A program made the position numbers and the translations under genes. 64,000 nt of DNA from Nitrospiraceae bacterium (GTDB lineage: Bacteria; Nitrospirota; Nitrospiria; Nitrospirales; Nitrospiraceae), in assembly GCA_019637075.1 (NCBI GenBank), contig JAHBWI010000003.1:62001-126000 (forward strand), read 5' to 3'. Positions 1-64,000 of this stretch are shown here, piece after piece. Under the pieces are notes generated by a model, which saw nothing but the letters and a program-made list of their open reading frames with translations, made no database searches and was not told the DNA's origin. Every line of letters begins with the position of its first letter. The first letter of the stretch is position 1.

Positions 1-155
1 ACGGTGATGTGCGGTACGCCCACCATCATTCGGAGAGTTTGCGTGCTCGCGTGGAGATCTTGGATCGTATTCTCGTGGAAGTGAGCACAGTTTTAGCACA
101 GTCGCCTACTCATGCGACTCCGCGGCCTGGGAGTGAATCGGTTCTAAGTGGTTGA
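1..155 (+). CDS. C-terminal end of an unidentified protein (5' truncated)
   Basis: An open frame enters from the left edge in frame 3 and ends at TGA 153-155, giving about 50 residues. It contains a charged amphipathic stretch (LRARVEILDRILVE) followed by a Ser/Thr/Pro-rich tail. The helix loosely recalls the C-terminus of phage-shock PspB-like proteins, but that is a weak impression and I assign no function. It points away from the minus-strand tRNA that follows. The frame has no internal stop and ends cleanly, which supports real coding sequence. Confidence 0.5.
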   Translation, partial: GDVRYAHHHSESLRARVEILDRILVEVSTVLAQSPTHATPRPGSESVLSG

Positions 156-173
156 GGAAGAAGGGGAGAAGGT

Positions 174-250
<77 letters not shown>

Positions 251-255
251 GTCGG

Positions 256-285
256 ATACTAGCAGGCACATGAAACGAGAGTCAA
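256..285 (-). promoter_or_regulatory. Sigma-70-type promoter of the initiator tRNA
   Basis: On the minus strand there is TTGACT (280-285) and TAGTAT (256-261), separated by 18 nt, ending 5 nt before the tRNA 5' end. Placement and match make this a credible housekeeping promoter for the tRNA-fMet gene. Confidence 0.6.
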
Positions 286-336
286 GGAAGCCGATGGCCC
301 ATTGAATTCGGCGGAGCGGAATGCTAAAGCCTCCGC

Positions 337-1287
337 ATGCGAATCGTTTTCATGGGCACACCTGAGTTCGCCGTTCCGTCCCTTGAGGCGCTGCTTGCCT
401 CACCACATCAGGTGGTCGGCGTCGTCACACAGCCCGACCGTCCCAAGGGGCGCGGGCAGGACGTTGTCGATTCACCCATCAAGCAGATCTGTCTCAGAGA
501 GCACATCCCGTTTCTCCAGCCGACGAAAATGAAAGACCCCGCATTTCTGGAGGCGTTGCGCGCGTGGCAGCCGGACATCATTACGGTGACCGCGTTCGGT
601 CGCATTTTGCCTCCGGCGGTGTTGAACCTTCCGCCCAATGGCTGTGTGAACGTTCATGGATCGTTGCTCCCGAAATACCGGGGAGCCGGTCCGGTTCAAT
701 GGGCCATCATTCGCGGCGAGCAGGAAACCGGGATCACAACCATGCTTATGGACGAAGGCATGGATACCGGTGCGATGTTGTTGCAGGAGGCCATCCCTAT
801 CGAACCGGATGACACAGCCGGGACATTAGCCCCCAGGCTGGCGAAGATCGGCGGACGGCTATTGGTTGAAACCTTGCGGCAATTGGAAGCCGGCACGTTG
901 ATACCGCGGCAGCAGGACCATGCCCAGGCTACAATGGCGCCGATCTTGAAAAAAGAAGACGGCGCGGTGGATTGGACCTTAAGCGCCGTTGACATCGGCA
1001 ATCGCATTCGAGGACTTTCTCCATGGCCTGGGGCCTATACGGATTGCAACGGCGAGCGATGGAGCCTGTGGCGCGTGGCCGTTCGGTCGGAGGCGGCCGG
1101 TGGGCCGCCCGGCACAGTCACGGGTGTGACCAAAGAGGCGGTCGATGTCGCGACCGGTGGGGGAACCATTCGCTTGGTGGAGATTCAGCCGGCGAATAGT
1201 CGCCGCATGACGATGGCCCAATACCTGGCAGGCCATCGTCTTGTGCTCGGCACGATCCTCGGCAATGCGCTCAAACCGAAAGGCTAG
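337..1287 (+). CDS. fmt: Methionyl-tRNA formyltransferase
   Basis: Transfers a formyl group from 10-formyltetrahydrofolate to Met-tRNA-fMet for translation initiation. The 316-residue length is normal for the family. The N-terminal Rossmann-like domain opens MRIVFMGTPEFAVPSL, and the catalytic region carries the N-x-H-x-S-L-L-P-K-Y-R-G-A-P type signature (HGSLLPKYRGAGPVQWAI, about residues 105-122) followed by TGITTMLMDEGMDTGAM. A C-terminal OB-like domain follows from about residue 205. The start at 337 fits the conserved N-terminus, although no strong ribosome site is visible. It is the first gene of a run with rsmB and rpe, and its substrate tRNA is encoded next door on the other strand. 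Confidence 0.97.
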   Translation: MRIVFMGTPEFAVPSLEALLASPHQVVGVVTQPDRPKGRGQDVVDSPIKQICLREHIPFLQPTKMKDPAFLEALRAWQPDIITVTAFGRILPPAVLNLPPNGCVNVHGSLLPKYRGAGPVQWAIIRGEQETGITTMLMDEGMDTGAMLLQEAIPIEPDDTAGTLAPRLAKIGGRLLVETLRQLEAGTLIPRQQDHAQATMAPILKKEDGAVDWTLSAVDIGNRIRGLSPWPGAYTDCNGERWSLWRVAVRSEAAGGPPGTVTGVTKEAVDVATGGGTIRLVEIQPANSRRMTMAQYLAGHRLVLGTILGNALKPKG

Positions 1288-1356
1288 TCGACCGGCTCGA
1301 GCAATGGTGCCCATTCCAGTCCTATCGATCAGATATCAGACGTTCAATTCCCTCCT

Positions 1357-2766
1357 ATGACTGCCGACCAAGCTCCTGGGCGCCCATCCCGACAGAATCC
1401 TTCAGGACGGTCATCCGCATTTCGGCTGCTCCTTTCCGCGGAGAAGGGGGGGGAGCTCGTCGACGACGCGTTCGACCGCACGGCAGCGCGAGATCAGCTT
1501 GATGCCCGGGAGCGAAGCCTCATGGTGGAACTGGTTCGAGGGGTCTTTCGCCACCGCGGGACATTGGATTGGCGGTTGGGACTGGTCGCAGACCGGCCGA
1601 TTAGGAAACTGCCGCTCGTTGTGCAAACGGCGTTGCGTCTCGGCGCCTATCAGATTCTCCATCTCGACAAGATCCCCGAATCGGCGGCCGTGAACGAATC
1701 GGTCCGTCTTGTGAAGATGCAAGCCAAGCGAGTCGGGAGGGACTGGAGTGGATTTGTGAATGCCGTGTTACGGGCGTTGATCAGGACGCCGGCTGTATCA
1801 TGGCCGTCAGCCGATCAGGACCCTGTTGCTGCCTGGTCCGTACGCTATTCCTGTCCTGCTTGGGTGGTCGAGCGGTGGATATCGCACGGGGGGCGAGAGC
1901 GGGCGGAGGCACTCTGTCGTGCGAGTGTGGAGAGTCCGCCGCTGACGCTCCGAGCCAATACATTGCGCTGCACGAGGCAGGCGCTGCTCGATCGGCTGGC
2001 AGAACATCAGATCGACGCGGTTGCCACGGCCGTGAGTCCTGTGGGTGTTCGACTGGCGAGTCCCTGCGCGGTCACGGAGCTGCCGGGCTATGCTGAGGGC
2101 TGGTTCTATGTCGAGGATGAAGCGGCTCAACTTGTTCCTCCCTTACTTGACGTGAGACCCGGAGAACGAGTGCTCGATGCCTGCGCCGCGCCGGGAGGGA
2201 AGGCAACCCATCTGGCTGCGCTGATGGAAAATCAAGGTACGATAGTCGCGGTCGACCGCGCAGCGCCGCGTCTGGACAAGGTCATGGAAAATTGTCGGCG
2301 GTTGGGCGTGTCAGTCGTAAGGCCCGTGGTCGCCGACCTCCGCCAACTCGGAGGCGACCGTCACAAGACAGGCGAGTTCAAGGCACCCTTCGATCGCATT
2401 CTTTTGGATGCACCCTGCAGTGGGTTGGGAGTGTTACGTCGGCATCCGGAGGGCAAGTGGTTCAAGAGCGAAGCGACCATCGCTCAACATGCCGTGCTTC
2501 AGAGTGAACTCCTGAGCGTGGCCTACCGTCTATTGCGGCCTGGTGGGGCGTTAGTCTATAGTACCTGCTCGGCTGAGCCGGAAGAAACGGAATCGGTCGT
2601 CGAGAATTTTTGTCAATTACATCGCGATGTTCAGCCGGAGCCGCTGGTGCCGTATCTACCGGAGGTCGGTGTATCCCTCGTGACCTCTCGGGGGGGCCTC
2701 TCCACCATGGTCAACCCGTTTCACATGGATGCCTTCTACGCTGCTCGTTTACGGAGGAGTAGTTAA
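1357..2766 (+). CDS. rsmB: 16S rRNA (cytosine-967-C5)-methyltransferase
   Basis: S-adenosylmethionine-dependent m5C methyltransferase acting on 16S rRNA. The 469-residue protein has an N-terminal NusB-like RNA-binding domain (about residues 25-160) and a C-terminal RsmB/NOP fold. Visible motifs are the SAM-binding [31 protein letters not shown] with one catalytic cysteine, and [11 protein letters not shown] with the second (motif VI PCS / motif IV TCS pair). Its TAA stop overlaps the ATG of rpe (TAATG), so the two are translationally coupled. fmt-rsmB-rpe is a common bacterial arrangement. Confidence 0.96.
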
Positions 2767-3470
2767 TGTCGGGCCGTCAGACTCTGATCGCGCCGTCTAT
2801 TCTGTCCGCCGACTTCGTCCGCCTGGCCGAGGAAGTCGGGCGTGTTGAACGAGGTGGTGCCGATTGGTTGCACATCGATGTCATGGATGGACACTTTGTC
2901 CCGAACCTGACTGTCGGTCCTCCAATCGTGGAAGCATTGCGCAGGGTGACGACGCTGCCGTTGGACGTGCACCTGATGATGACGAATCCTGATGAGTACA
3001 TCGAAGCATTCGCGCAGGCAGGAGCCAACTATCTGACCGTGCATGTCGAAGCGTGCACGCACCTTCATCGCACGCTCCAATCGATCAAAGAACGGAACGT
3101 GAAGGCCGGCGTGAGCCTCAATCCGGCCACTCCGGTCGCGTCGCTATCGGAAATCATCAGGGATGCGGATCTGGTGCTTGTGATGTCGGTGAATCCCGGG
3201 TTCGGCGGGCAGAAATTCATTCCCTCGGTATTGGACAAGATCCGACGAGTGCGTGAACTCATCGATCGGACCCAGAGCCGGACCTTGCTTGAAGTCGACG
3301 GCGGCGTCAAACCGGAGAATGCCGCTGAAGTCATTTCCGCCGGGGCGGATGTCATAGTCTCCGGCTCGGCAGTATTTTGCAGCCCCGATTATGCCGCCGC
3401 GATCGCCGCCCTTCGTTCCGGGAGGGAGACGGCAGCGCCAACTTCTTCCACGATAGGTGCCCGCCGATAG
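2766..3470 (+). CDS. rpe: Ribulose-phosphate 3-epimerase
   Basis: Interconverts ribulose 5-phosphate and xylulose 5-phosphate in the pentose phosphate and Calvin pathways. The 234-residue TIM barrel shows the family signatures: SILSADF at the N-terminus (residues 9-15), [14 protein letters not shown] with metal-binding His and Asp, [22 protein letters not shown] with the phosphate-binding loop, and [11 protein letters not shown] near the C-terminus. The start codon overlaps the rsmB stop. About 12 extra C-terminal residues extend beyond the usual end, which does not affect the call. Confidence 0.97.
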
Positions 3471-3497
3471 ACGAGCCTGACGACAGCCCTGTGGTGC

Positions 3498-5042
3498 ATG
3501 GATAATTTTCATCCTCTCGAAAGCAAAGTCCTTCTCTCTCTGGTCTCATCCGCCGGATCCGCTCCGACGCTGGATCAGCTTGCCGAATCGACCGGACTGG
3601 AGCCGTCTCAGCTCAGCATGGCCATCGAATGGTTGCTGGCTAAGTCTCTGATCGTCGTCCAGAAGGAGACGGTGACGCCGATCGCCTCGTTGACGAAGGT
3701 CGGGGAGGTATACTTCGACCAGCACTCGCCGATCGAACGGGTATTGTCCGCCGCCCGCGAAGCAGGTCAAACGGGCAGGCGCCTCACGATTCAGGACATT
3801 CAGGGCCAAGCCGGTCTCGAACCTTCCGAAGTCAGCAAGGCCGTCGGCACCCTGAAGAAGGAAGGCGCCATCCTTATTGTCCAGGGAGGCTGTATCGAAG
3901 GCACCGGACGGCCGAGTCCGACCGCCGAAACCATGCGGAGCCTTTTGCAGGAATTGCGCGGCGGCGCGCGCGAGTTGCAGAGTTTTGCGGAACCGATGCG
4001 GCAGGTGCTGCAGCAGTATTCGGTGAAGCGCGGCAATGCGCATGAGCCCTTCCGAATCGACGAACGTGTCACGCGCATGTTCGCGTTGACGGCGATGGGT
4101 CAGGAGGCCGCACAGCGGTTGGCGCGTGAGGGTGTGGCGGAAGAGGTCTCTCGGCTGACGCCGGAGCTATTGAAGGAGGGGGCCTGGCGGAGTAAGCGGT
4201 TCCGGAAGTATACCATCAGCCTCCGGGCTCCTCGGATCGCATCGGGGAAGCGGCATGCGTATCGTGAGTTCTTGGACCTGGTCAAGGGCAAGCTGGTCAG
4301 TATGGGTTTTCAGGAAATGCGTGGATTGTTGGTGGAGACGGAATTCTGGAACATGGACGCCCTGTTCATGCCGCAGTTCCACCCGGCCCGTGACATTCAC
4401 GATGTGTATTTCGTGAAGTCGCCGACGCATGCCCGGTCGATTGCCGAGCCGTTTGCGACTCGCGTAACCGAAGCCCACGAACGGGGAACCGGCACAGGTT
4501 CCACCGGCTGGGGGTACGAGTTCAATATCGCGCGCGCCAAACGATTAGTCTTGAGGAGTCAGGGCACCGCCGTGTCCGCACACACGTTGGCCGGAAAGCC
4601 CTCCGTGCCTGGAAAGTATTTCTCGATAGCGCGGTGTTTTCGGTACGACCAGGTGGACGCCACCCATGCCACCGACTTCTTCCAAGTCGAAGGGATCGTG
4701 CTGGGGAACGGCATCAACTTCCGCACGCTCCTGGGACTGCTCAACTTGTTCGCCCGGGAAGTCGCCCACGCCAAGGAAGTCAAATTTCTTCCGGCCTATT
4801 TCCCGTTTACGGAACCGTCGGTGGAGATGCATGTTCGGCATCCTCGTCTCGGATGGATGGAGCTGGGCGGGGCCGGGCTGTTCCGCCCGGAGGTGACTCT
4901 TCCTCTCGGCGTTTCGGTTCCGGTGATTGCGTGGGGGCTGGGACTCGATCGAATGGCGATGGTGGCCCTCGGCATCCACGATATTCGCGACCTGTTCTCG
5001 GCGGACTTGGATTTCATTCGCAGCATGAGAGGGAATTTCTAG
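3498..5042 (+). CDS. pheS: Phenylalanine-tRNA ligase alpha subunit, archaeal/eukaryotic type
   Basis: Catalytic subunit that activates Phe and charges tRNA-Phe together with PheT. At 514 residues it is far longer than ordinary bacterial PheS (about 340). Residues 1-150 are winged-helix-like modules (PTLDQLAESTGLEPSQLSMA and SEVSKAVGTLKKEGAI), as in archaeal and cytosolic enzymes. The class II catalytic core follows: motif 2 region PGKYFSIARCFRYDQVDATH, FTEPSVEMHVRH, WMELGGAGLFRPEV, and motif 3 AWGLGLDRMAM, then DIRDLFSADLDFIR, all in the archaeal wording. It is separated from pheT by 129 nt that hold a repeat-like inverted sequence. Lateral acquisition is inferred from the subtype, not shown by composition. 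Confidence 0.95.
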   Translation: MDNFHPLESKVLLSLVSSAGSAPTLDQLAESTGLEPSQLSMAIEWLLAKSLIVVQKETVTPIASLTKVGEVYFDQHSPIERVLSAAREAGQTGRRLTIQDIQGQAGLEPSEVSKAVGTLKKEGAILIVQGGCIEGTGRPSPTAETMRSLLQELRGGARELQSFAEPMRQVLQQYSVKRGNAHEPFRIDERVTRMFALTAMGQEAAQRLAREGVAEEVSRLTPELLKEGAWRSKRFRKYTISLRAPRIASGKRHAYREFLDLVKGKLVSMGFQEMRGLLVETEFWNMDALFMPQFHPARDIHDVYFVKSPTHARSIAEPFATRVTEAHERGTGTGSTGWGYEFNIARAKRLVLRSQGTAVSAHTLAGKPSVPGKYFSIARCFRYDQVDATHATDFFQVEGIVLGNGINFRTLLGLLNLFAREVAHAKEVKFLPAYFPFTEPSVEMHVRHPRLGWMELGGAGLFRPEVTLPLGVSVPVIAWGLGLDRMAMVALGIHDIRDLFSADLDFIRSMRGNF

Positions 5043-5053
5043 CGGGATCGCCC

Positions 5054-5149
5054 TTCGTGATGCGTGAAGTGTATCTCGCGCAGACACACCTCCATTGCGC
5101 GCCAGTGACGTGCAGTATAGATTGCGAACGACGAACCACGCTTCACGAA
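5054..5149. repeat. Imperfect inverted repeat between pheS and pheT
   Basis: TCGTGATGCGTG (5055-5066) recurs as the inverted CACGCTTCACGA (5137-5148) with one mismatch in 12. The same word family (GTGAAGCGTGACGTGAAG) appears in another intergenic gap at 40472. This looks like a degraded copy of a small intergenic repeat rather than a gene-specific control element, but either is possible. Confidence 0.45.
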
Positions 5150-5171
5150 CGACCATAGGACCGAGTGATCG

Positions 5172-6890
5172 ATGCCCACTATCTCCGTACAGCGTGAAGA
5201 CCTCGAAGCCTTGATCGCCGGTCCCGGCGGGAAGGCTACACGCCTCGCCTTGGAAGAGCTCGAACAATCGTTGATGCTGGTGAAGGGCGAGCTCAAGGGG
5301 CAGAACCCGGAGACCGGTGAGTTACGGATCGAGCTTCAGGACAGCAATCGGCCTGATCTCTGGTGTTGCGAGGGGATCGCGCGGCAGATCCGGATCAAAC
5401 AAGAGGGCAAACCGATTGCCTATCCATTCTTCAAGAAGGGTAAATCCGCAGCCGGTCGGCTGACTGTGGCTCCCGGTCTGGAAAAGGTTCGCCCGTTTGT
5501 GGCTGCCTGCACGGCGGTCGGCTATCAGGTGACCCAAGAAGGTCTCACACAGCTGATCCAGACACAGGAAAAGTTGGCAGACATTTTTGGCCGCAAACGG
5601 CGGTCGGTTTCAATCGGGCTCTATCGTCTGCCCAAAATCGTCTTTCCCGTCAGCTACGATCTTGTGAAACCCGACGATGTCCGGTTCACCCCGCTCGGCA
5701 TGGATACGGTCATGACCCTTCGGGAAATTCTCATGGTCCATCCAAAGGGGGTCGAGTATGGACCCATCCTGGCTGGGCAAGACCGACTTCCGGTGCTCCG
5801 GGATGCGAAAGGCCAGGTGCTGTCCTTTCCCCCGATCATCAACAGCCGTGAGATCGGCGAAGTGCAGGTGGGAGATACCGATCTCTTCGTTGAAGTGACC
5901 GGGACCGATCCCTACATGGTCGCGCTGACGTTGAACATCTTCGCCGCCAATTTGGCGGACCGCGGCGCCGCCATCGCTCCGATCGACATTCGCTATCCCC
6001 ACAAAACTGCGCTCGGTACCAAGGTGACGACGCCGATCGATTTCGGTTCTCCTCGGACGATTCCGTTGCCCGCGATCGAGTCAGCCTTGGGCGAGTCCTT
6101 AGGGAGCAAAGAGGTGGCTGCGGCCCTCCGATCCTATGGCTACCAAGTGAAACCGTCAGGAAAATCCCTCTCGGTGCAGCTGCCCCCGTACCGCAATGAT
6201 CTGATGCACACCGTGGATGTGGTCGAGGATGTGGCCATTAGCCAGGGCTACCACCGATTCGCGCCGGTGATGCCTTCGGAATTCACCGTCGGGGGGCTAT
6301 CGCGTCACGAGCAACTGGCTGATCGCGTTCGAGACCTCATGGTCGGAATGGAGTTCCAGGAAGTCATCTCCAACATCATGGGATCGCATCAGGATTTTTG
6401 CACGAAAATGCGTATCGACGGCACTCCCTGGGCCAAAGTGGTCGAGGTCGCCAACGTCATGTCGCTGAGCTACTCCTGTCTACGGCAATGGGTCGTCCCG
6501 TCGCTCTTACAGGTGGAAGCCAACTCGAGCCGGGCCTTCTATCCGCATCGTATGTTCGAGGTGGGGGAAGTGGCGGTGCCTGACGAGCAGAGTGATGTCG
6601 GATCTCGTACGCTGACCGTGTTGGGTGCGGTGATCGCCCATGCGGGGGCGCACTTCTCGGAAATTCATTCTTGCCTGGATCTGCTGTGTTACTACTTGAA
6701 TCGACCGTTCAAGCTCGAGCCATTGGCCCATCCGTCATTTCTGGACGGGCGCGCGGGGCAAATCATTTCTGACGGACGGCAGATCGGTTTTCTTGGCGAG
6801 CTGCACCCAGAAGTGCTGGAGCACTGGCAGATCGGAGTTCCTGCCGTGGCCCTCGAACTCGTTGTCGATCGGTTGCTGGAAGAGTCGTGA
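5172..6890 (+). CDS. pheT: Phenylalanine-tRNA ligase beta subunit, archaeal/eukaryotic type
   Basis: Partner of PheS, carrying editing and tRNA-binding modules. Its 572 residues match archaeal and eukaryotic beta subunits (about 550) and not the roughly 800-residue bacterial form: there is no N-terminal EMAP/OB tRNA-binding domain and no C-terminal anticodon-binding FDX domain. It opens with MPTISVQREDLEALI, then IELQDSNRPDLWCCEGIAR (the archaeal N-P-D-R-P-D-L region), the B3/B4 editing core (LPVLRDAKGQVLSFPPIINS, residues about 205-230) and the B5 domain (YRNDLMHTVDVVEDVAISQG, about 337-356). It ends tail to tail with rplT. Confidence 0.95.
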   Translation: MPTISVQREDLEALIAGPGGKATRLALEELEQSLMLVKGELKGQNPETGELRIELQDSNRPDLWCCEGIARQIRIKQEGKPIAYPFFKKGKSAAGRLTVAPGLEKVRPFVAACTAVGYQVTQEGLTQLIQTQEKLADIFGRKRRSVSIGLYRLPKIVFPVSYDLVKPDDVRFTPLGMDTVMTLREILMVHPKGVEYGPILAGQDRLPVLRDAKGQVLSFPPIINSREIGEVQVGDTDLFVEVTGTDPYMVALTLNIFAANLADRGAAIAPIDIRYPHKTALGTKVTTPIDFGSPRTIPLPAIESALGESLGSKEVAAALRSYGYQVKPSGKSLSVQLPPYRNDLMHTVDVVEDVAISQGYHRFAPVMPSEFTVGGLSRHEQLADRVRDLMVGMEFQEVISNIMGSHQDFCTKMRIDGTPWAKVVEVANVMSLSYSCLRQWVVPSLLQVEANSSRAFYPHRMFEVGEVAVPDEQSDVGSRTLTVLGAVIAHAGAHFSEIHSCLDLLCYYLNRPFKLEPLAHPSFLDGRAGQIISDGRQIGFLGELHPEVLEHWQIGVPAVALELVVDRLLEES

Positions 6891-6924
6891 CGGGGACGTC
6901 CTCGCGCTGGAGAACGGTCCCCGT
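6890..6924. terminator. Possible hairpin between convergent pheT and rplT
   Basis: ACGGGGAC (6890-6897) and GTCCCCGT (6917-6924) can form an 8-bp stem with a 19-nt loop immediately after the pheT stop. There is no clear T-tract, so it would be a weak or factor-dependent terminator. Confidence 0.35.
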
Positions 6925-6971
6925 TCCGATGAGTGATGGCGAGGTGGTTATCCTGCCTCGGCGCGATGGGC

Positions 6972-7337
6972 TTACTTCGCGGTCGCGAGCTGCTGCTTGG
7001 CGAGACCGACCAGTTTCTCGAATCCGGCCATATCCTTGATGGCCATATCCGACAGCACCTTCCGGTCCAGCAAGATATTCGCCTTCTTCAACGCATTCAT
7101 GAAACGGTTGTAGGCCATGCCGTGCAAACGCGTCGCTGCGCTGATTCGCGCGATCCAGAGCTGGCGAAAATCCCGTTTTCTGCTCTTCCGTCCGACGTAG
7201 GCATAGGCCTGTCCCTTGTCGACGGATTCGGTTGCGGTTCTGAATAGCCGGCTTTTTGCGCCGTACTGGCCTTTCGCCAGTTTAAGCCGCTTCTTCCGCC
7301 GCTGCCGAGTCTTTGATCCACCTTTTGCGCGAGGCAT
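6972..7337 (-). CDS. rplT: 50S ribosomal protein L20
   Basis: Early-assembly large-subunit protein that binds 23S rRNA; in many bacteria it also represses translation of its own operon. The 121-residue, very basic sequence starts MPRAKGGSKTRQRRKKRLK and contains KGQAYAYVGRKSRKRDFRQL and ARISAATRLHGMAYNRFM, all standard for L20. It is the last gene of thrS-infC-rpmI-rplT. In many bacteria pheS and pheT follow rplT on the same strand; here the next genes are pheT and pheS on the opposite strand. Confidence 0.98.
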   Translation of the reverse strand: MPRAKGGSKTRQRRKKRLKLAKGQYGAKSRLFRTATESVDKGQAYAYVGRKSRKRDFRQLWIARISAATRLHGMAYNRFMNALKKANILLDRKVLSDMAIKDMAGFEKLVGLAKQQLATAK

Positions 7338-7398
7338 ACGTCACTACTCCTTTCGAGCCCGTTCTCCGATCGACGCGGTCGATCGAACCCCCATTTGA

Positions 7399-7587
7399 CT
7401 AGGGGAGAATGCGGTTGACTGCGAGGGTAAACGTCGGCGACACCGGCGCGGAACCCTTCAACCGCCGCTTCCGATCGCGTCCCTTTCCCGTGAGCAAATG
7501 CCGGCGACCGGCTTTTTTCCTGACCAGTTTGCCCGTTCCGGTCCGTTTGAATCGCTTCTTGGCTCCGCTGTGCGTCTTCAGTTTCAT
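7399..7587 (-). CDS. rpmI: 50S ribosomal protein L35
   Basis: Small large-subunit protein of 62 residues. It shows the family pattern [20 protein letters not shown] and [18 protein letters not shown]. It sits between infC (40 nt upstream) and rplT (61 nt downstream), the universally conserved IF3-L35-L20 order. Confidence 0.97.
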
Positions 7588-7627
7588 AGTAGTCTCTTCA
7601 GTCCTTCCTATATGCTGGTGTCGTGCG

Positions 7628-8134
7628 CTACTTCGGAGCCAGAATCATGATGAGGCTCCGACCTTCCATGCGAGGGGCGAATTCCACGGTGCCCGCTTCT
7701 CCGCACTGTTCAATCACCGAGGTCATGACGGTACGGCCCATTTCCTGATTGGCCATCTCGCGACCACGATAGGTCAAGGTAACTTTGGTCTTGTTGCCGT
7801 CGGCCAGGAAACCCTTGATCTGTCGAATCTTGATCTCTAGATCGTGTTTGTCGGTCCGGGGCCTCAGCTTGATCTCCTTGACTTGCGTCGATTTTTGATG
7901 CCGGCGGCTCTGGTGATCCTTTTTGCTGAGCTCGTATTTGTACTTCCCATAGTCCATGATACGGCACACCGGGGGCTGGGAAGTGGGCGCCACCTCGACG
8001 AGGTCGTAGCCTTGCTCTTGCGCTTTGCTCAAGGCCTCGGCGGTGGGCAAAATTCCCAGTTGTTCGCCTTCGGGACCGATCACGCGAACTTCACGGATTC
8101 TGATTTCCCGGTTGACGCGTAATTTAGGGACGAT
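7628..8134 (-). CDS. infC: Translation initiation factor IF-3, starting at an AUC codon
   Basis: Binds the 30S subunit, prevents premature joining and proofreads the start codon. Motifs include [20 protein letters not shown] and the C-terminal [12 protein letters not shown]. The first conventional start (GTG at 8083) would remove the conserved opening of IF3 ([17 protein letters not shown]). Extending in frame recovers it, but the frame is closed by TGA two codons before ATC 8134-8132, and no ATG, GTG or TTG lies in between. GAGGTG sits 4-5 nt before the ATC. I therefore call ATC the start (168 residues). E. coli infC uses AUU, which makes it subject to autoregulation by IF3; the same logic would apply here. 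Confidence 0.93.
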
Positions 8135-8157
8135 AGGTCACCTCTTTCGTGAGTAGG

Positions 8158-10119
8158 TTACGATGCCCGTCGCATGGTCGTGTGATCGGCGCGCAGCAAC
8201 TCGGCGACACGCTCCACCGGCATGCTGCCGTGGTTGGCACCGCTTCGACCGCGGACCGACACGGTACCGCTCTGTACTTCTTTGTCCCCGACGACGAGCA
8301 TGTAAGGGACTTTGCTCTTCTCTGCTTCGCGAATCTTGAAGCCGATCTTTTCGTTGCGAAGATCGGGTTCAACGCGGAAGCCCTGAGCCTTGAGATCGGC
8401 CACGATCTTGGCTGCGAACTCGTGCTGCTTGTCTGTGATTGTCAGGACGACGGCCTGCACGGGTGCCAACCAGGTCGGGAACGCTCCGCCGTAGTGTTCA
8501 ACCAAAATTCCGAAGAACCGTTCGATCGAGCCCATTAAGGCGCGATGGATCATGATCGGTTGGTGGGACTTGCCGTCTTCCCCGATGTAGCTCAATTCAA
8601 ACCGCTCGGGATTGTTGAAATCGACTTGAATAGTGGAACACTGCCAGGAGCGGCCGAGCGCATCCTTGATCTTGATGTCGATCTTCGGGCCGTAAAACGC
8701 GCCGCCGCCCTCGTCGAGGTTGTAGGCAATATTCTGCCCCTTGAGGGCTGCCTCGAGCGAGCTGGTCGCGAGCGTCCACTTTTCATCGGACCCCACCGAC
8801 TTCTCGGGCCGGGTCGAAAGGAAAATCTCGAACTCGGCAAAACCGAAGGCCTTGAGGACGAAAAATGTGAAATCAAGGACCCGGCTGACTTCCGCCTGAA
8901 TTTGGTCGGGTCGGCAAAACAAATGTGCATCGTCCTGCGTGAAGCCGCGCACGCGCAGGAGCCCATGTAGCACGCCGGTGCGCTCATAGCGGTAGACCGT
9001 GCCGAGTTCGCCGTAGCGAATCGGGAGGTCTCGGTAACTGCGCAGGTGCGACTTGTAGATCATGATGTGGTATGGGCAATTCATCGGTTTGAGCTGGTAT
9101 TCACTGCCCTCGACCTTCATCGACGTGAACATGTTCTCGCGGTAATAGTCCACGTGCCCGCTGGTCTTCCAGAGGTCGAGCCTAGCCACGTGAGGCGAGT
9201 ACACCAAATCGTAGCCATCCTTCAGATGCTGCTCGCGCCAGAAGTTCTCGATCAGCAATCGCACGAGCGCGCCCTTTGGGTGCCAGAGGACCAGCCCGGG
9301 GCCGATCTCGTCTTGAATGGTGATCAGGTCCAGTTCCTTGCCGACCTTTCGGTGGTCGCGGCGCTTGATTTCCTCCAGCCTGGCGAGGTGGGCATCCAAC
9401 TCGGTTTGGGTAGGAAAGGAGGTGCCGTAGATCCGCTGGAGCATGGGATTTCGTTCGTCGCCGCGCCAATAGGCTCCGGCGGTCGTGAGCAGCTTGAACG
9501 CTCCGATAAAGCCGGTTGCCGGCAGGTGTGGTCCCCGGCACAGGTCGACGAAATCGCCCTGACTGTAGGCCGTAATGGGTTCGTTATCGGGAAGACCCTG
9601 GATCAATTCGACTTTGTACTGCTCGCCGCGGGATTGGAAAAATTCAATCGCTTCCTGCTTCGACAATTCGCGGCGGGTGACAGGCAGATTACGTTTGATG
9701 ATGTCGCGAGCACGGGCCTCTATTTTCTCCAGGTCCTCAGGAGTGAACGGTCGCTCAAATGCGAAGTCATAGAAGAAACTGTCTTCCAGAGCCGGGCCGA
9801 TGGTCATCTGCGCGGTAGGAAAAACTTCCTTCACCGCCTGCGCCATGATGTGGGTGCTGCTGTGGCGGTAGACCTCTCGACCTTCGCTGGAGGAAAATGT
9901 CAGCGGAGCAATCGTCGCATCCTGCAGCAAGGGGCGCGACAAATCTGCGGCCCTTCCGTCAACCGTTGCTGCCAGGACATCTGGCCCGAGGCGAACTCCT
10001 GCTTGGGTCAGCGCGTCATGGATCGTGGATCCTGCTGGTACTTGTTTTCGAGTTCCGTCAGGAAGGGTAATCTGAATTGCCTGTGAAGCCACGCAGGTCT
10101 GTCCTACCAGAAAATACAT
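8158..10119 (-). CDS. thrS: Threonine-tRNA ligase
   Basis: Class II aminoacyl-tRNA synthetase of 653 residues. From the N-terminus: TGS domain (ITLPDGTRKQVPAGSTIHDA), editing domain with the HSSTHIMAQAVKEVFP zinc-type motif, catalytic core with the KPMNCPYHIMIYK segment whose Cys helps bind zinc, VYRYERTGVLHGLLRVRGFT (motif 2), WQCSTIQVDFN and IMIHRALMGSIERF (motif 3), then an anticodon-binding domain. The start is uncertain: the ATG at 10119 gives nine extra residues ahead of a GTG at 10092 that fits the family N-terminus better. It is the first gene of the thrS-infC-rpmI-rplT operon, 23 nt before infC. Confidence 0.97.
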   Translation of the reverse strand: MYFLVGQTCVASQAIQITLPDGTRKQVPAGSTIHDALTQAGVRLGPDVLAATVDGRAADLSRPLLQDATIAPLTFSSSEGREVYRHSSTHIMAQAVKEVFPTAQMTIGPALEDSFFYDFAFERPFTPEDLEKIEARARDIIKRNLPVTRRELSKQEAIEFFQSRGEQYKVELIQGLPDNEPITAYSQGDFVDLCRGPHLPATGFIGAFKLLTTAGAYWRGDERNPMLQRIYGTSFPTQTELDAHLARLEEIKRRDHRKVGKELDLITIQDEIGPGLVLWHPKGALVRLLIENFWREQHLKDGYDLVYSPHVARLDLWKTSGHVDYYRENMFTSMKVEGSEYQLKPMNCPYHIMIYKSHLRSYRDLPIRYGELGTVYRYERTGVLHGLLRVRGFTQDDAHLFCRPDQIQAEVSRVLDFTFFVLKAFGFAEFEIFLSTRPEKSVGSDEKWTLATSSLEAALKGQNIAYNLDEGGGAFYGPKIDIKIKDALGRSWQCSTIQVDFNNPERFELSYIGEDGKSHQPIMIHRALMGSIERFFGILVEHYGGAFPTWLAPVQAVVLTITDKQHEFAAKIVADLKAQGFRVEPDLRNEKIGFKIREAEKSKVPYMLVVGDKEVQSGTVSVRGRSGANHGSMPVERVAELLRADHTTMRRAS

Positions 10120-10177
10120 TGCCTGTCCGACCGTCGCGGATTGCCGTCGACCGGATCAGGCCTGTTCAGCGAAAAAA

Positions 10178-10252
10178 TGGTAGGCGCGGACGGTCTTGAA
10201 CCGTCGACCTCTACCGTGTCAAGGTAGCGCTCTCCCCCTGAGCTACGCGCCC
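10178..10252 (-). tRNA. tRNA-Val (GAC)
   Basis: A 75-nt minus-strand cloverleaf with encoded CCA. The anticodon arm reads CTACC-TTGACAC-GGTAG, giving anticodon GAC. The 5' end GGGCGCGTAGCTCAG is typical of valine tRNAs. The terminal acceptor pair is a G-U wobble (G1-U72). Confidence 0.93.
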
Positions 10253-10266
10253 ATCGCCTGGCGATG

Positions 10267-10293
10267 CTAATACAGCCTCACTGAAAGTGTCAA
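10267..10293 (-). promoter_or_regulatory. Likely promoter of tRNA-Val
   Basis: On the minus strand TTGACA (288-293 in the 10200s) precedes TATTAG (10267-10272) by 15 nt, and the tRNA begins 14 nt further on. The -35 is a perfect match; the spacer is short, so confidence is moderate. Confidence 0.45.
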
Positions 10294-10379
10294 GAAAACG
10301 AGATCGTAGGGACTCCCCGGTGCCGGTCAGGCAGGGGGGAGCCCCCTGGAGTATTCGAACAGGGTGGGCCGGAGGCGAA

Positions 10380-10652
10380 CTACTTGACCGCGGCCTTCAG
10401 TTCCTTCCCTGCTGAGAACTTCGGAATGCGGGCAGCCGGAATCTTCAAGGATTCGCCTGTGCGGGGATTGCGGCCCATCCGCGCCTTCCGTTTTGAAATC
10501 GTAAAGGTCCCGAAATTAACCAGCGTGACGCGCTGACCCTTCTTGAGCGAGGTGGTCACGGCTCCGGTAAACGCTTCCAAGGCCGTGGTAGCGGCGACCT
10601 TTGTGATTCCAGCGCTGTTGGCCATCTTCGCAATCAACTCTTCCTTGGTCAT
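10380..10652 (-). CDS. HU-family DNA-binding protein
   Basis: Small basic nucleoid protein of 90 residues that bends DNA as a dimer. It opens MTKEELIAKMANSAG, has the helix-turn-helix body, and carries the beta-arm signature GRNPRTGESLKIPAARIPKFSAGKEL in two adjoining pieces, closing LKAAVK. A strong ribosome site (AAGGAGGGAGCA before ATG) marks the start. A second HU/IHF gene lies at 34885; this one has the more HU-like sequence. A GC-rich hairpin-capable stretch around 10313-10347 could end its transcript. Confidence 0.95.
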   Translation of the reverse strand: MTKEELIAKMANSAGITKVAATTALEAFTGAVTTSLKKGQRVTLVNFGTFTISKRKARMGRNPRTGESLKIPAARIPKFSAGKELKAAVK

Positions 10653-10758
10653 TGCTCCCTCCTTTGGTAGTTAAACGACCAGCGGATGCGTGGACGAATC
10701 CCTCGGGAGAATCCTCGAGGGGTGAAGCGGCACAGGGACGGATATCGAGAGGCACGAA

Positions 10759-11340
10759 TCAACTAATTCGGGCCCGTTTGACCGGAATGTGGAGGTCGAG
10801 AATCTTCTTCCGCAGGGTATTGCGATTCAAACCGAGGAGCTCCGCGGCCTGAATCTGATTCCCTTTGGTTTCGCGCAGGGTCATGGCGATCAACGGGCGT
10901 TCGACTGCCGCGATCAGCATCGGATGAAGATTGCGGCCCGATCCATTGCGCATACCCTTCACGAAATCCCCGACCTTATGTTCCAGAAAGGATTCCAGAC
11001 CGGGTGGTTCACCGGCACCGTTGTCAGATGGAGCTTGCTCCATCTTTCGCCCTGCGAGCAGGGTCGCAGTCCGTTTGAGGACGGTTCGAGATCCACAGAG
11101 CACCAAGGTTCTGGTCGGGTCGATGTTCGCGAGTATTCTCCCAATTTCCAAGGCGGCGCCAGGTCCTTTGGATTCGACGATGATTGCGTCGAAGGTCCGT
11201 TTGCCGGCTTGCTTGGGAACCGAGAATCCTTCGCGAACGATGGTCAGGCCCTGTTCTCCGAAGATGTTCCGGTAGTGGGTCTGGATGCTGCTATCCCCGC
11301 TGAACAACAGTACGCTGAATGAAGATGAATGAAGCGACAT
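10759..11340 (-). CDS. Receiver-like protein with Fis-type DNA-binding domain
   Basis: The C-terminal 45 residues form a Fis/NtrC-type helix-turn-helix (ETKGNQIQAAELLGLNRNTL then RKKILDLHIPV). The N-terminal part (SFSVLLFSGDSSIQTHYRNI and onwards) resembles a receiver fold, but the usual phospho-Asp context is not obvious: FDAIIVESKGPG replaces the normal D-hydrophobic-P loop. There is no AAA+ domain, so it is not a sigma-54 activator. I chose the ATG at 11340 (193 residues), where the fold begins; the frame stays open to 11466. No strong ribosome site helps decide. Probably a small transcription factor of unknown target. Confidence 0.72.
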   Translation of the reverse strand: MSLHSSSFSVLLFSGDSSIQTHYRNIFGEQGLTIVREGFSVPKQAGKRTFDAIIVESKGPGAALEIGRILANIDPTRTLVLCGSRTVLKRTATLLAGRKMEQAPSDNGAGEPPGLESFLEHKVGDFVKGMRNGSGRNLHPMLIAAVERPLIAMTLRETKGNQIQAAELLGLNRNTLRKKILDLHIPVKRARIS

Positions 11341-11576
11341 GAAGGCACCGACGAAGAAGAGGGCGGGATTATTGCGCAGCATTGAGATGATGTCAATCGG
11401 GAAAACCGTCGCAAGATCCGGCCTGGGCGGCGCCCCGGGCAGGTCCGTGGAGGGTCTGACACGCATATCCGGCAGCGCTCCTTACTTCAATCTGACCGGT
11501 GCAGTGATCGAACGGGCCGGCGTGAGACACAAGAAACTACGTAGTGAGCGACGACTTCAGGATGTCGGAGCTTCGC

Positions 11577-11606
11577 TTGACAGGCGACCAGAGTGGCCGG
11601 TATATA
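11577..11606 (+). promoter_or_regulatory. Strong promoter of the sulfur assimilation operon
   Basis: TTGACA (11577-11582) and TATATA (11601-11606) are separated by 18 nt (17 if GTATAT is used). Transcription would start near 11612-11614, directly at the palindrome described next, and 25 nt before the Rrf2 gene. Confidence 0.7.
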
Positions 11607-11615
11607 TCACTTCTA

Positions 11616-11629
11616 ATTCCTATCGGAAT
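11616..11629. promoter_or_regulatory. Palindromic operator, probably for the Rrf2 regulator
   Basis: ATTCC-TATC-GGAAT is a perfect inverted repeat (arms 11616-11620 and 11625-11629), nearly extendable by two bases on each side. It overlaps the expected transcription start and ends 8 nt before the regulator gene. Rrf2-family sulfur regulators such as CymR bind sites with similar GGAAT half-sites, so an autoregulatory operator is the natural reading; this is inference. Confidence 0.6.
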
Positions 11630-11637
11630 AATCAGAA

Positions 11638-12081
11638 ATGAAAGTCAGTCTTCGAGCGACTTACGGCATCATTGCGGCGGTGGATTTGGCCTTGCACGAC
11701 GCGAATCAACCGGTCTGCGCAAAGTCTATCGCCCACCGGCAGGGGATTCCCGCAAGGTTTCTCGAGCAGGTGCTGCATGCCATGAAAAAAGCAGGGGTGG
11801 TCACGAGTCAGCGAGGCGCACAGGGCGGCTATGTCTTGAGTCGAAAAGCATCTGAGCTCTCGGTAGCGGATATTCTCAGTGCCCTCGATGGGCCGCTCAT
11901 GGCGGCCAACGGAAGCCAGGTGAAGCGCTCTCGCGGGGCAAAGCGAGACGCTCTGCTGTCGCATCTCTGGGACCGGGTCAAGCAGGCCGAGCTCAGTGTC
12001 CTCTCCGACGTGACCGTCGAGGAGTTGGCCGAACGGCAACGGTCACTCGAAGAGCGCCAGTCGTTGATGTATCACATCTGA
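11638..12081 (+). CDS. Rrf2-family transcriptional regulator
   Basis: Winged-helix repressor of 147 residues. The Rrf2 pattern is clear: MKVSLRATYGIIAAVDLALH, then SIAHRQGIPARFLEQVLHAM and the wing GVVTSQRGAQGGYVLSRKA, followed by LSVADILSALDGPL. It lacks the three-cysteine cluster of IscR and NsrR, so an Fe-S cofactor is unlikely; this matches the CymR branch, which responds to sulfur or cysteine status through a partner. It is the first gene of an operon for sulfate reduction, 56 nt before the sulfite reductase gene, with a palindrome over its own promoter. Role as the operon's sulfur-responsive regulator is inferred from context. Confidence 0.9.
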   Translation: MKVSLRATYGIIAAVDLALHDANQPVCAKSIAHRQGIPARFLEQVLHAMKKAGVVTSQRGAQGGYVLSRKASELSVADILSALDGPLMAANGSQVKRSRGAKRDALLSHLWDRVKQAELSVLSDVTVEELAERQRSLEERQSLMYHI

Positions 12082-12137
12082 ACCACGATCACCCTCATGT
12101 ACCAACAGAACGACCCTCAACCAACGAGGTTTTTATC

Positions 12138-14645
12138 ATGACGCCCAACACAGTCGGCCTTCGTCCCGCGATCAAGACGGAGCCGATTCCGGCCCATATC
12201 CAGGAAGAGATCGAAACATTTGAGGTGGAGGCCCGGCGGGTACTAGCCGGGGATCTCTCCACGGATATTTTCAAGCCCTTCCGGCTTCAGTATGGCATTT
12301 ACGGCCAACGCCAGCAGGGCGTGCAGATGTTCCGGATTAAGATCCCGTTCGGTGGTTTGACCGCGAACCAGGTGCGTCGCGTGGCCGAACTGGCCGATCA
12401 GTATGCCACGGGAGTTGGGCACGTCACGACCCGACAGGATATTCAGTTGCACTTCGTGGAGTTAAAAAGTGTGCCGACCATGATGCGCCTACTGGCGGAA
12501 GTCGGTCTGACGACACGCGAGGCCTGCGCCAATACCGTCCGTAACGTGACGGCCTGTCACTTGGCCGGGGTGTGCCAGGGGGAAGTGTTCGACGTCACCC
12601 CTTACGCCAAGACGGTCGCGTATCACCTCTTGCGCAATCCGCTGAACCAGAGCATGCCGCGGAAGTTCAAGATCGCCTTTTCCGGTTGCCGTCAGGACTG
12701 CGCGTTGACCCCTATCCACGACATCGGCCTGTTGGCGGCGAAGCGTGCCGACGGGACGATTGGATTCCGCATGGTCGCCGGGGGAGGACTCGGGTCGTTG
12801 CCCCGCATGGCGCAGGTGTTACGCGAATTCACTCCGATGGAGGAGCTGATTCCGAGTATCGAAGCGGTCATCAAAGTTTTTGACACCCTCGGAAACCGTA
12901 AGAACCGGAATAAGGCTCGAATGAAGTTCGTAATCGAAAAACTCGGCTTTGAAGAATTCAAGCGACGCTGGGAGGCGACCTACGCAGCCATGGGCTATGC
13001 GGTCCCGACGCATGAGCCGATTAAATTGTTGACCTACGCAGACACCCCTCCGCTCGTGATGCCGACCAAAGTTGGGGCGACCACGAACGGGAGTGGCAAT
13101 GGCCATATGGCGCAGGGAAATGGAAACGGAAACGGTTCCCACTCGTTAAACGGCGCTGTTTCCGCGTTCCAAGCGTGGAAGCGGACCAATGTGGTGGCGC
13201 AGCGGCAGTCGGGATTCGTGACGGCTGCCATCAAATTACCCATGGGCGATCTCACCGCTGAGCAAATGTGGGGCGTTGCCGATTTGGCCGAACGCTATTC
13301 CAACGGAAATATCCGCACGACGATCAACCAGAACATGGTCATTCGCTGGATTCCGGAAGATCGCCTGGAATCGTTCTATCTGGAACTGGCCCAGCACAGT
13401 TTGGCCGATCCCGGCGCGGAGCTCGTCGAGGACATCATCGCTTGCCCTGGAACCGATACCTGCGGATTGGGCATTACCTCTTCGAAAGGCATGGCTCGCG
13501 CGCTGGCTGAGGTGTTTCCCGCAGGGCAAGTTCCGGAGGATTTGCGCGACGTCAGCGTGAAGATCAGCGGGTGCCATAATTCATGCGCGCAGCACCATAT
13601 TGCGACCATCGGTCTGCACGGGGTGGGCAAGCGTATCGGAGAACATACGGCGCCTCACTACGAATTGCATTTGGGTGGCCACGTGGATGGGACGCCGAAG
13701 ATCGGCCAGTTGACCGTGAAGTTGCCGGCGAAGAGCGTGCCCGCGGCGGTCCGTCACCTGGTGGATGTCTATCGGCGGGACAGGAAGACTGGTGAATCCC
13801 TGCAGAACTTCCTGGGCCGTGTCGGAAAAGGCGTACTTAAGGATGAACTGATTCCCTATACGATCGTTCCGGCGTTTGATCAGGATTCGACCTACTACTA
13901 TGACTGGGAAGGCGAGGCCGAATTCGTGTTGGAGGATCTCGGGCCTGGCGAATGTGCCGGCGGCGCGCTGGAGATGATCGACGATCGCATGTTGGAGGCC
14001 GACCAGGAGCTGTACCAGGCGAAGCTGCTCGTCGACAAACATCAATTCGCCGTGTCGGTGAACAAGTCCTATCGGGCGGTGCTGGCCGCGGCAAAAGCTC
14101 TGCTGGTGACCGAAGGCGTGGACCCAGCAACCGATTCGGAAACGTTTCAGGAGTTCGATGCCCGTTTGGCGGCCAAGGGCATCGTGCCTGCGTCCTATCG
14201 CGATCTGGGCAGTCAGATCGGTGATTTAGGGCCGAAGGACACGACGGTAGACGTGGCGACCGCGAAGATGGCATTTGCCAAGAGCTTCATCGCCGTCTGC
14301 CGTGCAGCGACGGATCAACTCGGGAAGGATTTGAAACTGGCGAAAGTGGAGGAAGAATCGTTGCCGACCGCGCCTCAAGCCCCAGTTACGCCGGCTGCCC
14401 CTGCGGTACAGGCGCCGGTCTACGACCTCCGTGGCGTGGCCTGCCCGATGAACTACGTCAAGACGAAGCTGAAACTCGAGATGATGGACCACGGTGAACA
14501 ACTCGAGGTGTGGCTGGATGCGGGGGAACCGATCCGCAACGTGCCGATGAGTTTGCGAAACGACGGGCATAAGATTTTGACCGAGAGCCCATTGGATGCG
14601 GAGTCGAAGCATTTCAAAATTCTCGTCGAAAAGGTCGAGGGCTGA
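12138..14645 (+). CDS. Sulfite (or nitrite) reductase hemoprotein with C-terminal TusA domain
   Basis: Siroheme/[4Fe-4S] reductase, most likely sulfite to sulfide given its neighbours. The 835-residue protein has two half-repeats, each a ferredoxin-like lobe plus a NIR_SIR domain. The second has the standard ligands C436-x5-C442 and C479-x3-C483 (CPGTDTC, CHNSC). The first also has C140-x5-C146 and C184-x3-C188 (CHLAGVC, CRQDC), where most family members are degenerate. A Gly/Asn-rich linker near 315-335 joins the halves. Residues about 610-735 are helical and unassigned (HEPN-like impression). Residues 757-835 are a TusA sulfur-carrier domain (DLRGVACPMNYVKTKL, Cys769). A GAGG ribosome site lies 8 nt upstream. 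Confidence 0.92.
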   Translation: MTPNTVGLRPAIKTEPIPAHIQEEIETFEVEARRVLAGDLSTDIFKPFRLQYGIYGQRQQGVQMFRIKIPFGGLTANQVRRVAELADQYATGVGHVTTRQDIQLHFVELKSVPTMMRLLAEVGLTTREACANTVRNVTACHLAGVCQGEVFDVTPYAKTVAYHLLRNPLNQSMPRKFKIAFSGCRQDCALTPIHDIGLLAAKRADGTIGFRMVAGGGLGSLPRMAQVLREFTPMEELIPSIEAVIKVFDTLGNRKNRNKARMKFVIEKLGFEEFKRRWEATYAAMGYAVPTHEPIKLLTYADTPPLVMPTKVGATTNGSGNGHMAQGNGNGNGSHSLNGAVSAFQAWKRTNVVAQRQSGFVTAAIKLPMGDLTAEQMWGVADLAERYSNGNIRTTINQNMVIRWIPEDRLESFYLELAQHSLADPGAELVEDIIACPGTDTCGLGITSSKGMARALAEVFPAGQVPEDLRDVSVKISGCHNSCAQHHIATIGLHGVGKRIGEHTAPHYELHLGGHVDGTPKIGQLTVKLPAKSVPAAVRHLVDVYRRDRKTGESLQNFLGRVGKGVLKDELIPYTIVPAFDQDSTYYYDWEGEAEFVLEDLGPGECAGGALEMIDDRMLEADQELYQAKLLVDKHQFAVSVNKSYRAVLAAAKALLVTEGVDPATDSETFQEFDARLAAKGIVPASYRDLGSQIGDLGPKDTTVDVATAKMAFAKSFIAVCRAATDQLGKDLKLAKVEEESLPTAPQAPVTPAAPAVQAPVYDLRGVACPMNYVKTKLKLEMMDHGEQLEVWLDAGEPIRNVPMSLRNDGHKILTESPLDAESKHFKILVEKVEG

Positions 14646-14660
14646 ACCGAGTCCTCGCAC

Positions 14661-15392
14661 ATGAGTTTGTCGATGACCACAGCCAATGCTCAGAACAGGC
14701 CGTCGGACCAGGAATTGAAAGCACTCAGCGACTCGTTCGAGTCGCGTCAGCCCTGGGAAGTGATGGAGCAGGCGCTTACGATGTTCAAAGGAAGCATCGT
14801 ATTGGCCTGCAGTTTCGGTGCGGAGGACGTGGCGCTGGTGGATATGATGCACCGCATCGACCCCCAGGCGCCGCTGTTCTATTTGGATACCGGTTTTTTG
14901 TTTCCCGAAACGATCGAGGTTCGGGATCGAATCGTAGAACGGTATGGGCTCACCCCGCACCAGGTAATCCGGATGATGTCGTTGCTCACGCCGGATCAAC
15001 AGACTGCTCAGTATGGGGCCGGGCTGTGGCAGCGAAACCCCGATCAATGTTGTCAGTTGAGGAAGATTGAGCCGCTGGGGCGTGTTCTCTCGAACTATGC
15101 GGCGTGGATCACGGGTATCCGGCGCGACCAGGCTCCGACACGCGCCAATGCCGGTATCATCGAGTGGGACAAGAAGTTCAACCTGGTCAAGGTGAATCCC
15201 CTGGCGCGCTGGACCAGTGAGCAAGTCTGGACCTACATTCAGCTTCACGAAGTGCCCTACAACGTGCTCCACGACCGCAACTATCCCAGTATCGGTTGTA
15301 CCCATTGCACAGCGCCGGTGGCGCCGGGCGAAGACCCACGCTCGGGTCGGTGGAAGAATTTCACCAAGACTGAGTGCGGACTGCACAAGTAA
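14661..15392 (+). CDS. cysH: Assimilatory adenylyl-sulfate (APS) reductase
   Basis: Reduces APS to sulfite using thioredoxin or a similar donor. The 243-residue protein has the PP-loop-like nucleotide fold (ACSFGAEDVALVDMMHRI), the Cys-Cys pair in NPDQCCQLRKIEPL, a second pair in GCTHCTAPV, and the catalytic C-terminal TKTECGLHK. The paired cysteines bind a [4Fe-4S] cluster and mark the APS-using type rather than the PAPS reductase of enterobacteria, so no APS kinase is required. It follows the sulfite reductase gene by 15 nt. No in-frame alternative start has better support than ATG 14661. Confidence 0.95.
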   Translation: MSLSMTTANAQNRPSDQELKALSDSFESRQPWEVMEQALTMFKGSIVLACSFGAEDVALVDMMHRIDPQAPLFYLDTGFLFPETIEVRDRIVERYGLTPHQVIRMMSLLTPDQQTAQYGAGLWQRNPDQCCQLRKIEPLGRVLSNYAAWITGIRRDQAPTRANAGIIEWDKKFNLVKVNPLARWTSEQVWTYIQLHEVPYNVLHDRNYPSIGCTHCTAPVAPGEDPRSGRWKNFTKTECGLHK

Positions 15393-15428
15393 TCCTATTT
15401 CCCTGAAACCAAGAAGGAACCACTGTTC

Positions 15429-16496
15429 ATGCAACGTCTGCTTTCCAAGATTGCCAAGGGCCAAAAGACCTCCAAGGACCTGACGTGGGAGGAGGCCAAG
15501 CAGGCGATGCGACTCATGATCGAAGGCACGGCCACGCCTGTCCAGGTCGGCGCGTTTCTGGTAGCCATGCGGTACAAGTCGGAATCGGTGACGGAGTTGG
15601 CGGCCTTCACGGCCACCGCTCGACAGTATGTTGCCCCTGTCCCCGTTCGGGCGGGGCTTGGCGTCGTGGATCTGCCGGTCTACGGGGGAAAGCGCGAGAC
15701 CTTTCATGCGATCGTGCCCGCGGCCATCGTGGCCGCGGCGGCCGGTGCCGTGATCCTGATGCACGGGGTCGATGGACCGGTGGATCGTCGCGGCGTGTCG
15801 TCGGTCCTCACACCCCTTGGAATTCCGACCGATCGGGCGGCCAAACAAGTGGGCGCGGATTTGGAACAAAGGGGGTTTGCGTACCTCGACCTCGCGCTCT
15901 ACCATCCGCCGGTCAACCGCTTTCTCGAAATGCGGCAAGAGCTGGGGGTGAGAAACGTCTTTCACCCGATCGCTCGAATGTTGAACCCGGCTCGGGCAAC
16001 CTCCCAGGTCATCGGTCTGTCACATCCGCCGTACTTTGAAAAGACGGTGGAGGCGTTGCGAATGTTGAGCTGTCCGCGGGCGCTGGTGATTCGCGGCGTG
16101 GAGGGCGATCCTGAACTGTCGATCGGCAGTGTGACCCGGTACCTCGAACTTCAAGGTGAGCGGATCACGCCGGGATCCTTCCATCCCAAGGATGCCGGGC
16201 TCACGATGACGACCTTCAAGGAGATGGCGGGCTTCCCGGCGGAGCACCGTGCCAAGGAGGTCGATTTGATCAAGCGGCTCCTGTCGAACCAGATCCAGGG
16301 CGGGCCGCGGGATTGGGTGCTACTGAACGCCGCCATGTTGCTGTATGCCGCCGGTAAGGGGACCTCAATCGCCGGCGGTGTCGCAACGGCCCGCCGAATC
16401 ATCGAATCCGGGCAGGCAGCGGCAAAATTCGCTGAACTCACTGCTGCCGGCGCATCCGGCGGCGGTCTCGCACAAACAGACAAAATTCCTGCTTAA
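15429..16496 (+). CDS. Anthranilate-phosphoribosyltransferase-like (glycosyltransferase family 3) protein in sulfur operon
   Basis: A 355-residue protein with the TrpD fold: an N-terminal helical domain ([40 protein letters not shown]) and the GT3 core ([20 protein letters not shown]). The PRPP-binding GTGGD of true TrpD is replaced by YGGKRETFH (residues 85-93), and the phosphate-loop serines near [16 protein letters not shown] are altered. It lies between cysH and cysD on the same strand, with gaps of 36 and 20 nt. A role in tryptophan synthesis is therefore unlikely. The substrate is unknown; the context says sulfate activation or reduction. Confidence 0.85.
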
Positions 16497-16516
16497 CCAC
16501 GGACGAGTATCTGATC

Positions 16517-17314
16517 ATGAACCATCTGCGTCAGTTGGAAGATCAAAGCGTATACATTCTGCGGGAAGCCTACAAACACTTCGACCACCTGGCGATGCTC
16601 TGGTCGATGGGCAAGGATTCCACGGTTCTGCTGTGGTTGGCCCGAAAGGCTTTTTTCGGCCATGTCCCGTTTCCGCTCCTGCACGTCGATACCAGTTACA
16701 AGATTCCGGCCATGATCGAGTACCGTGATCGCCTGGCACGAGAGTGGCGTTTGAATTTGGTGGTGGGGCAGAACAAGGAAGCGTTGGCGCAGGGTATGAA
16801 CCATACGCTGGGGCGCGATGTCTGCTGTACCGCCTTAAAGACCACGGCTATGAAGAACTTGGTGGAAGAGAAGGGCTATACCGGCATCATCCTGGGCGTA
16901 CGAGCCGACGAAGACAGCACGAGGGCCAAAGAGCGGTATTTCTCTCCCCGCGACAAGCACGGAGACTGGGACTTTCGCGATCAGCCTCCCGAGCTCTGGG
17001 ACCAGTTCAAGACGAGTTTTCCTCCCGGTACCCACATCCGAATCCATCCGTTGCTGGATTGGACGGAAATCAATATCTGGGAGTACATCAAGTACGAGAA
17101 TATTCCTTTCATGGATCTGTATCTCGACAAGGGGGACGGGACCCGCTACCGAAGTCTCGGCTGTGCTCCTTGCACGACGCCGATCAAATCGACGGCAAAA
17201 AACGTGGATGAAATCATCGAAGAATTGCGCGGCACCAACGTGGCCGAGCGGGCCGGACGGGCTCAGGACGCAGGCCGCGGCATGGAGATGCTCCGGAAAA
17301 AGGGTTACATGTGA
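16517..17314 (+). CDS. cysD: Sulfate adenylyltransferase subunit 2
   Basis: Catalytic subunit that makes APS from ATP and sulfate, driven by GTP hydrolysis in CysN. The 265 residues include the PP-loop [55 protein letters not shown] and the C-terminal [15 protein letters not shown]. It is about 35 residues shorter than enterobacterial CysD, mostly at the C-terminus. Its TGA overlaps the ATG of cysN (ATGTGATGAG), so the two subunits are translationally coupled. Confidence 0.96.
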
Positions 17315-19179
17315 TGAGTACGACAATCACGACGGCCCCGGTTAAGGCCGTTACGCAACCGAAGGAAAACCTGAACATCGTCATCGTCGGCCATGTGGAC
17401 CATGGAAAGTCCACGCTGGTCGGTCGTCTCTACGCCGACAGCGGCTCCTTACCCGAGGGAAAACTCGAAAAGGTGCAGGCCATCTGTCGTCAGCAGGGGA
17501 AGGAGTTCGAATACGCGTTCCTGTTCGACGCCTTTTTGGAAGAACAGGAGCAGGGCATCACGATCGATACGGCGCGCACGTTTTTCAATTGGAACGAGCG
17601 GCAATACATCATCATCGATGCGCCGGGGCACAAAGAGTTTCTCAAGAATATGATTTCCGGCGCCGCGCGGGCCGAAGCTGCGCTGCTGTTGATCGACGCG
17701 CTGGAAGGGGTGAAGGAGCAGTCGAAGAAGCACGGCTACCTGCTGTCGTTGCTCGGTGTCAGGCAGTTTGCGGTGGTCGTCAACAAGATGGATTTGGTCG
17801 GGTATCGGCAGGACGTTTTCGAAGGGATTGAAAAAGAATACCGGGAGTTTCTTGGACAGTTCAAGGCCGTGCCGCAGCAAATGATTCCCGTCAGCGCGAA
17901 AATGGGGGACAATATCGTCACTCCCAGCCAGCACATGCCTTGGTACAAGGGACCGACGGTGCTCAATACGTTGGCGCTGTTCAAGAAGGAGCGGGCGCGC
18001 GGTGAACAACCCTTGCGGCTGCCGCTGCAGGATGTCTACAAGTTCGACGCGAGGCGCATCCTCACCGGACGGATTACCGCAGGGCGGCTGAAGGTGGGGG
18101 ATCAACTCGTCTTCTCTCCCTCCAACAAAACGGCGACCGTTCAGTCGATCGAAGGCTTCAATGTCGAGCCATTGCCCACCGAGGCGGAAGCCGGCCAGTC
18201 GGTCGGGATCACGCTGGATGAACAGATTTTTGTCGAGCGAGGAGAAATCGCCTCCCATCGCGATGCCATTCCCATGGTGTCGACGGCGTTTCGTGCGAAC
18301 TTGTTTTGGTTGGGCAAGCGTCCCCTGGAGAAGGGACGACGGTATCTGCTTCGGCTGGCGACCAGAGAGGTTGCCTGTGAAGTCGGGGCGATCCACCGCA
18401 TCATCGACACCACCGACCTTGCGCAGCCCCAGGCCAGCCAGGCCGTGAATAAGAATCAGGTGGCGGAACTAACCTTGCGTGTGAAAGCTCCCATTGCTTT
18501 CGACCTGTCCTCGTCCTTCGAGTCTACGGGACGATTCGTGCTGGTCGACGACTACGACATTGCGGGTGGCGGAATCATCACCGAGCTTGTCCATGACGAG
18601 CAGGAAGGCTTGCGGGAAGAGGCGCGGCAGCGGGAGTTCGCCTGGTTGCGGGGTGACGTCGGGTCGGAAGAGCGGGCCAAGCAGTTTGGACACCGGGCGG
18701 CGATCGTCCTTTTCACCGGTGCGGCGCAGAACGGCAAGACTTTCCTCGCACGGCGGGTGGAATCGTTACTCGTTGCGGACGGACGGCTGGCGTATTTGCT
18801 CGAGGGGGCGAACCTGTTGCAGGGCTTGGACGCGGACCTGTCGGCTGCGGATCCGACTTTTGGCGCAGAGCGGGTGCGTCGATATGGCGAGGTGGCTCGG
18901 TTGTTGATCGATGCCGGGATGATCGTGGTCTCCACGAGCAAGACATTCGGGATCAATTATCAACGCATGGCCGATATGATCCGCACGTTGGTTCAGCCGG
19001 CGCCGGTGATTGCCGTCCACATGAGTAAGGCCGGAGAAGACGCCCCACCCAACACCGATCTTCACTTCGCCGGACCACGGGATTTCGATGAAGCTGCGCG
19101 TCAGATCATCGAGGAACTGAAACGGCGTGGAGTGTTGGGGCAGGCGAGAGACCGGGGCAACATTCAATTTTCGATCTAG
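17314..19179 (+). CDS. cysN: Sulfate adenylyltransferase subunit 1 with degenerate APS-kinase-like tail
   Basis: GTPase subunit of ATP sulfurylase, EF-Tu-like. G1 is GHVDHGKST, switch [11 protein letters not shown]4 NKMD. Beta-barrel domains follow to about residue 440. Residues about 460-621 resemble CysC: a P-loop [15 protein letters not shown] and the segment [15 protein letters not shown]. In active APS kinases that segment reads D-G-D-N-x-R-x-G-L; here the acidic pair and the arginine are lost and the C-terminal lid motif is missing. Because APS, not PAPS, is the operon's reductase substrate, kinase loss makes sense. I chose ATG 17314, which overlaps the cysD stop; a GTG one codon earlier is possible. 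Confidence 0.93.
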
Positions 19180-19222
19180 TTCGAGCTCGAAATGGTATCC
19201 CCTGGGAGGGGCGCCGCCTCGT

Positions 19223-19250
19223 TTGACTGGACGGAAATCGCTGTGATACC
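19223..19250 (+). promoter_or_regulatory. Possible promoter for mrp
   Basis: TTGACT (19223-19228) is followed after 16 nt by GATACC (19245-19250), 30 nt before the mrp start. The -10 is poor. GGTATC (19195-19200) and GATACC also form an inverted pair across the gap, and the palindrome TTCGAGCTCGAA begins right after the cysN stop. Confidence 0.3.
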
Positions 19251-19279
19251 GTTACTTTTCTGATTTTTCGGAGGGCCGC

Positions 19280-20206
19280 ATGACCATGGCTGCCGACAAG
19301 GATCTGAAGTCGATCCTCACCAAGCTGCAGTATTCCGACGACGCGAAAGTCGTCCAGCAAATTACTGCGCAGATGAAGCAGGTGCAGGCTCGCATGGCGG
19401 GCATCAAGCGGAAGCTGGTCGTCATGAGCGGCAAGGGCGGGGTCGGAAAGAGTATGACGACGGTGAACCTGGCTTTGGCGTTTGCACGTCAAGGCGCAAA
19501 GGTCGGTCTGCTCGATGTCGATCTAAACGGACCCTGTGTGCCGCGTATGTTGGGAGTGCACGGTCAGGCGTTAACGATCACGCCGGAAGGTGCGCTGCCG
19601 CCGGTCGGGCCACTGGGGATCAAGGTGGCATCCATGGATTTTTTCCTCGGCGATGCTTCCCCGGTGCGTTGGAAAGGCCCGATGGACCTGAGCCCTGTGT
19701 GGCTGGGTCTGATGGAAATGAACGTCATTCGAGAGTTTCTCTCGGACGTGATCTGGGGTGAGCTGGATTATCTGCTGGCGGACCTGCCGCCCGGTGCCGC
19801 TGCTGACAAACCTCCGGTGATTGCCGGGTTTATCCCTGATCTTGCAGGCGCCATCGTCGTCACGACTCCATCGGAAGTGGCCTCCGACGTTGTTCAGAAA
19901 TCTGTCACCTATGCACGCGATATGGGAATCCGTGTGCTGGGCATTGTGGAAAATATGAGCGAGTACCGGTGTCCCTCCTGTGGTGCCGAGCATGAATTGT
20001 TCGAGGGCAACACGGAAGCTATGTGCGAAGCGCTGGATCTTCCGTTGTTGGGCCGGATCCCGTTCGATCGAAAGTTTGCTAAGACCTTCGACAAAGGCGA
20101 GCCACTGCTCGATCCGGAATATCCGACGATCCAGAAGTACCAGGAGATTGTGGGCCGGATCCAAGCGTTGCTGGACTATAAAAGAGTGTTAGCCGAGAAG
20201 CTTTAA
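19280..20206 (+). CDS. Mrp/NBP35-family iron-sulfur carrier ATPase
   Basis: P-loop ATPase thought to bind and deliver Fe-S clusters. The 308 residues include the deviant Walker A SGKGGVGKSMTTVNLALAF, DVDLNGPCVPRML, DLPPGAAADKPPVI and the C-terminal pair CPSCG (about residue 231) used for bridging a cluster in the dimer. There is no N-terminal DUF59/MIP18 domain, only a helical leader of about 45 residues. CGGAGGG gives a good ribosome site for ATG 19280. It stands between an operon rich in Fe-S enzymes (sulfite reductase, APS reductase) and a PCP_red protein, so cluster supply to those enzymes is a reasonable guess. Confidence 0.93.
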   Translation: MTMAADKDLKSILTKLQYSDDAKVVQQITAQMKQVQARMAGIKRKLVVMSGKGGVGKSMTTVNLALAFARQGAKVGLLDVDLNGPCVPRMLGVHGQALTITPEGALPPVGPLGIKVASMDFFLGDASPVRWKGPMDLSPVWLGLMEMNVIREFLSDVIWGELDYLLADLPPGAAADKPPVIAGFIPDLAGAIVVTTPSEVASDVVQKSVTYARDMGIRVLGIVENMSEYRCPSCGAEHELFEGNTEAMCEALDLPLLGRIPFDRKFAKTFDKGEPLLDPEYPTIQKYQEIVGRIQALLDYKRVLAEKL

Positions 20207-20233
20207 CCGCCATCGGCCCTAGAGGGGGTTGCT

Positions 20234-20983
20234 ATGAAATTTGTGTGTTTGAACTGTGAAACCTACATGAATTTCCAGAAGGTCGAAAAGCCGGGCGAGG
20301 GTTCGCTCGGGGTCTTTTTCGGCTGCCCATCTTGCGGGGCCAAATTTTCAATGGTCACGAATCCCGGAGAGACGCAGATGGTGGCGTCGCTGGGCGTCAA
20401 GCTCGGCGGTCGTTCGGAGGCGGCGGAGCCGTTCGAGATGACGCGCGGGACGCTCAAGGAAGAAGCCCAGGCCGGCGCAGGACAGATGGCGGCTTATCTC
20501 AACGAGAAGATCCAGGGCGGACAGCCGGCCTCGCCGAAGCCGGCCGCACCTGCGGCTAGCGGTGAGAAAACTTCCGGCGGGTGTCCCTTCTCAGCCATGG
20601 TGGCGGAGATGGGGTTGACCTCGAGTGGGAAGCCGCAGAATGGCAACGGGACCGGCGAATTCACCTGGACTCCCGACGCGAAGGAAAAATTGGAGCGACT
20701 CCCTTCGTTCGTGAAGCCGATGGTGCAGAGCAGCGTGGAAGCCTACGCCCGTAAGCACGGCTTCAAGAGCATCACGCTCCAAGTGATGGACGATTCGAAG
20801 AATGATTCGCCGAACGGCATTGCGTGGACCAAGGATGCCGAACAGCGGCTGGACAATATTCCCGATTTCATCCGGCCGATGGCTCGACGGGAGATCGAGC
20901 GGATCGCAAAGGAACGCGGCTTGGCACAGATCACCGCGCAGGTGATGGACGAGGCCAAAGACAAATTCATGAAGTTCATGTAA
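20234..20983 (+). CDS. Zinc-ribbon protein with two PCP_red domains
   Basis: A 249-residue soluble protein. Residues 1-45 hold a C-x2-C / C-x2-C ribbon (CLNCETYMNF, GCPSCGAKFSM). A Pro/Ala linker (about 95-125) includes another Cys (GGCPFSAMV). Two copies of the PCP_red fold follow: FTWTPDAKEKLERLPSFVKP and IAWTKDAEQRLDNIPDFIRP, each ending in a helix with a Q-V-M-D motif. PCP_red is the C-terminal domain of the BchB/ChlB subunit of dark protochlorophyllide reductase; outside phototrophs it occurs alone with no known function. It follows mrp by 27 nt with a good ribosome site. Function unknown; link to cofactor handling is conjecture. Confidence 0.82.
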   Translation: MKFVCLNCETYMNFQKVEKPGEGSLGVFFGCPSCGAKFSMVTNPGETQMVASLGVKLGGRSEAAEPFEMTRGTLKEEAQAGAGQMAAYLNEKIQGGQPASPKPAAPAASGEKTSGGCPFSAMVAEMGLTSSGKPQNGNGTGEFTWTPDAKEKLERLPSFVKPMVQSSVEAYARKHGFKSITLQVMDDSKNDSPNGIAWTKDAEQRLDNIPDFIRPMARREIERIAKERGLAQITAQVMDEAKDKFMKFM

Positions 20984-20999
20984 TCGGCGCGCGCCATGC

Positions 21000-21842
21000 A
21001 TGAGTGAAATGAGTGTAAGGCCTGTCCGGACTGCCGGATGGGCCTTTTCGCTTTCAGATCTGTGTTTCCTCCGATGGTTGTCTCTCAATCGGCTCTACGG
21101 CGTTACGCTGGCGCTCCTGCTCTGTCTGCTGCCAGCGGAAGGGCTGTGGGCCGATTCCGGCCATGCGTCGCCTGACGGTGCAGCCACTCATGGCCATGCG
21201 GATGCCCACCATGATCATCATGGAGCGGGGGGCGGTGAGTCAGGCTGGGAAGGCTCCGCGCAAGGGATCGCCTATTCGGAATTCAATCACCACCTGGCTG
21301 GATTCCTCGTTCTTCTGATCGGCCTGTCTGAACTGCGGCAAGCCTTGCGGTTGCAGGCATTCGCCTGGAGCCGCTTCCTCCTCCCCGGTGCCATGCTCAC
21401 GGGCGGTATCTTCCTTCTGATCTGGAGCGATCATGAAGCCTGGCCCATCGGCTCGATGACTTTCGCCCAGACCTTTTCCGGAGCAGATCCCGAAATCATC
21501 CAGCACAAGACGTATGGATGGCTGTGCCTGTTTGTGGGCACGGTTGAATGCCTCAAGCGGGTGGGACGATTTCAGCACGCAGCCTGGACCGTGCCCTTAC
21601 CGCTCTTTGCCATTGTCGGCGGTCTGATGTTGTTCGGGCATTCCCACGGCGACCATCCGTCGGCGCACAAGATTGCCCTCCACCACGCTGTAATGGGAAC
21701 CTTAGCCATTACGGCCGGCTCTTCCCGGTTGCTGTCGGGATGGCGGGCAGCCGAACTTACGGACGATCGCTCCTATTGGGAGTTGATTTGGGCAGCGCTG
21801 ATTCTCGTGATCGGACTGCAGCTGTTGATTTATTCCGAATAG
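21000..21842 (+). CDS. Multi-pass membrane protein with His-rich loop
   Basis: A 280-residue integral membrane protein. After an N-terminal hydrophobic segment (GVTLALLLCLLPAEGLWA, possible signal anchor) comes an exposed His/Asp-rich stretch (ATHGHADAHHDHHG, residues about 62-75), then six or so hydrophobic helices (HLAGFLVLLIGLSELRQAL, WLCLFVGTVECL, ALILVIGLQLLIY). Further histidines occur in FGHSHGDHPSAHK. Such His clusters suggest transition-metal binding, and the layout faintly recalls CopD-like copper proteins, but I cannot name a family. It follows the PCP_red gene by 16 nt and may share its transcript. Confidence 0.7.
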   Translation: MSEMSVRPVRTAGWAFSLSDLCFLRWLSLNRLYGVTLALLLCLLPAEGLWADSGHASPDGAATHGHADAHHDHHGAGGGESGWEGSAQGIAYSEFNHHLAGFLVLLIGLSELRQALRLQAFAWSRFLLPGAMLTGGIFLLIWSDHEAWPIGSMTFAQTFSGADPEIIQHKTYGWLCLFVGTVECLKRVGRFQHAAWTVPLPLFAIVGGLMLFGHSHGDHPSAHKIALHHAVMGTLAITAGSSRLLSGWRAAELTDDRSYWELIWAALILVIGLQLLIYSE

Positions 21843-21924
21843 CCCCGCAACTCCCATTCTTTTCCCGTCGAGTCTGTTGCAACCTCGGAGCTCACAGACC
21901 TGCCCGTTCTCTTCCCGGCGCGCG

Positions 21925-21953
21925 TTGACTCGCCTGTCGGGACTGTGTTAGCT
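21925..21953 (+). promoter_or_regulatory. Possible promoter upstream of yebC
   Basis: TTGACT (21925-21930), 17-nt spacer, TTAGCT (21948-21953), in the 189-nt gap before yebC. The -35 is good, the -10 is weak. Confidence 0.38.
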
Positions 21954-22031
21954 CTAACCGGTTGAATCAGATTCAAGATCGCCACGAGGCTCGGCCAGCA
22001 ACTGGGACGGGCCGGAAGAAGAGGTATCGTC

Positions 22032-22787
22032 ATGGGTGGCCATAGTCATTGGGCAACAATCAAGCGGCACAAATCGGCGCAGGATGCCAAGCGGGGCAAG
22101 ATTTTCACCCGCATCATTCGGGAATTGACCATCGCAGCGCGACAGGGCGGGGACCCCGATGGGAATCCGCGGTTGCGCCTGGCGATTGCCAAGGCCAAAG
22201 AAGCCAACATGCCCGGCGACACGATGAAGAAGGCCGTCCAGCGCGGTACCGGGGAATTGCCTGGCGTCACGTATGAAGAGTTCTCTCTGGAAGGTTATGG
22301 ACCAGGCGGCACCGCCTTGCTCCTGGAAATCACCTCCGACAACCGTAACCGCACCGTTGCCGAAATTCGGAGTCTCCTGACCAAGAATGCAGGAAACATG
22401 GCGGAGGCCGGAGCTGTTGCGTGGCAGTTCCAGAAGAAGGGGATGTTGGTCATTGAGAAGGGCAAGGTCGAGGAAGACCAACTGCTCACCATCGCATTGG
22501 ATGCTGGGGCCGAGGACGTGAAGGTGACCGATAAGGCCTTTGAGGTCATTACGAGCCCCCATGATTTCGAAGCGGTCAAGAAGGCCATCAGCGATGCCAA
22601 GATCGAAACCACGTTAGCCGAACTGACGTTCATTGCCCAAAATACCGTGACGTTGGATGAGAAGGCCGCCGAGCAGATGCTGAAGTTGGTGGAAATCCTG
22701 GATGAACATGACGATGTCCAGAAGGTCCACGCCAATTTCGATATCTCCGATGCGGTGATGGAGAAAATCGCCGCCGCCACCGCCTAG
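22032..22787 (+). CDS. YebC/PmpR-family regulator or translation factor
   Basis: A 251-residue protein starting MGGHSHWATIKRHKSAQDAK, the family hallmark, with KAKEANMPGDTMKKAVQRGTGE, EGYGPGGTALLLEITSDNRN and the C-terminal MLKLVEILDEHDDVQKVHAN. Family members bind DNA as regulators, and some help ribosomes through proline stretches, so the label is deliberately broad. It precedes ruvA and ruvB. In many bacteria ruvC lies between yebC and ruvA; it is absent here. Confidence 0.96.
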   Translation: MGGHSHWATIKRHKSAQDAKRGKIFTRIIRELTIAARQGGDPDGNPRLRLAIAKAKEANMPGDTMKKAVQRGTGELPGVTYEEFSLEGYGPGGTALLLEITSDNRNRTVAEIRSLLTKNAGNMAEAGAVAWQFQKKGMLVIEKGKVEEDQLLTIALDAGAEDVKVTDKAFEVITSPHDFEAVKKAISDAKIETTLAELTFIAQNTVTLDEKAAEQMLKLVEILDEHDDVQKVHANFDISDAVMEKIAAATA

Positions 22788-22859
22788 CGAAAGGACAGTG
22801 GACAAAGGACCGGACTTCGGCCGCTCCCAGTCGCCGGAGGATTTCCGTCTTGCGAAGCG

Positions 22860-23468
22860 ATGATCGCCTTACTGACAGGCCGCGTGGCCTTCAAGGCGCC
22901 TGCCCAGGTGACACTCGACGTGCACGGCGTCGGGTACGAAGTTTTCATCCCACTCAGCACCTTTTATAGCCTCCCCAATCCCAATGACGTCGCGACGCTC
23001 CACATCCACACGCATTTGCGTGAGGATGCCATCCAGCTGTACGGTTTTCTGAGTCCGTTGGAAAAGGATGCATTCCTGCTTCTGACGGGAGTTTCGGGGA
23101 TCGGTCCCAAACTCGGTCTTAGTATCTTGTCGGCCCTCTCCGTTACCGATCTCTTCTCGGCGATCCAGGCAGGCGATGTGGAAAAACTTGCCACGGTTCC
23201 TGGTATCGGGAAAAAGTCGGCTGCGCGCCTGGCGTTGGAGCTCAAGGACAAAGTGCAGAAGTTGCATCCGACGATGGGGCAACCGCTGCCTGCAGGCGAG
23301 GGGCCAAGCGATCCGCTTTTGGACGATGCATTGTCCGCTCTGGTAAACCTTGGATATAGGGCGCCGGATGTGAAGGAAGTGCTGAAACGCTTGTCGAAAA
23401 TGGGGGCCCCAGGCCAGAATCTTCAAGAAGTCATACGCGAAGCCTTGAAGCATCTAGCCGGGGGGTGA
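22860..23468 (+). CDS. ruvA: Holliday junction helicase subunit RuvA
   Basis: Tetrameric junction-binding protein that loads RuvB rings. The 202 residues contain an N-terminal OB domain (MIALLTGRVAFKAPAQVTLD), the helix-hairpin-helix GVSGIGPKLGLSILSAL and TVPGIGKKSAARLALELKDK, a flexible acidic-pin region, and the C-terminal RuvB-contact domain (DALSALVNLGYRAPDVKEVL). Its TGA overlaps the GTG start of the next, unrelated Cys-rich gene, which separates it from ruvB. Confidence 0.97.
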   Translation: MIALLTGRVAFKAPAQVTLDVHGVGYEVFIPLSTFYSLPNPNDVATLHIHTHLREDAIQLYGFLSPLEKDAFLLLTGVSGIGPKLGLSILSALSVTDLFSAIQAGDVEKLATVPGIGKKSAARLALELKDKVQKLHPTMGQPLPAGEGPSDPLLDDALSALVNLGYRAPDVKEVLKRLSKMGAPGQNLQEVIREALKHLAGG

Positions 23469-23962
23469 CTATGACAAGCGGGATGAGCGGACCGAAACAG
23501 GGATGGTGGAAGCTACGGGGAGTAGTGGCGATTGGAATGTGGCTCGCCCTTACGCCCACGGCCGTGCTCCACGCCTCTGAAGGCCAGGAAGACCAGAAGT
23601 CCATTCGGAAAATGTGCGGGGCCTGCCCTGAGGGCTACGCGACCACGGCCATTACGAACGCTCCGGAGTTCTGCAAGGATGGGGAGCCGACGCTGGTGCA
23701 GTGCGTTCCGCTCGGCGGAAACATGTTGTCGGTCTGCGGCGCCTGTCCCGACGGCTACAGCGAGGTGGGGCATTCGAATGTGCCGGCCCGGTGCGGGTCG
23801 AAGGACGGCGGCCTCATGTCCCAATGCCAGTCCCAGCACATGGACTCAAGTCTTCCAGATCCGACACAGGGTGGGGTCAAGTGCCCGCCCGATTGCGGGA
23901 ATACTGCTGCTCCAGGCCAGGGGGCCGTCGCACCGCCCCCAAAGTTCAGGCCCGCTCCGTAG
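23465..23962 (+). CDS. Cys-rich secreted protein inserted between ruvA and ruvB
   Basis: A 165-residue protein with an N-terminal signal peptide ([20 protein letters not shown]). The mature part has two repeats of about 45 residues built on CGACP(E/D)GY, 10-11 residues, N-(A/V)-P, Cys and a distal Cys (starting near residues 56 and 91), then a third Cys pair CPPDC and a Pro-rich tail. The even number of cysteines suggests disulfides in the periplasm. GTG 23465 overlaps the ruvA stop; ATG 23471 is the alternative start. Its stop lies 29 nt before ruvB, so it is co-transcribed with repair genes that have no obvious link to a secreted protein. Family not recognised. Confidence 0.75.
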
Positions 23963-23991
23963 CGGGTAATTGGGAAGACGAACACGTCAAT

Positions 23992-25005
23992 ATGCCGGAC
24001 CGTATGGTGTCCAACCAACTGACCGACGACGAGCGTGGCATCGAGGCTGCCCTGCGCCCGCAGAGCCTGGAAGACTATGTCGGGCAGCGGCGCATGAAAG
24101 AGGCCCTACGGATTTGCATCGAAGCGGCCAAGCGGCGTGGAGAAGCGCTCGACCATGCGATTTTTTATGGCCCACCGGGATTGGGCAAGACAACGATTGC
24201 TCACATCATCGCGCGGGAAATGGGATCGTCGATCCGGTCCACGTCAGGGCTGGTATTGAACCACGCCGGAGACCTGGCTGCGATTCTGACGAACTTGCAG
24301 GAACATGATGTGCTTTTCATCGATGAAATTCACCGGCTACCGGCCTCGGTCGAGGAAGCGCTGTATCCGGCGATGGAGGACTATCAGTTGGATCTGGTTG
24401 TAGGCCAAGGCCCCTCCACCAGAACCGTGAAGCTGGATTTGCCACGCTTCACGTTGATTGGGGCCACGACCAGAGCCGGTGCCTTGACCTCGCCGCTCCG
24501 CGATCGATTCGGGTTAGTGCATCGTTTGGAGTTTTATTCCCCGGAGGATTTGGCTGCGATTGTGATGCGCTCCGCGACGCTGCTGCAGGTGCCGACCGAT
24601 CCGGAGGGAGCAGCCGAAATCGCGCGCCGAGCCAGGGGAACGCCGCGCATCGTCAATCGCCTGATCAAGCGGATCAGAGACTACGCAGAGATCAAGGCGC
24701 AGGGACGGATTACCAAGGACGTCGCTGAAGCGGCGTTGCTGTGGCTGTCTGTCGATGCTGCCGGTCTGGACGACATGGATCGCAAGATCCTCCTCACGAT
24801 CGTGGAGAAGTTCAACGGCGGGCCGGTCGGGGTGGAATCGCTGGCCGCGGCCGTTCAGGAAGATAAAGGGACCTTGGAAGATGTCTACGAACCGTACTTG
24901 ATCCAAGCCGGCTTCATTGAGCGGACGGGAAGGGGCCGTCAGGCGACCCGTTTGACGTTCGAGCATTTCAAAAAGCAAAAGGACCTCCTCTCGCTCTCCG
25001 ATTGA
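23992..25005 (+). CDS. ruvB: Holliday junction branch migration ATPase RuvB
   Basis: AAA+ motor driving branch migration. From ATG 23992 the protein has 337 residues, normal for the family. It shows [20 protein letters not shown], Walker [17 protein letters not shown], Walker [11 protein letters not shown], sensor [20 protein letters not shown], and the C-terminal winged helix ([20 protein letters not shown]). The frame is open far upstream, but that part is a shadow of the preceding secreted-protein gene, so the start is set by the conserved N-terminus. Confidence 0.97.
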
Positions 25006-25167
25006 CGCTTCGCACGCGCAACTCCTTGAATCGCCTCGTCTATCCTTGCAATGGTCTTGTAGGTTCCTGTAGGATACCCTCTTGGCCTGGCTCCTTTAAA
25101 AAGCCTGGACCGGTATCACGGACCCCCTTTCCAAAGGCAGGCTCCGCGAGGAGGGAATCCCCCCGTT

Positions 25168-26244
25168 ATGTCAAACGATTTGCAAGGGCATCGGGCAGAA
25201 ATCGACCGGATCGATGACCAGATCCTTCGATTGCTGAACGAGCGCTCCAAGTCCGTCATCGAAATCGGAAAACTGAAAAAACAGAAAGACGCGGAGGCTC
25301 ACCTTCACACGCCGGCTCGGGAAGCCGCCATCATTGAGCGTCTGGGACGGCAAAATACCGGCCCCTTTCCCACCGAAGCCATTCGGGCGGTCTACCGTGA
25401 AATCATGTCGGCCTCGTTGTCCCTGGAGGGCCCCCAGAAGGTGGCCTATCTCGGTCCTCGTGCGACCTTCACGCATATGGCATGCACGCAGAAGTTCGGG
25501 GCATCGGCCCAGTATATTCCTGTCAACAGCATCAAGGATGTCTTCAGCGAGGTAGAGCGAGGACGCGCCCATTTCGGTGTCGTACCGATTGAGAACACCA
25601 CGGAGGGCGTGGTCAACCACACGCTGGACATGTTCATTGATTCCAATCTCTTCATCTATGGGGAGATTCTGCAGGAAGTAGCACATCATCTGATGTCCAA
25701 GTCGGGCAACGCGGGGGAGGTCAAGCGCATTTACTCGCATCCGCACGCAATCGCGCAATGTCGGAACTGGCTGGAAACCAACATGCCACACGTGCCGGTG
25801 TCAGAGGTGGCCAGCACGGCGCGCGCCGCCGAACTCTGTGTGGATGACCCGTCTGCCGCGGCCATCGCATCAGAACTCGCGTCTCAGCTCTACGGACTCA
25901 AAGTAATTACCGCGCGAATCGAAGACAACATCAACAACGTTACCCGGTTCCTCATTCTGTCTCAAAAGTCTCCGGAGCGGACGGGCCGTGACAAGACCTC
26001 CTTGATGTTGTCGATCAAAGATAAGGTGGGGGCGCTGTATGATCTGCTGCGGCCCTTTGCTTCGTGCGGCATCAATATGACCAAGATCGAATCCCGACCG
26101 TCGCGGCGAAAAGCCTGGGAGTACATCTTTTTCGTGGATGTCGAAGGACATATCGACGAAGAAAAGGTGCGAAAGGCGGCCGAAGAGGTGAAGAGTCGCT
26201 GTCTCTTCATGAAGATACTCGGGTCCTATCCCGCCCACTCCTAG
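25168..26244 (+). CDS. pheA: Bifunctional chorismate mutase / prephenate dehydratase
   Basis: Makes prephenate from chorismate and phenylpyruvate from prephenate, the route to phenylalanine. The 358 residues comprise an AroQ chorismate mutase helix domain (RAEIDRIDDQILRLLNERSK, residues 6-25), the dehydratase domain (VAYLGPRATFTHMA, VPIENTTEGVVNHTLD, NVTRFLILSQKSPE) and a C-terminal ACT domain for feedback by Phe (SLMLSIKDKVGALYDLLRPF, IESRPSRRKAWEYIFFVD). GGAGGG lies 8-10 nt before the ATG. It begins the aromatic amino acid gene run. No attenuator-type leader peptide rich in Phe is visible upstream. Confidence 0.96.
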   Translation: MSNDLQGHRAEIDRIDDQILRLLNERSKSVIEIGKLKKQKDAEAHLHTPAREAAIIERLGRQNTGPFPTEAIRAVYREIMSASLSLEGPQKVAYLGPRATFTHMACTQKFGASAQYIPVNSIKDVFSEVERGRAHFGVVPIENTTEGVVNHTLDMFIDSNLFIYGEILQEVAHHLMSKSGNAGEVKRIYSHPHAIAQCRNWLETNMPHVPVSEVASTARAAELCVDDPSAAAIASELASQLYGLKVITARIEDNINNVTRFLILSQKSPERTGRDKTSLMLSIKDKVGALYDLLRPFASCGINMTKIESRPSRRKAWEYIFFVDVEGHIDEEKVRKAAEEVKSRCLFMKILGSYPAHS

Positions 26245-26353
26245 GAAAAGGCGAAGGACGTGGAACAAGAGAAGTCGCCGATCGTCATCAATTCGACCGC
26301 CTGTGTGAGGCCGGCCGTTTCAGCCCGGTCCCCGCTCGTGGTTGTGTGAACCT

Positions 26354-27436
26354 ATGTCGCTGAAAGTCCATCCCGACATTGCCTCCCTGGTTCCGTACGT
26401 TCCCGGCAAGCCGATCGAAGAGTTGCAGCGGGAGTTAGGATTGCCGCGGGCAGTCAAATTGGCGTCGAATGAAAATCCGATCGGCCCTTCGCCCAAGGCG
26501 GTCGCTGCCTTGGCTGAGGTTGCGCCGACCCTGCATCGCTATCCCGATGGTGGCGCATTCCGGCTGCGGGGGGCCCTGGCCGAACGGTGGAAGGTGACGC
26601 CGGACCACATCATCCTCGGTAATGGGTCGGATGAAATCCTCGGGCTCCTCGCCCGTACCTTCCTGTCTCCCGGGGACGAAGCGGTGATGGCACAGCACAC
26701 GTTCGTCATCTATAGAATGGAAGTGACGGCGGCACACGGAGTGGCGTTAGAAGTGCCGCAGAAGCGCTGGCACCACGATCTCCCGGCGATGGCGGATGCG
26801 ATTACCGCCAAGACCCGGCTGCTCTTCGTCTGCAATCCGAACAATCCGACCGGGACGATGTCGACGAGGGATGAAGTGGCTGCGCTCATGGCGCGGGTAC
26901 CGGATCACGTGGTGGTGGTCTTCGACGAAGCCTATTATGAATATGTCCGACACCCGTCTTATCCGGACTCACTCGGGTACGTGAAGGCGGGCCGCAATGC
27001 CATCGTGCTGCGGACCTTTTCCAAGATCTACGGGCTGGCGGGGTTGCGCATCGGGTATGGAATCACGACTCCCGAAATTACGAATTTCCTGAACCGTCTC
27101 CGGCCGCCGTTCAATGCCAACAGCATGGCGCAGCGCGCGGCGCTGGCGGCACTGGACGACGAGGAACACCTGGCGAAGAGCCGCTCATTGAACCATAGTG
27201 AAATGGATATCGTGCGGGCGGGGTTGCAGGCCATGGGGTTTGCCCCGCTGCCCAGCGAAACGAATTTCTTGTACTTCGATGTCGGTCGAGACGGTCGCCA
27301 AGTCTTCAACGCGCTGTTGAAAGAAGGCATCATCGTCCGCCACATCGACGGGAGCATGCTCCGTGTCACCATCGGCCTCCCGGACGAGAATCAACTGTTC
27401 CTGAGCGCGCTCCGGCATGTCTTGCGCGCGCTTTGA
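26354..27436 (+). CDS. Class I/II aminotransferase, HisC type, probably aromatic
   Basis: PLP enzyme of 360 residues in the histidinol-phosphate aminotransferase family. Motifs are KLASNENPIGPSPKAVAAL, NPNNPTGT, VVFDEAYYEY and the PLP-lysine loop FSKIYGLAGLRIGYG. The sequence alone says HisC. Its position between pheA and the DAHP synthase gene says that the in vivo substrate is likely phenylpyruvate or hydroxyphenylpyruvate, a dual role known for HisC in other bacteria. ATG 26354 fits the family N-terminus; a TTG 12 nt upstream is in frame but less likely. Confidence 0.9.
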   Translation: MSLKVHPDIASLVPYVPGKPIEELQRELGLPRAVKLASNENPIGPSPKAVAALAEVAPTLHRYPDGGAFRLRGALAERWKVTPDHIILGNGSDEILGLLARTFLSPGDEAVMAQHTFVIYRMEVTAAHGVALEVPQKRWHHDLPAMADAITAKTRLLFVCNPNNPTGTMSTRDEVAALMARVPDHVVVVFDEAYYEYVRHPSYPDSLGYVKAGRNAIVLRTFSKIYGLAGLRIGYGITTPEITNFLNRLRPPFNANSMAQRAALAALDDEEHLAKSRSLNHSEMDIVRAGLQAMGFAPLPSETNFLYFDVGRDGRQVFNALLKEGIIVRHIDGSMLRVTIGLPDENQLFLSALRHVLRAL

Positions 27437-27457
27437 AGAGGAAAGTGAGACGAGACC

Positions 27458-28471
27458 ATGATTATCGTGTTGAGACCTGACGCATCCGAGCGGGAAGTCG
27501 ACCATATCATCGATCGCCTCCGCGAGCTCGGACTGAAATCCCATATTTCGACCGGCCAGGAGCGAACGATCATCGGAGTGATCGGCGACGACCGGATTCT
27601 GCAGAATCAGCCGCTGACTGCATTGCCAGGTGTGGAAAGCGTCTTGCCGATCCTCGCTCCCTGGAAACTGGTGAGTCGTGAATTCAAGAAGGACAACACC
27701 GTCATCGAAGTCAACGGCGTAAAGATCGGTGACAAGAAGGTCGCCATCATGGCGGGACCCTGCGCCGTCGAGCGGCTCGAGTTGACGGTCGGTATCGCGC
27801 ACGAGGTGAAGGCGGCCGGGGCGACGGTACTGAGAGGCGGTGCCTATAAGCCGCGGACCTCTCCGTATTCGTTCCAGGGATTGGGGCGCGAAGGGCTGGA
27901 TTACCTGGCGGAGGCGAGAAAGCAGACCGGCTTGCCCGTCGTCAGCGAGATCCTCGATACCCGCGACATTGAGTTGTTTCTTGAAAAGGCCGACATCATT
28001 CAGATCGGCGCCCGCAATATGCAAAACTTCGAATTGCTGAAAGAGGTCGGCGCTTACGATAAGCCGGTGTTGCTCAAGCGCGGGCTCTCCGCGACGATCA
28101 AGGAATTTTTGCTGTCCGCCGAATACATCATGTCTCGCGGCAATCGCAACGTCATGTTGTGCGAACGCGGGATTCGCACGTTCGAAACCCAATACCGCAA
28201 TACCCTCGATCTGGCGGCTATTCCCACGCTCAAGGAGCTGTCCCACTTGCCGGTGATCGTCGATCCGAGCCATGCCACGGGCAAATGGAATCTCGTTGCG
28301 CCGATGTCCAAGGCGGCCCTTGCGGCCGGCGCAGACGGCCTCCTGATCGAAGTGCATTCCAATCCTGAGTGCGCCCTGTGCGACGGCGAAGAGTCCATCA
28401 AGCCGACCAAGTTCAAAGAACTGATGTCGGATATGAGGAAGATCGCCGAAGCTGTTGGTCGAACACTTTGA
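27458..28471 (+). CDS. aroF: 3-deoxy-7-phosphoheptulonate (DAHP) synthase, type I-beta
   Basis: First enzyme of the shikimate pathway, joining phosphoenolpyruvate and erythrose 4-phosphate. The 337 residues begin with a ferredoxin-like regulatory domain ([20 protein letters not shown]), typical of the Thermotoga type, followed by the barrel: [52 protein letters not shown] and [13 protein letters not shown]. It is flanked by aminotransferase and tyrA genes with gaps of about 20 nt. The symbol follows usage for this subtype; aroG is also used. Confidence 0.95.
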
Positions 28472-28490
28472 GTGAGGAGCTCGGACCGGT

Positions 28491-29384
28491 ATGACTCCTC
28501 ATTTCAAACAAGTTGCCATCATCGGCGTCGGTCTCATCGGCGGCTCCCTCGGCTTGGTCATGCGCCGGCACAAGATGGCGGATACGATCGTCGGCATCGG
28601 GCGGCGGGTAGAAAATCTCAAGACCGCCGTCGAACTCGGGGCCATCGATCGGTATGTGTCGGACCCACGTGCCGGGGTGGAGAACGCGGATTTCGTCCTG
28701 CTGGCGACGCCGGTCGACACCTACGAGCAGCATCTCAAGGAATGGGCCGGCTGTCTGCGTCCAGGCACCATTGTGAGCGACGTCGGCAGCGTAAAAGGTG
28801 AATTGGTCACGCGAGCGGAACAGCTTATGCCGAGGGGAGTACGTTTCGTCGGCGCGCATCCGATCGCCGGGAAGGAAAAGACCGGCGTGGCGGCAGGCTC
28901 GGAGGCCTTGTTTAATGGGGCTCGCTGCATTCTTACGCCGACGGCCGGGACCGACGCCGAAGCCCTCCGCACCGTGCGAGCCGTCTGGGAGTTGGCCGGG
29001 TCGATCGTGCTGGACATGGATCCGTTCCTTCACGACAAGATTCTGGGCGCCGTCAGCCACCTGCCCCATGTGGCGGCCTTTGCACTGATGACCGCCCTGG
29101 CTGACGTACGCGACCGCGGGCTTCCCGAACTCGACCTTGCAGGCCATTCAGGAGGCGGGCTGCGCGATACGACGCGTATCGCTGCGAGCTCTCCCGAGAT
29201 GTGGCGGGATATTTTCCTGTGGAACGCCGACAATATTGTGGCATTGATCGAGACTTACGAGCGGCACCTGTCGGAAATGAAACGGCTCATCCAGGCGAAG
29301 GACGCGGCCGGGATCGAGAAACAGTTGGAAAAAGCCAAGCACGAACGGGAACAACTCAATTCGAAGGTAGCGGCCAAGGCATGA
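28491..29384 (+). CDS. tyrA: Prephenate (or arogenate) dehydrogenase
   Basis: NAD(P)-dependent oxidative decarboxylation toward tyrosine. The 297 residues start with the Rossmann loop [18 protein letters not shown], then [42 protein letters not shown] and a helical dimerisation domain. No ACT domain is present. The TGA overlaps the ATG of aroA (GCATGA), so expression of the two is coupled. Prephenate versus arogenate preference cannot be told from the sequence. Confidence 0.95.
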
Positions 29385-30718
29385 CGATGGCGGCATCGAT
29401 GACCATTCAGCCGGGACGACCGCTCAAGGGAACGATCTCGGTTCCCGGGGACAAGTCTGTTACCCACCGCGCCATTATTCTCACGGCATTGGCCGAAGGG
29501 GTAAGTACGGTCAGCAGCTACTGCCGCGGGGAAGACTGCCTCAATACGATGCGCGCGTTTCAGGCCCTGGGCGTCCGCATCGAGGAATCACCCGATGTGC
29601 TGCAGGTCTATGGTAAGGGGATGTGGGGTCTGACCGAACCGACTGCTCCGATCGATTGCGGGAATTCCGGCACCGGCATTCGATTGATTACCGGGGTTCT
29701 GGCCGGACAGGATTTCTTCTCGGTGCTGACCGGTGATGACTCCATCCGTCGACGTCCGATGGGGCGGGTGGTGAAGCCACTCAGGACCATGGGTGCCACG
29801 ATCGCGGGACGCAAAGGCGGCGAACTGGCTCCCCTGGCCATCACCGGTACTCGCTTGAAGGGCATCGCCTACCAGTCGCCGGTGTCGAGCGCGCAAGTGA
29901 AGTCGTCATTGTTGCTGGCCGGGCTCTTTTCGGACGGGCTGACGACAATTACGGAGCCGCGGCTCTCGCGCGATCACACGGAACGAATGTTTTCTTATTT
30001 TGGGATTCCTTTTCGGCGCGAAGGCTGCTCGGTGTCGATCGAAGGCCGTCCCGCTGTGCGCTGGGCTGGCAAGCCGGTGCTGGTGCCGGGAGATTTGTCG
30101 GCGGCGGCCTTCTTCATCGTCGGTGCGGCAATCGTTCCGGGCTCCGATGTCACCGTCCGTACCGTGGGAATGAATCCGACCCGGACAGGAATCCTCGACG
30201 TGTTGCGTAGCATGGGTGCCCACATCGAGGTCCTGAATCCTCGGGAAGAGGCCGGCGAACCGGTCGCGGATCTCCGGGTTCGTTCCACGCCCCTGCACGG
30301 CGTCGCGATCGGGCCTGAATTAATTCCGCAAACCATCGACGAGTTTCCGATTCTCTGCGTGGCGGCGGCAGTGGCAGAGGGAACGACCACCATTACAGGG
30401 GCGGAAGAACTGCGCGTGAAGGAAAGTGATCGCATCGCCACGATGGCGGCGGAGTTACGTGCCATGGGCGCGCGCATCGAGGAGCGGCCTGACGGCATGG
30501 TGATCCATGGGTTGGGGCAAGCCGGCCGGAATGGACGGCTGACGGGCACGACCAGTTCGAGTCATGGTGATCATCGTGTGGCCATGTCGGTGGCGATTGG
30601 CGGATTAACGGCGGCGACGTCGACCGTGATTCAAGACACGGCATGCATCGATACCTCCTTCCCCAGGTTCGAGGCTAAGCTGTTGGAATTGTTGACTGAA
30701 TCTGGCAAGAGTCTATAA
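29381..30718 (+). CDS. aroA: 3-phosphoshikimate 1-carboxyvinyltransferase (EPSP synthase)
   Basis: Sixth step of the shikimate pathway. The 445-residue protein has the two inside-out barrel domains with VPGDKSVTHRAIILTALAEG, GNSGTGIRLITGVLAGQ, DDSIRRRPMGRVVKPL, SAQVKSSLLLAGLF, LRVKESDRIATMA and the C-terminal HGDHRVAMSVAIGGL. The frame is open for 180 nt upstream, but the ATG overlapping the tyrA stop gives the normal length. Internal ATGs at 29387 and 29399 are alternative starts. Confidence 0.96.
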   Translation: MTMAASMTIQPGRPLKGTISVPGDKSVTHRAIILTALAEGVSTVSSYCRGEDCLNTMRAFQALGVRIEESPDVLQVYGKGMWGLTEPTAPIDCGNSGTGIRLITGVLAGQDFFSVLTGDDSIRRRPMGRVVKPLRTMGATIAGRKGGELAPLAITGTRLKGIAYQSPVSSAQVKSSLLLAGLFSDGLTTITEPRLSRDHTERMFSYFGIPFRREGCSVSIEGRPAVRWAGKPVLVPGDLSAAAFFIVGAAIVPGSDVTVRTVGMNPTRTGILDVLRSMGAHIEVLNPREEAGEPVADLRVRSTPLHGVAIGPELIPQTIDEFPILCVAAAVAEGTTTITGAEELRVKESDRIATMAAELRAMGARIEERPDGMVIHGLGQAGRNGRLTGTTSSSHGDHRVAMSVAIGGLTAATSTVIQDTACIDTSFPRFEAKLLELLTESGKSL

Positions 30719-30730
30719 TGCGGGGTTGGC

Positions 30731-31429
30731 GTGACGTTTGACGCAGAGAAGATGGGTCGGAAACGCGGGCTCATTGTTGCGATCGATGGTCCGGCCGGGG
30801 CAGGAAAAAGCACCGTGGCGCGCCTGCTGGCCTCGCGTCTCCGGTATCTCTATTTGGATACCGGCGCGTTGTACCGAGCCGTGGCCTGGAAGGTCTTGAA
30901 GTCAGGAATCGATTGCGATGATCGCGGGGCGATCGCCCGAATGCTTCCGGCAACCAAATTGGAAATGGAATGTGGTCCTGAGCGGCCTCGGGTCCTGGTC
31001 GACGGGCATGATGTCACCGGTGAGCTTCGGGTGCCGGAGGTCTCAGCACTGGCGTCCGTTGTGTCGGCCATTCCTGCCGTCCGTGAGTGGCTTCTTCCGG
31101 TGCAGAGAGAAATCGGAGCTGCAGGCTCCGTGGTGGCGGAGGGCCGTGACATTGGTACGAAAGTGTTTCCGGGCGCCGACGTGAAATTTTTCCTGGAGGC
31201 GGACCCGGAGGTGCGCGCCATGCGTCGCCATCGAGAATTGGTGGCTGCCGGCCATTCGGTCCACCTCGACCAGACGAAACGCGATCTGACGGGGCGCGAT
31301 GACCGCGACCGATCCCGCGCAGTGGCCCCGCTCAAGCCGGCTACCGATGCCGAACGCGTCGACACGTCGCTGCTCTCCGCCGACGAAGTGGTCGAGCATA
31401 TGATGGCCGTGATTGCGGCGCGACTGTGA
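30731..31429 (+). CDS. cmk: Cytidylate kinase
   Basis: Phosphorylates CMP and dCMP. The 232 residues contain the P-loop AIDGPAGAGKSTVARLLASR, YLDTGALYRAVAWKVL, the CMP-binding insertion and VAEGRDIGTKVFPGADVKFF, followed by a lid (HLDQTKRDLTGRDDRDRSRA). Start may be GTG 30731 or ATG 30752, which directly precedes the conserved RKRGLIVAIDGP. cmk-rpsA is a widespread linkage; here plsC is wedged between. The stop overlaps the plsC start (GTGA). Confidence 0.95.
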   Translation: MTFDAEKMGRKRGLIVAIDGPAGAGKSTVARLLASRLRYLYLDTGALYRAVAWKVLKSGIDCDDRGAIARMLPATKLEMECGPERPRVLVDGHDVTGELRVPEVSALASVVSAIPAVREWLLPVQREIGAAGSVVAEGRDIGTKVFPGADVKFFLEADPEVRAMRRHRELVAAGHSVHLDQTKRDLTGRDDRDRSRAVAPLKPATDAERVDTSLLSADEVVEHMMAVIAARL

Positions 31430-32124
31430 CCTCGGCGCTCTATGGATTGCTCTGGGTATTGGCGCGAGGGGTTGGGGCTGTTTGCTTCCGCTACCGGGCC
31501 ATTGGGCAAGTGCCTCGGCAGGGCGGGTTCCTGATTGCCTCAAACCATGCGAGCTATCTCGACATTCCACTCTTGGGATGCGGTATACCTCGACGGGTTT
31601 GGTATATGGGGAGGCACGATCTCTTTCCGATTCCGTTGGTCAACGGGGTCTTGCAGGGGTTGGGCTGGATTCCTCTTCGAATCGGTCGACTCGATCGGGA
31701 CGCTTTCGGCAAGGCAGTGTCGCTAATCAAGGAAGGAAAGCCGGTCGCGATTTTCCCTGAAGGGGGGCGGACTATGACAGGGCACCTCAAGCCGGGCAAA
31801 CCCGGGATCGGAGTCATCGTCGCGCAAACCGGGTGCCAGGTCGTGCCGGCCCATATCAAGGGGACGTTCGACGTGCTGCCGCCCGGTTCAAAGTGGCCTA
31901 GGTTTCGCCGGGTAACCGTGTCGTTCGGCGCCCCGCTCGATTTTTCGGCAGATGCGGCCCGAATGGAAGGAAAGACGTTTTATCACCATGTCAGTCGAAC
32001 CGTGATGACGAAGATCGCTGAACTCGGCCAGGTGCCGGTGCCCGGAGACCACCGGGGGGCGCAAGCCGAGGGCAGCAGCGATCTTGGGTCCGGTTTGACC
32101 GCCAAGTCATGCAATGCTGAGTAA
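31426..32124 (+). CDS. plsC: 1-acyl-sn-glycerol-3-phosphate acyltransferase
   Basis: Membrane enzyme making phosphatidic acid from lysophosphatidic acid. The 232 residues have an N-terminal hydrophobic segment, the acyltransferase H-x4-D motif (SNHASYLDIPLLG, residues about 39-51), the substrate motif FPEGGRTMTGHLKPGKPGIG and the VVPAHIKGT block. The C-terminal 25 residues are poorly conserved. GTG start overlaps the cmk stop. Order cmk-plsC-rpsA is also seen in Gram-positive and deltaproteobacterial genomes. Confidence 0.92.
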   Translation: MTSALYGLLWVLARGVGAVCFRYRAIGQVPRQGGFLIASNHASYLDIPLLGCGIPRRVWYMGRHDLFPIPLVNGVLQGLGWIPLRIGRLDRDAFGKAVSLIKEGKPVAIFPEGGRTMTGHLKPGKPGIGVIVAQTGCQVVPAHIKGTFDVLPPGSKWPRFRRVTVSFGAPLDFSADAARMEGKTFYHHVSRTVMTKIAELGQVPVPGDHRGAQAEGSSDLGSGLTAKSCNAE

Positions 32125-32181
32125 GACTTGGCGCATTTCACAATCAGCACCCGGCGCAAGCCGGAGGACTAGGATGTTCCC

Positions 32182-33897
<1,716 letters not shown>

Positions 33898-33910
33898 AGT
33901 CTTTTGACGT

Positions 33911-34810
33911 ATGGACGCAAGCCCGGACACCACAGCGAAACCGACGCGGAGTCGACTGCGTCGTGTGCTGTGGTGGCTGGGACTTGGGTTCGGCGCCCTG
34001 ATTCTGTTCAACGCGCTCTTTCCCGAACTGGACCTGTCCGGTCAGGACAAGGTGGCGGTGATTCGGGTCGAGGGTGTGATCTTGGATGCACAATCCACGG
34101 TCGGGGATCTCAAACACTTCAGCGAAAATCCCTTGGTCAAAGCGATTGTGCTGAGGATTGACAGTCCCGGCGGGGGGGTCGTTCCATCCCAGGAGATTCA
34201 CGATGCGGTGAAGCGCATCAAGAACAAGAGCAACAAGGTAATCATCGCATCGATGGGCACCGTCGCCGCTTCCGGGGGCTACTATATCGCCGCGGCGACC
34301 GACCGTATCATCGCGAACCCCGGTACCCTCACCGGCAGTATTGGGGTGATCATGGAAACCGCCAACGTCGAAGGTTTGCTCAAGAAAGTCGGCGTCGAGG
34401 GGGTCGTGATCAAGAGCGGCCGCTTCAAGGATGTCGGCTCGCCGTTGCGCAAAATGAGCGACGAGGAGCGGAAGCTGCTCCAGTCGGTCATGGACGACGT
34501 GCATCATCAGTTCATCCAGGCGGTCGCCGACGGACGTTCGTTGGAACTTTCCGAGGTCGAGCCCTTGGCCGATGGGCGGATCTTCACCGGGCGGCAGGCG
34601 AAGGAAGCCCGGTTGGTGGATGAGCTGGGCGATCTGGAAGATGCCATCCGCATTGCGGCGGAAGTCGCCGGCATCGAAGGAGAGCCCAAGGTGGTGGAAC
34701 CCCGCAAACGCTTTTCCGTTCGTGACATGTTGGAATCACGCTGGTCGAACCTTTTTCCGAAACTCGATCTCCCGACCGGTGTGAATCTCAAATACTTGAT
34801 GGCGTTCTGA
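33911..34810 (+). CDS. sppA: Signal peptide peptidase SppA, short form
   Basis: Inner-membrane serine protease that degrades cleaved signal peptides. The 299-residue protein has one N-terminal membrane anchor (VLWWLGLGFGALILFNALF) and a single ClpP-like protease domain: VKAIVLRIDSPGGGVVPSQE, MGTVAASGGYYIAAATDRII with the nucleophile Ser, GTLTGSIGVIMETANV and the Lys general base region KSGRFKDVGSPLRKMS. The short single-domain form is common outside enterobacteria. It is placed between rpsA and an IHF/HU gene. Confidence 0.94.
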   Translation: MDASPDTTAKPTRSRLRRVLWWLGLGFGALILFNALFPELDLSGQDKVAVIRVEGVILDAQSTVGDLKHFSENPLVKAIVLRIDSPGGGVVPSQEIHDAVKRIKNKSNKVIIASMGTVAASGGYYIAAATDRIIANPGTLTGSIGVIMETANVEGLLKKVGVEGVVIKSGRFKDVGSPLRKMSDEERKLLQSVMDDVHHQFIQAVADGRSLELSEVEPLADGRIFTGRQAKEARLVDELGDLEDAIRIAAEVAGIEGEPKVVEPRKRFSVRDMLESRWSNLFPKLDLPTGVNLKYLMAF

Positions 34811-34884
34811 TTGATCAGGACGAACTCATGAATCACCAGGAAACCAGCGGCAGTTCACCGGCCCCACCCACCAAGAGAGGGACT

Positions 34885-35163
34885 ATGACGAAAGCGCAGA
34901 TTATCGAGCGGGTATCCGAGCAAGTGACGACGTTGACCAAGCGGCAGGCCGAAATCGTGGTCAACACCATCTTCGATTGCATCCGGGATTCGCTCCGCAA
35001 CGGGGACAAGACAGAGATTCGCGGATTCGGCAGCTTTCGCCTCAGGGCGAGACGCATGAAGGAAGGCCGCAACCCCAAGACCGGCGCCACCGTGGCGGTG
35101 CCGGCGAAGCGTGTGCCGTTTTTTAAGGCGGGCAAGGAACTCAAAGAACTGCTGAACAAGTAA
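34885..35163 (+). CDS. IHF-beta/HU-family DNA-binding protein
   Basis: DNA-bending protein of 92 residues: MTKAQIIERVSEQVTTLTKR, TEIRGFGSFRLRARRMKEGR, then NPKTGATVAVPAKRVPFFKA and GKELKELLNK. AGAGAGG sits 5 nt before ATG 34885, so I prefer it to an upstream in-frame ATG at 34828. Linkage cmk-rpsA-ihfB of gammaproteobacteria is echoed here with plsC and sppA inserted, which favours the IHF-beta assignment over HU. Confidence 0.92.
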   Translation: MTKAQIIERVSEQVTTLTKRQAEIVVNTIFDCIRDSLRNGDKTEIRGFGSFRLRARRMKEGRNPKTGATVAVPAKRVPFFKAGKELKELLNK

Positions 35164-35176
35164 CAGGAGTACCACC

Positions 35177-36172
35177 GTGGCGGAATCAACAGACACCACA
35201 GCTCAAGATATTCGGTGGAGCGACGGCGCGCTCAAACGCATGGAGCGTGCGCCCATATTCTTGCGGGGCATGGTCCGGCGCCTCGCCGAGAAGAAGGCAC
35301 GCGAGTTGGGCTACGGTGAGATTACCGAAGAGATTCTCGACCGCTTCAAGAGTCAGATGATGGGCGGAATGGGCGGCGAGGCCGGCATGGCGGCGGCCGC
35401 AGAGGAGATGGCTTCCGGGCACCTGCCCTGGACGGCGGCGGCGCGCGAGCGATTGAACGGTGTGCCCGAGTTCATGCGGGGCATGATCAGGCAGATCGCG
35501 GAGGAGATTGCGCGCAAGGGCGGCCATATGGAAGTGAACATCGACCTCTTTGAGCGGGTCGAATCCATGGGGGAACTTCAGGAGCAGGCGGCCCAACCAC
35601 TCGAATGGACCGACGGTGCGCTGGCTCTGCTCCGGCAGAAAATCAAGGACTCTCCGCCTATCGCGCTGGAATTCGTGACGGACATGATCAAACACGATAC
35701 CGAAGAGGCTGCTCGCGAGAAGGGTTTGACTCGGATCGATGAAACGAACGTCCGCGAGTTGTGGGATGCACCCCAGGAACGCGTGGCATGGAGCGATGAG
35801 GCTTGGAAACGGCTGCAAACCTCGCCGGATTTTGTCCGGAGCGGAATTCGCAAGGCGGCCGAGCGGCGCGCACGCAAGCTGGGTCTCAAGGAAATCGACT
35901 CCGATTCCCTGACTACCTTTAGAAATCAGGCCATGATGAAGGCCGTGAAACGCATCCGCTCCTTCGGCTACAACGAGTTGACCTTCGATGCGTTCGACAC
36001 GGCCCTGCAAAAGACCAAGCGCCTTCAAGGAAATGACCAGGCTGAAATGCGCCTAAAAGAAATTCGCGCGCATTTCGCCGATCCGGATACCAAGAAACCG
36101 GAAGGCGGCACGCTCGGCGCGGAATTGATGGGACGATTCAGGAAGTTTCTTAAAGGCGAAGGCTCATTGTAG
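35177..36172 (+). CDS. Tandem PCP_red-domain protein (four repeats)
   Basis: A 331-residue soluble protein starting at GTG 35177 with AGGAG upstream. Four repeats can be read: IRWSDGALKRMERAPIFLRG (about residue 12), LPWTAAARERLNGVPEFMRG (75), LEWTDGALALLRQKIKDSPP (135) and VAWSDEAWKRLQTSPDFVRS (198), each followed by a basic helix. A helical tail of about 80 residues follows. The repeat is the PCP_red fold known from the end of BchB/ChlB. No Cys ligand for a cluster is present. It is the last gene of the aro-cmk-rpsA block. Function unknown; it shares its domain with the protein at 20234. Confidence 0.85.
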   Translation: MAESTDTTAQDIRWSDGALKRMERAPIFLRGMVRRLAEKKARELGYGEITEEILDRFKSQMMGGMGGEAGMAAAAEEMASGHLPWTAAARERLNGVPEFMRGMIRQIAEEIARKGGHMEVNIDLFERVESMGELQEQAAQPLEWTDGALALLRQKIKDSPPIALEFVTDMIKHDTEEAAREKGLTRIDETNVRELWDAPQERVAWSDEAWKRLQTSPDFVRSGIRKAAERRARKLGLKEIDSDSLTTFRNQAMMKAVKRIRSFGYNELTFDAFDTALQKTKRLQGNDQAEMRLKEIRAHFADPDTKKPEGGTLGAELMGRFRKFLKGEGSL

Positions 36173-36200
36173 CCGCCATGCTCAACTGCTAGGCCGGACA

Positions 36201-36227
36201 GGTGCCGGCTCGCAACGAACCGGCACC
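36201..36227. terminator. Hairpin after the aro-rpsA gene block
   Basis: GGTGCCGG (36201-36208) and CCGGCACC (36220-36227) form a perfect 8-bp stem with an 11-nt loop, 28 nt after the PCP_red stop. No T-tract follows, so it may be factor-dependent. Confidence 0.5.
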
Positions 36228-36716
36228 GCACCGCACTCAACCTCCTCCAATCTTTGCTGCCAGTACCAAGGCTGCTTAGTCAGATCGCTCCCTCCGAGCT
36301 GCCCTGTTTCACCTGGAACTAGAGCCGTTTCCCTCTCTTGTCCGCTTGATTCGACTCAGGTAGGCAGAACCACGCATTTTGAGTATCGGGCGCACCCACC
36401 AACCAGACTGCGCCCATGAAGGAATCATGGCCGTGCGGGCTGAAGATACTTGCGCCCTCCGGTGAATTCGTCACGCTGTCTCTACTGTAACAAACTCCCA
36501 TCCGGTCTCACGTGAGCGAGGAGGCTGGGTGTGCGTGTGATGAGTGGATGCGCTGAGGTGATTGCAAGCTGCCATGGCTCCAGACAACGTGACCTCTTGC
36601 GGCGTGGGCAGGCGGCAAGTCCTTTTCCATGAGGTTGTGAATCAACCTCCCGTACCGGATGCCATACGGGCCGAGTATTCCATGCCCCGGGGCGGCCTTG
36701 CTGCGTCTGCCTCCTC
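36228..36716. other. Gene-poor interval
   Basis: Nothing convincing is encoded here. A minus-strand frame at 36319-36501 (60 residues) has no ribosome site and no recognisable motif. The interval separates the long plus-strand biosynthetic block from a patch of accessory genes and may contain gene remnants. Confidence 0.4.
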
Positions 36717-37472
36717 ATGTGTGTGCTGCTCCTCGTCACCTTCACGAGGATGAACGGCCACGCAGCCAATCGAGAACCGCCATCATCGGATCCGGATCTT
36801 CCGGTGGTGCTCGTGCCCGGGTACCTGACTCCGATGGCCCATGAAGCCGCACTGGCTTCGAACGTCAAAGAGATCGTCTATAGGCCGACGATGTTGCAGG
36901 AATTGGAGCCTATGGTGACGCGGCTGATTTCAAAGATCAGCCAGAAGCAGGATGCAAGCGACGCGTCCACCCGCATGGCCGGTCGCCTGCGGGTGGTTAC
37001 GCTGGTGTATCGCAACGGAAAAGCAGAACGGTCGGTGTTAGTGCGCGGTGCCGATGGCATCCGGCCAGAATTTGTGCCGGATCTGCGGAAGCGGCTCGTT
37101 ATCGAAGTTGGGGACGTCGTAGAGGCAGCGGTCGATGGTGGCCACTTCCTCTTCGGTCAATTCCAGATCGATCTCTTTTTTCCAGAATTGGTCCAACGCC
37201 AGGTAATCATTTGTTTGCGGCCGTTCGGCCAGCAAGGCTTGCATCTTTTTGAATCCCTCGGTGTCGACACCGGGAACCCGTCCCTTATTGCGATCATGGC
37301 ACCACTTCAGGACCTCAGCGATCCCGTACATGGTCAACGGGATGTGGACTTTCTTGCTCATGGGTACCTCCTCAAACGTGCGCGCATTGTAGCTCAGGGT
37401 TACGCGACTTTTCAAAGGGCCGAAAGGCCTAGGCGAAGGCGGCCCGTTCGAGCGATCTGGTCCCTCGCGTAG
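36717..37472 (+). other. Doubtful reading frame, possibly a decayed secreted-protein gene
   Basis: A 251-codon frame whose first 120 residues look protein-like: a short hydrophobic opening (MCVLLLVTF), then LPVVLVPGYLTPMAHEAAL and RLRVVTLVYRNGKAERSVLV. From about 37038 on it is only the antisense of the better supported minus-strand gene. There is no good ribosome site at ATG 36717 or ATG 36750. It may be the surviving 5' part of a gene that lost its end. Confidence 0.2.
37038..37361 (-). CDS. Small conserved-looking hypothetical protein
   Basis: 107 residues starting at ATG 37361, chosen because GAGGAGGTACCC places a textbook ribosome site just upstream; the frame remains open further upstream without support. 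The protein is soluble, with KVHIPLTMYGIAEVLKWCHD, an acidic helix ELTEEEVATIDRCLYDV, and no signal peptide or known motif. It stands alone, convergent with the gene-poor interval. Family not recognised. Confidence 0.65.
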   Translation of the reverse strand: MSKKVHIPLTMYGIAEVLKWCHDRNKGRVPGVDTEGFKKMQALLAERPQTNDYLALDQFWKKEIDLELTEEEVATIDRCLYDVPNFDNEPLPQIRHKFWPDAIGTAH

Positions 37473-37594
37473 GTCTCGAAAGATCCGGACCTTCGTTGCG
37501 AACCCTGATGGGTGTCTGTATACTCCGCCACTTGCGAGGGATCCGATTCGGCGAAGCATGGACTTGGCCGGGATGTCCTATATTGCTCCTCGAG

Positions 37595-38797
37595 ATGGCT
37601 ATGATCCGCAGCCTGGGCGGTACCAGGTTTCGACTGCCCGGATGGGCAGGTCCGGCGTTGGTGGTTTCCTGCGCCATCTTCCTAGGCTCATGCTCAAAGT
37701 CCGATCCCTTCACTCCGCCTGACCCGTTTTATTATTTCGCGTCCTACAACGTCGGGAAGAATCCGACGACGGTGACGCCGGCCGATTTCAACCGCGACCA
37801 GATTATCGATCTCATCACGACCAACATTTCCAGCAGTAGCCTCTCAATTCTGTTCGGCAACGGGGACGGGACCTTTCAGGAACAGGTCCAGATTCGGGTC
37901 TGTCAGGAACCTCGGTCCCTGGCCGTGAATGACTTCAACGGAGATCAACAGCTCGATCTCGTGTTGGCCTGTTCCGGGAGCGACCAGGTGTCGATCCTGC
38001 TCGGCCGTCCCAACGGGAAATTTGAGGAGGGCGCGCAATATCCGGTCCACCGGGCACCGATCTCCGTGGCAAGCGAGGACCTGAACGGGGACGGTCATCC
38101 TGATCTGGCCGTGGCGTTGAGAAATGACAAGATCAAGATGTTCCTGGGTACTGGCACCGGGGAGTTTCGGCCTGGCGTGCAATATGAGTACGGTGATACG
38201 CCCACGTCTGTGGCCCTGAAGGACCTAAATGGCGACGGGAAAGTCGACCTGATCGTCACCAACGGGGGGCCCATGTCGAGCGCGGTGTCGGTGTGGATCG
38301 GTAACGGGGATGGAACATTTCGCGAACCGAAAGACTATAAGACGGGAAAGCGCCCGCTCGGGGTCAGCTTCGCGGATTTCAACAACGACCGGGTGCTCGA
38401 CCTGTTGGTAATCAACGGGGACCGGGACACGTTCACCACTTTTCTCGGGAACGGGGACGGAACGTTTCAGTCGGGACAGGATTCCGGCGCCGATGCGAGT
38501 CCTAACTTCGGACTCGCGCACGATTTCGATGGCGACCATCGGGCCGATGTGGCCATCGTCAACTTGCAGTCCAATGACATTTCCATATTGTTCGGACGTG
38601 GGGACGGAACCTTCTACTATCCGCCGCGAAACTATCGTACGCTTCCCGGTCCCTTTGCCGTTGCCAGCTATCGGGTGACGGAGCAGAGCGATGACGAGCC
38701 GGGTCTGGTGACGGCCGATAACGGCGCGGGTAGTGTGTCGGTGTTTTTGCATCGTGGACGCAAGGCTCGTCCGGCAGATGCTTCCTCGGCCCATTGA
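37595..38797 (+). CDS. VCBS/FG-GAP repeat lipoprotein
   Basis: About 400 residues with a lipoprotein signal (VVSCAIFLGSCSKSDP, lipobox LGSC) and then at least six FG-GAP/VCBS repeats of about 48 residues. Each has a calcium-type D-x-(N/D)-x-D loop (DFNGDQQLDL, DLNGDGHPDL, DLNGDGKVDL, DFNNDRVLDL, DFDGDHRADV) and a strand ending in NGDGTF. These fold as a beta-propeller, often for adhesion or carbohydrate contact at the cell surface. I chose ATG 37595, close to the signal peptide; the frame opens at 37496. No partner gene is evident. Confidence 0.85.
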   Translation: MAMIRSLGGTRFRLPGWAGPALVVSCAIFLGSCSKSDPFTPPDPFYYFASYNVGKNPTTVTPADFNRDQIIDLITTNISSSSLSILFGNGDGTFQEQVQIRVCQEPRSLAVNDFNGDQQLDLVLACSGSDQVSILLGRPNGKFEEGAQYPVHRAPISVASEDLNGDGHPDLAVALRNDKIKMFLGTGTGEFRPGVQYEYGDTPTSVALKDLNGDGKVDLIVTNGGPMSSAVSVWIGNGDGTFREPKDYKTGKRPLGVSFADFNNDRVLDLLVINGDRDTFTTFLGNGDGTFQSGQDSGADASPNFGLAHDFDGDHRADVAIVNLQSNDISILFGRGDGTFYYPPRNYRTLPGPFAVASYRVTEQSDDEPGLVTADNGAGSVSVFLHRGRKARPADASSAH

Positions 38798-38851
38798 GCG
38801 TCAGACGTGTTCAGAAAAGCGTTGCCCGACACGCATAGACGGCGCCTTTGC

Positions 38852-38880
38852 TTGACACCTCGTCGGGGCTCGGCTAGAGT
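38852..38880 (+). promoter_or_regulatory. Promoter before the small membrane protein and dacF cluster
   Basis: TTGACA (38852-38857), exactly 17 nt, TAGAGT (38875-38880). Start of transcription would be near 38887, about 50 nt before the GTG at 38940. It likely serves the genes up to the carboxypeptidase at 39458. Confidence 0.6.
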
Positions 38881-38939
38881 TCGAACAGGCTGCCGGAGTA
38901 GGCATTCTGCCGATTTCGACTGCCGCTCCGTGGGGTCTC

Positions 38940-39143
38940 GTGCGATCGTTCTTGTGGTGGTTTTGGATGGGCTGCCTGATGACGCTGGCAGTCTTGATGG
39001 TTCAAGGCGGGGTGCGCGACCTGCTCTCGGGGACCAACCCGACGGGCGGGGGAAGCGGGGCGTACCTCTCATTTGGGACCACGATCTTCGGGGGTGGGCT
39101 GTTGGCCGGATGCCTTGCCCTCATCCTCAATCGTCTCCGCTGA
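38940..39143 (+). CDS. Small membrane protein
   Basis: 67 residues with two hydrophobic helices (FLWWFWMGCLMTLAVLMV and TIFGGGLLAGCLALILN) joined by a Gly-rich loop (GTNPTGGGSGAY). GTG start. It lies just downstream of a good promoter and 89 nt ahead of a zinc-ribbon gene. No family recognised. Confidence 0.55.
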   Translation: MRSFLWWFWMGCLMTLAVLMVQGGVRDLLSGTNPTGGGSGAYLSFGTTIFGGGLLAGCLALILNRLR

Positions 39144-39231
39144 TCCGAGGGATGCCATGGTCGCCGGCTCGGCCTGTGCCGTATGCGGATAAGGACGGAT
39201 CCTGCCGGTCGGAAGGAATGCCGAGCGCGCC

Positions 39232-39420
39232 ATGCATTGTCTCAAGTGCAAAGGATTCATGATGGTGGAGCGCCACTATACCCTCATGAATCGTCGTCTC
39301 TATGCCCGCTGCCTCAACTGCGGGTTTTGGATCGACCTGGCCGATCTGCTGCGGTTCTTCCACAAGGTGCTGGACAGCTCCGTGCGCGGCACCAAAATTC
39401 GCGAAACCTACACATTATGA
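39232..39420 (+). CDS. Small zinc-ribbon protein
   Basis: 62 residues with CLKC (residues 3-6) and CLNC (27-30) forming a likely zinc knuckle pair, separated by MMVERHYTLMNRRLYAR. The C-terminal half is a short basic helix. Proteins of this shape are common near cell envelope genes but have no assigned role. It precedes dacF by 38 nt. It is related only in general layout to the twin ribbons at 62779 and 63118. Confidence 0.65.
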   Translation: MHCLKCKGFMMVERHYTLMNRRLYARCLNCGFWIDLADLLRFFHKVLDSSVRGTKIRETYTL

Positions 39421-39457
39421 CGCTCGGTCCAGCCGAACGAGTCGGGAGATCCAGCAG

Positions 39458-40387
39458 ATGCGCTCTCTGATGTCGCTCCGCTCCCTGTTGTCCGTCGCCT
39501 GCCTGACAAGTTGGTTCCTCCTCTCGCCAGCCATGACCAGTCCGATATTGGCGATCGAGTCAGAGGTCGATGACGAGGTAATCACGGTTCCCTATGAGCC
39601 GCCGACGGCGCGTCAGGCGCACCATGCCTTGCGCTGGCGCCAGGTCCCCGCGCACAGCATTCTGCTGAAAGAATTGCGCACGGGGCAAACGCTGTATCAG
39701 TTTGAAAGTGAAAAGAAGGTGGCGCCCGCCAGCCTGACCAAGATCATGTCCGCGTTGGTGATTCTCGAATACGGCCACCTGGACGATGAAGTGACGGTCA
39801 GTCCAAAAGCGGCCCGCGCGCCCAAGACCCATCTGCGGCTGCGCACGGGACAGATCTTCCGCCTGGAGGATCTGCTCAAGGCGATGTTGATCGTGTCGGC
39901 GAATGATGCCTGTTTGGCGGCTGTCGAGCACGTGGGCGGGGATGAGCCCCGCTTCGTGGATCTGATGAATGCAAAGGCGGCAGCGCTCGGGTTGGCAAAC
40001 ACGCATTTCCATAACGGATGCGGCTTTGATGCCCCCGACCACTATTCAACGGCGGAAGATCTCGCCAAGCTCAGCGAGATCGCTTTGCGAGATCCCGTTT
40101 TCCGTGATCTGGTACGGGAAGAGCGCGAAATTATCATGCCGATCAACGAGCATCGGGCCTATGTGCTGCGGACGACAAATCGGTTGCTCGGCCGCATCCC
40201 CGGTGTGGAAGGCGTCAAGACCGGGTTCACTTCACGGGCCGGCCGATGTCTGATTGCCAAAGTCTCACAGGACGGCAGCGATTTGCTGATCGTGATCCTG
40301 AACTCCAAGCGCCGTTGGAACACGGCCACCAGCCTCATCAACTACGGTCTCCGGCTGAGCCAGGGCCGCACCGAATTCCTTCGCTAA
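39458..40387 (+). CDS. D-alanyl-D-alanine carboxypeptidase (S11, DacF type)
   Basis: Trims pentapeptide side chains of peptidoglycan in the periplasm. From ATG 39458 the 309-residue protein has a signal peptide (LLSVACLTSWFLLSPAM) and the penicillin-binding triad: S-x-x-K in PASLTKIMSALV, S-x-N in IVSANDACLAAVEHVGG, and KTG in VEGVKTGFTSRAGRCL. The frame opens 156 nt earlier, but that part is a shadow of the zinc-ribbon gene. No C-terminal amphipathic anchor of DacA type is evident, so the product is likely periplasmic and soluble. Confidence 0.94.
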   Translation: MRSLMSLRSLLSVACLTSWFLLSPAMTSPILAIESEVDDEVITVPYEPPTARQAHHALRWRQVPAHSILLKELRTGQTLYQFESEKKVAPASLTKIMSALVILEYGHLDDEVTVSPKAARAPKTHLRLRTGQIFRLEDLLKAMLIVSANDACLAAVEHVGGDEPRFVDLMNAKAAALGLANTHFHNGCGFDAPDHYSTAEDLAKLSEIALRDPVFRDLVREEREIIMPINEHRAYVLRTTNRLLGRIPGVEGVKTGFTSRAGRCLIAKVSQDGSDLLIVILNSKRRWNTATSLINYGLRLSQGRTEFLR

Positions 40388-40410
40388 TCCAGCGCGACTG
40401 AGAGCAAAGA

Positions 40411-40459
40411 CAACCCCGACGGGGGGAGGTGTGCCTCCGTCAGGGGAATGGTGGGGTTG
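40411..40459. terminator. Nested hairpin between convergent genes
   Basis: An inner stem of about 8 bp (GACGGGGG 40418-40425 with the strand 40434-40441, one G-U pair) lies inside an outer pair CAACCCC (40411-40417) and GGGGTTG (40453-40459). It sits between the ends of the carboxypeptidase gene and the minus-strand gene at 40506 and probably terminates from both sides. Confidence 0.55.
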
Positions 40460-40471
40460 TAGTAAGACCTG

Positions 40472-40489
40472 GTGAAGCGTGACGTGAAG
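40472..40489. repeat. Short intergenic repeat unit
   Basis: GTGAAGCGTGACGTGAAG is built from overlapping GTGAAGCGTGA-type words, the same family as the inverted arms in the pheS-pheT gap at 5055 and 5137. Probably a remnant of a dispersed intergenic repeat. Confidence 0.4.
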
Positions 40490-40505
40490 GACTTGTGAGG
40501 AAGAG

Positions 40506-41036
40506 TCAGTGTGGGGTGGAAAACTCGACGTTCACGTCTTTCCCCAGATAATTCACCTGAAATCCCTGCTTGTCATAGGCCAAGACGGCTCCCATCACGT
40601 TCTCGTCGCCGTAGTCTTCCTGTCCTAACAACTTCCGTACTTCCTCCGGGCTTTCGCTGTTCAGTACGTTTCGGAAGATTCCGCGTGCCTTGAAGGCAAA
40701 TCGGTTGTTGATGAAGATGAGGTCGACTTTCCCGTCCTGAACCCGCACGCCGGCCATGGGGCCGGTCGGCTTCCGTTGATCCAGCAAGAAAATGAAGGTG
40801 GCCTCCTGTTCGGCCTTAATGCCGGGAAGTTTTTCGTTCACCAGCACGTCAAGGGCTTTCGCTTCGGTATCGCCGAGTTTCACGCCGAAGAGCGACACAT
40901 CCGGGCTGGCGATGGTCTTCGGGTCCATGAGGTCGTTCTTACTCAGTTCATAGGGTTCCGCGTGCAGCAGGCCCGATTGTGAAGCCAGCACTACAACTGC
41001 GACCCAGGCTAAGCACGCCCACTTATTCCGCATCAT
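40506..41036 (-). CDS. Periplasmic protein of unknown function
   Basis: 176 residues from ATG 41036, which has AAGGAGG five nt upstream. A signal peptide (WACLAWVAVVVLASQSGLLHA, cut after A-E-P boundary) is followed by a soluble domain: SLFGVKLGDTEAKALDVLV, VRVQDGKVDLIFINNRFAF, SPEEVRKLLGQEDYGDEN and a closing beta strand. The pattern of a G-x-x-L-G-D-T start and a short alpha/beta repeat recalls SmpA-like or PASTA-size domains without matching one. It stands alone between a convergent carboxypeptidase gene and a LysR gene transcribed the same way. Confidence 0.75.
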   Translation of the reverse strand: MMRNKWACLAWVAVVVLASQSGLLHAEPYELSKNDLMDPKTIASPDVSLFGVKLGDTEAKALDVLVNEKLPGIKAEQEATFIFLLDQRKPTGPMAGVRVQDGKVDLIFINNRFAFKARGIFRNVLNSESPEEVRKLLGQEDYGDENVMGAVLAYDKQGFQVNYLGKDVNVEFSTPH

Positions 41037-41200
41037 TCCTGCCTCCTTAGGGCTGCCGAGATGTGACGACCGAGCTGAGAGGGGGTTCAATCATCGGCGG
41101 GTTCATTCGGACGATTGGTCATTTTAGCCAAGCCCTCGGCTCACTTGCAAGGCCACAGAACGGAGGAAGGTATTCCTCAAGGTCAGCTGGAACCCAACCG

Positions 41201-42136
41201 CTACCCACCGGCGAGGACGGCTCCGTCGATTCTGGGTTTAGCGGATGAGAGAAGTGTCTTCATCGTCGCTTGGCAGAGTTGCCCGAATTCCTTCGCGGCC
41301 ACCCCATGGTGGCGCTTGGTGAGGTAGGCCAATCCGACCGAATGTCGAGGTGTCGGGTCGTAGAGATGGATGACTTGAAGCGGTGCGTCGGTCCGGCGGG
41401 ACCGGACGAACAGTTCGGGGAGGATCGTGGCGCCTGCGCCATCAGCCACGGCTTGAAGAATACCTTCAGGCGAACTCATTTCGAGCACGACTTGGGGATG
41501 CACGCCGGCCTTGGCGCATTCGGCCTCGACCATTTTCCTCAGGCAGTAGTCGACCGGCATCAAGACCAATGGGAGTCCACCCAAGTCCTGCATGCGCATG
41601 CGAGTCTTTTGCAGTTTGGCCTGCCGCGGCGCCACCAAGGCCAGACGCTCTTCAAACAAGGGCACCGTGGTCAATTGCGGATGGGAGAGCGGCAGCAGAC
41701 AGATACCGAGATCGAAGCGATGCGAAAGTAACCCTGTCACGATGTCGGATGAGGGCTGCGCATGAACCTGCAGATGAATACCTGGAAAACGTTGTTTGAA
41801 TCGGGTCACCAGCGGGGCAATCAGGTAGGAGTTCACGGTGGAGAGAACGCCCACGACCAATTGTCCGCGCTTGGCGCCGTGCAATTCCTGAACAATGTGA
41901 GCCGCCTGTTCCAATTCCCGGACCGCACGCTCCGCATGCTCATGAAACAATTCTCCTGCCTGAGTCAATACGACCTTACGTCCGAGACGGTCGAAGAGTT
42001 TGGTCCCCAACTCCTCCTCCAGCCCGCTGATCTGCACGGAAAGGGAGGGCTGAGAGACGTGGACGTGCTCCGCAGCCCGGGTAAAGTTCTGATGCCGGGC
42101 TACCGCCAGGAAGTAACGGATTTGACGCATTTCCAT
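41201..42136 (-). CDS. LysR-family transcriptional regulator
   Basis: 311 residues. The N-terminal winged helix is standard (MEMRQIRYFLAVARHQNFTR, AAEHVHVSQPSLSVQISGLE), followed by a linker helix and a two-lobed effector domain (VVGVLSTVNSYLIAPLVTRF, DLGICLLPL, GILQAVADGAGATILPELFV). The wording is closest to the CynR/CbbR/OxyR-like branch, but the effector cannot be told. It is divergent from the truncated hemoglobin gene at 42304, the usual geometry for a LysR protein and its target. Confidence 0.93.
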   Translation of the reverse strand: MEMRQIRYFLAVARHQNFTRAAEHVHVSQPSLSVQISGLEEELGTKLFDRLGRKVVLTQAGELFHEHAERAVRELEQAAHIVQELHGAKRGQLVVGVLSTVNSYLIAPLVTRFKQRFPGIHLQVHAQPSSDIVTGLLSHRFDLGICLLPLSHPQLTTVPLFEERLALVAPRQAKLQKTRMRMQDLGGLPLVLMPVDYCLRKMVEAECAKAGVHPQVVLEMSSPEGILQAVADGAGATILPELFVRSRRTDAPLQVIHLYDPTPRHSVGLAYLTKRHHGVAAKEFGQLCQATMKTLLSSAKPRIDGAVLAGG

Positions 42137-42149
42137 GAACGCCTCAATC

Positions 42150-42218
42150 TATAATCTAAAGCTATTAACAGTATCACAACTATATATTAGACCTATGGAT
42201 AATAGCGTGGCTATAGTT
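42150..42218. promoter_or_regulatory. AT-rich divergent control region with inverted repeats
   Basis: In an otherwise GC-rich window, the gap between the LysR and hemoglobin genes is AT-rich. TAAT-N8-ATTA lies near 42152-42167, and AACTATA (42178-42184) mirrors TATAGTT (42212-42218). LysR proteins bind T-N11-A-type dyads in such positions, so this is the likely regulator-binding and double promoter region. Confidence 0.45.
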
Positions 42219-42303
42219 ACTCGTCAACCGGGGATGGCTTCGCGTGGCATCGGCGAGCGAGGCGGGCAGGCAACAGCCAATCACTTTCACAAGGGGGATG
42301 GTC

Positions 42304-42765
42304 ATGAAGAGAACAAAACAGGTAGGGGGGCTCATGGCGGGGTTGGTGTTACTGGTGGGCATCGGTTGCGCGGAGACAGGACCGACCGCGGGAACGGCTC
42401 GTCCAGCGGCGTCACTGTATGACCGGTTGGGGGGGAAGCCTGCCATTACGGCAGTGGTCGACCAGTTTGTGGCGAATGTGGCAGCGGATCAGCGGATCAA
42501 TGGGAGGTTTGCGACGACCGATATTCCAAAGCTGAAGGGCCATCTGGTGAATCAGGTGTGCGGTGCAACGGGTGGGCCCTGCAACTATACCGGACGAGAT
42601 ATGAAGGCCACCCATGACGGGATGAAAATCACCGGAGCGGACTTCAATGCCTTGGTTCAGAACCTGGTGGCGGCGCTCGATAAGTTCAGCGTGCCGGCGG
42701 CGGAGAAGAACGAACTGCTGGCGCTGCTCGGACCGATGAAAAAGGACATCGTGGAGATTCCGTAA
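42304..42765 (+). CDS. Group I truncated hemoglobin with lipoprotein signal
   Basis: 153 residues from ATG 42304, preceded by a G-rich ribosome site. The opening MKRTKQVGGLMAGLVLLVGI ends in a lipobox (GIGC), so the mature protein would be tethered to a membrane through Cys. The globin follows: SLYDRLGGKPAITAVVDQFV, VAADQRINGRFATTDIPKLK, a Cys-containing CD region (QVCGATGGPCNYTGRDM) and the proximal-His segment ATHDGMKITGADFNALVQNL. Group I globins bind O2 and NO and can detoxify NO; a lipid-anchored form in the periplasm is unusual. Divergent from a LysR gene. Confidence 0.88.
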   Translation: MKRTKQVGGLMAGLVLLVGIGCAETGPTAGTARPAASLYDRLGGKPAITAVVDQFVANVAADQRINGRFATTDIPKLKGHLVNQVCGATGGPCNYTGRDMKATHDGMKITGADFNALVQNLVAALDKFSVPAAEKNELLALLGPMKKDIVEIP

Positions 42766-42905
42766 CGGAACATTCTGGAACGGAGCTGAAAGGCTCCGTT
42801 CCACCATCCAATCGCTGAATCTTCGAAAAATTGCCGGGCATAGCGTGAGGCTTGCAATGGCGGAGGCGGGGAGCAGGCCCGAACCAGTCGGCTCAATGAG
42901 AGCAA

Positions 42906-43199
42906 TTATTCTGCCTGTCCGGTCTGAATGAGGGTTTCAGCCAGTCGGCGGAGATGCTGGAAGTAGTCTTGAGTCGAATCGCTTAGCTCATCAATCACTC
43001 CGTCGAGATCGGAAACGCAGTCTTTGAGAATTGCAACCCGCTGACTGTCCAGACCCTCCATTCCATCCAGGTAAAACACCGCACATCCGCCGATGACCGT
43101 GTCCAATGTCATGAGTTGACCTTCGTGCGGACTGCTGAATTGCGGCCACCCAGATTGGCAATGGGCTTCCCACATCGATGCGACGGTTTCACGGTTCAT
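42906..43199 (-). CDS. Small hypothetical protein coupled to a membrane protein gene
   Basis: 97 residues from ATG 43199, whose first bases overlap the stop of the upstream gene (ATGA). It is soluble, with two cysteines and acidic helices (LKDCVSDLDGVIDELSDSTQ, YFQHLRRLAETLIQTG). No known motif. The translational coupling to the membrane protein at 43196 is the best support. Confidence 0.65.
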   Translation of the reverse strand: MNRETVASMWEAHCQSGWPQFSSPHEGQLMTLDTVIGGCAVFYLDGMEGLDSQRVAILKDCVSDLDGVIDELSDSTQDYFQHLRRLAETLIQTGQAE

Positions 43200-43594
43200 G
43201 GCGGAGGCGCTCCTCCCAACCACCCTAACCCATGCAGAAGTAGGACGGCAAGGGTACAGAGCCAGAGCCCAAGGAAGCGGTAATCAACCGCCTCGCGGTG
43301 AAAGCACCAGGTGAGCAGCAGTCCTCGCCAATTCGAGGGGCCCCAAGCCAGAAACCAGCTCTTGGCAACCATGACGCAACCGACAGTCCACCACAGGGGC
43401 TGGTACGGCAGATGGGAGGTGAACAGGATCAGTATCAAGCCAAACCAAATTCCAATGGCTTCCCACCGCAGTAACCGGGGAGTCTGGACCAATGTCTCCT
43501 GGAGTTTCCGGATCACCACCAGTGGAAATAGGATCAACGTCAGCCCATCGATGAGCCATATTCCTGCAATTGCTGCGAGCAAGTATCGCATCAT
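43196..43594 (-). CDS. Four-helix membrane protein of unknown function
   Basis: 132 residues with four hydrophobic segments (YLLAAIAGIWLIDGLTLILF, AIGIWFGLILILFTSHL, WWTVGCVMVAKSWFLAW, LGLWLCTLAVLLLHGLGWLG). Many tryptophans. It starts 36 nt after the glutamate dehydrogenase gene ends and overlaps the next small gene. No family recognised. Confidence 0.72.
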   Translation of the reverse strand: MMRYLLAAIAGIWLIDGLTLILFPLVVIRKLQETLVQTPRLLRWEAIGIWFGLILILFTSHLPYQPLWWTVGCVMVAKSWFLAWGPSNWRGLLLTWCFHREAVDYRFLGLWLCTLAVLLLHGLGWLGGAPPP

Positions 43595-43630
43595 GGCGCT
43601 GCGTGAACCATGGGGACGACCGGCGTTCCT

Positions 43631-44887
43631 CTAAGGGTAGAGGCCTCGTTGGAGATGTGCTTGCGCCACTTTATCAATGCCTGAAATCAATGCCGCCATC
43701 CGCATGGTGGTGCGTTTCTCAACGGAGAAGTGAAGGGTCCGATGAAACGCATTCGTAATGATATCCTGCAGGCGGTCTTGGATATCCTTAGCCTTCCAGA
43801 AAAACCGTTGTACGTCCTGTACCCATTCAAAATAGGACACGATCACGCCGCCGGAATTGGCCAGGATGTCCGGAATAATGAAGACACCCTTGTCCGTGAG
43901 AATACGGTCCGCCTCGAGGGTTGTGGGACCATTGGCCCCTTCGGCCAAAATCCGGCAGCGTAGCCGAGCTGCGTTGCGTTCCGTAATTTGCTCGGAGAGA
44001 GCAGCGGGTACGAGCACAGTGCAGTCCATTTCCAAAAGTTGGTCGTTGGTAATGGCATCGCCGAGTTTGATGTCTCGCAGGGGTTCCTTCTTGTCTTTGT
44101 AGCGGTGGAGCACCTCGGCAATATCCAAGCCCTTGGAATTGTGCAGCCCGCCGGCTACGTCGCTCACCGCCACGACACGCGCGCCAGCCTGCTGAAGGAT
44201 CAGGGCCGTATGGGATCCGACATTGCCGAACCCCTGCACCGCAACCGTGGCGTTGGAGACATCAAGCTTGAGGTGTTTGAGGGCTTCCAGGGTTACATAG
44301 GAGACCCCTCGTCCGGTCGCTTCCTCCCGGCCAAGCGAGCCCCCGATCGAGAGGGGCTTGCCGGTCACGACGCCCTGAACGGCGTATCCCACCTGTTGGC
44401 TGTAGGTGTCCATAATCCAGGCCATGACTTGCTGGTCGGTGCCGACGTCTGGGGCCGGTACATCCTTATCGGGGCCGATCAAAGGGAAGATTTCCGCAGC
44501 GTATCGGCGGGTCAAGCGCTGCAGTTCCCCTCGCGAGAGTTTCTTCGGATCGATACGAATACCGCCCTTGGCACCACCGTAGGGCAGGTCCGCGACCGCA
44601 CACTTCCAGGTCATCCACATGGCAAGGGCCGCGACCTCGCCCATGTTCACGTCGGGATGGTAGCGGATCCCGCCTTTGCACGGGCCACGCGCTGAGTCAT
44701 GTTGTACGCGGTACCCGGTGAACACTTCCACGTGGCCGTCGTCCATCATCACAGGAATGCTGACGGTAAGGGTTCGCTGCGGCAGTTTCAGGCGTTCGCG
44801 CAGGTTAGGGTCGAGGTGCATGGCTTCCGCGGCTTCATTGAATTGTGCGACGGCCAGGCGAAACGTGTGCGTATCCAGCTCAAGCAT
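43631..44887 (-). CDS. Glutamate dehydrogenase
   Basis: Interconverts glutamate and 2-oxoglutarate plus ammonium. From ATG 44887 (GAGGAG seven nt upstream, start inside the end of lipB) the protein has 418 residues, the size of hexameric NAD(P) enzymes. Motifs are ARGPCKGGIRYHPDVNMGEV, LPYGGAKGGIRIDPKKLS with the catalytic Lys, APDVGTDQQVMAWIMDTYS, the Rossmann loop VQGFGNVGSHTALIL and ANSGGVIVSYFEWVQ. The frame continues upstream, but that part is the lipB shadow. Cofactor choice is not clear from the sequence. Confidence 0.95.
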   Translation of the reverse strand: MLELDTHTFRLAVAQFNEAAEAMHLDPNLRERLKLPQRTLTVSIPVMMDDGHVEVFTGYRVQHDSARGPCKGGIRYHPDVNMGEVAALAMWMTWKCAVADLPYGGAKGGIRIDPKKLSRGELQRLTRRYAAEIFPLIGPDKDVPAPDVGTDQQVMAWIMDTYSQQVGYAVQGVVTGKPLSIGGSLGREEATGRGVSYVTLEALKHLKLDVSNATVAVQGFGNVGSHTALILQQAGARVVAVSDVAGGLHNSKGLDIAEVLHRYKDKKEPLRDIKLGDAITNDQLLEMDCTVLVPAALSEQITERNAARLRCRILAEGANGPTTLEADRILTDKGVFIIPDILANSGGVIVSYFEWVQDVQRFFWKAKDIQDRLQDIITNAFHRTLHFSVEKRTTMRMAALISGIDKVAQAHLQRGLYP

Positions 44888-45659
44888 GGAGAATCTCCTC
44901 GGGACTGAGTGAAGGAACGGCTGAACGTATGCGGGATAGTTCGGCAGCCGAAGGCAACCGGTCGGGGCCGAGTCGAGCAGTCCACTGAAGCGAGAAGTAG
45001 GCGGCGAATTCAGCCGCCACCCGATCGGCCACCACGTCGAATGAGGGGGCGGCTCCCAACAACTCGGCCATGCTGGTGGCCCGGCAATCGGCGATCCCGC
45101 AGGGGACAATCAAGGAAAAGGGCTCGAGGTCGACGGATATGTTGAGGGCAAACCCGTGGGTCGTAATACCCTGTGCGATTCGAACTCCGATCGAGGCGAT
45201 TTTGCGGGGCTCGCTGTCGCCGACCCAGACGCCTGGAAGCCCATCTCGTCGGTGAGCCGTGATGCCCCAGCCTGCGAGGCTTCGAATGAGAATCGCTTCG
45301 AGTCCCCGCACATACGCCTTAGGCCCGGCGCAGTGGTCGGTGAGTTTCAGGATCGGGTACCCGATGAGTTGTCCCGGTCCGTGATAGGTGATGGAGCCGC
45401 CGCGTTCGGTTCGGACCAGTGGAATTCCACCGTGCGATGGTGGAACGGCCGGCAGATCGGTATCTTTTGTGCTGCGTCCGGCCGTGAACACCGGAGGATG
45501 TTCCAGCAGAAGCAGAAGGTCAGGACACCGCCGCGCGGCGCGCTCGGTTCGATACCAGTTCTGTAGCGTCCAGGCGTCGAGGTACGGCATCGAACCCAGG
45601 AGGCACAGCATGCCGGGTTGCGTCGGTGGTGAGCCGTCATGCGTATGGGAGCTAGTCAT
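44880..45659 (-). CDS. lipB: Octanoyl-ACP:protein N-octanoyltransferase
   Basis: Transfers octanoate to lipoyl domains, the first step of lipoate assembly. The 259 residues contain LLLEHPPVFTAGRSTKDTDL, the catalytic block RGGSITYHGPGQLIGYPIL, VWVGDSEPRKIASIGVRIAQ with the active Lys, and FSLIVPCGIADCRATSM with the active Cys. Its last codons overlap the gdh start. Residues after about 215 extend beyond the usual family end. Confidence 0.94.
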   Translation of the reverse strand: MTSSHTHDGSPPTQPGMLCLLGSMPYLDAWTLQNWYRTERAARRCPDLLLLLEHPPVFTAGRSTKDTDLPAVPPSHGGIPLVRTERGGSITYHGPGQLIGYPILKLTDHCAGPKAYVRGLEAILIRSLAGWGITAHRRDGLPGVWVGDSEPRKIASIGVRIAQGITTHGFALNISVDLEPFSLIVPCGIADCRATSMAELLGAAPSFDVVADRVAAEFAAYFSLQWTARLGPDRLPSAAELSRIRSAVPSLSPEEILHA

Positions 45660-45662
45660 GGG

Positions 45663-46715
45663 TTACGGTCGCGGTGGCCCAGGTCGTGAGAAGGTTCTGG
45701 TGGCCGGTGTTGTTTTGCCCTGAATGGTGGTTTGCAACTGGATCTCATCCCCTGCGCGCGCCACTGCATGCCAGAAGTCTCCGACATTATAGATCGGGTG
45801 GTTGTCGACTCCGGTGATGACGTCGCCGGTCAGGAGGCCGGCCCGGCCCGCCGCCTTGTCGCCATCCACTTGCAAGGCCAGAATCCCGCGATCCTCTTCG
45901 AGATCGAAGCTGGCCATGATGCTGGGGGTGATGGTAATGGGAATGAACCCCAGGTCTGGTCGCAACACCGACCCGCGTACGATCATGGATTCGATATGGG
46001 GATAGATGGCTTCCATAGAGATAGCGTAACTGATGGCCTGAGCGGACGGGGCGATCGCGACATTGATCCCGACGACCTCTCCAAAACGATCCACCAGCGG
46101 ACCGCCGCTGTTGCCGGGATTGATCGCCGCGTCGGTTTGCAGGAGATTGTAGAGAGTTTCGCCGTCAGGTGTGAGGATGGAGCGGTCCAGTGCGCTGAGC
46201 ACCCCGACTGTGACGGTAGAGCCCCCCTTGAGCGCCAAGGGATTGCCGATGGCGATGACGGCTTCACCGATCTCGAAGGCGGTTCGCCGGCTCAACTGTG
46301 CCGGCACTAGGTCCGGTGCCACGATCTTGACCAAGGCTAAGTCCAGAAAGAAATCGCGAGCCACGACGCGTCCCGGCGTCATGCGCCCGGTCGCAAGGCC
46401 GACGACCACGCTTTTGACGCCTTGGACCAGATGGTTGTTGGTGAGGATGTAGCCGCCCTCATCGATGATCACCCCGGACCCGGACCCAGCCGGAGCGCCA
46501 TGTTGCGCCTGCCCCGGGGGAACTCCGCGCTGCAGGATGGTGACGACTGAGGGGCGGACCTTGGCGACCACCGCCGGAACTGAGAGTTCCTTGCTTGGCG
46601 GCCGATCCGGTTGGGGGGCTCCCTGTGCCGATAGTGTTCCGGCACAGGCTGAGAGCACGAGGAGGATGGCACCGATCCGTAGGTTTCTTCCCGCCGGGCG
46701 AGATCGCAATGGCAT
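45663..46715 (-). CDS. HtrA/DegP-like trypsin-fold serine protease with one PDZ domain
   Basis: Envelope quality-control protease. From ATG 46715 (GGAGGG eight nt upstream) it has 350 residues. The signal peptide (LRIGAILLVLSACAGTLSA) has a possible lipobox (LSAC). The catalytic triad is visible: His in YILTNNHLV, Asp in DFFLDLALVKI, Ser in INPGNSGGPLVDRFGEVVGI. One PDZ domain closes the protein (RAGLLTGDVITGVDNHPIYN). It ends 3 nt before lipB, so they are probably in one transcript. Confidence 0.92.
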   Translation of the reverse strand: MPLRSRPAGRNLRIGAILLVLSACAGTLSAQGAPQPDRPPSKELSVPAVVAKVRPSVVTILQRGVPPGQAQHGAPAGSGSGVIIDEGGYILTNNHLVQGVKSVVVGLATGRMTPGRVVARDFFLDLALVKIVAPDLVPAQLSRRTAFEIGEAVIAIGNPLALKGGSTVTVGVLSALDRSILTPDGETLYNLLQTDAAINPGNSGGPLVDRFGEVVGINVAIAPSAQAISYAISMEAIYPHIESMIVRGSVLRPDLGFIPITITPSIMASFDLEEDRGILALQVDGDKAAGRAGLLTGDVITGVDNHPIYNVGDFWHAVARAGDEIQLQTTIQGKTTPATRTFSRPGPPRP

Positions 46716-46827
46716 GCGTAAATCCCTCCGCCGCCATTCTCTCACAAGTGCAGGGAGAAAGCCGCCCAAAATAGCACGGGCGAGGTTAACCCTCGCCCGT
46801 GTCAACGCCGCTGGTAGATGCCACCGG

Positions 46828-48081
46828 TTACTTAATGGCGGCGAACATTTCTTTCACCAGCGGGGTTTTGAGCTTCTTGAGCGCTTTAGCCTCGATCTGC
46901 CGGATTCGCTCGCGCGTCACGGAGAGGTGTTGTCCGACCTGCTCCAGTGTCCGAGCTTGATCTTCACCGATCCCGAAGCGAAGCCGGATGACGGTCTGCT
47001 CGCGCGGAGTCAGCGTGCCCAAGATCCGATCGAGCTCGCGAGTCAACTCGGTTCGATTCACATGGGCATCCGGCGGGACAGCTTGCTGATCCGGCAGCAA
47101 TTCGCCCAACTCTGTTTCGCCGTCTCCAACACGATTCTCCAAGGCAACCGGTTCCTGAAAGGCCTGAATCGTTTCGTTCAAGCGCTCCGGCCGGATCCGC
47201 ATGGTTTGTGCGATCTCCTCCAGCCTGGGCGTACGGCCGAGCTGCTGCACTAATCGACGCGAAACCCGAAGAATGCGATTGGATGCCTCTGTCTGGTGCA
47301 CCGGGATTCGGATCGTCCGGGACTGGTCCGCCAGCGAGCGAGTAATACCCTGACGAATCCACCAGGTTGCGTATGTGCTGAACTTGAAGCCTTTCCGGTA
47401 TTGGTAGCGCTCTGCGGCCTTCATGAGACCGATGTTGCCTTCCTGTACCAGATCCAACAGTGTCAGCCCTCGACCGGTGTAGTGCTTGGCGACATCGACG
47501 ACCAGACGGAGGTTGCAACGTACCAACTCGTCCTTCGCGGTTTCGTGAATCACCCGATTGGTACGTACCTGTGCCAGACTGGCTTCAAGCTGCTTCTGAA
47601 CCGAGGCACCGATCCGGCCTTGCGGCTTGGTTTCTGCCGACAGGGCTTCGAGTGCCGCCAGGGCTTGGTCGAGTGCCGTGGCCGAAAGTCCGCTCAACCG
47701 CCGCACCATCGTGATGGTGCGAATCAATTCCGTCGTGCGGTCCGTCTTCTTCAGCCGGGTGCAGGCCTTGGCGGCCTCCTGGAGCGCCGACCGGATTTGC
47801 CTGGTGCCGACGTCGATCCGCTTGGCCAGCGACACTTCTTCCTCGCGAGCGAGCAAGGGGCGTTCGCCGAAGGAACGGAAGTACAGCGATTCCAGCAGGA
47901 ACGGAGTATTGGACGATCGTGACGGTTCCTCGGCTGGTTGCTCCTCCTGCTCCTCTTCGACTTCCTCATCCTGACCGATCGTTTCAATCAGGTCACTGGC
48001 TTCTTCGTCATCCGCATCCGGGTCGACTTCCGTTGAGATCCCGGTCGGTTTTTCATCGTCCGCTGTCATGGACTCTTTCAT
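46828..48081 (-). CDS. RNA polymerase sigma factor, sigma-70 group 1/2
   Basis: 417 residues. Region 1.1 is replaced by a strongly acidic tail (residues about 20-50, runs of Glu and Asp). Region 1.2 reads RPLLAREEEVSLAKRID but lacks the D-P-V-R-x-Y-L opening of housekeeping factors. An insert of about 100 residues precedes region 2 (GNIGLMKAAERYQYRKGFKF, STYATWWIRQGITRSLADQS). Regions 3 and 4 are complete (TLTPREQTVIRLRFGIGED, TRERIRQIEAKALKKLK). I read it as a group 2 (RpoS- or SigB-like) alternative factor; a housekeeping role is not excluded. Confidence 0.9.
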   Translation of the reverse strand: MKESMTADDEKPTGISTEVDPDADDEEASDLIETIGQDEEVEEEQEEQPAEEPSRSSNTPFLLESLYFRSFGERPLLAREEEVSLAKRIDVGTRQIRSALQEAAKACTRLKKTDRTTELIRTITMVRRLSGLSATALDQALAALEALSAETKPQGRIGASVQKQLEASLAQVRTNRVIHETAKDELVRCNLRLVVDVAKHYTGRGLTLLDLVQEGNIGLMKAAERYQYRKGFKFSTYATWWIRQGITRSLADQSRTIRIPVHQTEASNRILRVSRRLVQQLGRTPRLEEIAQTMRIRPERLNETIQAFQEPVALENRVGDGETELGELLPDQQAVPPDAHVNRTELTRELDRILGTLTPREQTVIRLRFGIGEDQARTLEQVGQHLSVTRERIRQIEAKALKKLKTPLVKEMFAAIK

Positions 48082-48304
48082 ATGTATCCCCTTTCCCCTT
48101 TGATGGGGCGGTTCGATGCCTAATCGGTGGCGGCGAGGCCGCTATCCTCTGCCTACCCTTATTTAGAGCTCCGGCATCTCCAAAAGGATTCGCCAGTGGA
48201 ATCCCCGGATGTGCGTGCCGCTACCCTGTACTACGAGGATAGAAGAGCCTTGGATTTCGCGTGGTTCCAGATATGGCCGATCTTGGCCATGTCAATGGGC
48301 GAGG

Positions 48305-48329
48305 CCCCTGGGCAATTGCCCAAGGGGGG
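48305..48329 (-). terminator. Terminator-like hairpin downstream of the slipin gene
   Basis: CCCCTGGGCAATTGCCCAAGGGG forms a long stem around GGGCAATTGCCC with one bulge, 22 nt beyond the slipin stop on the minus strand. The 270-nt gap to the sigma gene holds nothing else I can support apart from the sigma gene's leader. Confidence 0.5.
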
Positions 48330-48350
48330 CACGGGCCGAATGCGCGGTGA

Positions 48351-49130
48351 CTAGGTCTTTGGACCCTGAAGAGCCTTCAAGAAGGGGGCAATGGTATCGA
48401 TGGGAATGGGAAAGATCGTCGTCGAATTCTTTTCGGCGGCGATCTCGACCAAGGTCTGCAGGTACCGAAGTTGTAAGGCGGCCGGGTTCTGACTGATGAC
48501 GCCGGCGGCGTCGGCCAGCCGTTGCGAGGCCTCGAACTCGCCCTGCGCATGAATGATCTTCGCGCGGCGCTCGCGCTCGGCCTCCGCCTGACGGGCGATG
48601 GCCCGCTGCATTTCCTGCGGCAGGTCCACGTTCTTCACCTCTACTGCCGATACCTTCACGCCCCAGGGTTCTGTCTGCTGATCGATGATCCGCTGGAGTT
48701 CGGCATTGATTTCGTCCCGTTTCGACAGCAGGTCATCCAACTGCATTTGCCCCAGGACGCTTCGCAAGGTGGTCTGCGCCATCATGGAGGTGGCGTACAG
48801 ATAGTCTTCCACCTGGATCACGGCTCGCTGCGCATCGACCACGCGAAAATAGATGACCGCGTTGACCTTGACCGTGACGTTGTCGCGTGTGATGACGTCC
48901 TGCGGAGGGACGTCCATCGCGACTGTGCGAAGGCTGACTCGAATCAGTCGGTCGATGAAGGGGAGTATGATCACGAGGCCGGGACCGTTGCCGCCGACGA
49001 GACCCTGTGAAAGGCGGCCGAGACGAAAGATGACTGCGCGCTCATATTCCGGCAACACGTTGAATGTGAGTTTGCCGAGGATCAAAGCGAATACCAACAG
49101 AAGCAGCAGTCCGACAGGGCTCAAGAGCAT
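48351..49130 (-). CDS. Slipin (stomatin-like SPFH membrane protein)
   Basis: Membrane-microdomain scaffold of 259 residues: one N-terminal membrane anchor ([19 protein letters not shown]), the SPFH domain ([60 protein letters not shown]) and an alanine-rich coiled coil ([20 protein letters not shown]). It overlaps the end of the NfeD-type protease gene by 10 nt. The stomatin/NfeD pair is a conserved bacterial and archaeal unit in which the protease cleaves the slipin. Confidence 0.94.
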
Positions 49131-50461
49131 GAGGCGCCATCCTTTCGTGCAACCGGTTGGACATGCAGGGTGAGTCCTTCCACGTGGGTCACGCGGGCAT
49201 GGTCGCCTGGTTGCAGCGCGCTGTCGCTGATGGCATCCCAGAGCTCGCCATGGATCGCCAGATGTCCATGGGGTGAGATCGCGGTTTTGGCAATGCCGAC
49301 CAGCCCAACCAATTCCTCTTGTCCCGTGGCGGGCATTCGACGCAAAGCCCTCAGCCCCATGCCGACCATGAGGAGTGACCCGACGGCGGCCAGACCGATC
49401 ACGGGGAAAATCACACTCCAGGAAAGTTGCAGGAACTGCGCGTCGGTTTTGATCAGCATCAGCGAGCCCAGCAGCATCGAGATCACGCCGCCCAAGGCGA
49501 GCAGGCCGTAGCTCGTGACCGTGGCCTCGAGGACGAAAAAGATCACGCCGAGCACCAAGAGGAGGAGACCCGCATAATCGATCGGCAGGGATTGAAACGA
49601 GTAGAAGGCGAGGATGAGACTGATCGCGCCAACGATCCCGGGCAGAATTGCCCCGGGGCTGTAGAGCTCGGCGATCAGCCCCACCGTCCCAAGTGTCATG
49701 AGAATGTAGGCGATGTTCGGGTCGCTCAAGGCTTTCAGGGCCTCTAACCTGAGCCCCATCGGGAACTCCCGCTGGGTGGCGCCGGCGGTATTCAGGGCGC
49801 GAGTCTCGTTACCCAGTTTTACGGAACGATGGTCGAGTTGTGCCAGCAAGGTGGGGACGTCTTCCGCGACTAGCTCGATGACCTTCAGCTTGAGTGCTTC
49901 CTTCTCCGTGGCGGACCGGCTTTTGAGGACCGCGTCCTCGGCCCAGCTCGCGTTGCGCCCATGTTGGTCCGCGGTCGATTTGATGTAGGCGACCGCGTCA
50001 TTCTCCAGTTTTTCCTTCATCGTTTTGTCCAGGTCGCCGCCTCCCAGGGCTACTGGATGGGCGGCGCCGATGTTCGTGCCCGGGGCCATGGCTGCGACAT
50101 GGCCCGCCAATGTAATGAATACACCGGCCGATGCGGCACGTCCTCCTGATGGCGCCACATAGACGACGACGGGGATGCTGGCGCTGGTGATGTCCTTGAT
50201 GATGACTCTCATCGAAGTGTCGAGTCCGCCTGGCGTGTCGAGCCGCAATATCAGTGCTTCGGCATGGGCCGCCTGGGCTGAGTCGATCGCTTCATGAATG
50301 TATTCGGCGGCGACCGGGTTGATGACACCCTCATAGGTAGCGACGTAGACCTCCCGGGCCTGGCCGAGCGCGGCGGGTGATTCGAGCGAGACGAAGGACG
50401 AGACAAGCAGGCTGTACGCGAGAAGGAGTGCGGGAGAGACTGTGTGAGTCGAACCACGCAT
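49121..50461 (-). CDS. NfeD-family membrane-bound serine protease
   Basis: 446 residues. Signal peptide, then a ClpP-class protease domain ([40 protein letters not shown] with the nucleophile Ser, [14 protein letters not shown]), four or five membrane helices ([37 protein letters not shown]), and a C-terminal OB-fold NfeD domain ([20 protein letters not shown]). This is the long form that processes stomatin-like partners. It overlaps the slipin gene, so they are translationally coupled. Confidence 0.94.
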
Positions 50462-50629
50462 CAGGAGTCCTCAACGTGGCGATCGATGAGCAGCCGAGCC
50501 CGGCCCATGGCCGGTGAAGGCATCTCGGTCCGAACTTCTTGGATCATACGGCCCGCTCGGAAGGCAGTCAAGGAAGCCCAGCGCTCCTTCGGTTGAAAAC
50601 ACGGCATCAGTCTCCTAGAATGCCGAGCC

Positions 50630-51511
50630 ATGTCACAATTGCAAAATAGCGAACGCATTCACCTGGTCGACAAGAAGGGCCGGCAATATGCCCTGACATT
50701 GAAGGCCGGAGAGACCTATCAATACAGTGGGCAAACGATTGCCCACGACGAGCTGATTGGGAAGCCGGATGGCTCGGTGGTGACCCTCTCCCGGGGCAAA
50801 CGCTTTCTCGCACTGCGTCCGACATTCGGCGAATATGTGCTCAAGATGCCGAGGGGGGCCCAGGTGCTCTATCCTAAGGACCTCGCGCTGATTCCCATGT
50901 GGGCCGACGTGTATCCGGGTGCGCGGGTATTCGAGGCTGGTACCGGGTCTGGCGCGCTCACAATGGCGCTGCTGCGGGCCGTGGGACCGACCGGACTCGT
51001 GGTCACCTATGAGGCTCGCGAGGATTTTTCGCGCACGGCGATGGCCAACATCGAGCGGTATCTCGGTCCGGTGTCGACCCTGAGGCCTTGCCGGAAGAAC
51101 GCCTATGAGGGCATCGAGCTGCTGGAGGACGGCAAGCCGTTCGATCGACTAGTGCTGGACCTTCCCGAACCGTGGCAAGTCGTGCCGCATGCCGCGAACG
51201 TGTTGCGGTCCGGTGGGATCTACCTGAGTTTCGTGCCGACGGTCCCGCAGGTCATGCAGACGGTGGAGGCGCTGGAGCGCGCGGCGGTGTTCGGCATGAT
51301 TCATACATTTGAAACCCTGCTCCGGACGTGGGCCGTTCAAGGCCGCAGCGTCCGTCCCGACCATCGCATGGTGGCGCATTCGGGGTTCATTACGGTGGCG
51401 CGAAAGGTGGAGGCCGGCTGGTGGGCCGGGGCATCGACTGCCGCGCCTGTCGATGAGGCGAGCGAGCAGGGGATCGGCGAACAGGACGGTATGGAGGACG
51501 GGCGTTCATGA
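50630..51511 (+). CDS. trmI: tRNA (adenine-58-N1)-methyltransferase
   Basis: SAM-dependent m1A58 methyltransferase of 293 residues, acting as a tetramer on the T loop of tRNAs. It has the N-terminal beta domain (VDKKGRQYALTLKAGETYQY) and the Rossmann core: YPKDLALIPMWADVYPGARV, FEAGTGSGALTMALLRAVGP, YEAREDFSRTAMANIERYLG, FDRLVLDLPEPWQVV. About 30 extra residues at the C-terminus are Ala/Gly/Glu-rich. The stop overlaps the start of the SDR gene (ATGA). Confidence 0.93.
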   Translation: MSQLQNSERIHLVDKKGRQYALTLKAGETYQYSGQTIAHDELIGKPDGSVVTLSRGKRFLALRPTFGEYVLKMPRGAQVLYPKDLALIPMWADVYPGARVFEAGTGSGALTMALLRAVGPTGLVVTYEAREDFSRTAMANIERYLGPVSTLRPCRKNAYEGIELLEDGKPFDRLVLDLPEPWQVVPHAANVLRSGGIYLSFVPTVPQVMQTVEALERAAVFGMIHTFETLLRTWAVQGRSVRPDHRMVAHSGFITVARKVEAGWWAGASTAAPVDEASEQGIGEQDGMEDGRS

Positions 51512-52269
51512 ATCGGCTGCAAGGGAAGGTCGCGATCGTCACAGGTGGAAATGCCGGCATCGGCGAGGCCATTGCCAAGCTGTTTGCGGAAGAAGGCGCA
51601 TCAGTGGTCGTGACGGGGCGGCGGAAGGAAGAGCTCGATCGGGTCGTGAAGGGGATCGGCGTGAACGGAGGACGGGCTTTGGCGGTGGCCGGATCGGTCA
51701 CGGACGAGGCGCACGTACGAGACGTGGTCGCGCAGACGGTGCGCACGTTTGGAAAACTGCACATTCTCGTGAACAATGCCGGCGTCGGCGATTTCGGAAA
51801 GCGAGTACACGAGACCGATGATGCGACCTGGGCGCAGGTGCTCGACATCAATCTGACCGGTGTATTTCGCATCAGCCGTGCCGCCATTCCGGAGATCCTG
51901 CGCAGCGGTGGCGGGTCGATCATCAATATTTCTTCTGTGGCCAGCTTGGTGGGGATTTCAGGTCTGCCAGCCTACGCAGCGTCCAAGGGAGGGCTCGATG
52001 CCCTGACCAGGGCGATGGCCGTCGACTACGCTCGCGACCACATCCGATGCAACGTGATCAACCCTGGCCTTGTGGATACGCCGATGGCGGCCCCCCTCAT
52101 GAGTAATCCGGCCGACCTCGAGCCCATTCTGGCCCACTATGCGATCAAGCGTCCGGGAAAGCCGGAGGAAGTGGCCAAGATGGCGCTCTACTTGGCATCA
52201 GACGAGTCGATGTGGGTGACGGGAGCGACATTCCCGATCGACGGCGGCATGACGATCGCCAAGGGATGA
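51508..52269 (+). CDS. Short-chain dehydrogenase/reductase, FabG-like
   Basis: NAD(P)-dependent oxidoreductase of 253 residues. Cofactor loop TGGNAGIGEAIAKLFAEEGA, NNAG, catalytic Ser in NISSVASLVG, Tyr-x3-Lys in YAASKGGLDALTRAMA, and the C-terminal VTGATFPIDGGMTIAKG. The arginine in VVVTGRRKEEL suggests NADP preference. Substrate cannot be assigned: FabG-type 3-oxoacyl-ACP reductases, glucose and sugar dehydrogenases share this pattern. Coupled to trmI and 40 nt ahead of aroE. Confidence 0.92.
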   Translation: MNRLQGKVAIVTGGNAGIGEAIAKLFAEEGASVVVTGRRKEELDRVVKGIGVNGGRALAVAGSVTDEAHVRDVVAQTVRTFGKLHILVNNAGVGDFGKRVHETDDATWAQVLDINLTGVFRISRAAIPEILRSGGGSIINISSVASLVGISGLPAYAASKGGLDALTRAMAVDYARDHIRCNVINPGLVDTPMAAPLMSNPADLEPILAHYAIKRPGKPEEVAKMALYLASDESMWVTGATFPIDGGMTIAKG

Positions 52270-52309
52270 GGGCCGGAGTCGCCTTGCCGGAAGAGACGTA
52301 GGACGAGCG

Positions 52310-53164
52310 ATGGAAATCAACAACCAGACACAGTGGTTCGGAGTCATCGGCAATCCGGTCGAACATTCGTTGTCGCCGGCTATTCACAATGCCGCCTTTC
52401 AAAAGACCGGCGTCAACGGGGTGTACCTGGCTCTTCGCGTCGAGTCGATCGGGGATGCCATCAAGGGGCTGCGCACGTTGGGGAACGCCCGCGGATTCAG
52501 CGTGACGATTCCCCACAAAGTGGCCGCCATCCCGTTTCTCGATGAGGTTGAGCCGACGGCGAAGTCGATCGGGGCCATCAATACGATTGTGGTCGAGCAG
52601 GGCAAGCTCAAGGGCTACAACACCGATGCTTCTGGCGCGTTGCGGGCCCTGAGAGAAGGCGGCGCGTTGCTCGACGGGCAGCGCGTGCTGATTCTGGGGT
52701 CGGGCGGCGCAGCTCGAGCGATCGCTTTCGCGCTCGCGACCGGTTCCAATATCCCTGGTTTGACGATCCTTGGAATCGAGGAAGCGGAGCGGCAAAAGCT
52801 CGTGAAGGATCTGCGGGCCAAGTGCTCCATTCCAGTCGAAGACGGACCGCTCAGTTTGGATATGTTGCGTTATTGGATCCCCCACGTGCGGACCCTGGTC
52901 CATTGCACTCCGGTCGGAATGTCGCCGAAGGTCGATGACAGTTGTGTGCCGACCAACCTCTTGCGGCCGGAGTTGACCGTGATGGACATCGTTTACAACC
53001 CGAGGGAGACGAAGTTGCTGCAGGATGCGAAGGCGGCGGGATGCCGGACGATTTCAGGGCTGGAGATGTTCCTCAACCAAGCCGTGATGCAGTTCGAGCT
53101 CTGGACCGGCAGCCAGGCGCCGGTGGATGTCATGCGGCAGGTGTTGGAGTCGCGCTTCCAATAA
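52310..53164 (+). CDS. aroE: Shikimate dehydrogenase
   Basis: Reduces 3-dehydroshikimate to shikimate with NADPH. The 284 residues contain FGVIGNPVEHSLSPAIHNAA with the substrate serines, GFSVTIPHKVAAIPFLDEV with the catalytic Lys, GYNTDASGALRALREGG with the catalytic Asp, the cofactor loop LILGSGGAARAIAFALATG and VMDIVYNPRETKLLQDAKA. It is followed after 22 nt by aroK, so two shikimate steps sit together, 23 kb from the main aro block. Confidence 0.96.
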   Translation: MEINNQTQWFGVIGNPVEHSLSPAIHNAAFQKTGVNGVYLALRVESIGDAIKGLRTLGNARGFSVTIPHKVAAIPFLDEVEPTAKSIGAINTIVVEQGKLKGYNTDASGALRALREGGALLDGQRVLILGSGGAARAIAFALATGSNIPGLTILGIEEAERQKLVKDLRAKCSIPVEDGPLSLDMLRYWIPHVRTLVHCTPVGMSPKVDDSCVPTNLLRPELTVMDIVYNPRETKLLQDAKAAGCRTISGLEMFLNQAVMQFELWTGSQAPVDVMRQVLESRFQ

Positions 53165-53186
53165 TGGATAGGGGGGAACTGACAGG

Positions 53187-53717
53187 GTGCCGGCGCCGAT
53201 GAATCTCGTGTTGATCGGGTATCGGGGAACGGGTAAGAGCAGCGTGGGACGCATACTCGCACGTCGACTCGGCCGGGAACTGGTTTCAACGGATGCGGAA
53301 GTCGTGAAGCAAGCGCGACAATCGATTCCCGACATCGTGAAGCAATTCGGCTGGGACCATTTTCGTGATCTGGAGTCGGCGGTCTGCCGCGATCTTGCCG
53401 GCCGGGACCATCTGATCATTGACACCGGCGGGGGAGCCATCCTCAGGCCGGAGAACGTCAGCGTACTGCGGCAGAACGGCGCGCTCTTTTGGCTGACCGC
53501 CGAGGTGGAGACCATCACCAAGCGGATTGGCGGCGATACTCAACGACCATCCCTCACTGGTACCAAGTCCTTCACGGACGAAATCCGTGAAGTTCTACGC
53601 GAACGCACGCCGAAGTATCAGGCGGCGGCGGACCATGTCGTCTCGACCGAAGGTCTGTCGACGTCGGACGTGGCCGAACGCATCCTCCAACAGTTCGGAA
53701 CGCAAGCGCCCCGTTGA
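53187..53717 (+). CDS. aroK: Shikimate kinase
   Basis: Phosphorylates shikimate at the 3-position. The 176 residues have the P-loop LIGYRGTGKSSVGRILARRL, the shikimate-binding Asp in STDAEV (usually D-S-D), the GGGA of IIDTGGGAILRPENV and the lid R-P-S-L (QRPSLTG). The start is GTG 53187 or ATG 53199; the second directly precedes the conserved strand. Confidence 0.95.
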   Translation: MPAPMNLVLIGYRGTGKSSVGRILARRLGRELVSTDAEVVKQARQSIPDIVKQFGWDHFRDLESAVCRDLAGRDHLIIDTGGGAILRPENVSVLRQNGALFWLTAEVETITKRIGGDTQRPSLTGTKSFTDEIREVLRERTPKYQAAADHVVSTEGLSTSDVAERILQQFGTQAPR

Positions 53718-53934
53718 TCTGTCCTCCAGCCCGTGCTACGCTCCACCTCTCATTGTGTGCCGGCGGGAACGCGCATGGAGAGAAGCATCGGTTTCGACGG
53801 TGCGGTCGTCTGCTGCGAAGGTGGGCCGGTTGCTGCTCCTGTGAATACCGGCTCATGATGATTCCGTGCTGATCTGACCCCTCTTCCCTTGTGGCGCCTC
53901 CGGTCTTTTCCAACCGTTCTGATGGAGGTGCGTC

Positions 53935-54258
53935 ATGGGGAGCAAGCTCTACGTCGGTAGCCTGCCGTATTCGACCACGGACGATCAACTCGCCGACCTC
54001 TTCAAACAGCACGGCGCGGTGCAATCCGCCAAGGTCATCACCGATAAATTTACCGGGCAGTCGCGCGGGTTCGGATTTGTCGAGATGGCGACGGGGGAAG
54101 ATGCACAACGAGCGATTACGGCGCTGAATGGTACTCCTTTTGGCGGGCGGAACCTGGTCGTCAACGAGGCTCGACCACAGGAAAAGCGTGGTTTTGGTGG
54201 CGATCGCGGGATGGGTGGGCCCGGTGCCGGCGGCGGCGGGCGCACAGACCGTTGGTAA
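53935..54258 (+). CDS. RRM-type RNA-binding protein
   Basis: 107 residues consisting of one RNA-recognition motif and a Gly/Arg-rich tail. RNP2 is LYVGSL (residues 5-10) and RNP1 RGFGFVEM (about 44-51), both with the aromatic residues that stack on RNA bases. The tail (GFGGDRGMGGPGAGGGG) resembles cold-inducible Rbp proteins of cyanobacteria. GGAGGTG lies 6 nt before ATG. A 217-nt untranslated stretch precedes it, which could hold regulatory RNA structure as in other cold-responsive rbp genes. Confidence 0.94.
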   Translation: MGSKLYVGSLPYSTTDDQLADLFKQHGAVQSAKVITDKFTGQSRGFGFVEMATGEDAQRAITALNGTPFGGRNLVVNEARPQEKRGFGGDRGMGGPGAGGGGRTDRW

Positions 54259-54271
54259 CGGACGACCTTCC

Positions 54272-54301
54272 TTGACAACCTGGGCCCGACGTGGTTCTTA
54301 T
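54272..54301 (+). promoter_or_regulatory. Likely promoter of tRNA-Arg
   Basis: Perfect -35 TTGACA (54272-54277) followed after 17-18 nt by TTCTTA or TCTTAT (54295-54301), 10 nt before the tRNA 5' end. Confidence 0.5.
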
Positions 54302-54310
54302 AGCCCGTCT

Positions 54311-54387
54311 GCGCCCGTAGCTCAATTGGATAGAGCATCGGACTTCGGATCCGAGGGTTGGGGGTTCAAGTCCCTCCGGGCGCACCA
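54311..54387 (+). tRNA. tRNA-Arg (TCG)
   Basis: 77-nt cloverleaf with encoded CCA. Acceptor GCGCCCG pairs with CGGGCGC, the D arm is TAGCTCAATTGGATAGAGC, and the anticodon arm reads TCGGA-CTTCGGA-TCCGA, giving anticodon TCG. The T loop is GTTCAAG. Confidence 0.95.
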
Positions 54388-54664
54388 CTCGGTTTTTACT
54401 CTGGCCGCGAAGCGTCAGTGGGTTCTCGCGCCCAATGCCGCGGTGTCAGCTCTGTGCCGGAAGCTCCCGGCTGGTGCCTCCTCATCGGTGCCGTTCAACC
54501 ATGCCACTCAGTGACGGTCAGCAAACCCGCTCTGGGCGCGATGTTTAGCCCTCCACATCCCAGAGGCCAGAGTCCCAATCTGTCAAGCCCGCACCGTAAC
54601 TCCTTGATTCGTTGAAGGAAAGTTTCCGCCGCGTCGGTCGGCTCGAGGCCAGAAACCGCGGTGC
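54388..54664. other. Intergenic stretch without a recognisable gene
   Basis: About 280 nt between tRNA-Arg and the promoter region of the Pal-like gene. A short T-run follows the tRNA. I see no ORF with a ribosome site, no tRNA and no clear hairpin. Confidence 0.4.
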
Positions 54665-54692
54665 TATAGTTGTTACGACGTTTACGGTAACA
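54665..54692 (+). promoter_or_regulatory. Putative -10 box and inverted repeat before the Pal-like gene
   Basis: TATAGT (54665-54670) is a good -10 without a clear -35. Directly after it, TGTTAC (54671-54676) and GTAACA (54687-54692) form an inverted repeat at the likely transcription start, suitable for repressor binding. Confidence 0.4.
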
Positions 54693-54715
54693 CCTCGACG
54701 CAAGGAGCAAGGAGC

Positions 54716-55456
54716 ATGGTTATGAAACATCTCGGACCTTCACAGCTTATCCTGACCGGCCTGACGCTGGCTCTATTGGGAAGTCCCGGTTGCAGCAGCA
54801 TGAAATGGTTTCACTCAGGTTCCGACGATATGGCCGAATCGGAAATGGGATCGGCCAAGGACTCGCGCTCGGCGCGATTGGGCAGTGGCGACGGGGCAGA
54901 TAGGCAAGCTGGCCGTGACGGTCGATATCCCTCCATCGGTCGCCAGGATGCCATGAGTGATCCCGAGGGCGGTGCGCTGCGAGGATTCTCGCCGTTGGTG
55001 AACGGCCAGATCGCCGGTGAAGAACGGCTTAGCCGGAGCGACTATGGGCAGATGATGTTGCCGGTCGATCGCGACGCCAAGCGATATGCAGAGCTTCGCC
55101 GGGAAGAAGCGGCGGCGATCGAGGCCGGCTTGAACGATGTGTACTACGGGTATGATCGCTGGAACCTTTCGGATGACGGGATGACGGCGCTCAGCCACAA
55201 TGCGGAATGGTTGAAAGACAATCCCAAAGCCTTATTGAAGATCTCCGGTCATTGCGACGAACGCGGGACCCATGATTACAACCTGGTGTTGGGCGAGAAG
55301 CGTGCGAAGACGGCGAAGGCCTATCTCGTCGACATGGGGGTGAGCCCTAAGCAGGTAGCCATTGTGTCATACGGGAAGGAACGCCCGTTCTGTGCAGAGC
55401 ACGATGAGACCTGCCATCAGCAGAATCGGCGTGGCCATATGTTGTTGCGCAAATAG
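54716..55456 (+). CDS. Pal/OmpA-type peptidoglycan-associated lipoprotein
   Basis: 246 residues. The N-terminal signal peptide ends in a lipobox-like GSPGCSS. A polar linker rich in Asp, Ser and Gly (about residues 30-110) follows, then the OmpA-like domain that binds diaminopimelate of peptidoglycan: YYGYDRWNLSDDGMTALSHN, ISGHCDERGTHDYNLVLGEK, RAKTAKAYLVDMGV and VSYGKERPFC. Compared with Pal of proteobacteria the linker is long, and two extra cysteines occur near the end (CAEHDETCHQQNRRGH). No tol genes are next to it. Confidence 0.92.
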   Translation: MVMKHLGPSQLILTGLTLALLGSPGCSSMKWFHSGSDDMAESEMGSAKDSRSARLGSGDGADRQAGRDGRYPSIGRQDAMSDPEGGALRGFSPLVNGQIAGEERLSRSDYGQMMLPVDRDAKRYAELRREEAAAIEAGLNDVYYGYDRWNLSDDGMTALSHNAEWLKDNPKALLKISGHCDERGTHDYNLVLGEKRAKTAKAYLVDMGVSPKQVAIVSYGKERPFCAEHDETCHQQNRRGHMLLRK

Positions 55457-55464
55457 GCGACCCG

Positions 55465-55496
55465 CCCCGGCGCCTTCCCGTGAGGGGGTGCCGGGG
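55465..55496 (+). terminator. Strong hairpin after the Pal-like gene
   Basis: CCCCGGCGCC (55465-55474) pairs with GGTGCCGGGG (55487-55496), 10 bp with one G-U, 9 nt after the stop codon. It is followed by AAAA rather than T residues. Confidence 0.6.
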
Positions 55497-55502
55497 AAAA
55501 GC

Positions 55503-55523
55503 GCCTCGGTTCCTTTCCGAGGC
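55503..55523. terminator. Second hairpin
   Basis: GCCTCGG (55503-55509) and CCGAGGC (55517-55523) form a perfect 7-bp stem with a T/C loop, six nt after the first hairpin. The pair may act together in termination or mRNA protection. Confidence 0.45.
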
Positions 55524-55732
55524 CACCTCCCTGGTCCTCTCCTCCTCCAGACGGTGTTTCCTCCCAGCGTCCGGCACATTGAATACTCTGAGACCGGTCA
55601 CAGGCGATTGCCTGCGCGGGTCCGGTGTTGACCCCTGTGTGTCCTGGGTGACAATCAGTAAGAGCTTATGGTATCTGAGCCATGGCGCGGGGATGCCCCT
55701 AGGCCGATTACTTCGTACCAAGGAGTGGGATT

Positions 55733-55900
55733 GTGAACCAACGTTTCGGGATTACCGTTAAGTTTCTGATTTCCGCCGATTCTCCCGAGGAAGCGGAAGA
55801 GATTATCGAGTCGGCCTGTGAAAAGATGGCGTCCTCCGTCAGTGAAGGCGACGTCAGTTACGAAGGTATCGAGGATATCGAAGAGGAAGACGAGGACTGA
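55733..55900 (+). CDS. Small acidic protein
   Basis: A 55-residue frame with GTG start and AGGAG seven nt upstream. It reads as one strand (RFGITVKFLISAD), one helix (SPEEAEEIIESACEKMA) and a strongly acidic tail ending in EEEDED. Codon use and the good ribosome site support it. It resembles no family I know. It lies between the Pal-like gene and the DUF3422 gene, 74 nt before the latter. Confidence 0.65.
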   Translation: MNQRFGITVKFLISADSPEEAEEIIESACEKMASSVSEGDVSYEGIEDIEEEDED

Positions 55901-55974
55901 TTACGCCGGCACTGCCGGCATGATCGGCCGCGACCGCACAACCTGTCTACTGCGCCACCCGTGAGACCTCGAGC

Positions 55975-57366
55975 ATGACCGAACCAGCGACCACCGACGG
56001 GCAACCGACTCGCCCGCCCGGATTTTTGAATCGCATCCACCAGTCCAGCAAACATTATTTGCCCCAGTGGCTGGGCGTGCCCGCGCACATTCACCACGTG
56101 GCGCATCGGATGGCGAATCCTCCGATGGAGCGGCCCAACAGCCGCCGTGAATTCCAACATTTGCTGCAGGCGTTGGAGATTACCGAGGGGGCGCTCGAGG
56201 AAAAGTTCGGCTATGGATTCAAGACCGCACCGAACGGGGATCGGCTGGTTGTGGTCTGGGAAGCGCATACTGAATATTACAGCTACCAAGTCTGGCATGT
56301 GCTGAAAGACCCCTCGGCGCGGCTCGATTTCGGGCCGATTACGTTTCCCGGCTACGCGATGCCGATTTGCCCGCTGGGGATCAAGGTCAATGCGCTGGAT
56401 ATTCTCATCCTGCCGGAAGAGCCTCCGCTGCAGGATGCGTTGCGTGGTCGGTTGCCGGGCGCGATTGTGTACGGAAGCCACATCTTCAGCGAGGACATCG
56501 TGGCTGTGACCAGCTTCACGCCCGATGAATTCGAGCGGGAACGTTACCTGATTTGCTCGGACTCGCAAGAGGCCCTGGAGCAGCAGGTGTCGAAGATCGT
56601 GGACACGCTGGTCTCGATCGAGAACTACTACCACCTCGTCATGCTCCCGTTTCAGGCCTTTTCCCGGGCCGTCGACCAGATCCACGATTTCGAGCAACGA
56701 CATTTGTATCAGCGAGCGGTGCTGATCGAACAGTTGGGGGCGTCCACGCCGGAAACGATGCAGAAGTGGTTGACGGTGCTGACGCAGGACCTGCTCCAAG
56801 TCAGCCGCCTGGCAGAATCGATGCGGTATAGGCTCTCGGCGTCAGTGCCCTATGACCGGATCGTGCAGAGCAACCTGGTGTCACTTCAGGAGCGGCCCTA
56901 TCCGCCGTTGCGTCAGTTGTCGGAGTACATCTCGTGGAAGATTACCGGCGTGACGGATGGGTATCTACAGTTGGTACGGCGGATCGACGCGATGGAAAAG
57001 GATTTCGAGGCCACGGTGGCGGTCCTGCGGACGCACATCGAACTTCGACTGCAGGAACAGAATCTGGCTCTGCAGGATCAGAATATGAAACTGTTGGCGA
57101 GCGTGGACACGACGACTCGCGGGCAGGCCATTCTGCAGCGGACGGTCGAAAGCCTGTCGGTGATCGTGATCACCTACTACCTCACGGGCTTGGGCAGTTA
57201 CGTCCTAAAGGCGTGTTATGAGATGGGCTGGTTGAAGAACTACACGATTGCGACGGCAATCTTCGTCCCGATCGCCTTCGCGACGTCTTTTACCTTGATG
57301 ACCGTCGGGCGACGGATCATCATCAAACGCATGTCGGATCCGACCAAGGCCGGGGCCGGGCACTAG
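55975..57366 (+). CDS. DUF3422-family membrane-anchored protein
   Basis: 463 residues. The family pattern is clear: HPLR-like opening replaced by GVPAHIHHVAHRM, then WEAHTEYYSYQVWHVLKDP, FTPDEFERERYLICSDSQE, a long helical middle (residues about 210-370) with coiled-coil tendency (IELRLQEQNLALQDQNMKLL), and two C-terminal membrane helices (SVIVITYYLTGLGSYVLKA, IATAIFVPIAFATSFTLM). No biochemical function is known for the family. Nothing nearby explains it. Confidence 0.88.
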   Translation: MTEPATTDGQPTRPPGFLNRIHQSSKHYLPQWLGVPAHIHHVAHRMANPPMERPNSRREFQHLLQALEITEGALEEKFGYGFKTAPNGDRLVVVWEAHTEYYSYQVWHVLKDPSARLDFGPITFPGYAMPICPLGIKVNALDILILPEEPPLQDALRGRLPGAIVYGSHIFSEDIVAVTSFTPDEFERERYLICSDSQEALEQQVSKIVDTLVSIENYYHLVMLPFQAFSRAVDQIHDFEQRHLYQRAVLIEQLGASTPETMQKWLTVLTQDLLQVSRLAESMRYRLSASVPYDRIVQSNLVSLQERPYPPLRQLSEYISWKITGVTDGYLQLVRRIDAMEKDFEATVAVLRTHIELRLQEQNLALQDQNMKLLASVDTTTRGQAILQRTVESLSVIVITYYLTGLGSYVLKACYEMGWLKNYTIATAIFVPIAFATSFTLMTVGRRIIIKRMSDPTKAGAGH

Positions 57367-57468
57367 TCCCGGCCGTCTTTCGCTTTTCCTGACACACCCA
57401 CGTTCGTTTTGTGCTTCACCGATCCCCGTGCGCGCTGCTCCCCATCCTGGGAAGCCCGGTGCGGGGGA

Positions 57469-57822
57469 TCAGGCTATGGCCAGTTCGTCGACGTAGGCGT
57501 CGGCAGCGGGCTGGAGCTGGTGGTCGATTAATCGGTGAATCCGGCTTTGGTCGTCACGTCGTACGCGGATGAACTCAATTCCGGCGATCTCGCCCAAGGT
57601 CCAACGCACCTTGGCCAACCCCACGCTCACGGGTCGGGCTTGATCCGGCGTCATCATCCGGAGTTCTAGGTAATCTCCCGGCTGGACGGACTGGGAGGTC
57701 CGAATCGCGCATCCCGGAGCCGACAGGTTGATGACCGTGCCGTGGCCGATCATCGAATCTCCGGAAAAGCGCACTGGGTAGTTCACGGTGACACGTACTG
57801 CAGAACGAAGTTCCCTTTCCAT
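57469..57822 (-). CDS. PilZ-domain protein
   Basis: 117 residues forming one PilZ beta barrel, probably binding cyclic di-GMP. The usual R-x-x-x-R is present as ERELRSAVRVTVNYPVRF near the N-terminus, and D/N-x-S-x-x-G as INLSAPGCAIR. KVRWTLGEIAGIEFIRV is the typical end strand. AAGGAGG lies seven nt before ATG 57822. A second, related PilZ gene is 750 nt away at 58568. Confidence 0.87.
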   Translation of the reverse strand: MERELRSAVRVTVNYPVRFSGDSMIGHGTVINLSAPGCAIRTSQSVQPGDYLELRMMTPDQARPVSVGLAKVRWTLGEIAGIEFIRVRRDDQSRIHRLIDHQLQPAADAYVDELAIA

Positions 57823-57943
57823 GGTAAGGCCTCCTTGCCTTGCTCCTGCCTCTTTCGGAGGGAGTGGCGCGGAACTTGAGTGCGAGTAGCAGAATCGACC
57901 GGAAGGGCTGTTGCCTAAGGAGCCGTTTGGGGGAAAGGGGAAC

Positions 57944-58084
57944 CTACTCCGGCCGAGCCTTGCTGTGCGTCACCCAAAAGGCCAATGGGAGGGCGATGGG
58001 AAAGGGGAGGAGGATCAGGATCCATAGCGCCAACTGCCTTGGAGCGAGTGAAGGGAATGGAGGTCGAAAAGTCAGGCGAAACAT
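57944..58084 (-). CDS. Tiny single-helix membrane protein
   Basis: 46 residues from ATG 58084 with one membrane helix (LALWILILLPFPIALPLAFW) and charged ends. The ribosome site is weak and the frame is open upstream, so the start is uncertain. It pairs with another one-helix gene 38 nt upstream. No family recognised. Confidence 0.4.
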   Translation of the reverse strand: MFRLTFRPPFPSLAPRQLALWILILLPFPIALPLAFWVTHSKARPE

Positions 58085-58121
58085 GGCAAAGCCTACCGCG
58101 AAGGTGAAATATTCTGGGGCC

Positions 58122-58238
58122 TCAGATCCGGGATGAGCGACGGGGTGCCGTACCGACCAGACGCATGACATCGGCGATCCAACGTGCCCATACAAGCCCA
58201 AACACAATGACCGTGAGCAGCAATCCACTGGCGTCCAT
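58122..58238 (-). CDS. Tiny single-helix membrane protein
   Basis: 38 residues from ATG 58238, with AGGAG seven nt upstream. One membrane helix (GLLLTVIVFGLVWARWIADV) and a basic C-terminus (PRRSSR). The good ribosome site favours a real micro-protein. Such peptides often bind larger membrane complexes; none is encoded nearby. Confidence 0.5.
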   Translation of the reverse strand: MDASGLLLTVIVFGLVWARWIADVMRLVGTAPRRSSRI

Positions 58239-58408
58239 CGAGATTCTCCTGGGGGTTAGACCCTGTCGACTCTTACTGGAACTCCAAATGAGCAACCGAC
58301 ATGCCATGCGCGAACCCTGCAGCCGGTGCCAGGCCAAATCCTTGAAATTCCATCATTCGTTGTTGGGAAGTGGGTAGCGGGCTGGCTCCGGTGATTGTGG
58401 AACTATTG

Positions 58409-58436
58409 GGAACGGATACGCGACTGTATCCGTTCC
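58409..58436. promoter_or_regulatory. Perfect 11-bp inverted repeat in a 329-nt divergent gap
   Basis: GGAACGGATAC (58409-58419) and GTATCCGTTCC (58426-58436) are exact inverses with a 6-nt loop. The gap (58239-58567) separates a minus-strand micro-protein gene from a plus-strand PilZ gene and holds nothing else I can support. It could be an operator or a strong RNA hairpin in the leader of the PilZ gene. Confidence 0.55.
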
Positions 58437-58567
58437 GATAATGCCCTCCAGGATTACGCCGGACAGCCACCGCCGGCCGGCTCTGTTGATTTCGTCAGGG
58501 GAAAAGGGTATCCATCTGCCCATCCCGCGAAATTTACGGATTTGGTCTCGGTCGGACGGAGGTGTCC

Positions 58568-58888
58568 GTGGAACGACGAGATACGCCGCGTTATGAGGTT
58601 GAGGTCCCGCTGACGTTCTCCGGCAATGAAATCGCCGGGGGAGGGATGGTGACGAGCCTTTCGAAGGAAGGCTGTCATGTCCTGAGCGAGGAATCCATGC
58701 CGTCTCACGCCTACTTGGCGCTTCGTCTGCAGTTGCCCGACCCGCACGAACCACTCAAGATCGAGGTCGCGGAGGTGCGGTGGGCAAATGCCACAGGGTT
58801 TGGGCTGTCCTTCGTGCATTTGCACGCGGAGGAAGTGCAGCGGCTTGGCCGCTTCATTTCCTGGCTGCGCCGGACACAGAACAACTGA
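58568..58888 (+). CDS. PilZ-domain protein
   Basis: 106 residues from GTG 58568, placed five nt after GGAGG. The c-di-GMP-binding pattern is VERRDTPRYEVEVPLTF (R-x-x-x-R type) and SLSKEGCHVLS, with the strand VAEVRWANATGFGLSFVHL near the end. Its layout and length match the PilZ protein at 57469, so the two are probably paralogues. It ends 14 nt before the convergent TonB-like gene. Confidence 0.85.
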   Translation: MERRDTPRYEVEVPLTFSGNEIAGGGMVTSLSKEGCHVLSEESMPSHAYLALRLQLPDPHEPLKIEVAEVRWANATGFGLSFVHLHAEEVQRLGRFISWLRRTQNN

Positions 58889-58902
58889 GGGTTGTTCGTG
58901 CC

Positions 58903-59835
58903 TTACCGCGTGATGATCGGGAGGTCGACATGCACGTCGATCGGGGAGTCTTGTCTCCCGGTTGGGAATGGAGGAAACGGATGGGCGTTGACGACGGTCA
59001 TCAGCGCCGCCTGGTCCAATTCCGCATTGCCTGAGCTGCGCTCTACCTCGATCAGTTGGGCTTCTCCGTTGGCATACAGGCGGAATTGGATCACCGGCAT
59101 CCGCCGCACGGCATGCCGTCGCTGCGACAGCTCCTCGCGCAGCCGTTGTTGGATCAGCCCCTGCAGGTGTCGCCAGTAGCCGTTTTGTCGTCCCTGGGCG
59201 GCATTGTCGATCAAGTCCTCTTCCTGCAAACCGCCATCGAGCATGGCTAGCCCTCCGGGTGAGACCGAGTCCCGTCCGGCCAGATCCTGAAGCCGTATGG
59301 CGCCGGCAGCCGCTTCCGAGCGCAGGCTCCGATCCATGTAGCCAGGAGTGGCGATGGTGACCACGACCGACCGCCTGGCGATCTCCTCCAGATGCAGACC
59401 CTGCTGCCGGGCGAGCGAAACATGGAGCACGGTGGCCTTCGGCGGCGAGCCGATGGTCGAAGAGAGGCGGCCCAAGTCGACCGTTACCGACAGCCGGTGG
59501 GCATCAGGACGTGGTTCCAACGGTACCGTATAGCGCGGAAGGCCTTCCCCTTCGAACGAGGCCACGAGGGTTTCTCCCTGCCGGGTCGGTTGTTCCGGCA
59601 CTTGTACCGTGACGGTCAGGCCGCGGTTCGGGGGTAGCGCTCCGTAGAGACTGTCGGCTGGAAGGTCGATTTGGATATCGTGAGCCGTGACGCGCGGTTG
59701 ATTGCTACCAGCCCAGGTGGCGCTCAGCATCAAGGCGATGAGTCCGCCGATGATGAAGGGTCCGGTCCATCCGGCGATCCGCAACAGGACGAGTCTGGAA
59801 AAGGGTACAAACGAAGGCTGGGCTAACCGTGACAT
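58903..59835 (-). CDS. TonB-family energy-transducer-like protein
   Basis: 310 residues with one N-terminal membrane helix (FIIGGLIALMLSATWAG, residues about 27-43), a beta-rich middle resembling an immunoglobulin-like or invasin-type domain, and a C-terminal TonB fold (MPVIQFRLYANGEAQLIEVE, GNAELDQAALMTVVNAHPFP). The usual Pro-Lys/Pro-Glu linker of TonB is missing. No ExbB or ExbD gene is adjacent. Function beyond the TonB-like fold is open. Confidence 0.78.
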   Translation of the reverse strand: MSRLAQPSFVPFSRLVLLRIAGWTGPFIIGGLIALMLSATWAGSNQPRVTAHDIQIDLPADSLYGALPPNRGLTVTVQVPEQPTRQGETLVASFEGEGLPRYTVPLEPRPDAHRLSVTVDLGRLSSTIGSPPKATVLHVSLARQQGLHLEEIARRSVVVTIATPGYMDRSLRSEAAAGAIRLQDLAGRDSVSPGGLAMLDGGLQEEDLIDNAAQGRQNGYWRHLQGLIQQRLREELSQRRHAVRRMPVIQFRLYANGEAQLIEVERSSGNAELDQAALMTVVNAHPFPPFPTGRQDSPIDVHVDLPIITR

Positions 59836-60000
59836 CGTGGCACCTTGGGGTAGTTTCTGGACGATGAAGACACATCATGAGTATCACGGGGGGCGGGCCT
59901 GGCCTAACCAAATGCACAATCATGTCATGCGTTCGTTCTGCCGGTTGCGCAGCATACGGCGGTTCAGGCAGGATGACAGCATCGGTGAAAGGTAGGTGCC

Positions 60001-61530
60001 ATGACGACCTCGTCGACATTTCCGGACCTTCCGCAGCTCAAGACTCCCTGTGTTATGGTCATTTTCGGGGCCGACGGCGACCTGACCAAGCGCAAGCTCA
60101 TCCCTGCCCTTTACAACCTCATGGCAGGGCATCTGCTTCCCGAATCCTTCGCGGTAATAGGAACGGATAGGCTGGAGCATTCGACTGAAGAGTACCGAGC
60201 CAAGCTCGATCGGGTGATCGGTGATTACCTCCCGCGCGGATTCGACCGAACCGTATGGCACGCGCTGCTTCGGCGCATTCACTACCTGCCGGGAGATTTC
60301 CAAGAAGGGACGACGTACCGGAGACTCAACGAAATCCTGCAGGAGATCGACCGGTCGGAAGGCACCAAGGGCAACTATCTCTTTTACCTGGCCACCGTGC
60401 CGGGGCTGTTCGGCGAGATCGTGCGGCATCTGGGCGAGTACGGGTTGGTGGTCGAACGGGATGGTCTCTGGCGTCGCGTGGTGATCGAAAAGCCCTTCGG
60501 ACACGACGTGGATTCGGCCAAGGCGCTTAACTACGAATTGCAACGGGCGCTGCGCGAACAGCAGATCTACCGCATCGACCATTATTTGGGCAAAGAGACG
60601 GTCCAGAACATTTTGGTGTTCCGCTTCGCCAATGGCATCTTCGAGCCGGTCTGGAACCGGCAATACATCGATCATGTGCAGATCACGGTGGCGGAGAGTC
60701 TCGGGGTCGAGCATCGTGGGCGCTACTACGAACAGGCCGGGGCGCTACGGGACATGGTGCCGAACCATTTGCTCCAGCTCCTCTGTTACCTCGCCATGGA
60801 GCCGCCCAATTCTTTCGCCGCCGATGCCGTGCGCGACGAGAAGGCCAAGGTCTTGCGCGGAGTGGTGCCGATGAGTTCGCTGGATGTCCTTCGGTTCGTG
60901 GCCTTTGGTCAATACGGTGAAGGCACGATCGATGGCAAGCCCGTGGTGGGGTATCGGGGGGAACCGCTCGTGGCTCCCGAGTCGCTCACCGAAACCTTCG
61001 TAGCCATGAAACTGTTCATCGACAATTGGCGATGGGCCGGCGTCCCGTTCTATCTGCGAACCGGCAAGCGCATGGCTAGGCGGTTGACGGAGATCGTTGT
61101 ACAGTTCAAATGCGCGCCGTTCATGTTGTTCAGCAAGACCAAGGTGGATCGGCTCGCCCCCAACCTCCTGGTGATCCGCATCCAGCCGGATGAAGGGATT
61201 TCGCTCCGGTTCGATGCGAAGGTGCCGGGTCCGACCGTTCGGATCGGCACGGTGGACATGGATTTTCAGTACGCGGACTATTTCGGCAACGCGCCCAACA
61301 CGGGCTATGAAACCTTGTTGCACGACGCCTTGGCCGGCGATGCGACGTTGTTTCAGCGGGCCGACAGCATCGAATTGGGTTGGCAAGTCGTGCAAATGGT
61401 GCTCGATGTCTGGAAGTCGCTGCCGACCGCCGCCTTCCCGAACTACGCGAGCGGGACCTGGGGGCCGACCGAAGCAGAGGCGTTGCTGAAGCGGGATGGG
61501 CGGGAATGGTGGAACGGCGGGCGGGCATGA
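60001..61530 (+). CDS. zwf: Glucose-6-phosphate 1-dehydrogenase
   Basis: First enzyme of the oxidative pentose phosphate pathway. The 509 residues have the cofactor loop VIFGADGDLTKRKLIPALYN (the usual Ser of G-A-S-G-D-L is Asp), VIEKPFGHDVDSAKALN, the active-site RIDHYLGKETVQNILVFRFA with the catalytic His, and YEQAGALRDMVPNHLLQLL. G6PD in a likely autotroph supplies NADPH and can serve glycogen use. msrA follows after 76 nt. Confidence 0.95.
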   Translation: MTTSSTFPDLPQLKTPCVMVIFGADGDLTKRKLIPALYNLMAGHLLPESFAVIGTDRLEHSTEEYRAKLDRVIGDYLPRGFDRTVWHALLRRIHYLPGDFQEGTTYRRLNEILQEIDRSEGTKGNYLFYLATVPGLFGEIVRHLGEYGLVVERDGLWRRVVIEKPFGHDVDSAKALNYELQRALREQQIYRIDHYLGKETVQNILVFRFANGIFEPVWNRQYIDHVQITVAESLGVEHRGRYYEQAGALRDMVPNHLLQLLCYLAMEPPNSFAADAVRDEKAKVLRGVVPMSSLDVLRFVAFGQYGEGTIDGKPVVGYRGEPLVAPESLTETFVAMKLFIDNWRWAGVPFYLRTGKRMARRLTEIVVQFKCAPFMLFSKTKVDRLAPNLLVIRIQPDEGISLRFDAKVPGPTVRIGTVDMDFQYADYFGNAPNTGYETLLHDALAGDATLFQRADSIELGWQVVQMVLDVWKSLPTAAFPNYASGTWGPTEAEALLKRDGREWWNGGRA

Positions 61531-61606
61531 GCAGGGCCGCAATTGGCCGGTTTTGTAAGAGATCGTGTGTGCCGGCGGCGACAGAGTGAGCGAGGGAGAA
61601 GCAGCT

Positions 61607-62152
61607 ATGTCAGGAGCGAAGATGGAAGTGGCCACGCTGGCCGGCGGCTGTTTTTGGTGTTTGGAGGCCCTATTCGACCAGGTGGTGGGTGTGGAATCGG
61701 TCGAGTCGGGCTATATCGGCGGCCAAACGGAGAACCCTACCTACGAACAGGTCTGTTCAGGCCGGTCCGGTCATGCAGAAGCCGTGCGGATCACATTCGA
61801 TCCGGCGCGGATCACCTACCGGGAACTCTTGGATATGTTCCTCGTTAGTCACGATCCCACCACGCTCAATCGTCAAGGCAACGATACGGGAACCCAATAT
61901 CGGTCAGGCATTTTTTACCACTCCCCCGAACAGAAACAGATCGCAGAGGACGCGATTGCGGCGGTCACTCAGAGCAAGCTGTATGCGAATCCCGTCGTGA
62001 CCGAGGTGGTTCCCGCCGGGCGGTGGTACGAGGCGGAGGGGTACCATCAGGAGTACTTCGTTCGAAATCCCTTCCAGGGCTACTGCACCTATGTCGTCGG
62101 GCCCAAGGTCGCCAAGTTTCGCAATGCGTTTGCGTCCAGACTGAAGGCGTGA
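61607..62152 (+). CDS. msrA: Peptide methionine-S-sulfoxide reductase
   Basis: Repairs oxidised methionine. From ATG 61607 the protein has 181 residues. The catalytic GGCFWCLEALFDQ (Cys about residue 15), GYIGGQTENPTYEQVCSGRS, GHAEAVRI, FLVSHDPTTLNRQGNDTGTQ and YRSGIFYHSPEQ are family hallmarks. No resolving-Cys-containing C-terminal tail of the E. coli type is seen; the other Cys residues are in VCSG and GYCTY. Close to zwf, whose NADPH ultimately feeds the thioredoxin used by MsrA. Confidence 0.95.
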   Translation: MSGAKMEVATLAGGCFWCLEALFDQVVGVESVESGYIGGQTENPTYEQVCSGRSGHAEAVRITFDPARITYRELLDMFLVSHDPTTLNRQGNDTGTQYRSGIFYHSPEQKQIAEDAIAAVTQSKLYANPVVTEVVPAGRWYEAEGYHQEYFVRNPFQGYCTYVVGPKVAKFRNAFASRLKA

Positions 62153-62173
62153 GAAGGCTCGTAGGGGCCCATC

Positions 62174-62237
62174 GCTTATGGCTAATGGCGTATGGCATGG
62201 GCAAGTGAAAGAACCAATCCGGCCATAGACTATAAGC
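62174..62237. repeat. Intergenic imperfect inverted repeat
   Basis: GCTTATGGCTAATGGC (62174-62189) matches the inverse of GCCATAGACTATAAGC (62222-62237) at 12 of 16 positions, and short TATGGC words recur between them. The pattern resembles mobile-repeat remnants; it fills the gap between convergent msrA and the minus-strand gene at 62246. Confidence 0.4.
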
Positions 62238-62245
62238 CGCACGCT

Positions 62246-62677
62246 CTACTTCGGCCAGATTCTCCGCACACTGTCCGCAGCATCCTGCAGCACATTGACC
62301 TTTTGCATGACCTGCGAAGGTTTGATCAGTAATTCGGCTTGGGGCGGGCAAAAGGGCCATTCCACACGGCTCTTGCCCTGAACCTGGGCAAGGATGACGC
62401 TGTCCGGACCTTCCGAGGGGGTCTGCAACACGATCAGCGGATCTTTGGGGTCGAGCACGCAGGTGGATTCGAATCCCGCTTGTTGGTAGCGGTCCGGTTG
62501 AAACAGATTCACCTTGTGTGCCCCGTTGGAGAAAATCGTGTCGCCTTCGCGGATCGGGCCGGAGGGCGCCACGGAGTAGAGCACCAGCGGCGCAATCAAG
62601 ATGACTGCGGCTGCGAGGCCGATGGACCAGAGCGGTGGCTCGGCGCCCCGCTGTCCGTTGGATTCAGCTCGATCCAT
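62246..62677 (-). CDS. Membrane-anchored hypothetical protein
   Basis: 143 residues with one membrane helix (IGLAAAVILIAPLVLYSVA, about residues 20-38) and a soluble C-terminal domain that begins GPIREGDTIFSNGAHKVNLF. Two cysteines (STCVLD, WPFCPP) could form a disulfide outside the membrane. The family is not recognised. Convergent with msrA and divergent from the zinc-ribbon pair. Confidence 0.68.
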   Translation of the reverse strand: MDRAESNGQRGAEPPLWSIGLAAAVILIAPLVLYSVAPSGPIREGDTIFSNGAHKVNLFQPDRYQQAGFESTCVLDPKDPLIVLQTPSEGPDSVILAQVQGKSRVEWPFCPPQAELLIKPSQVMQKVNVLQDAADSVRRIWPK

Positions 62678-62778
62678 GTTTCTTTACGTTCCGGCCCTGA
62701 CGGCCCTTGTGGAACTCGGCGATTGTCTTCACACTATACAGTCTTGTATTGTCTCCACCACACGAGGTCTGTGCGTCA

Positions 62779-62922
62779 ATGGTCTACTGTCCCATGTGCT
62801 CTGCCGGGGCAAAACGAGTCGCCCGTCACGGATGGCAGGATTTTTTCCTGCACCTGATCGGGTATTATCCCTTTCGCTGCACGATCTGCCTTCACCGGTT
62901 CCGTCTCCGCCGAAGAACCTGA
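62779..62922 (+). CDS. 47-residue zinc-ribbon protein, first of a tandem pair
   Basis: MVYCPMCSAGAKRVARHGWQ, then DFFLHLIGYYPFRCTICLHR and FRLRRRT. Two C-x2-C pairs (residues 4-7 and 34-37) should bind one zinc, with an amphipathic helix between them and a basic tail. The gene at 63118 has the same length, spacing and RHG-x2-DF-x3-L-x-GYYP-x-RC core, so the two arose by duplication. No good ribosome site is visible. Function unknown. Confidence 0.6.
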   Translation: MVYCPMCSAGAKRVARHGWQDFFLHLIGYYPFRCTICLHRFRLRRRT

Positions 62923-63117
62923 GCGGACAGGCTCAAGGCTGTCTTGGGCGTCCTGGCCGTTCCCGTCAAGCCTCCAGTGCGTCGAACCAACCACGACACG
63001 CGTATCGGATTGGGCCCCTTGATTTGCCTCTGTGGATTCCACTAGGCTCCCCACTAGTGAAAGTCCCTGTCAATTCCTGCATTGGGACCGAGGCTGGGTT
63101 CAAGGAAGTCCGATCAC

Positions 63118-63261
63118 ATGTTCTTCTGTGACAAATGCTCCGGCTATACGCGGCGATCAAGCCGCCATGGGTTCATTGATTTCCTGTTCTACCTGGTAGG
63201 GTACTATCCCTACCGGTGCCTGCGTTGCACGAGGCGATTTCATCTCCGTCAGCGGGCCTGA
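63118..63261 (+). CDS. 47-residue zinc-ribbon protein, second of a tandem pair
   Basis: MFFCDKCSGYTRRSSRHGFI, then DFLFYLVGYYPYRCLRCTRR and FHLRQRA. Cysteines at 4, 7, 34 and 37 match its neighbour exactly, and about half of all residues are shared. AAGGAAG lies some 10 nt before the ATG. Conservation of both copies suggests that both are translated. Family of small ribbons without known role. Confidence 0.65.
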   Translation: MFFCDKCSGYTRRSSRHGFIDFLFYLVGYYPYRCLRCTRRFHLRQRA

Positions 63262-63310
63262 GCCCCGTTTCCCTTTCCGCTTGTCCTGTCCCCGATACAT
63301 CCGGCCCTAG

Positions 63311-64000
63311 CTACTGAGCTGTTCCTGGCTTGCTCATCGAAATCAGGAGCGACTGGAGGGCGGTGCCCCATCGCTGGGCCATCATCCGCTCTCCTTGAGC
63401 ATTGGGATGGACTCCGTCCGAAGTCATAGTGGCTGGGTCGAAACCGGTGGCTAGGTCGACCAAGACGATGGGTGACTCCGTGGTCGATCGGTCTTTGGCC
63501 ACTGCTGCCAAGGCCTGATTGAATCCGGCAATCGCCTGCAAGGGTTTGAGGGTTGAGGGAATGATCTGGGCCAACAGGATATGAATATGCGGGTTCACGC
63601 TGCGGAGTCTCTCGATGACCTCGCCGATGGCCTGAGCAGTCTCGGGTACGGACCGGCCTTGCCAGAGATCGTTGGTCCCGAGATGGACGAGCACGAGGTC
63701 GGGACGCGCCGCAGTAGCCCAGGGCACGATACGGTCGCGTATCTGGTCGGCTCGCCACCCGCTGTGTCCTTCGTGTTGCTGATCGAAGTCGCCGTAGCGA
63801 GGAACTCCGCCGCGAACTCCGGTCATGGAGCCCACGAAGTCGGCGGCAATGCCGCGTTCGTGAAGGAATTGCCAGAGATAATATCGGTAACTGGCTTCTC
63901 CTGGTCCGGACTCGGTAATGGAGTCTCCCAGCGGCATGATGCGAATGGGTTGTCCGGCGGCTGACAGAACGGGGAGGATACAAGAGGTCAGGAGGAGGAG
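63311..64000 (-). CDS. SGNH/GDSL hydrolase (5' truncated by window edge)
   Basis: Lipase or esterase-type hydrolase. The frame runs off the right edge: upstream of the first internal ATG (63937) it continues as a hydrophobic, signal-like stretch (LLLLTSCILPVLSAAG), so the true start is beyond 64000. The four conserved blocks are present: GDSITESG with the nucleophile Ser, GSMTGVRGG with Gly, LVHLGTNDLW with Asn, and SDGVHPNAQG with catalytic Asp and His. A secreted esterase acting on polysaccharide acetyl groups or lipids is likely; substrate unknown. Confidence 0.9.
   Translation of the reverse strand, partial: LLLLTSCILPVLSAAGQPIRIMPLGDSITESGPGEASYRYYLWQFLHERGIAADFVGSMTGVRGGVPRYGDFDQQHEGHSGWRADQIRDRIVPWATAARPDLVLVHLGTNDLWQGRSVPETAQAIGEVIERLRSVNPHIHILLAQIIPSTLKPLQAIAGFNQALAAVAKDRSTTESPIVLVDLATGFDPATMTSDGVHPNAQGERMMAQRWGTALQSLLISMSKPGTAQ

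Follow-up and report, generated by a model that had tools for sequence, protein, structure and literature searches.

A TrpD-derived protein without the PRPP site in the sulfate-assimilation cluster of Nitrospiraceae: a candidate regulatory or accessory protein of siroheme-reductase operons

Background

TrpD2 proteins are defined as having the TrpD fold while lacking the PRPP motif (PMC9835598). YbiB of E. coli (NF006005/PRK08136; PDB 4muo, 8bfr and 7y3p), the founding member, has no TrpD catalytic function, and its basic grooves are binding sites for DNA and ObgE (PMC10123104). Here, we analyse a gene of this type in a stretch of 64,000 nucleotides from a Nitrospiraceae bacterium (contig JAHBWI010000003.1, positions 62,001 to 126,000), referred to as the window. 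A second system for comparison is CnaT (all0601) of Nostoc/Anabaena PCC 7120, reportedly TrpD-like in the account of Frias et al. 2003 and presumably identical with PRK07394 / NF005635. CnaT is tied to a siroheme nitrite-reductase operon, and expression of that operon depends on it; our comparison with CnaT uses the score of the family model. The third system, PRK09071 (NF006564), a proteobacterial family named 'glycosyl transferase family protein', is treated below together with its operons. No description of the TrpD2-like subfamily in cys operons, or of LysR-TrpD2 fusions, was found in the open-licence literature.

Results

The gene and its sulfate-assimilation cluster

The TrpD2-like gene is surrounded by the following genes:

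11638 to 12081, + strand: Rrf2-family regulator, first gene of the cluster (closest models CymR and IscR)
12138 to 14645, + strand: sulfite/nitrite-reductase-type siroheme protein (Sir) with a C-terminal TusA domain; C-x5-C and C-x3-C in both halves
14661 to 15392, + strand: cysH, with the CC and CxxC motif of [4Fe-4S] APS reductases
15429 to 16496, + strand: TrpD2-like gene, TrpD fold without the PRPP site, 355 aa (ORF, Pfam, model and tree)
16517 to 17314, + strand: cysD, sulfate adenylyltransferase small subunit
17311 to 19179, + strand: cysN fused to a degenerate-looking APS-kinase-like domain
19280 to 20206, + strand: Mrp/ApbC-type iron-sulfur carrier ATPase, present after the cys genes in nearly all relatives
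20234 to 20983, + strand: PCP_red-domain protein, present after mrp in nearly all relatives

The small intergenic gaps and the common strand are compatible with a single operon. No promoter or terminator signals above the shuffled expectation were detected in the cluster region, and a search of the window for an NtcA-type site (canonical GTA-N8-TAC, searched as GTATN8TAC) gave zero matches.

The ligand sets of Sir are complete in both halves (140/184 and 436/479), as in all relatives checked, including those from other families, and their sequence suggests that two siroheme-[4Fe-4S] centres may be bound. In the CysC-like domain fused to CysN, the GKT P-loop is retained, and the match is otherwise weak (48 bits). 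The APS-reductase motifs of CysH and the degenerate look of this domain indicate that APS is probably used directly and that formation of PAP is unlikely. A second cysD-like gene, 53% identical, is located elsewhere in the same genome (G000:C1:774597-775397), and approximately two dozen relatives also carry a second copy.

The TrpD fold is retained and the PRPP site is lost

The ORF runs from ATG to stop and is preceded by a candidate ribosome site (AAGGA). Both TrpD domains, PF02885 and PF00591, are matched by its product. Reverse-strand frames overlapping 15429-16496 were rejected as genes, since the plus-strand frame matches two Pfam domains and is kept in more than 100 genomes. Assignment to nucleoside phosphorylase class II was likewise rejected, as the extra C-terminal domain is absent and PF02885 and PF00591 are the only domains found in the 355 aa. 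An AlphaFold model built from 31 relatives predicts the fold with a mean pLDDT of 87 and a pTM of 0.89; when it was compared with TrpD crystal structures, ~327-334 residues were aligned with Z of ~38-40 and rmsd of 1.9-2.4. Judged from this model, the TrpD fold is intact, and the earlier note, which had recognized this fold from the sequence, was right in this respect. YbiB was not among the 50 top-ranked structures, which is no argument against kinship.

The PRPP-holding residues of TrpD were taken from the list in a review (PMC9835598). Two codon blocks are of particular relevance:

15678 to 15692, + strand: codons of V84-Y-G-G-K88, replacing GTGGD; Y85, G87 and K88 invariant in 31 aligned proteins
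15759 to 15788, + strand: codons of M111-HGVDGPVD-R120, replacing KHGNRSVSS(K/R); H112, G113 and R120 invariant

The replacement of GTGGD by YGGKRETFH, also claimed in the earlier note, was found at residues 85-93, and other PRPP residues proved to be replaced too. H93-A-I-V96 occupies the position of the TrpD N-x-S-T motif, with its pyrophosphate and Mg residues gone; M111 stands for the TrpD Lys, V114 for the Asn after HG, and P228 for the Mg-binding Asp. Among the PRPP/pyrophosphate residues checked, a single Mg-binding Glu (E229) is unreplaced, and R169, presumed by its motif to be the Arg that contacts the anthranilate carboxylate, is also kept. These losses are identical in all cys-linked copies read. 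In the alignment of 31 proteins, the pocket residues Y85, K88, R120, R169, R175, E225 and E229 are invariant, and strong conservation was seen at Y85, G87, K88, H112-G113, R120, R169, E171-R175, H199-P200, Y202-K205, G223 and E225-G226. Such conservation indicates that the pocket is under constraint and that the gene is not decaying.

Could the gene nevertheless encode a second, functional TrpD? The resemblance to TrpD comprises the fold over ~330 residues, R169 and E229, and the score with the NCBIfam trpD model TIGR01245, 200.0 bits, barely exceeds the cut-off of 199.05. The corresponding score is 196.3 for the N. defluvii copy and 215.5 for another copy; with the threshold barely reached, annotation pipelines will name some copies trpD. 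In contrast to TrpD, however, the GTGGD loop, N-x-S-T, the Lys and the Mg Asp are all replaced, and the protein belongs to a separate clade in the tree. Moreover, a complete trpE-G-D-C-F-B-A operon (names read from sequences) with an intact trpD is present elsewhere in the same genome, and the product of this trpD scores 306.7 bits with PF00591, versus 123.3 bits for the TrpD2-like protein. Close homologues in trp operons, the finding that the earlier note had set against its own view, were looked for, and the gene was never seen in such an operon in the 111 genomes with a match. Given the lost site and the genome's own trp operon, we rejected a second working TrpD, an option that is scarcely credible, and infer that phosphoribosyltransferase activity has been lost.

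Relationship to YbiB and other TrpD2 proteins

In a maximum-likelihood tree of 43 proteins, with the root set on TrpD by choice, a branch supported by 100/100 splits TrpD from all non-PRPP proteins, among them YbiB and the TrpD2-like protein. The cys-linked proteins form one group (81/92), and the LysR-fused proteins described below fall with PRK09071 (100/100). The protein conforms to the definition of TrpD2, having the predicted TrpD fold and no PRPP motif. Its score with the YbiB equivalog model NF006005 is 142.7 bits, under the cut-off of 185, so it is not YbiB itself; the scores with NF006564 (167.2 bits against 257) and NF005635 (141.8 bits against 287) are also below the cut-offs, making the cys-linked clade only a distant relative of all three.

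Similarity to YbiB extends to the loop, in which Tyr has replaced Thr (SYNGAR in YbiB, VYGGKR here), to a shared side of the tree, to common basic positions and to the Arg equivalent to YbiB R123, although the latter is not discriminating, as a Lys or Arg is also frequent at this position in TrpD. The median pI is 9.2 for the cys-linked proteins versus 6.6 for TrpD. Eleven positions are basic in the cys-linked proteins and not in TrpD, and YbiB is basic at 7 of them, or at 6 by a second alignment, where ~1 in 10 would be expected; for 7, this gives P ~2e-5 if relatedness is ignored. Unlike YbiB, the protein is encoded in a cys operon and has no dinG neighbour.

Linkage to the cys operon across Nitrospiraceae

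The linkage survey covered 118 Nitrospiraceae genomes from 22 genera, 91 of them rated good. The TrpD2-like gene was present in 111 genomes, including all 91 good ones, and in all 22 genera, and cysD was detected in 112. In 110 of the 111 genomes, cysD follows the gene directly in the same orientation, 10-309 nt downstream (median 46); in the remaining one, the gene stops at a contig edge. Both genes are missing from six genomes, all incomplete, and the one genome with cysD only has this gene cut at the contig start. The linkage to the cys operon is thus near-absolute. The position between cysH and cysD, which the earlier note had called fixed, was confirmed with two qualifications. In several genera (nine loci), cysH and the TrpD2-like gene are separated by a gene that encodes a conserved DsrE-like protein of ~140 aa, and on one contig (L067), the TrpD2-like gene is placed after cysNC, still inside the cluster.

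The thrS-to-ruvA neighbourhood is syntenic within the family, indicating that part of the linkage is inherited gene order. Under one alternative, the product would bind nucleic acids in general, as YbiB does, and the location of its gene in the operon would be a frozen accident of gene order. Its basic character and its position on the TrpD2 side of the tree fit such an explanation as well as the synteny does; the changed order on contig L067, in which the gene nevertheless stays in the cys cluster, and the siroheme-reductase operons to which relatives from another phylum are independently linked (see below) speak against it, and we regard it as distinctly unlikely.

Outside this family, the picture is different. 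Other Nitrospirota families have Sir-TusA homologues without a TrpD2-like gene, and a few genomes have cysD without it; therefore, neither enzyme as such requires the gene. At four loci of other Nitrospirota, an Rrf2 regulator accompanies Sir-TusA; one of these clusters (rrf2-aprA-aprB-sir-sat) mixes dissimilatory-type with assimilatory-type genes. Leptospirillum-type genomes (four loci) carry a different TrpD2-like gene whose neighbours are MazG and an HD-domain gene (DUF3391); genes for DsrE-like proteins or TusA lie close to it. In Candidatus Manganitrophus GAC4 (L075:8001-9013), a TrpD2-like gene beside trpS is split over two frames, being broken or affected by a sequencing error.

Relatives in nitrate and iron loci

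Outside Nitrospirota, plasmid and chromid records served for the operon survey; when phages and plasmids were searched with the TrpD2-like protein, most matches were ordinary trpD. In Roseobacteraceae plasmids, a PRK09071-type gene (X) is found in the order nirB-nirD-nasA (nitrate reductase)-X-cysG, and in Catenovulum, such a gene follows nasA (nitrate reductase), with cobA and nirB nearby. The order in Vibrio THAF191d is nasA-cobA-X-nasT-nrt-nirB-nirD, with a 4-nt overlap of cobA and X (names read from sequences; nasT apparent). PRK09071-type proteins resemble the Nitrospiraceae protein in lacking the GTGGD loop, in having a SYAGKR-like loop in several non-fused members and in being bound, in several genera, to operons beside siroheme-dependent reductase genes; they differ in that these operons serve nitrate/nitrite and not sulfate, and in that one subclade is fused to LysR.

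In this subclade, a LysR-type helix-turn-helix (PF00126) precedes the TrpD2-like domain, as found in Pararhizobium, Cereibacter, Azospirillum, Pannonibacter, Agrobacterium, Sulfitobacter, Shinella and Neorhizobium. The fused genes adjoin siderophore/iron ABC transporters and TonB receptors, and their TrpD2 part is without R169 and K88. The A. ramasamyi gene has the same iron-uptake neighbourhood and a length similar to that of the fusions. Of the fusions, noted at eight loci, most are annotated as 'glycosyl transferase family protein'. It is probable that they represent an unrecognised class of regulators. Copies in Acinetobacter and Photobacterium show no linkage to nitrate or sulfur genes.

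These operons bear directly on the possibility that the retained pocket has acquired a new substrate, such as an adenylyl nucleotide of the sulfate pathway, on which, as the earlier note had suggested, the protein may act. The strong conservation of the pocket and the change of the loop Asp to Lys, which could suit another anion, would agree with a new enzyme. However, the Mg and pyrophosphate residues N, S, T and K have disappeared together with one Asp, the neighbouring genes already account for each step between sulfate and sulfide, and the nitrate and iron operons of the relatives share no adenylyl substrate, which makes an enzyme of this kind unlikely; overall, we consider it highly improbable. 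For APS, PAP or any other adenylyl nucleotide, we found no pointer in the sequence; PAP is unlikely to be made at all, and APS has no part in the nitrate/nitrite and iron operons. Thus, the earlier note was right to place a protein with the TrpD fold, distinct from TrpD itself, in the cys operon, whereas the suggested action on an adenylyl nucleotide is unsupported. The protein may still have a role in ligand binding.

Discussion

The association with siroheme-reductase operons across phyla, the fusions to regulators and the loss of the catalytic site are most simply read as indicating a pseudoenzyme that regulates or assists the operon. We therefore propose, with moderate confidence, a non-catalytic TrpD2-type product of TrpD ancestry that has a regulatory or accessory function in the assimilatory siroheme-reductase (sulfate/sulfite) operon. 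The protein would form a homodimer, as TrpD and YbiB do, with a basic cleft and an anion-binding pocket retained; cleft or pocket may bind nucleic acid, an acidic protein tail or a small anionic ligand, and this binding would adjust how the siroheme-reductase pathway is expressed or assembled. CnaT acts comparably on the cyanobacterial nitrate operon, and the LysR-fused relatives presumably do so on iron-uptake genes. Points against a regulatory or accessory role are the distant relationship to the YbiB, NF006564 and PRK07394 families, the unlinked copies in Acinetobacter and Photobacterium, the Sir-TusA homologues of other Nitrospirota that do without the gene, and the fact that, in the LysR fusions, it would be the helix-turn-helix and not the TrpD2 part, with its lost R169 and K88, that reads DNA.

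The main rival of this proposal is a partner in sulfur relay, that is, a scaffold or chaperone that handles sulfur or siroheme in physical contact with Sir-TusA, DsrE and Mrp and has no part in gene expression; a structural partner had also been suggested in the earlier note. The TusA sulfur-carrier domain on the reductase, the DsrE-like gene inserted directly before the TrpD2-like gene in several genera, the DsrE-like and TusA genes near its counterpart in Leptospirillum-type genomes and the siroheme synthesis genes cysG/cobA adjoining it in nitrate operons are all in line with such a partner. Nevertheless, Sir-TusA occurs in other families without the gene, so the reductase itself does not need it, and both the position of the LysR fusions beside siderophore genes and the expression phenotype of CnaT indicate regulation. 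We judge the partner role rather unlikely.

Returning to the regulatory or accessory role, a wider generalization can be offered only tentatively, and we hold it to be possible but doubtful: the TrpD-derived pseudoenzyme family could be a widespread signal-sensing module, free-standing in sulfate operons (Nitrospiraceae) and nitrate operons (proteobacteria and cyanobacteria) and replacing the usual effector domain in LysR-type regulators, also for iron uptake; the signal common to all might, for example, be iron, a tetrapyrrole or an aromatic carboxylate. Our comparison brings under one hypothesis, that of a dead enzyme reused as a regulator, the proteins of nitrate, sulfate and siderophore loci that are variously annotated as 'anthranilate phosphoribosyltransferase' or 'glycosyl transferase'. 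The question is hard to address in Nitrospira, and the nitrate operons of Vibrio and Roseobacter and the rhizobial LysR fusions offer tractable models. For the family itself, a trpD label, such as automatic pipelines can assign, would mask a sulfur-assimilation component that is so far unstudied and is carried by every sampled good genome of a major group of nitrifiers.
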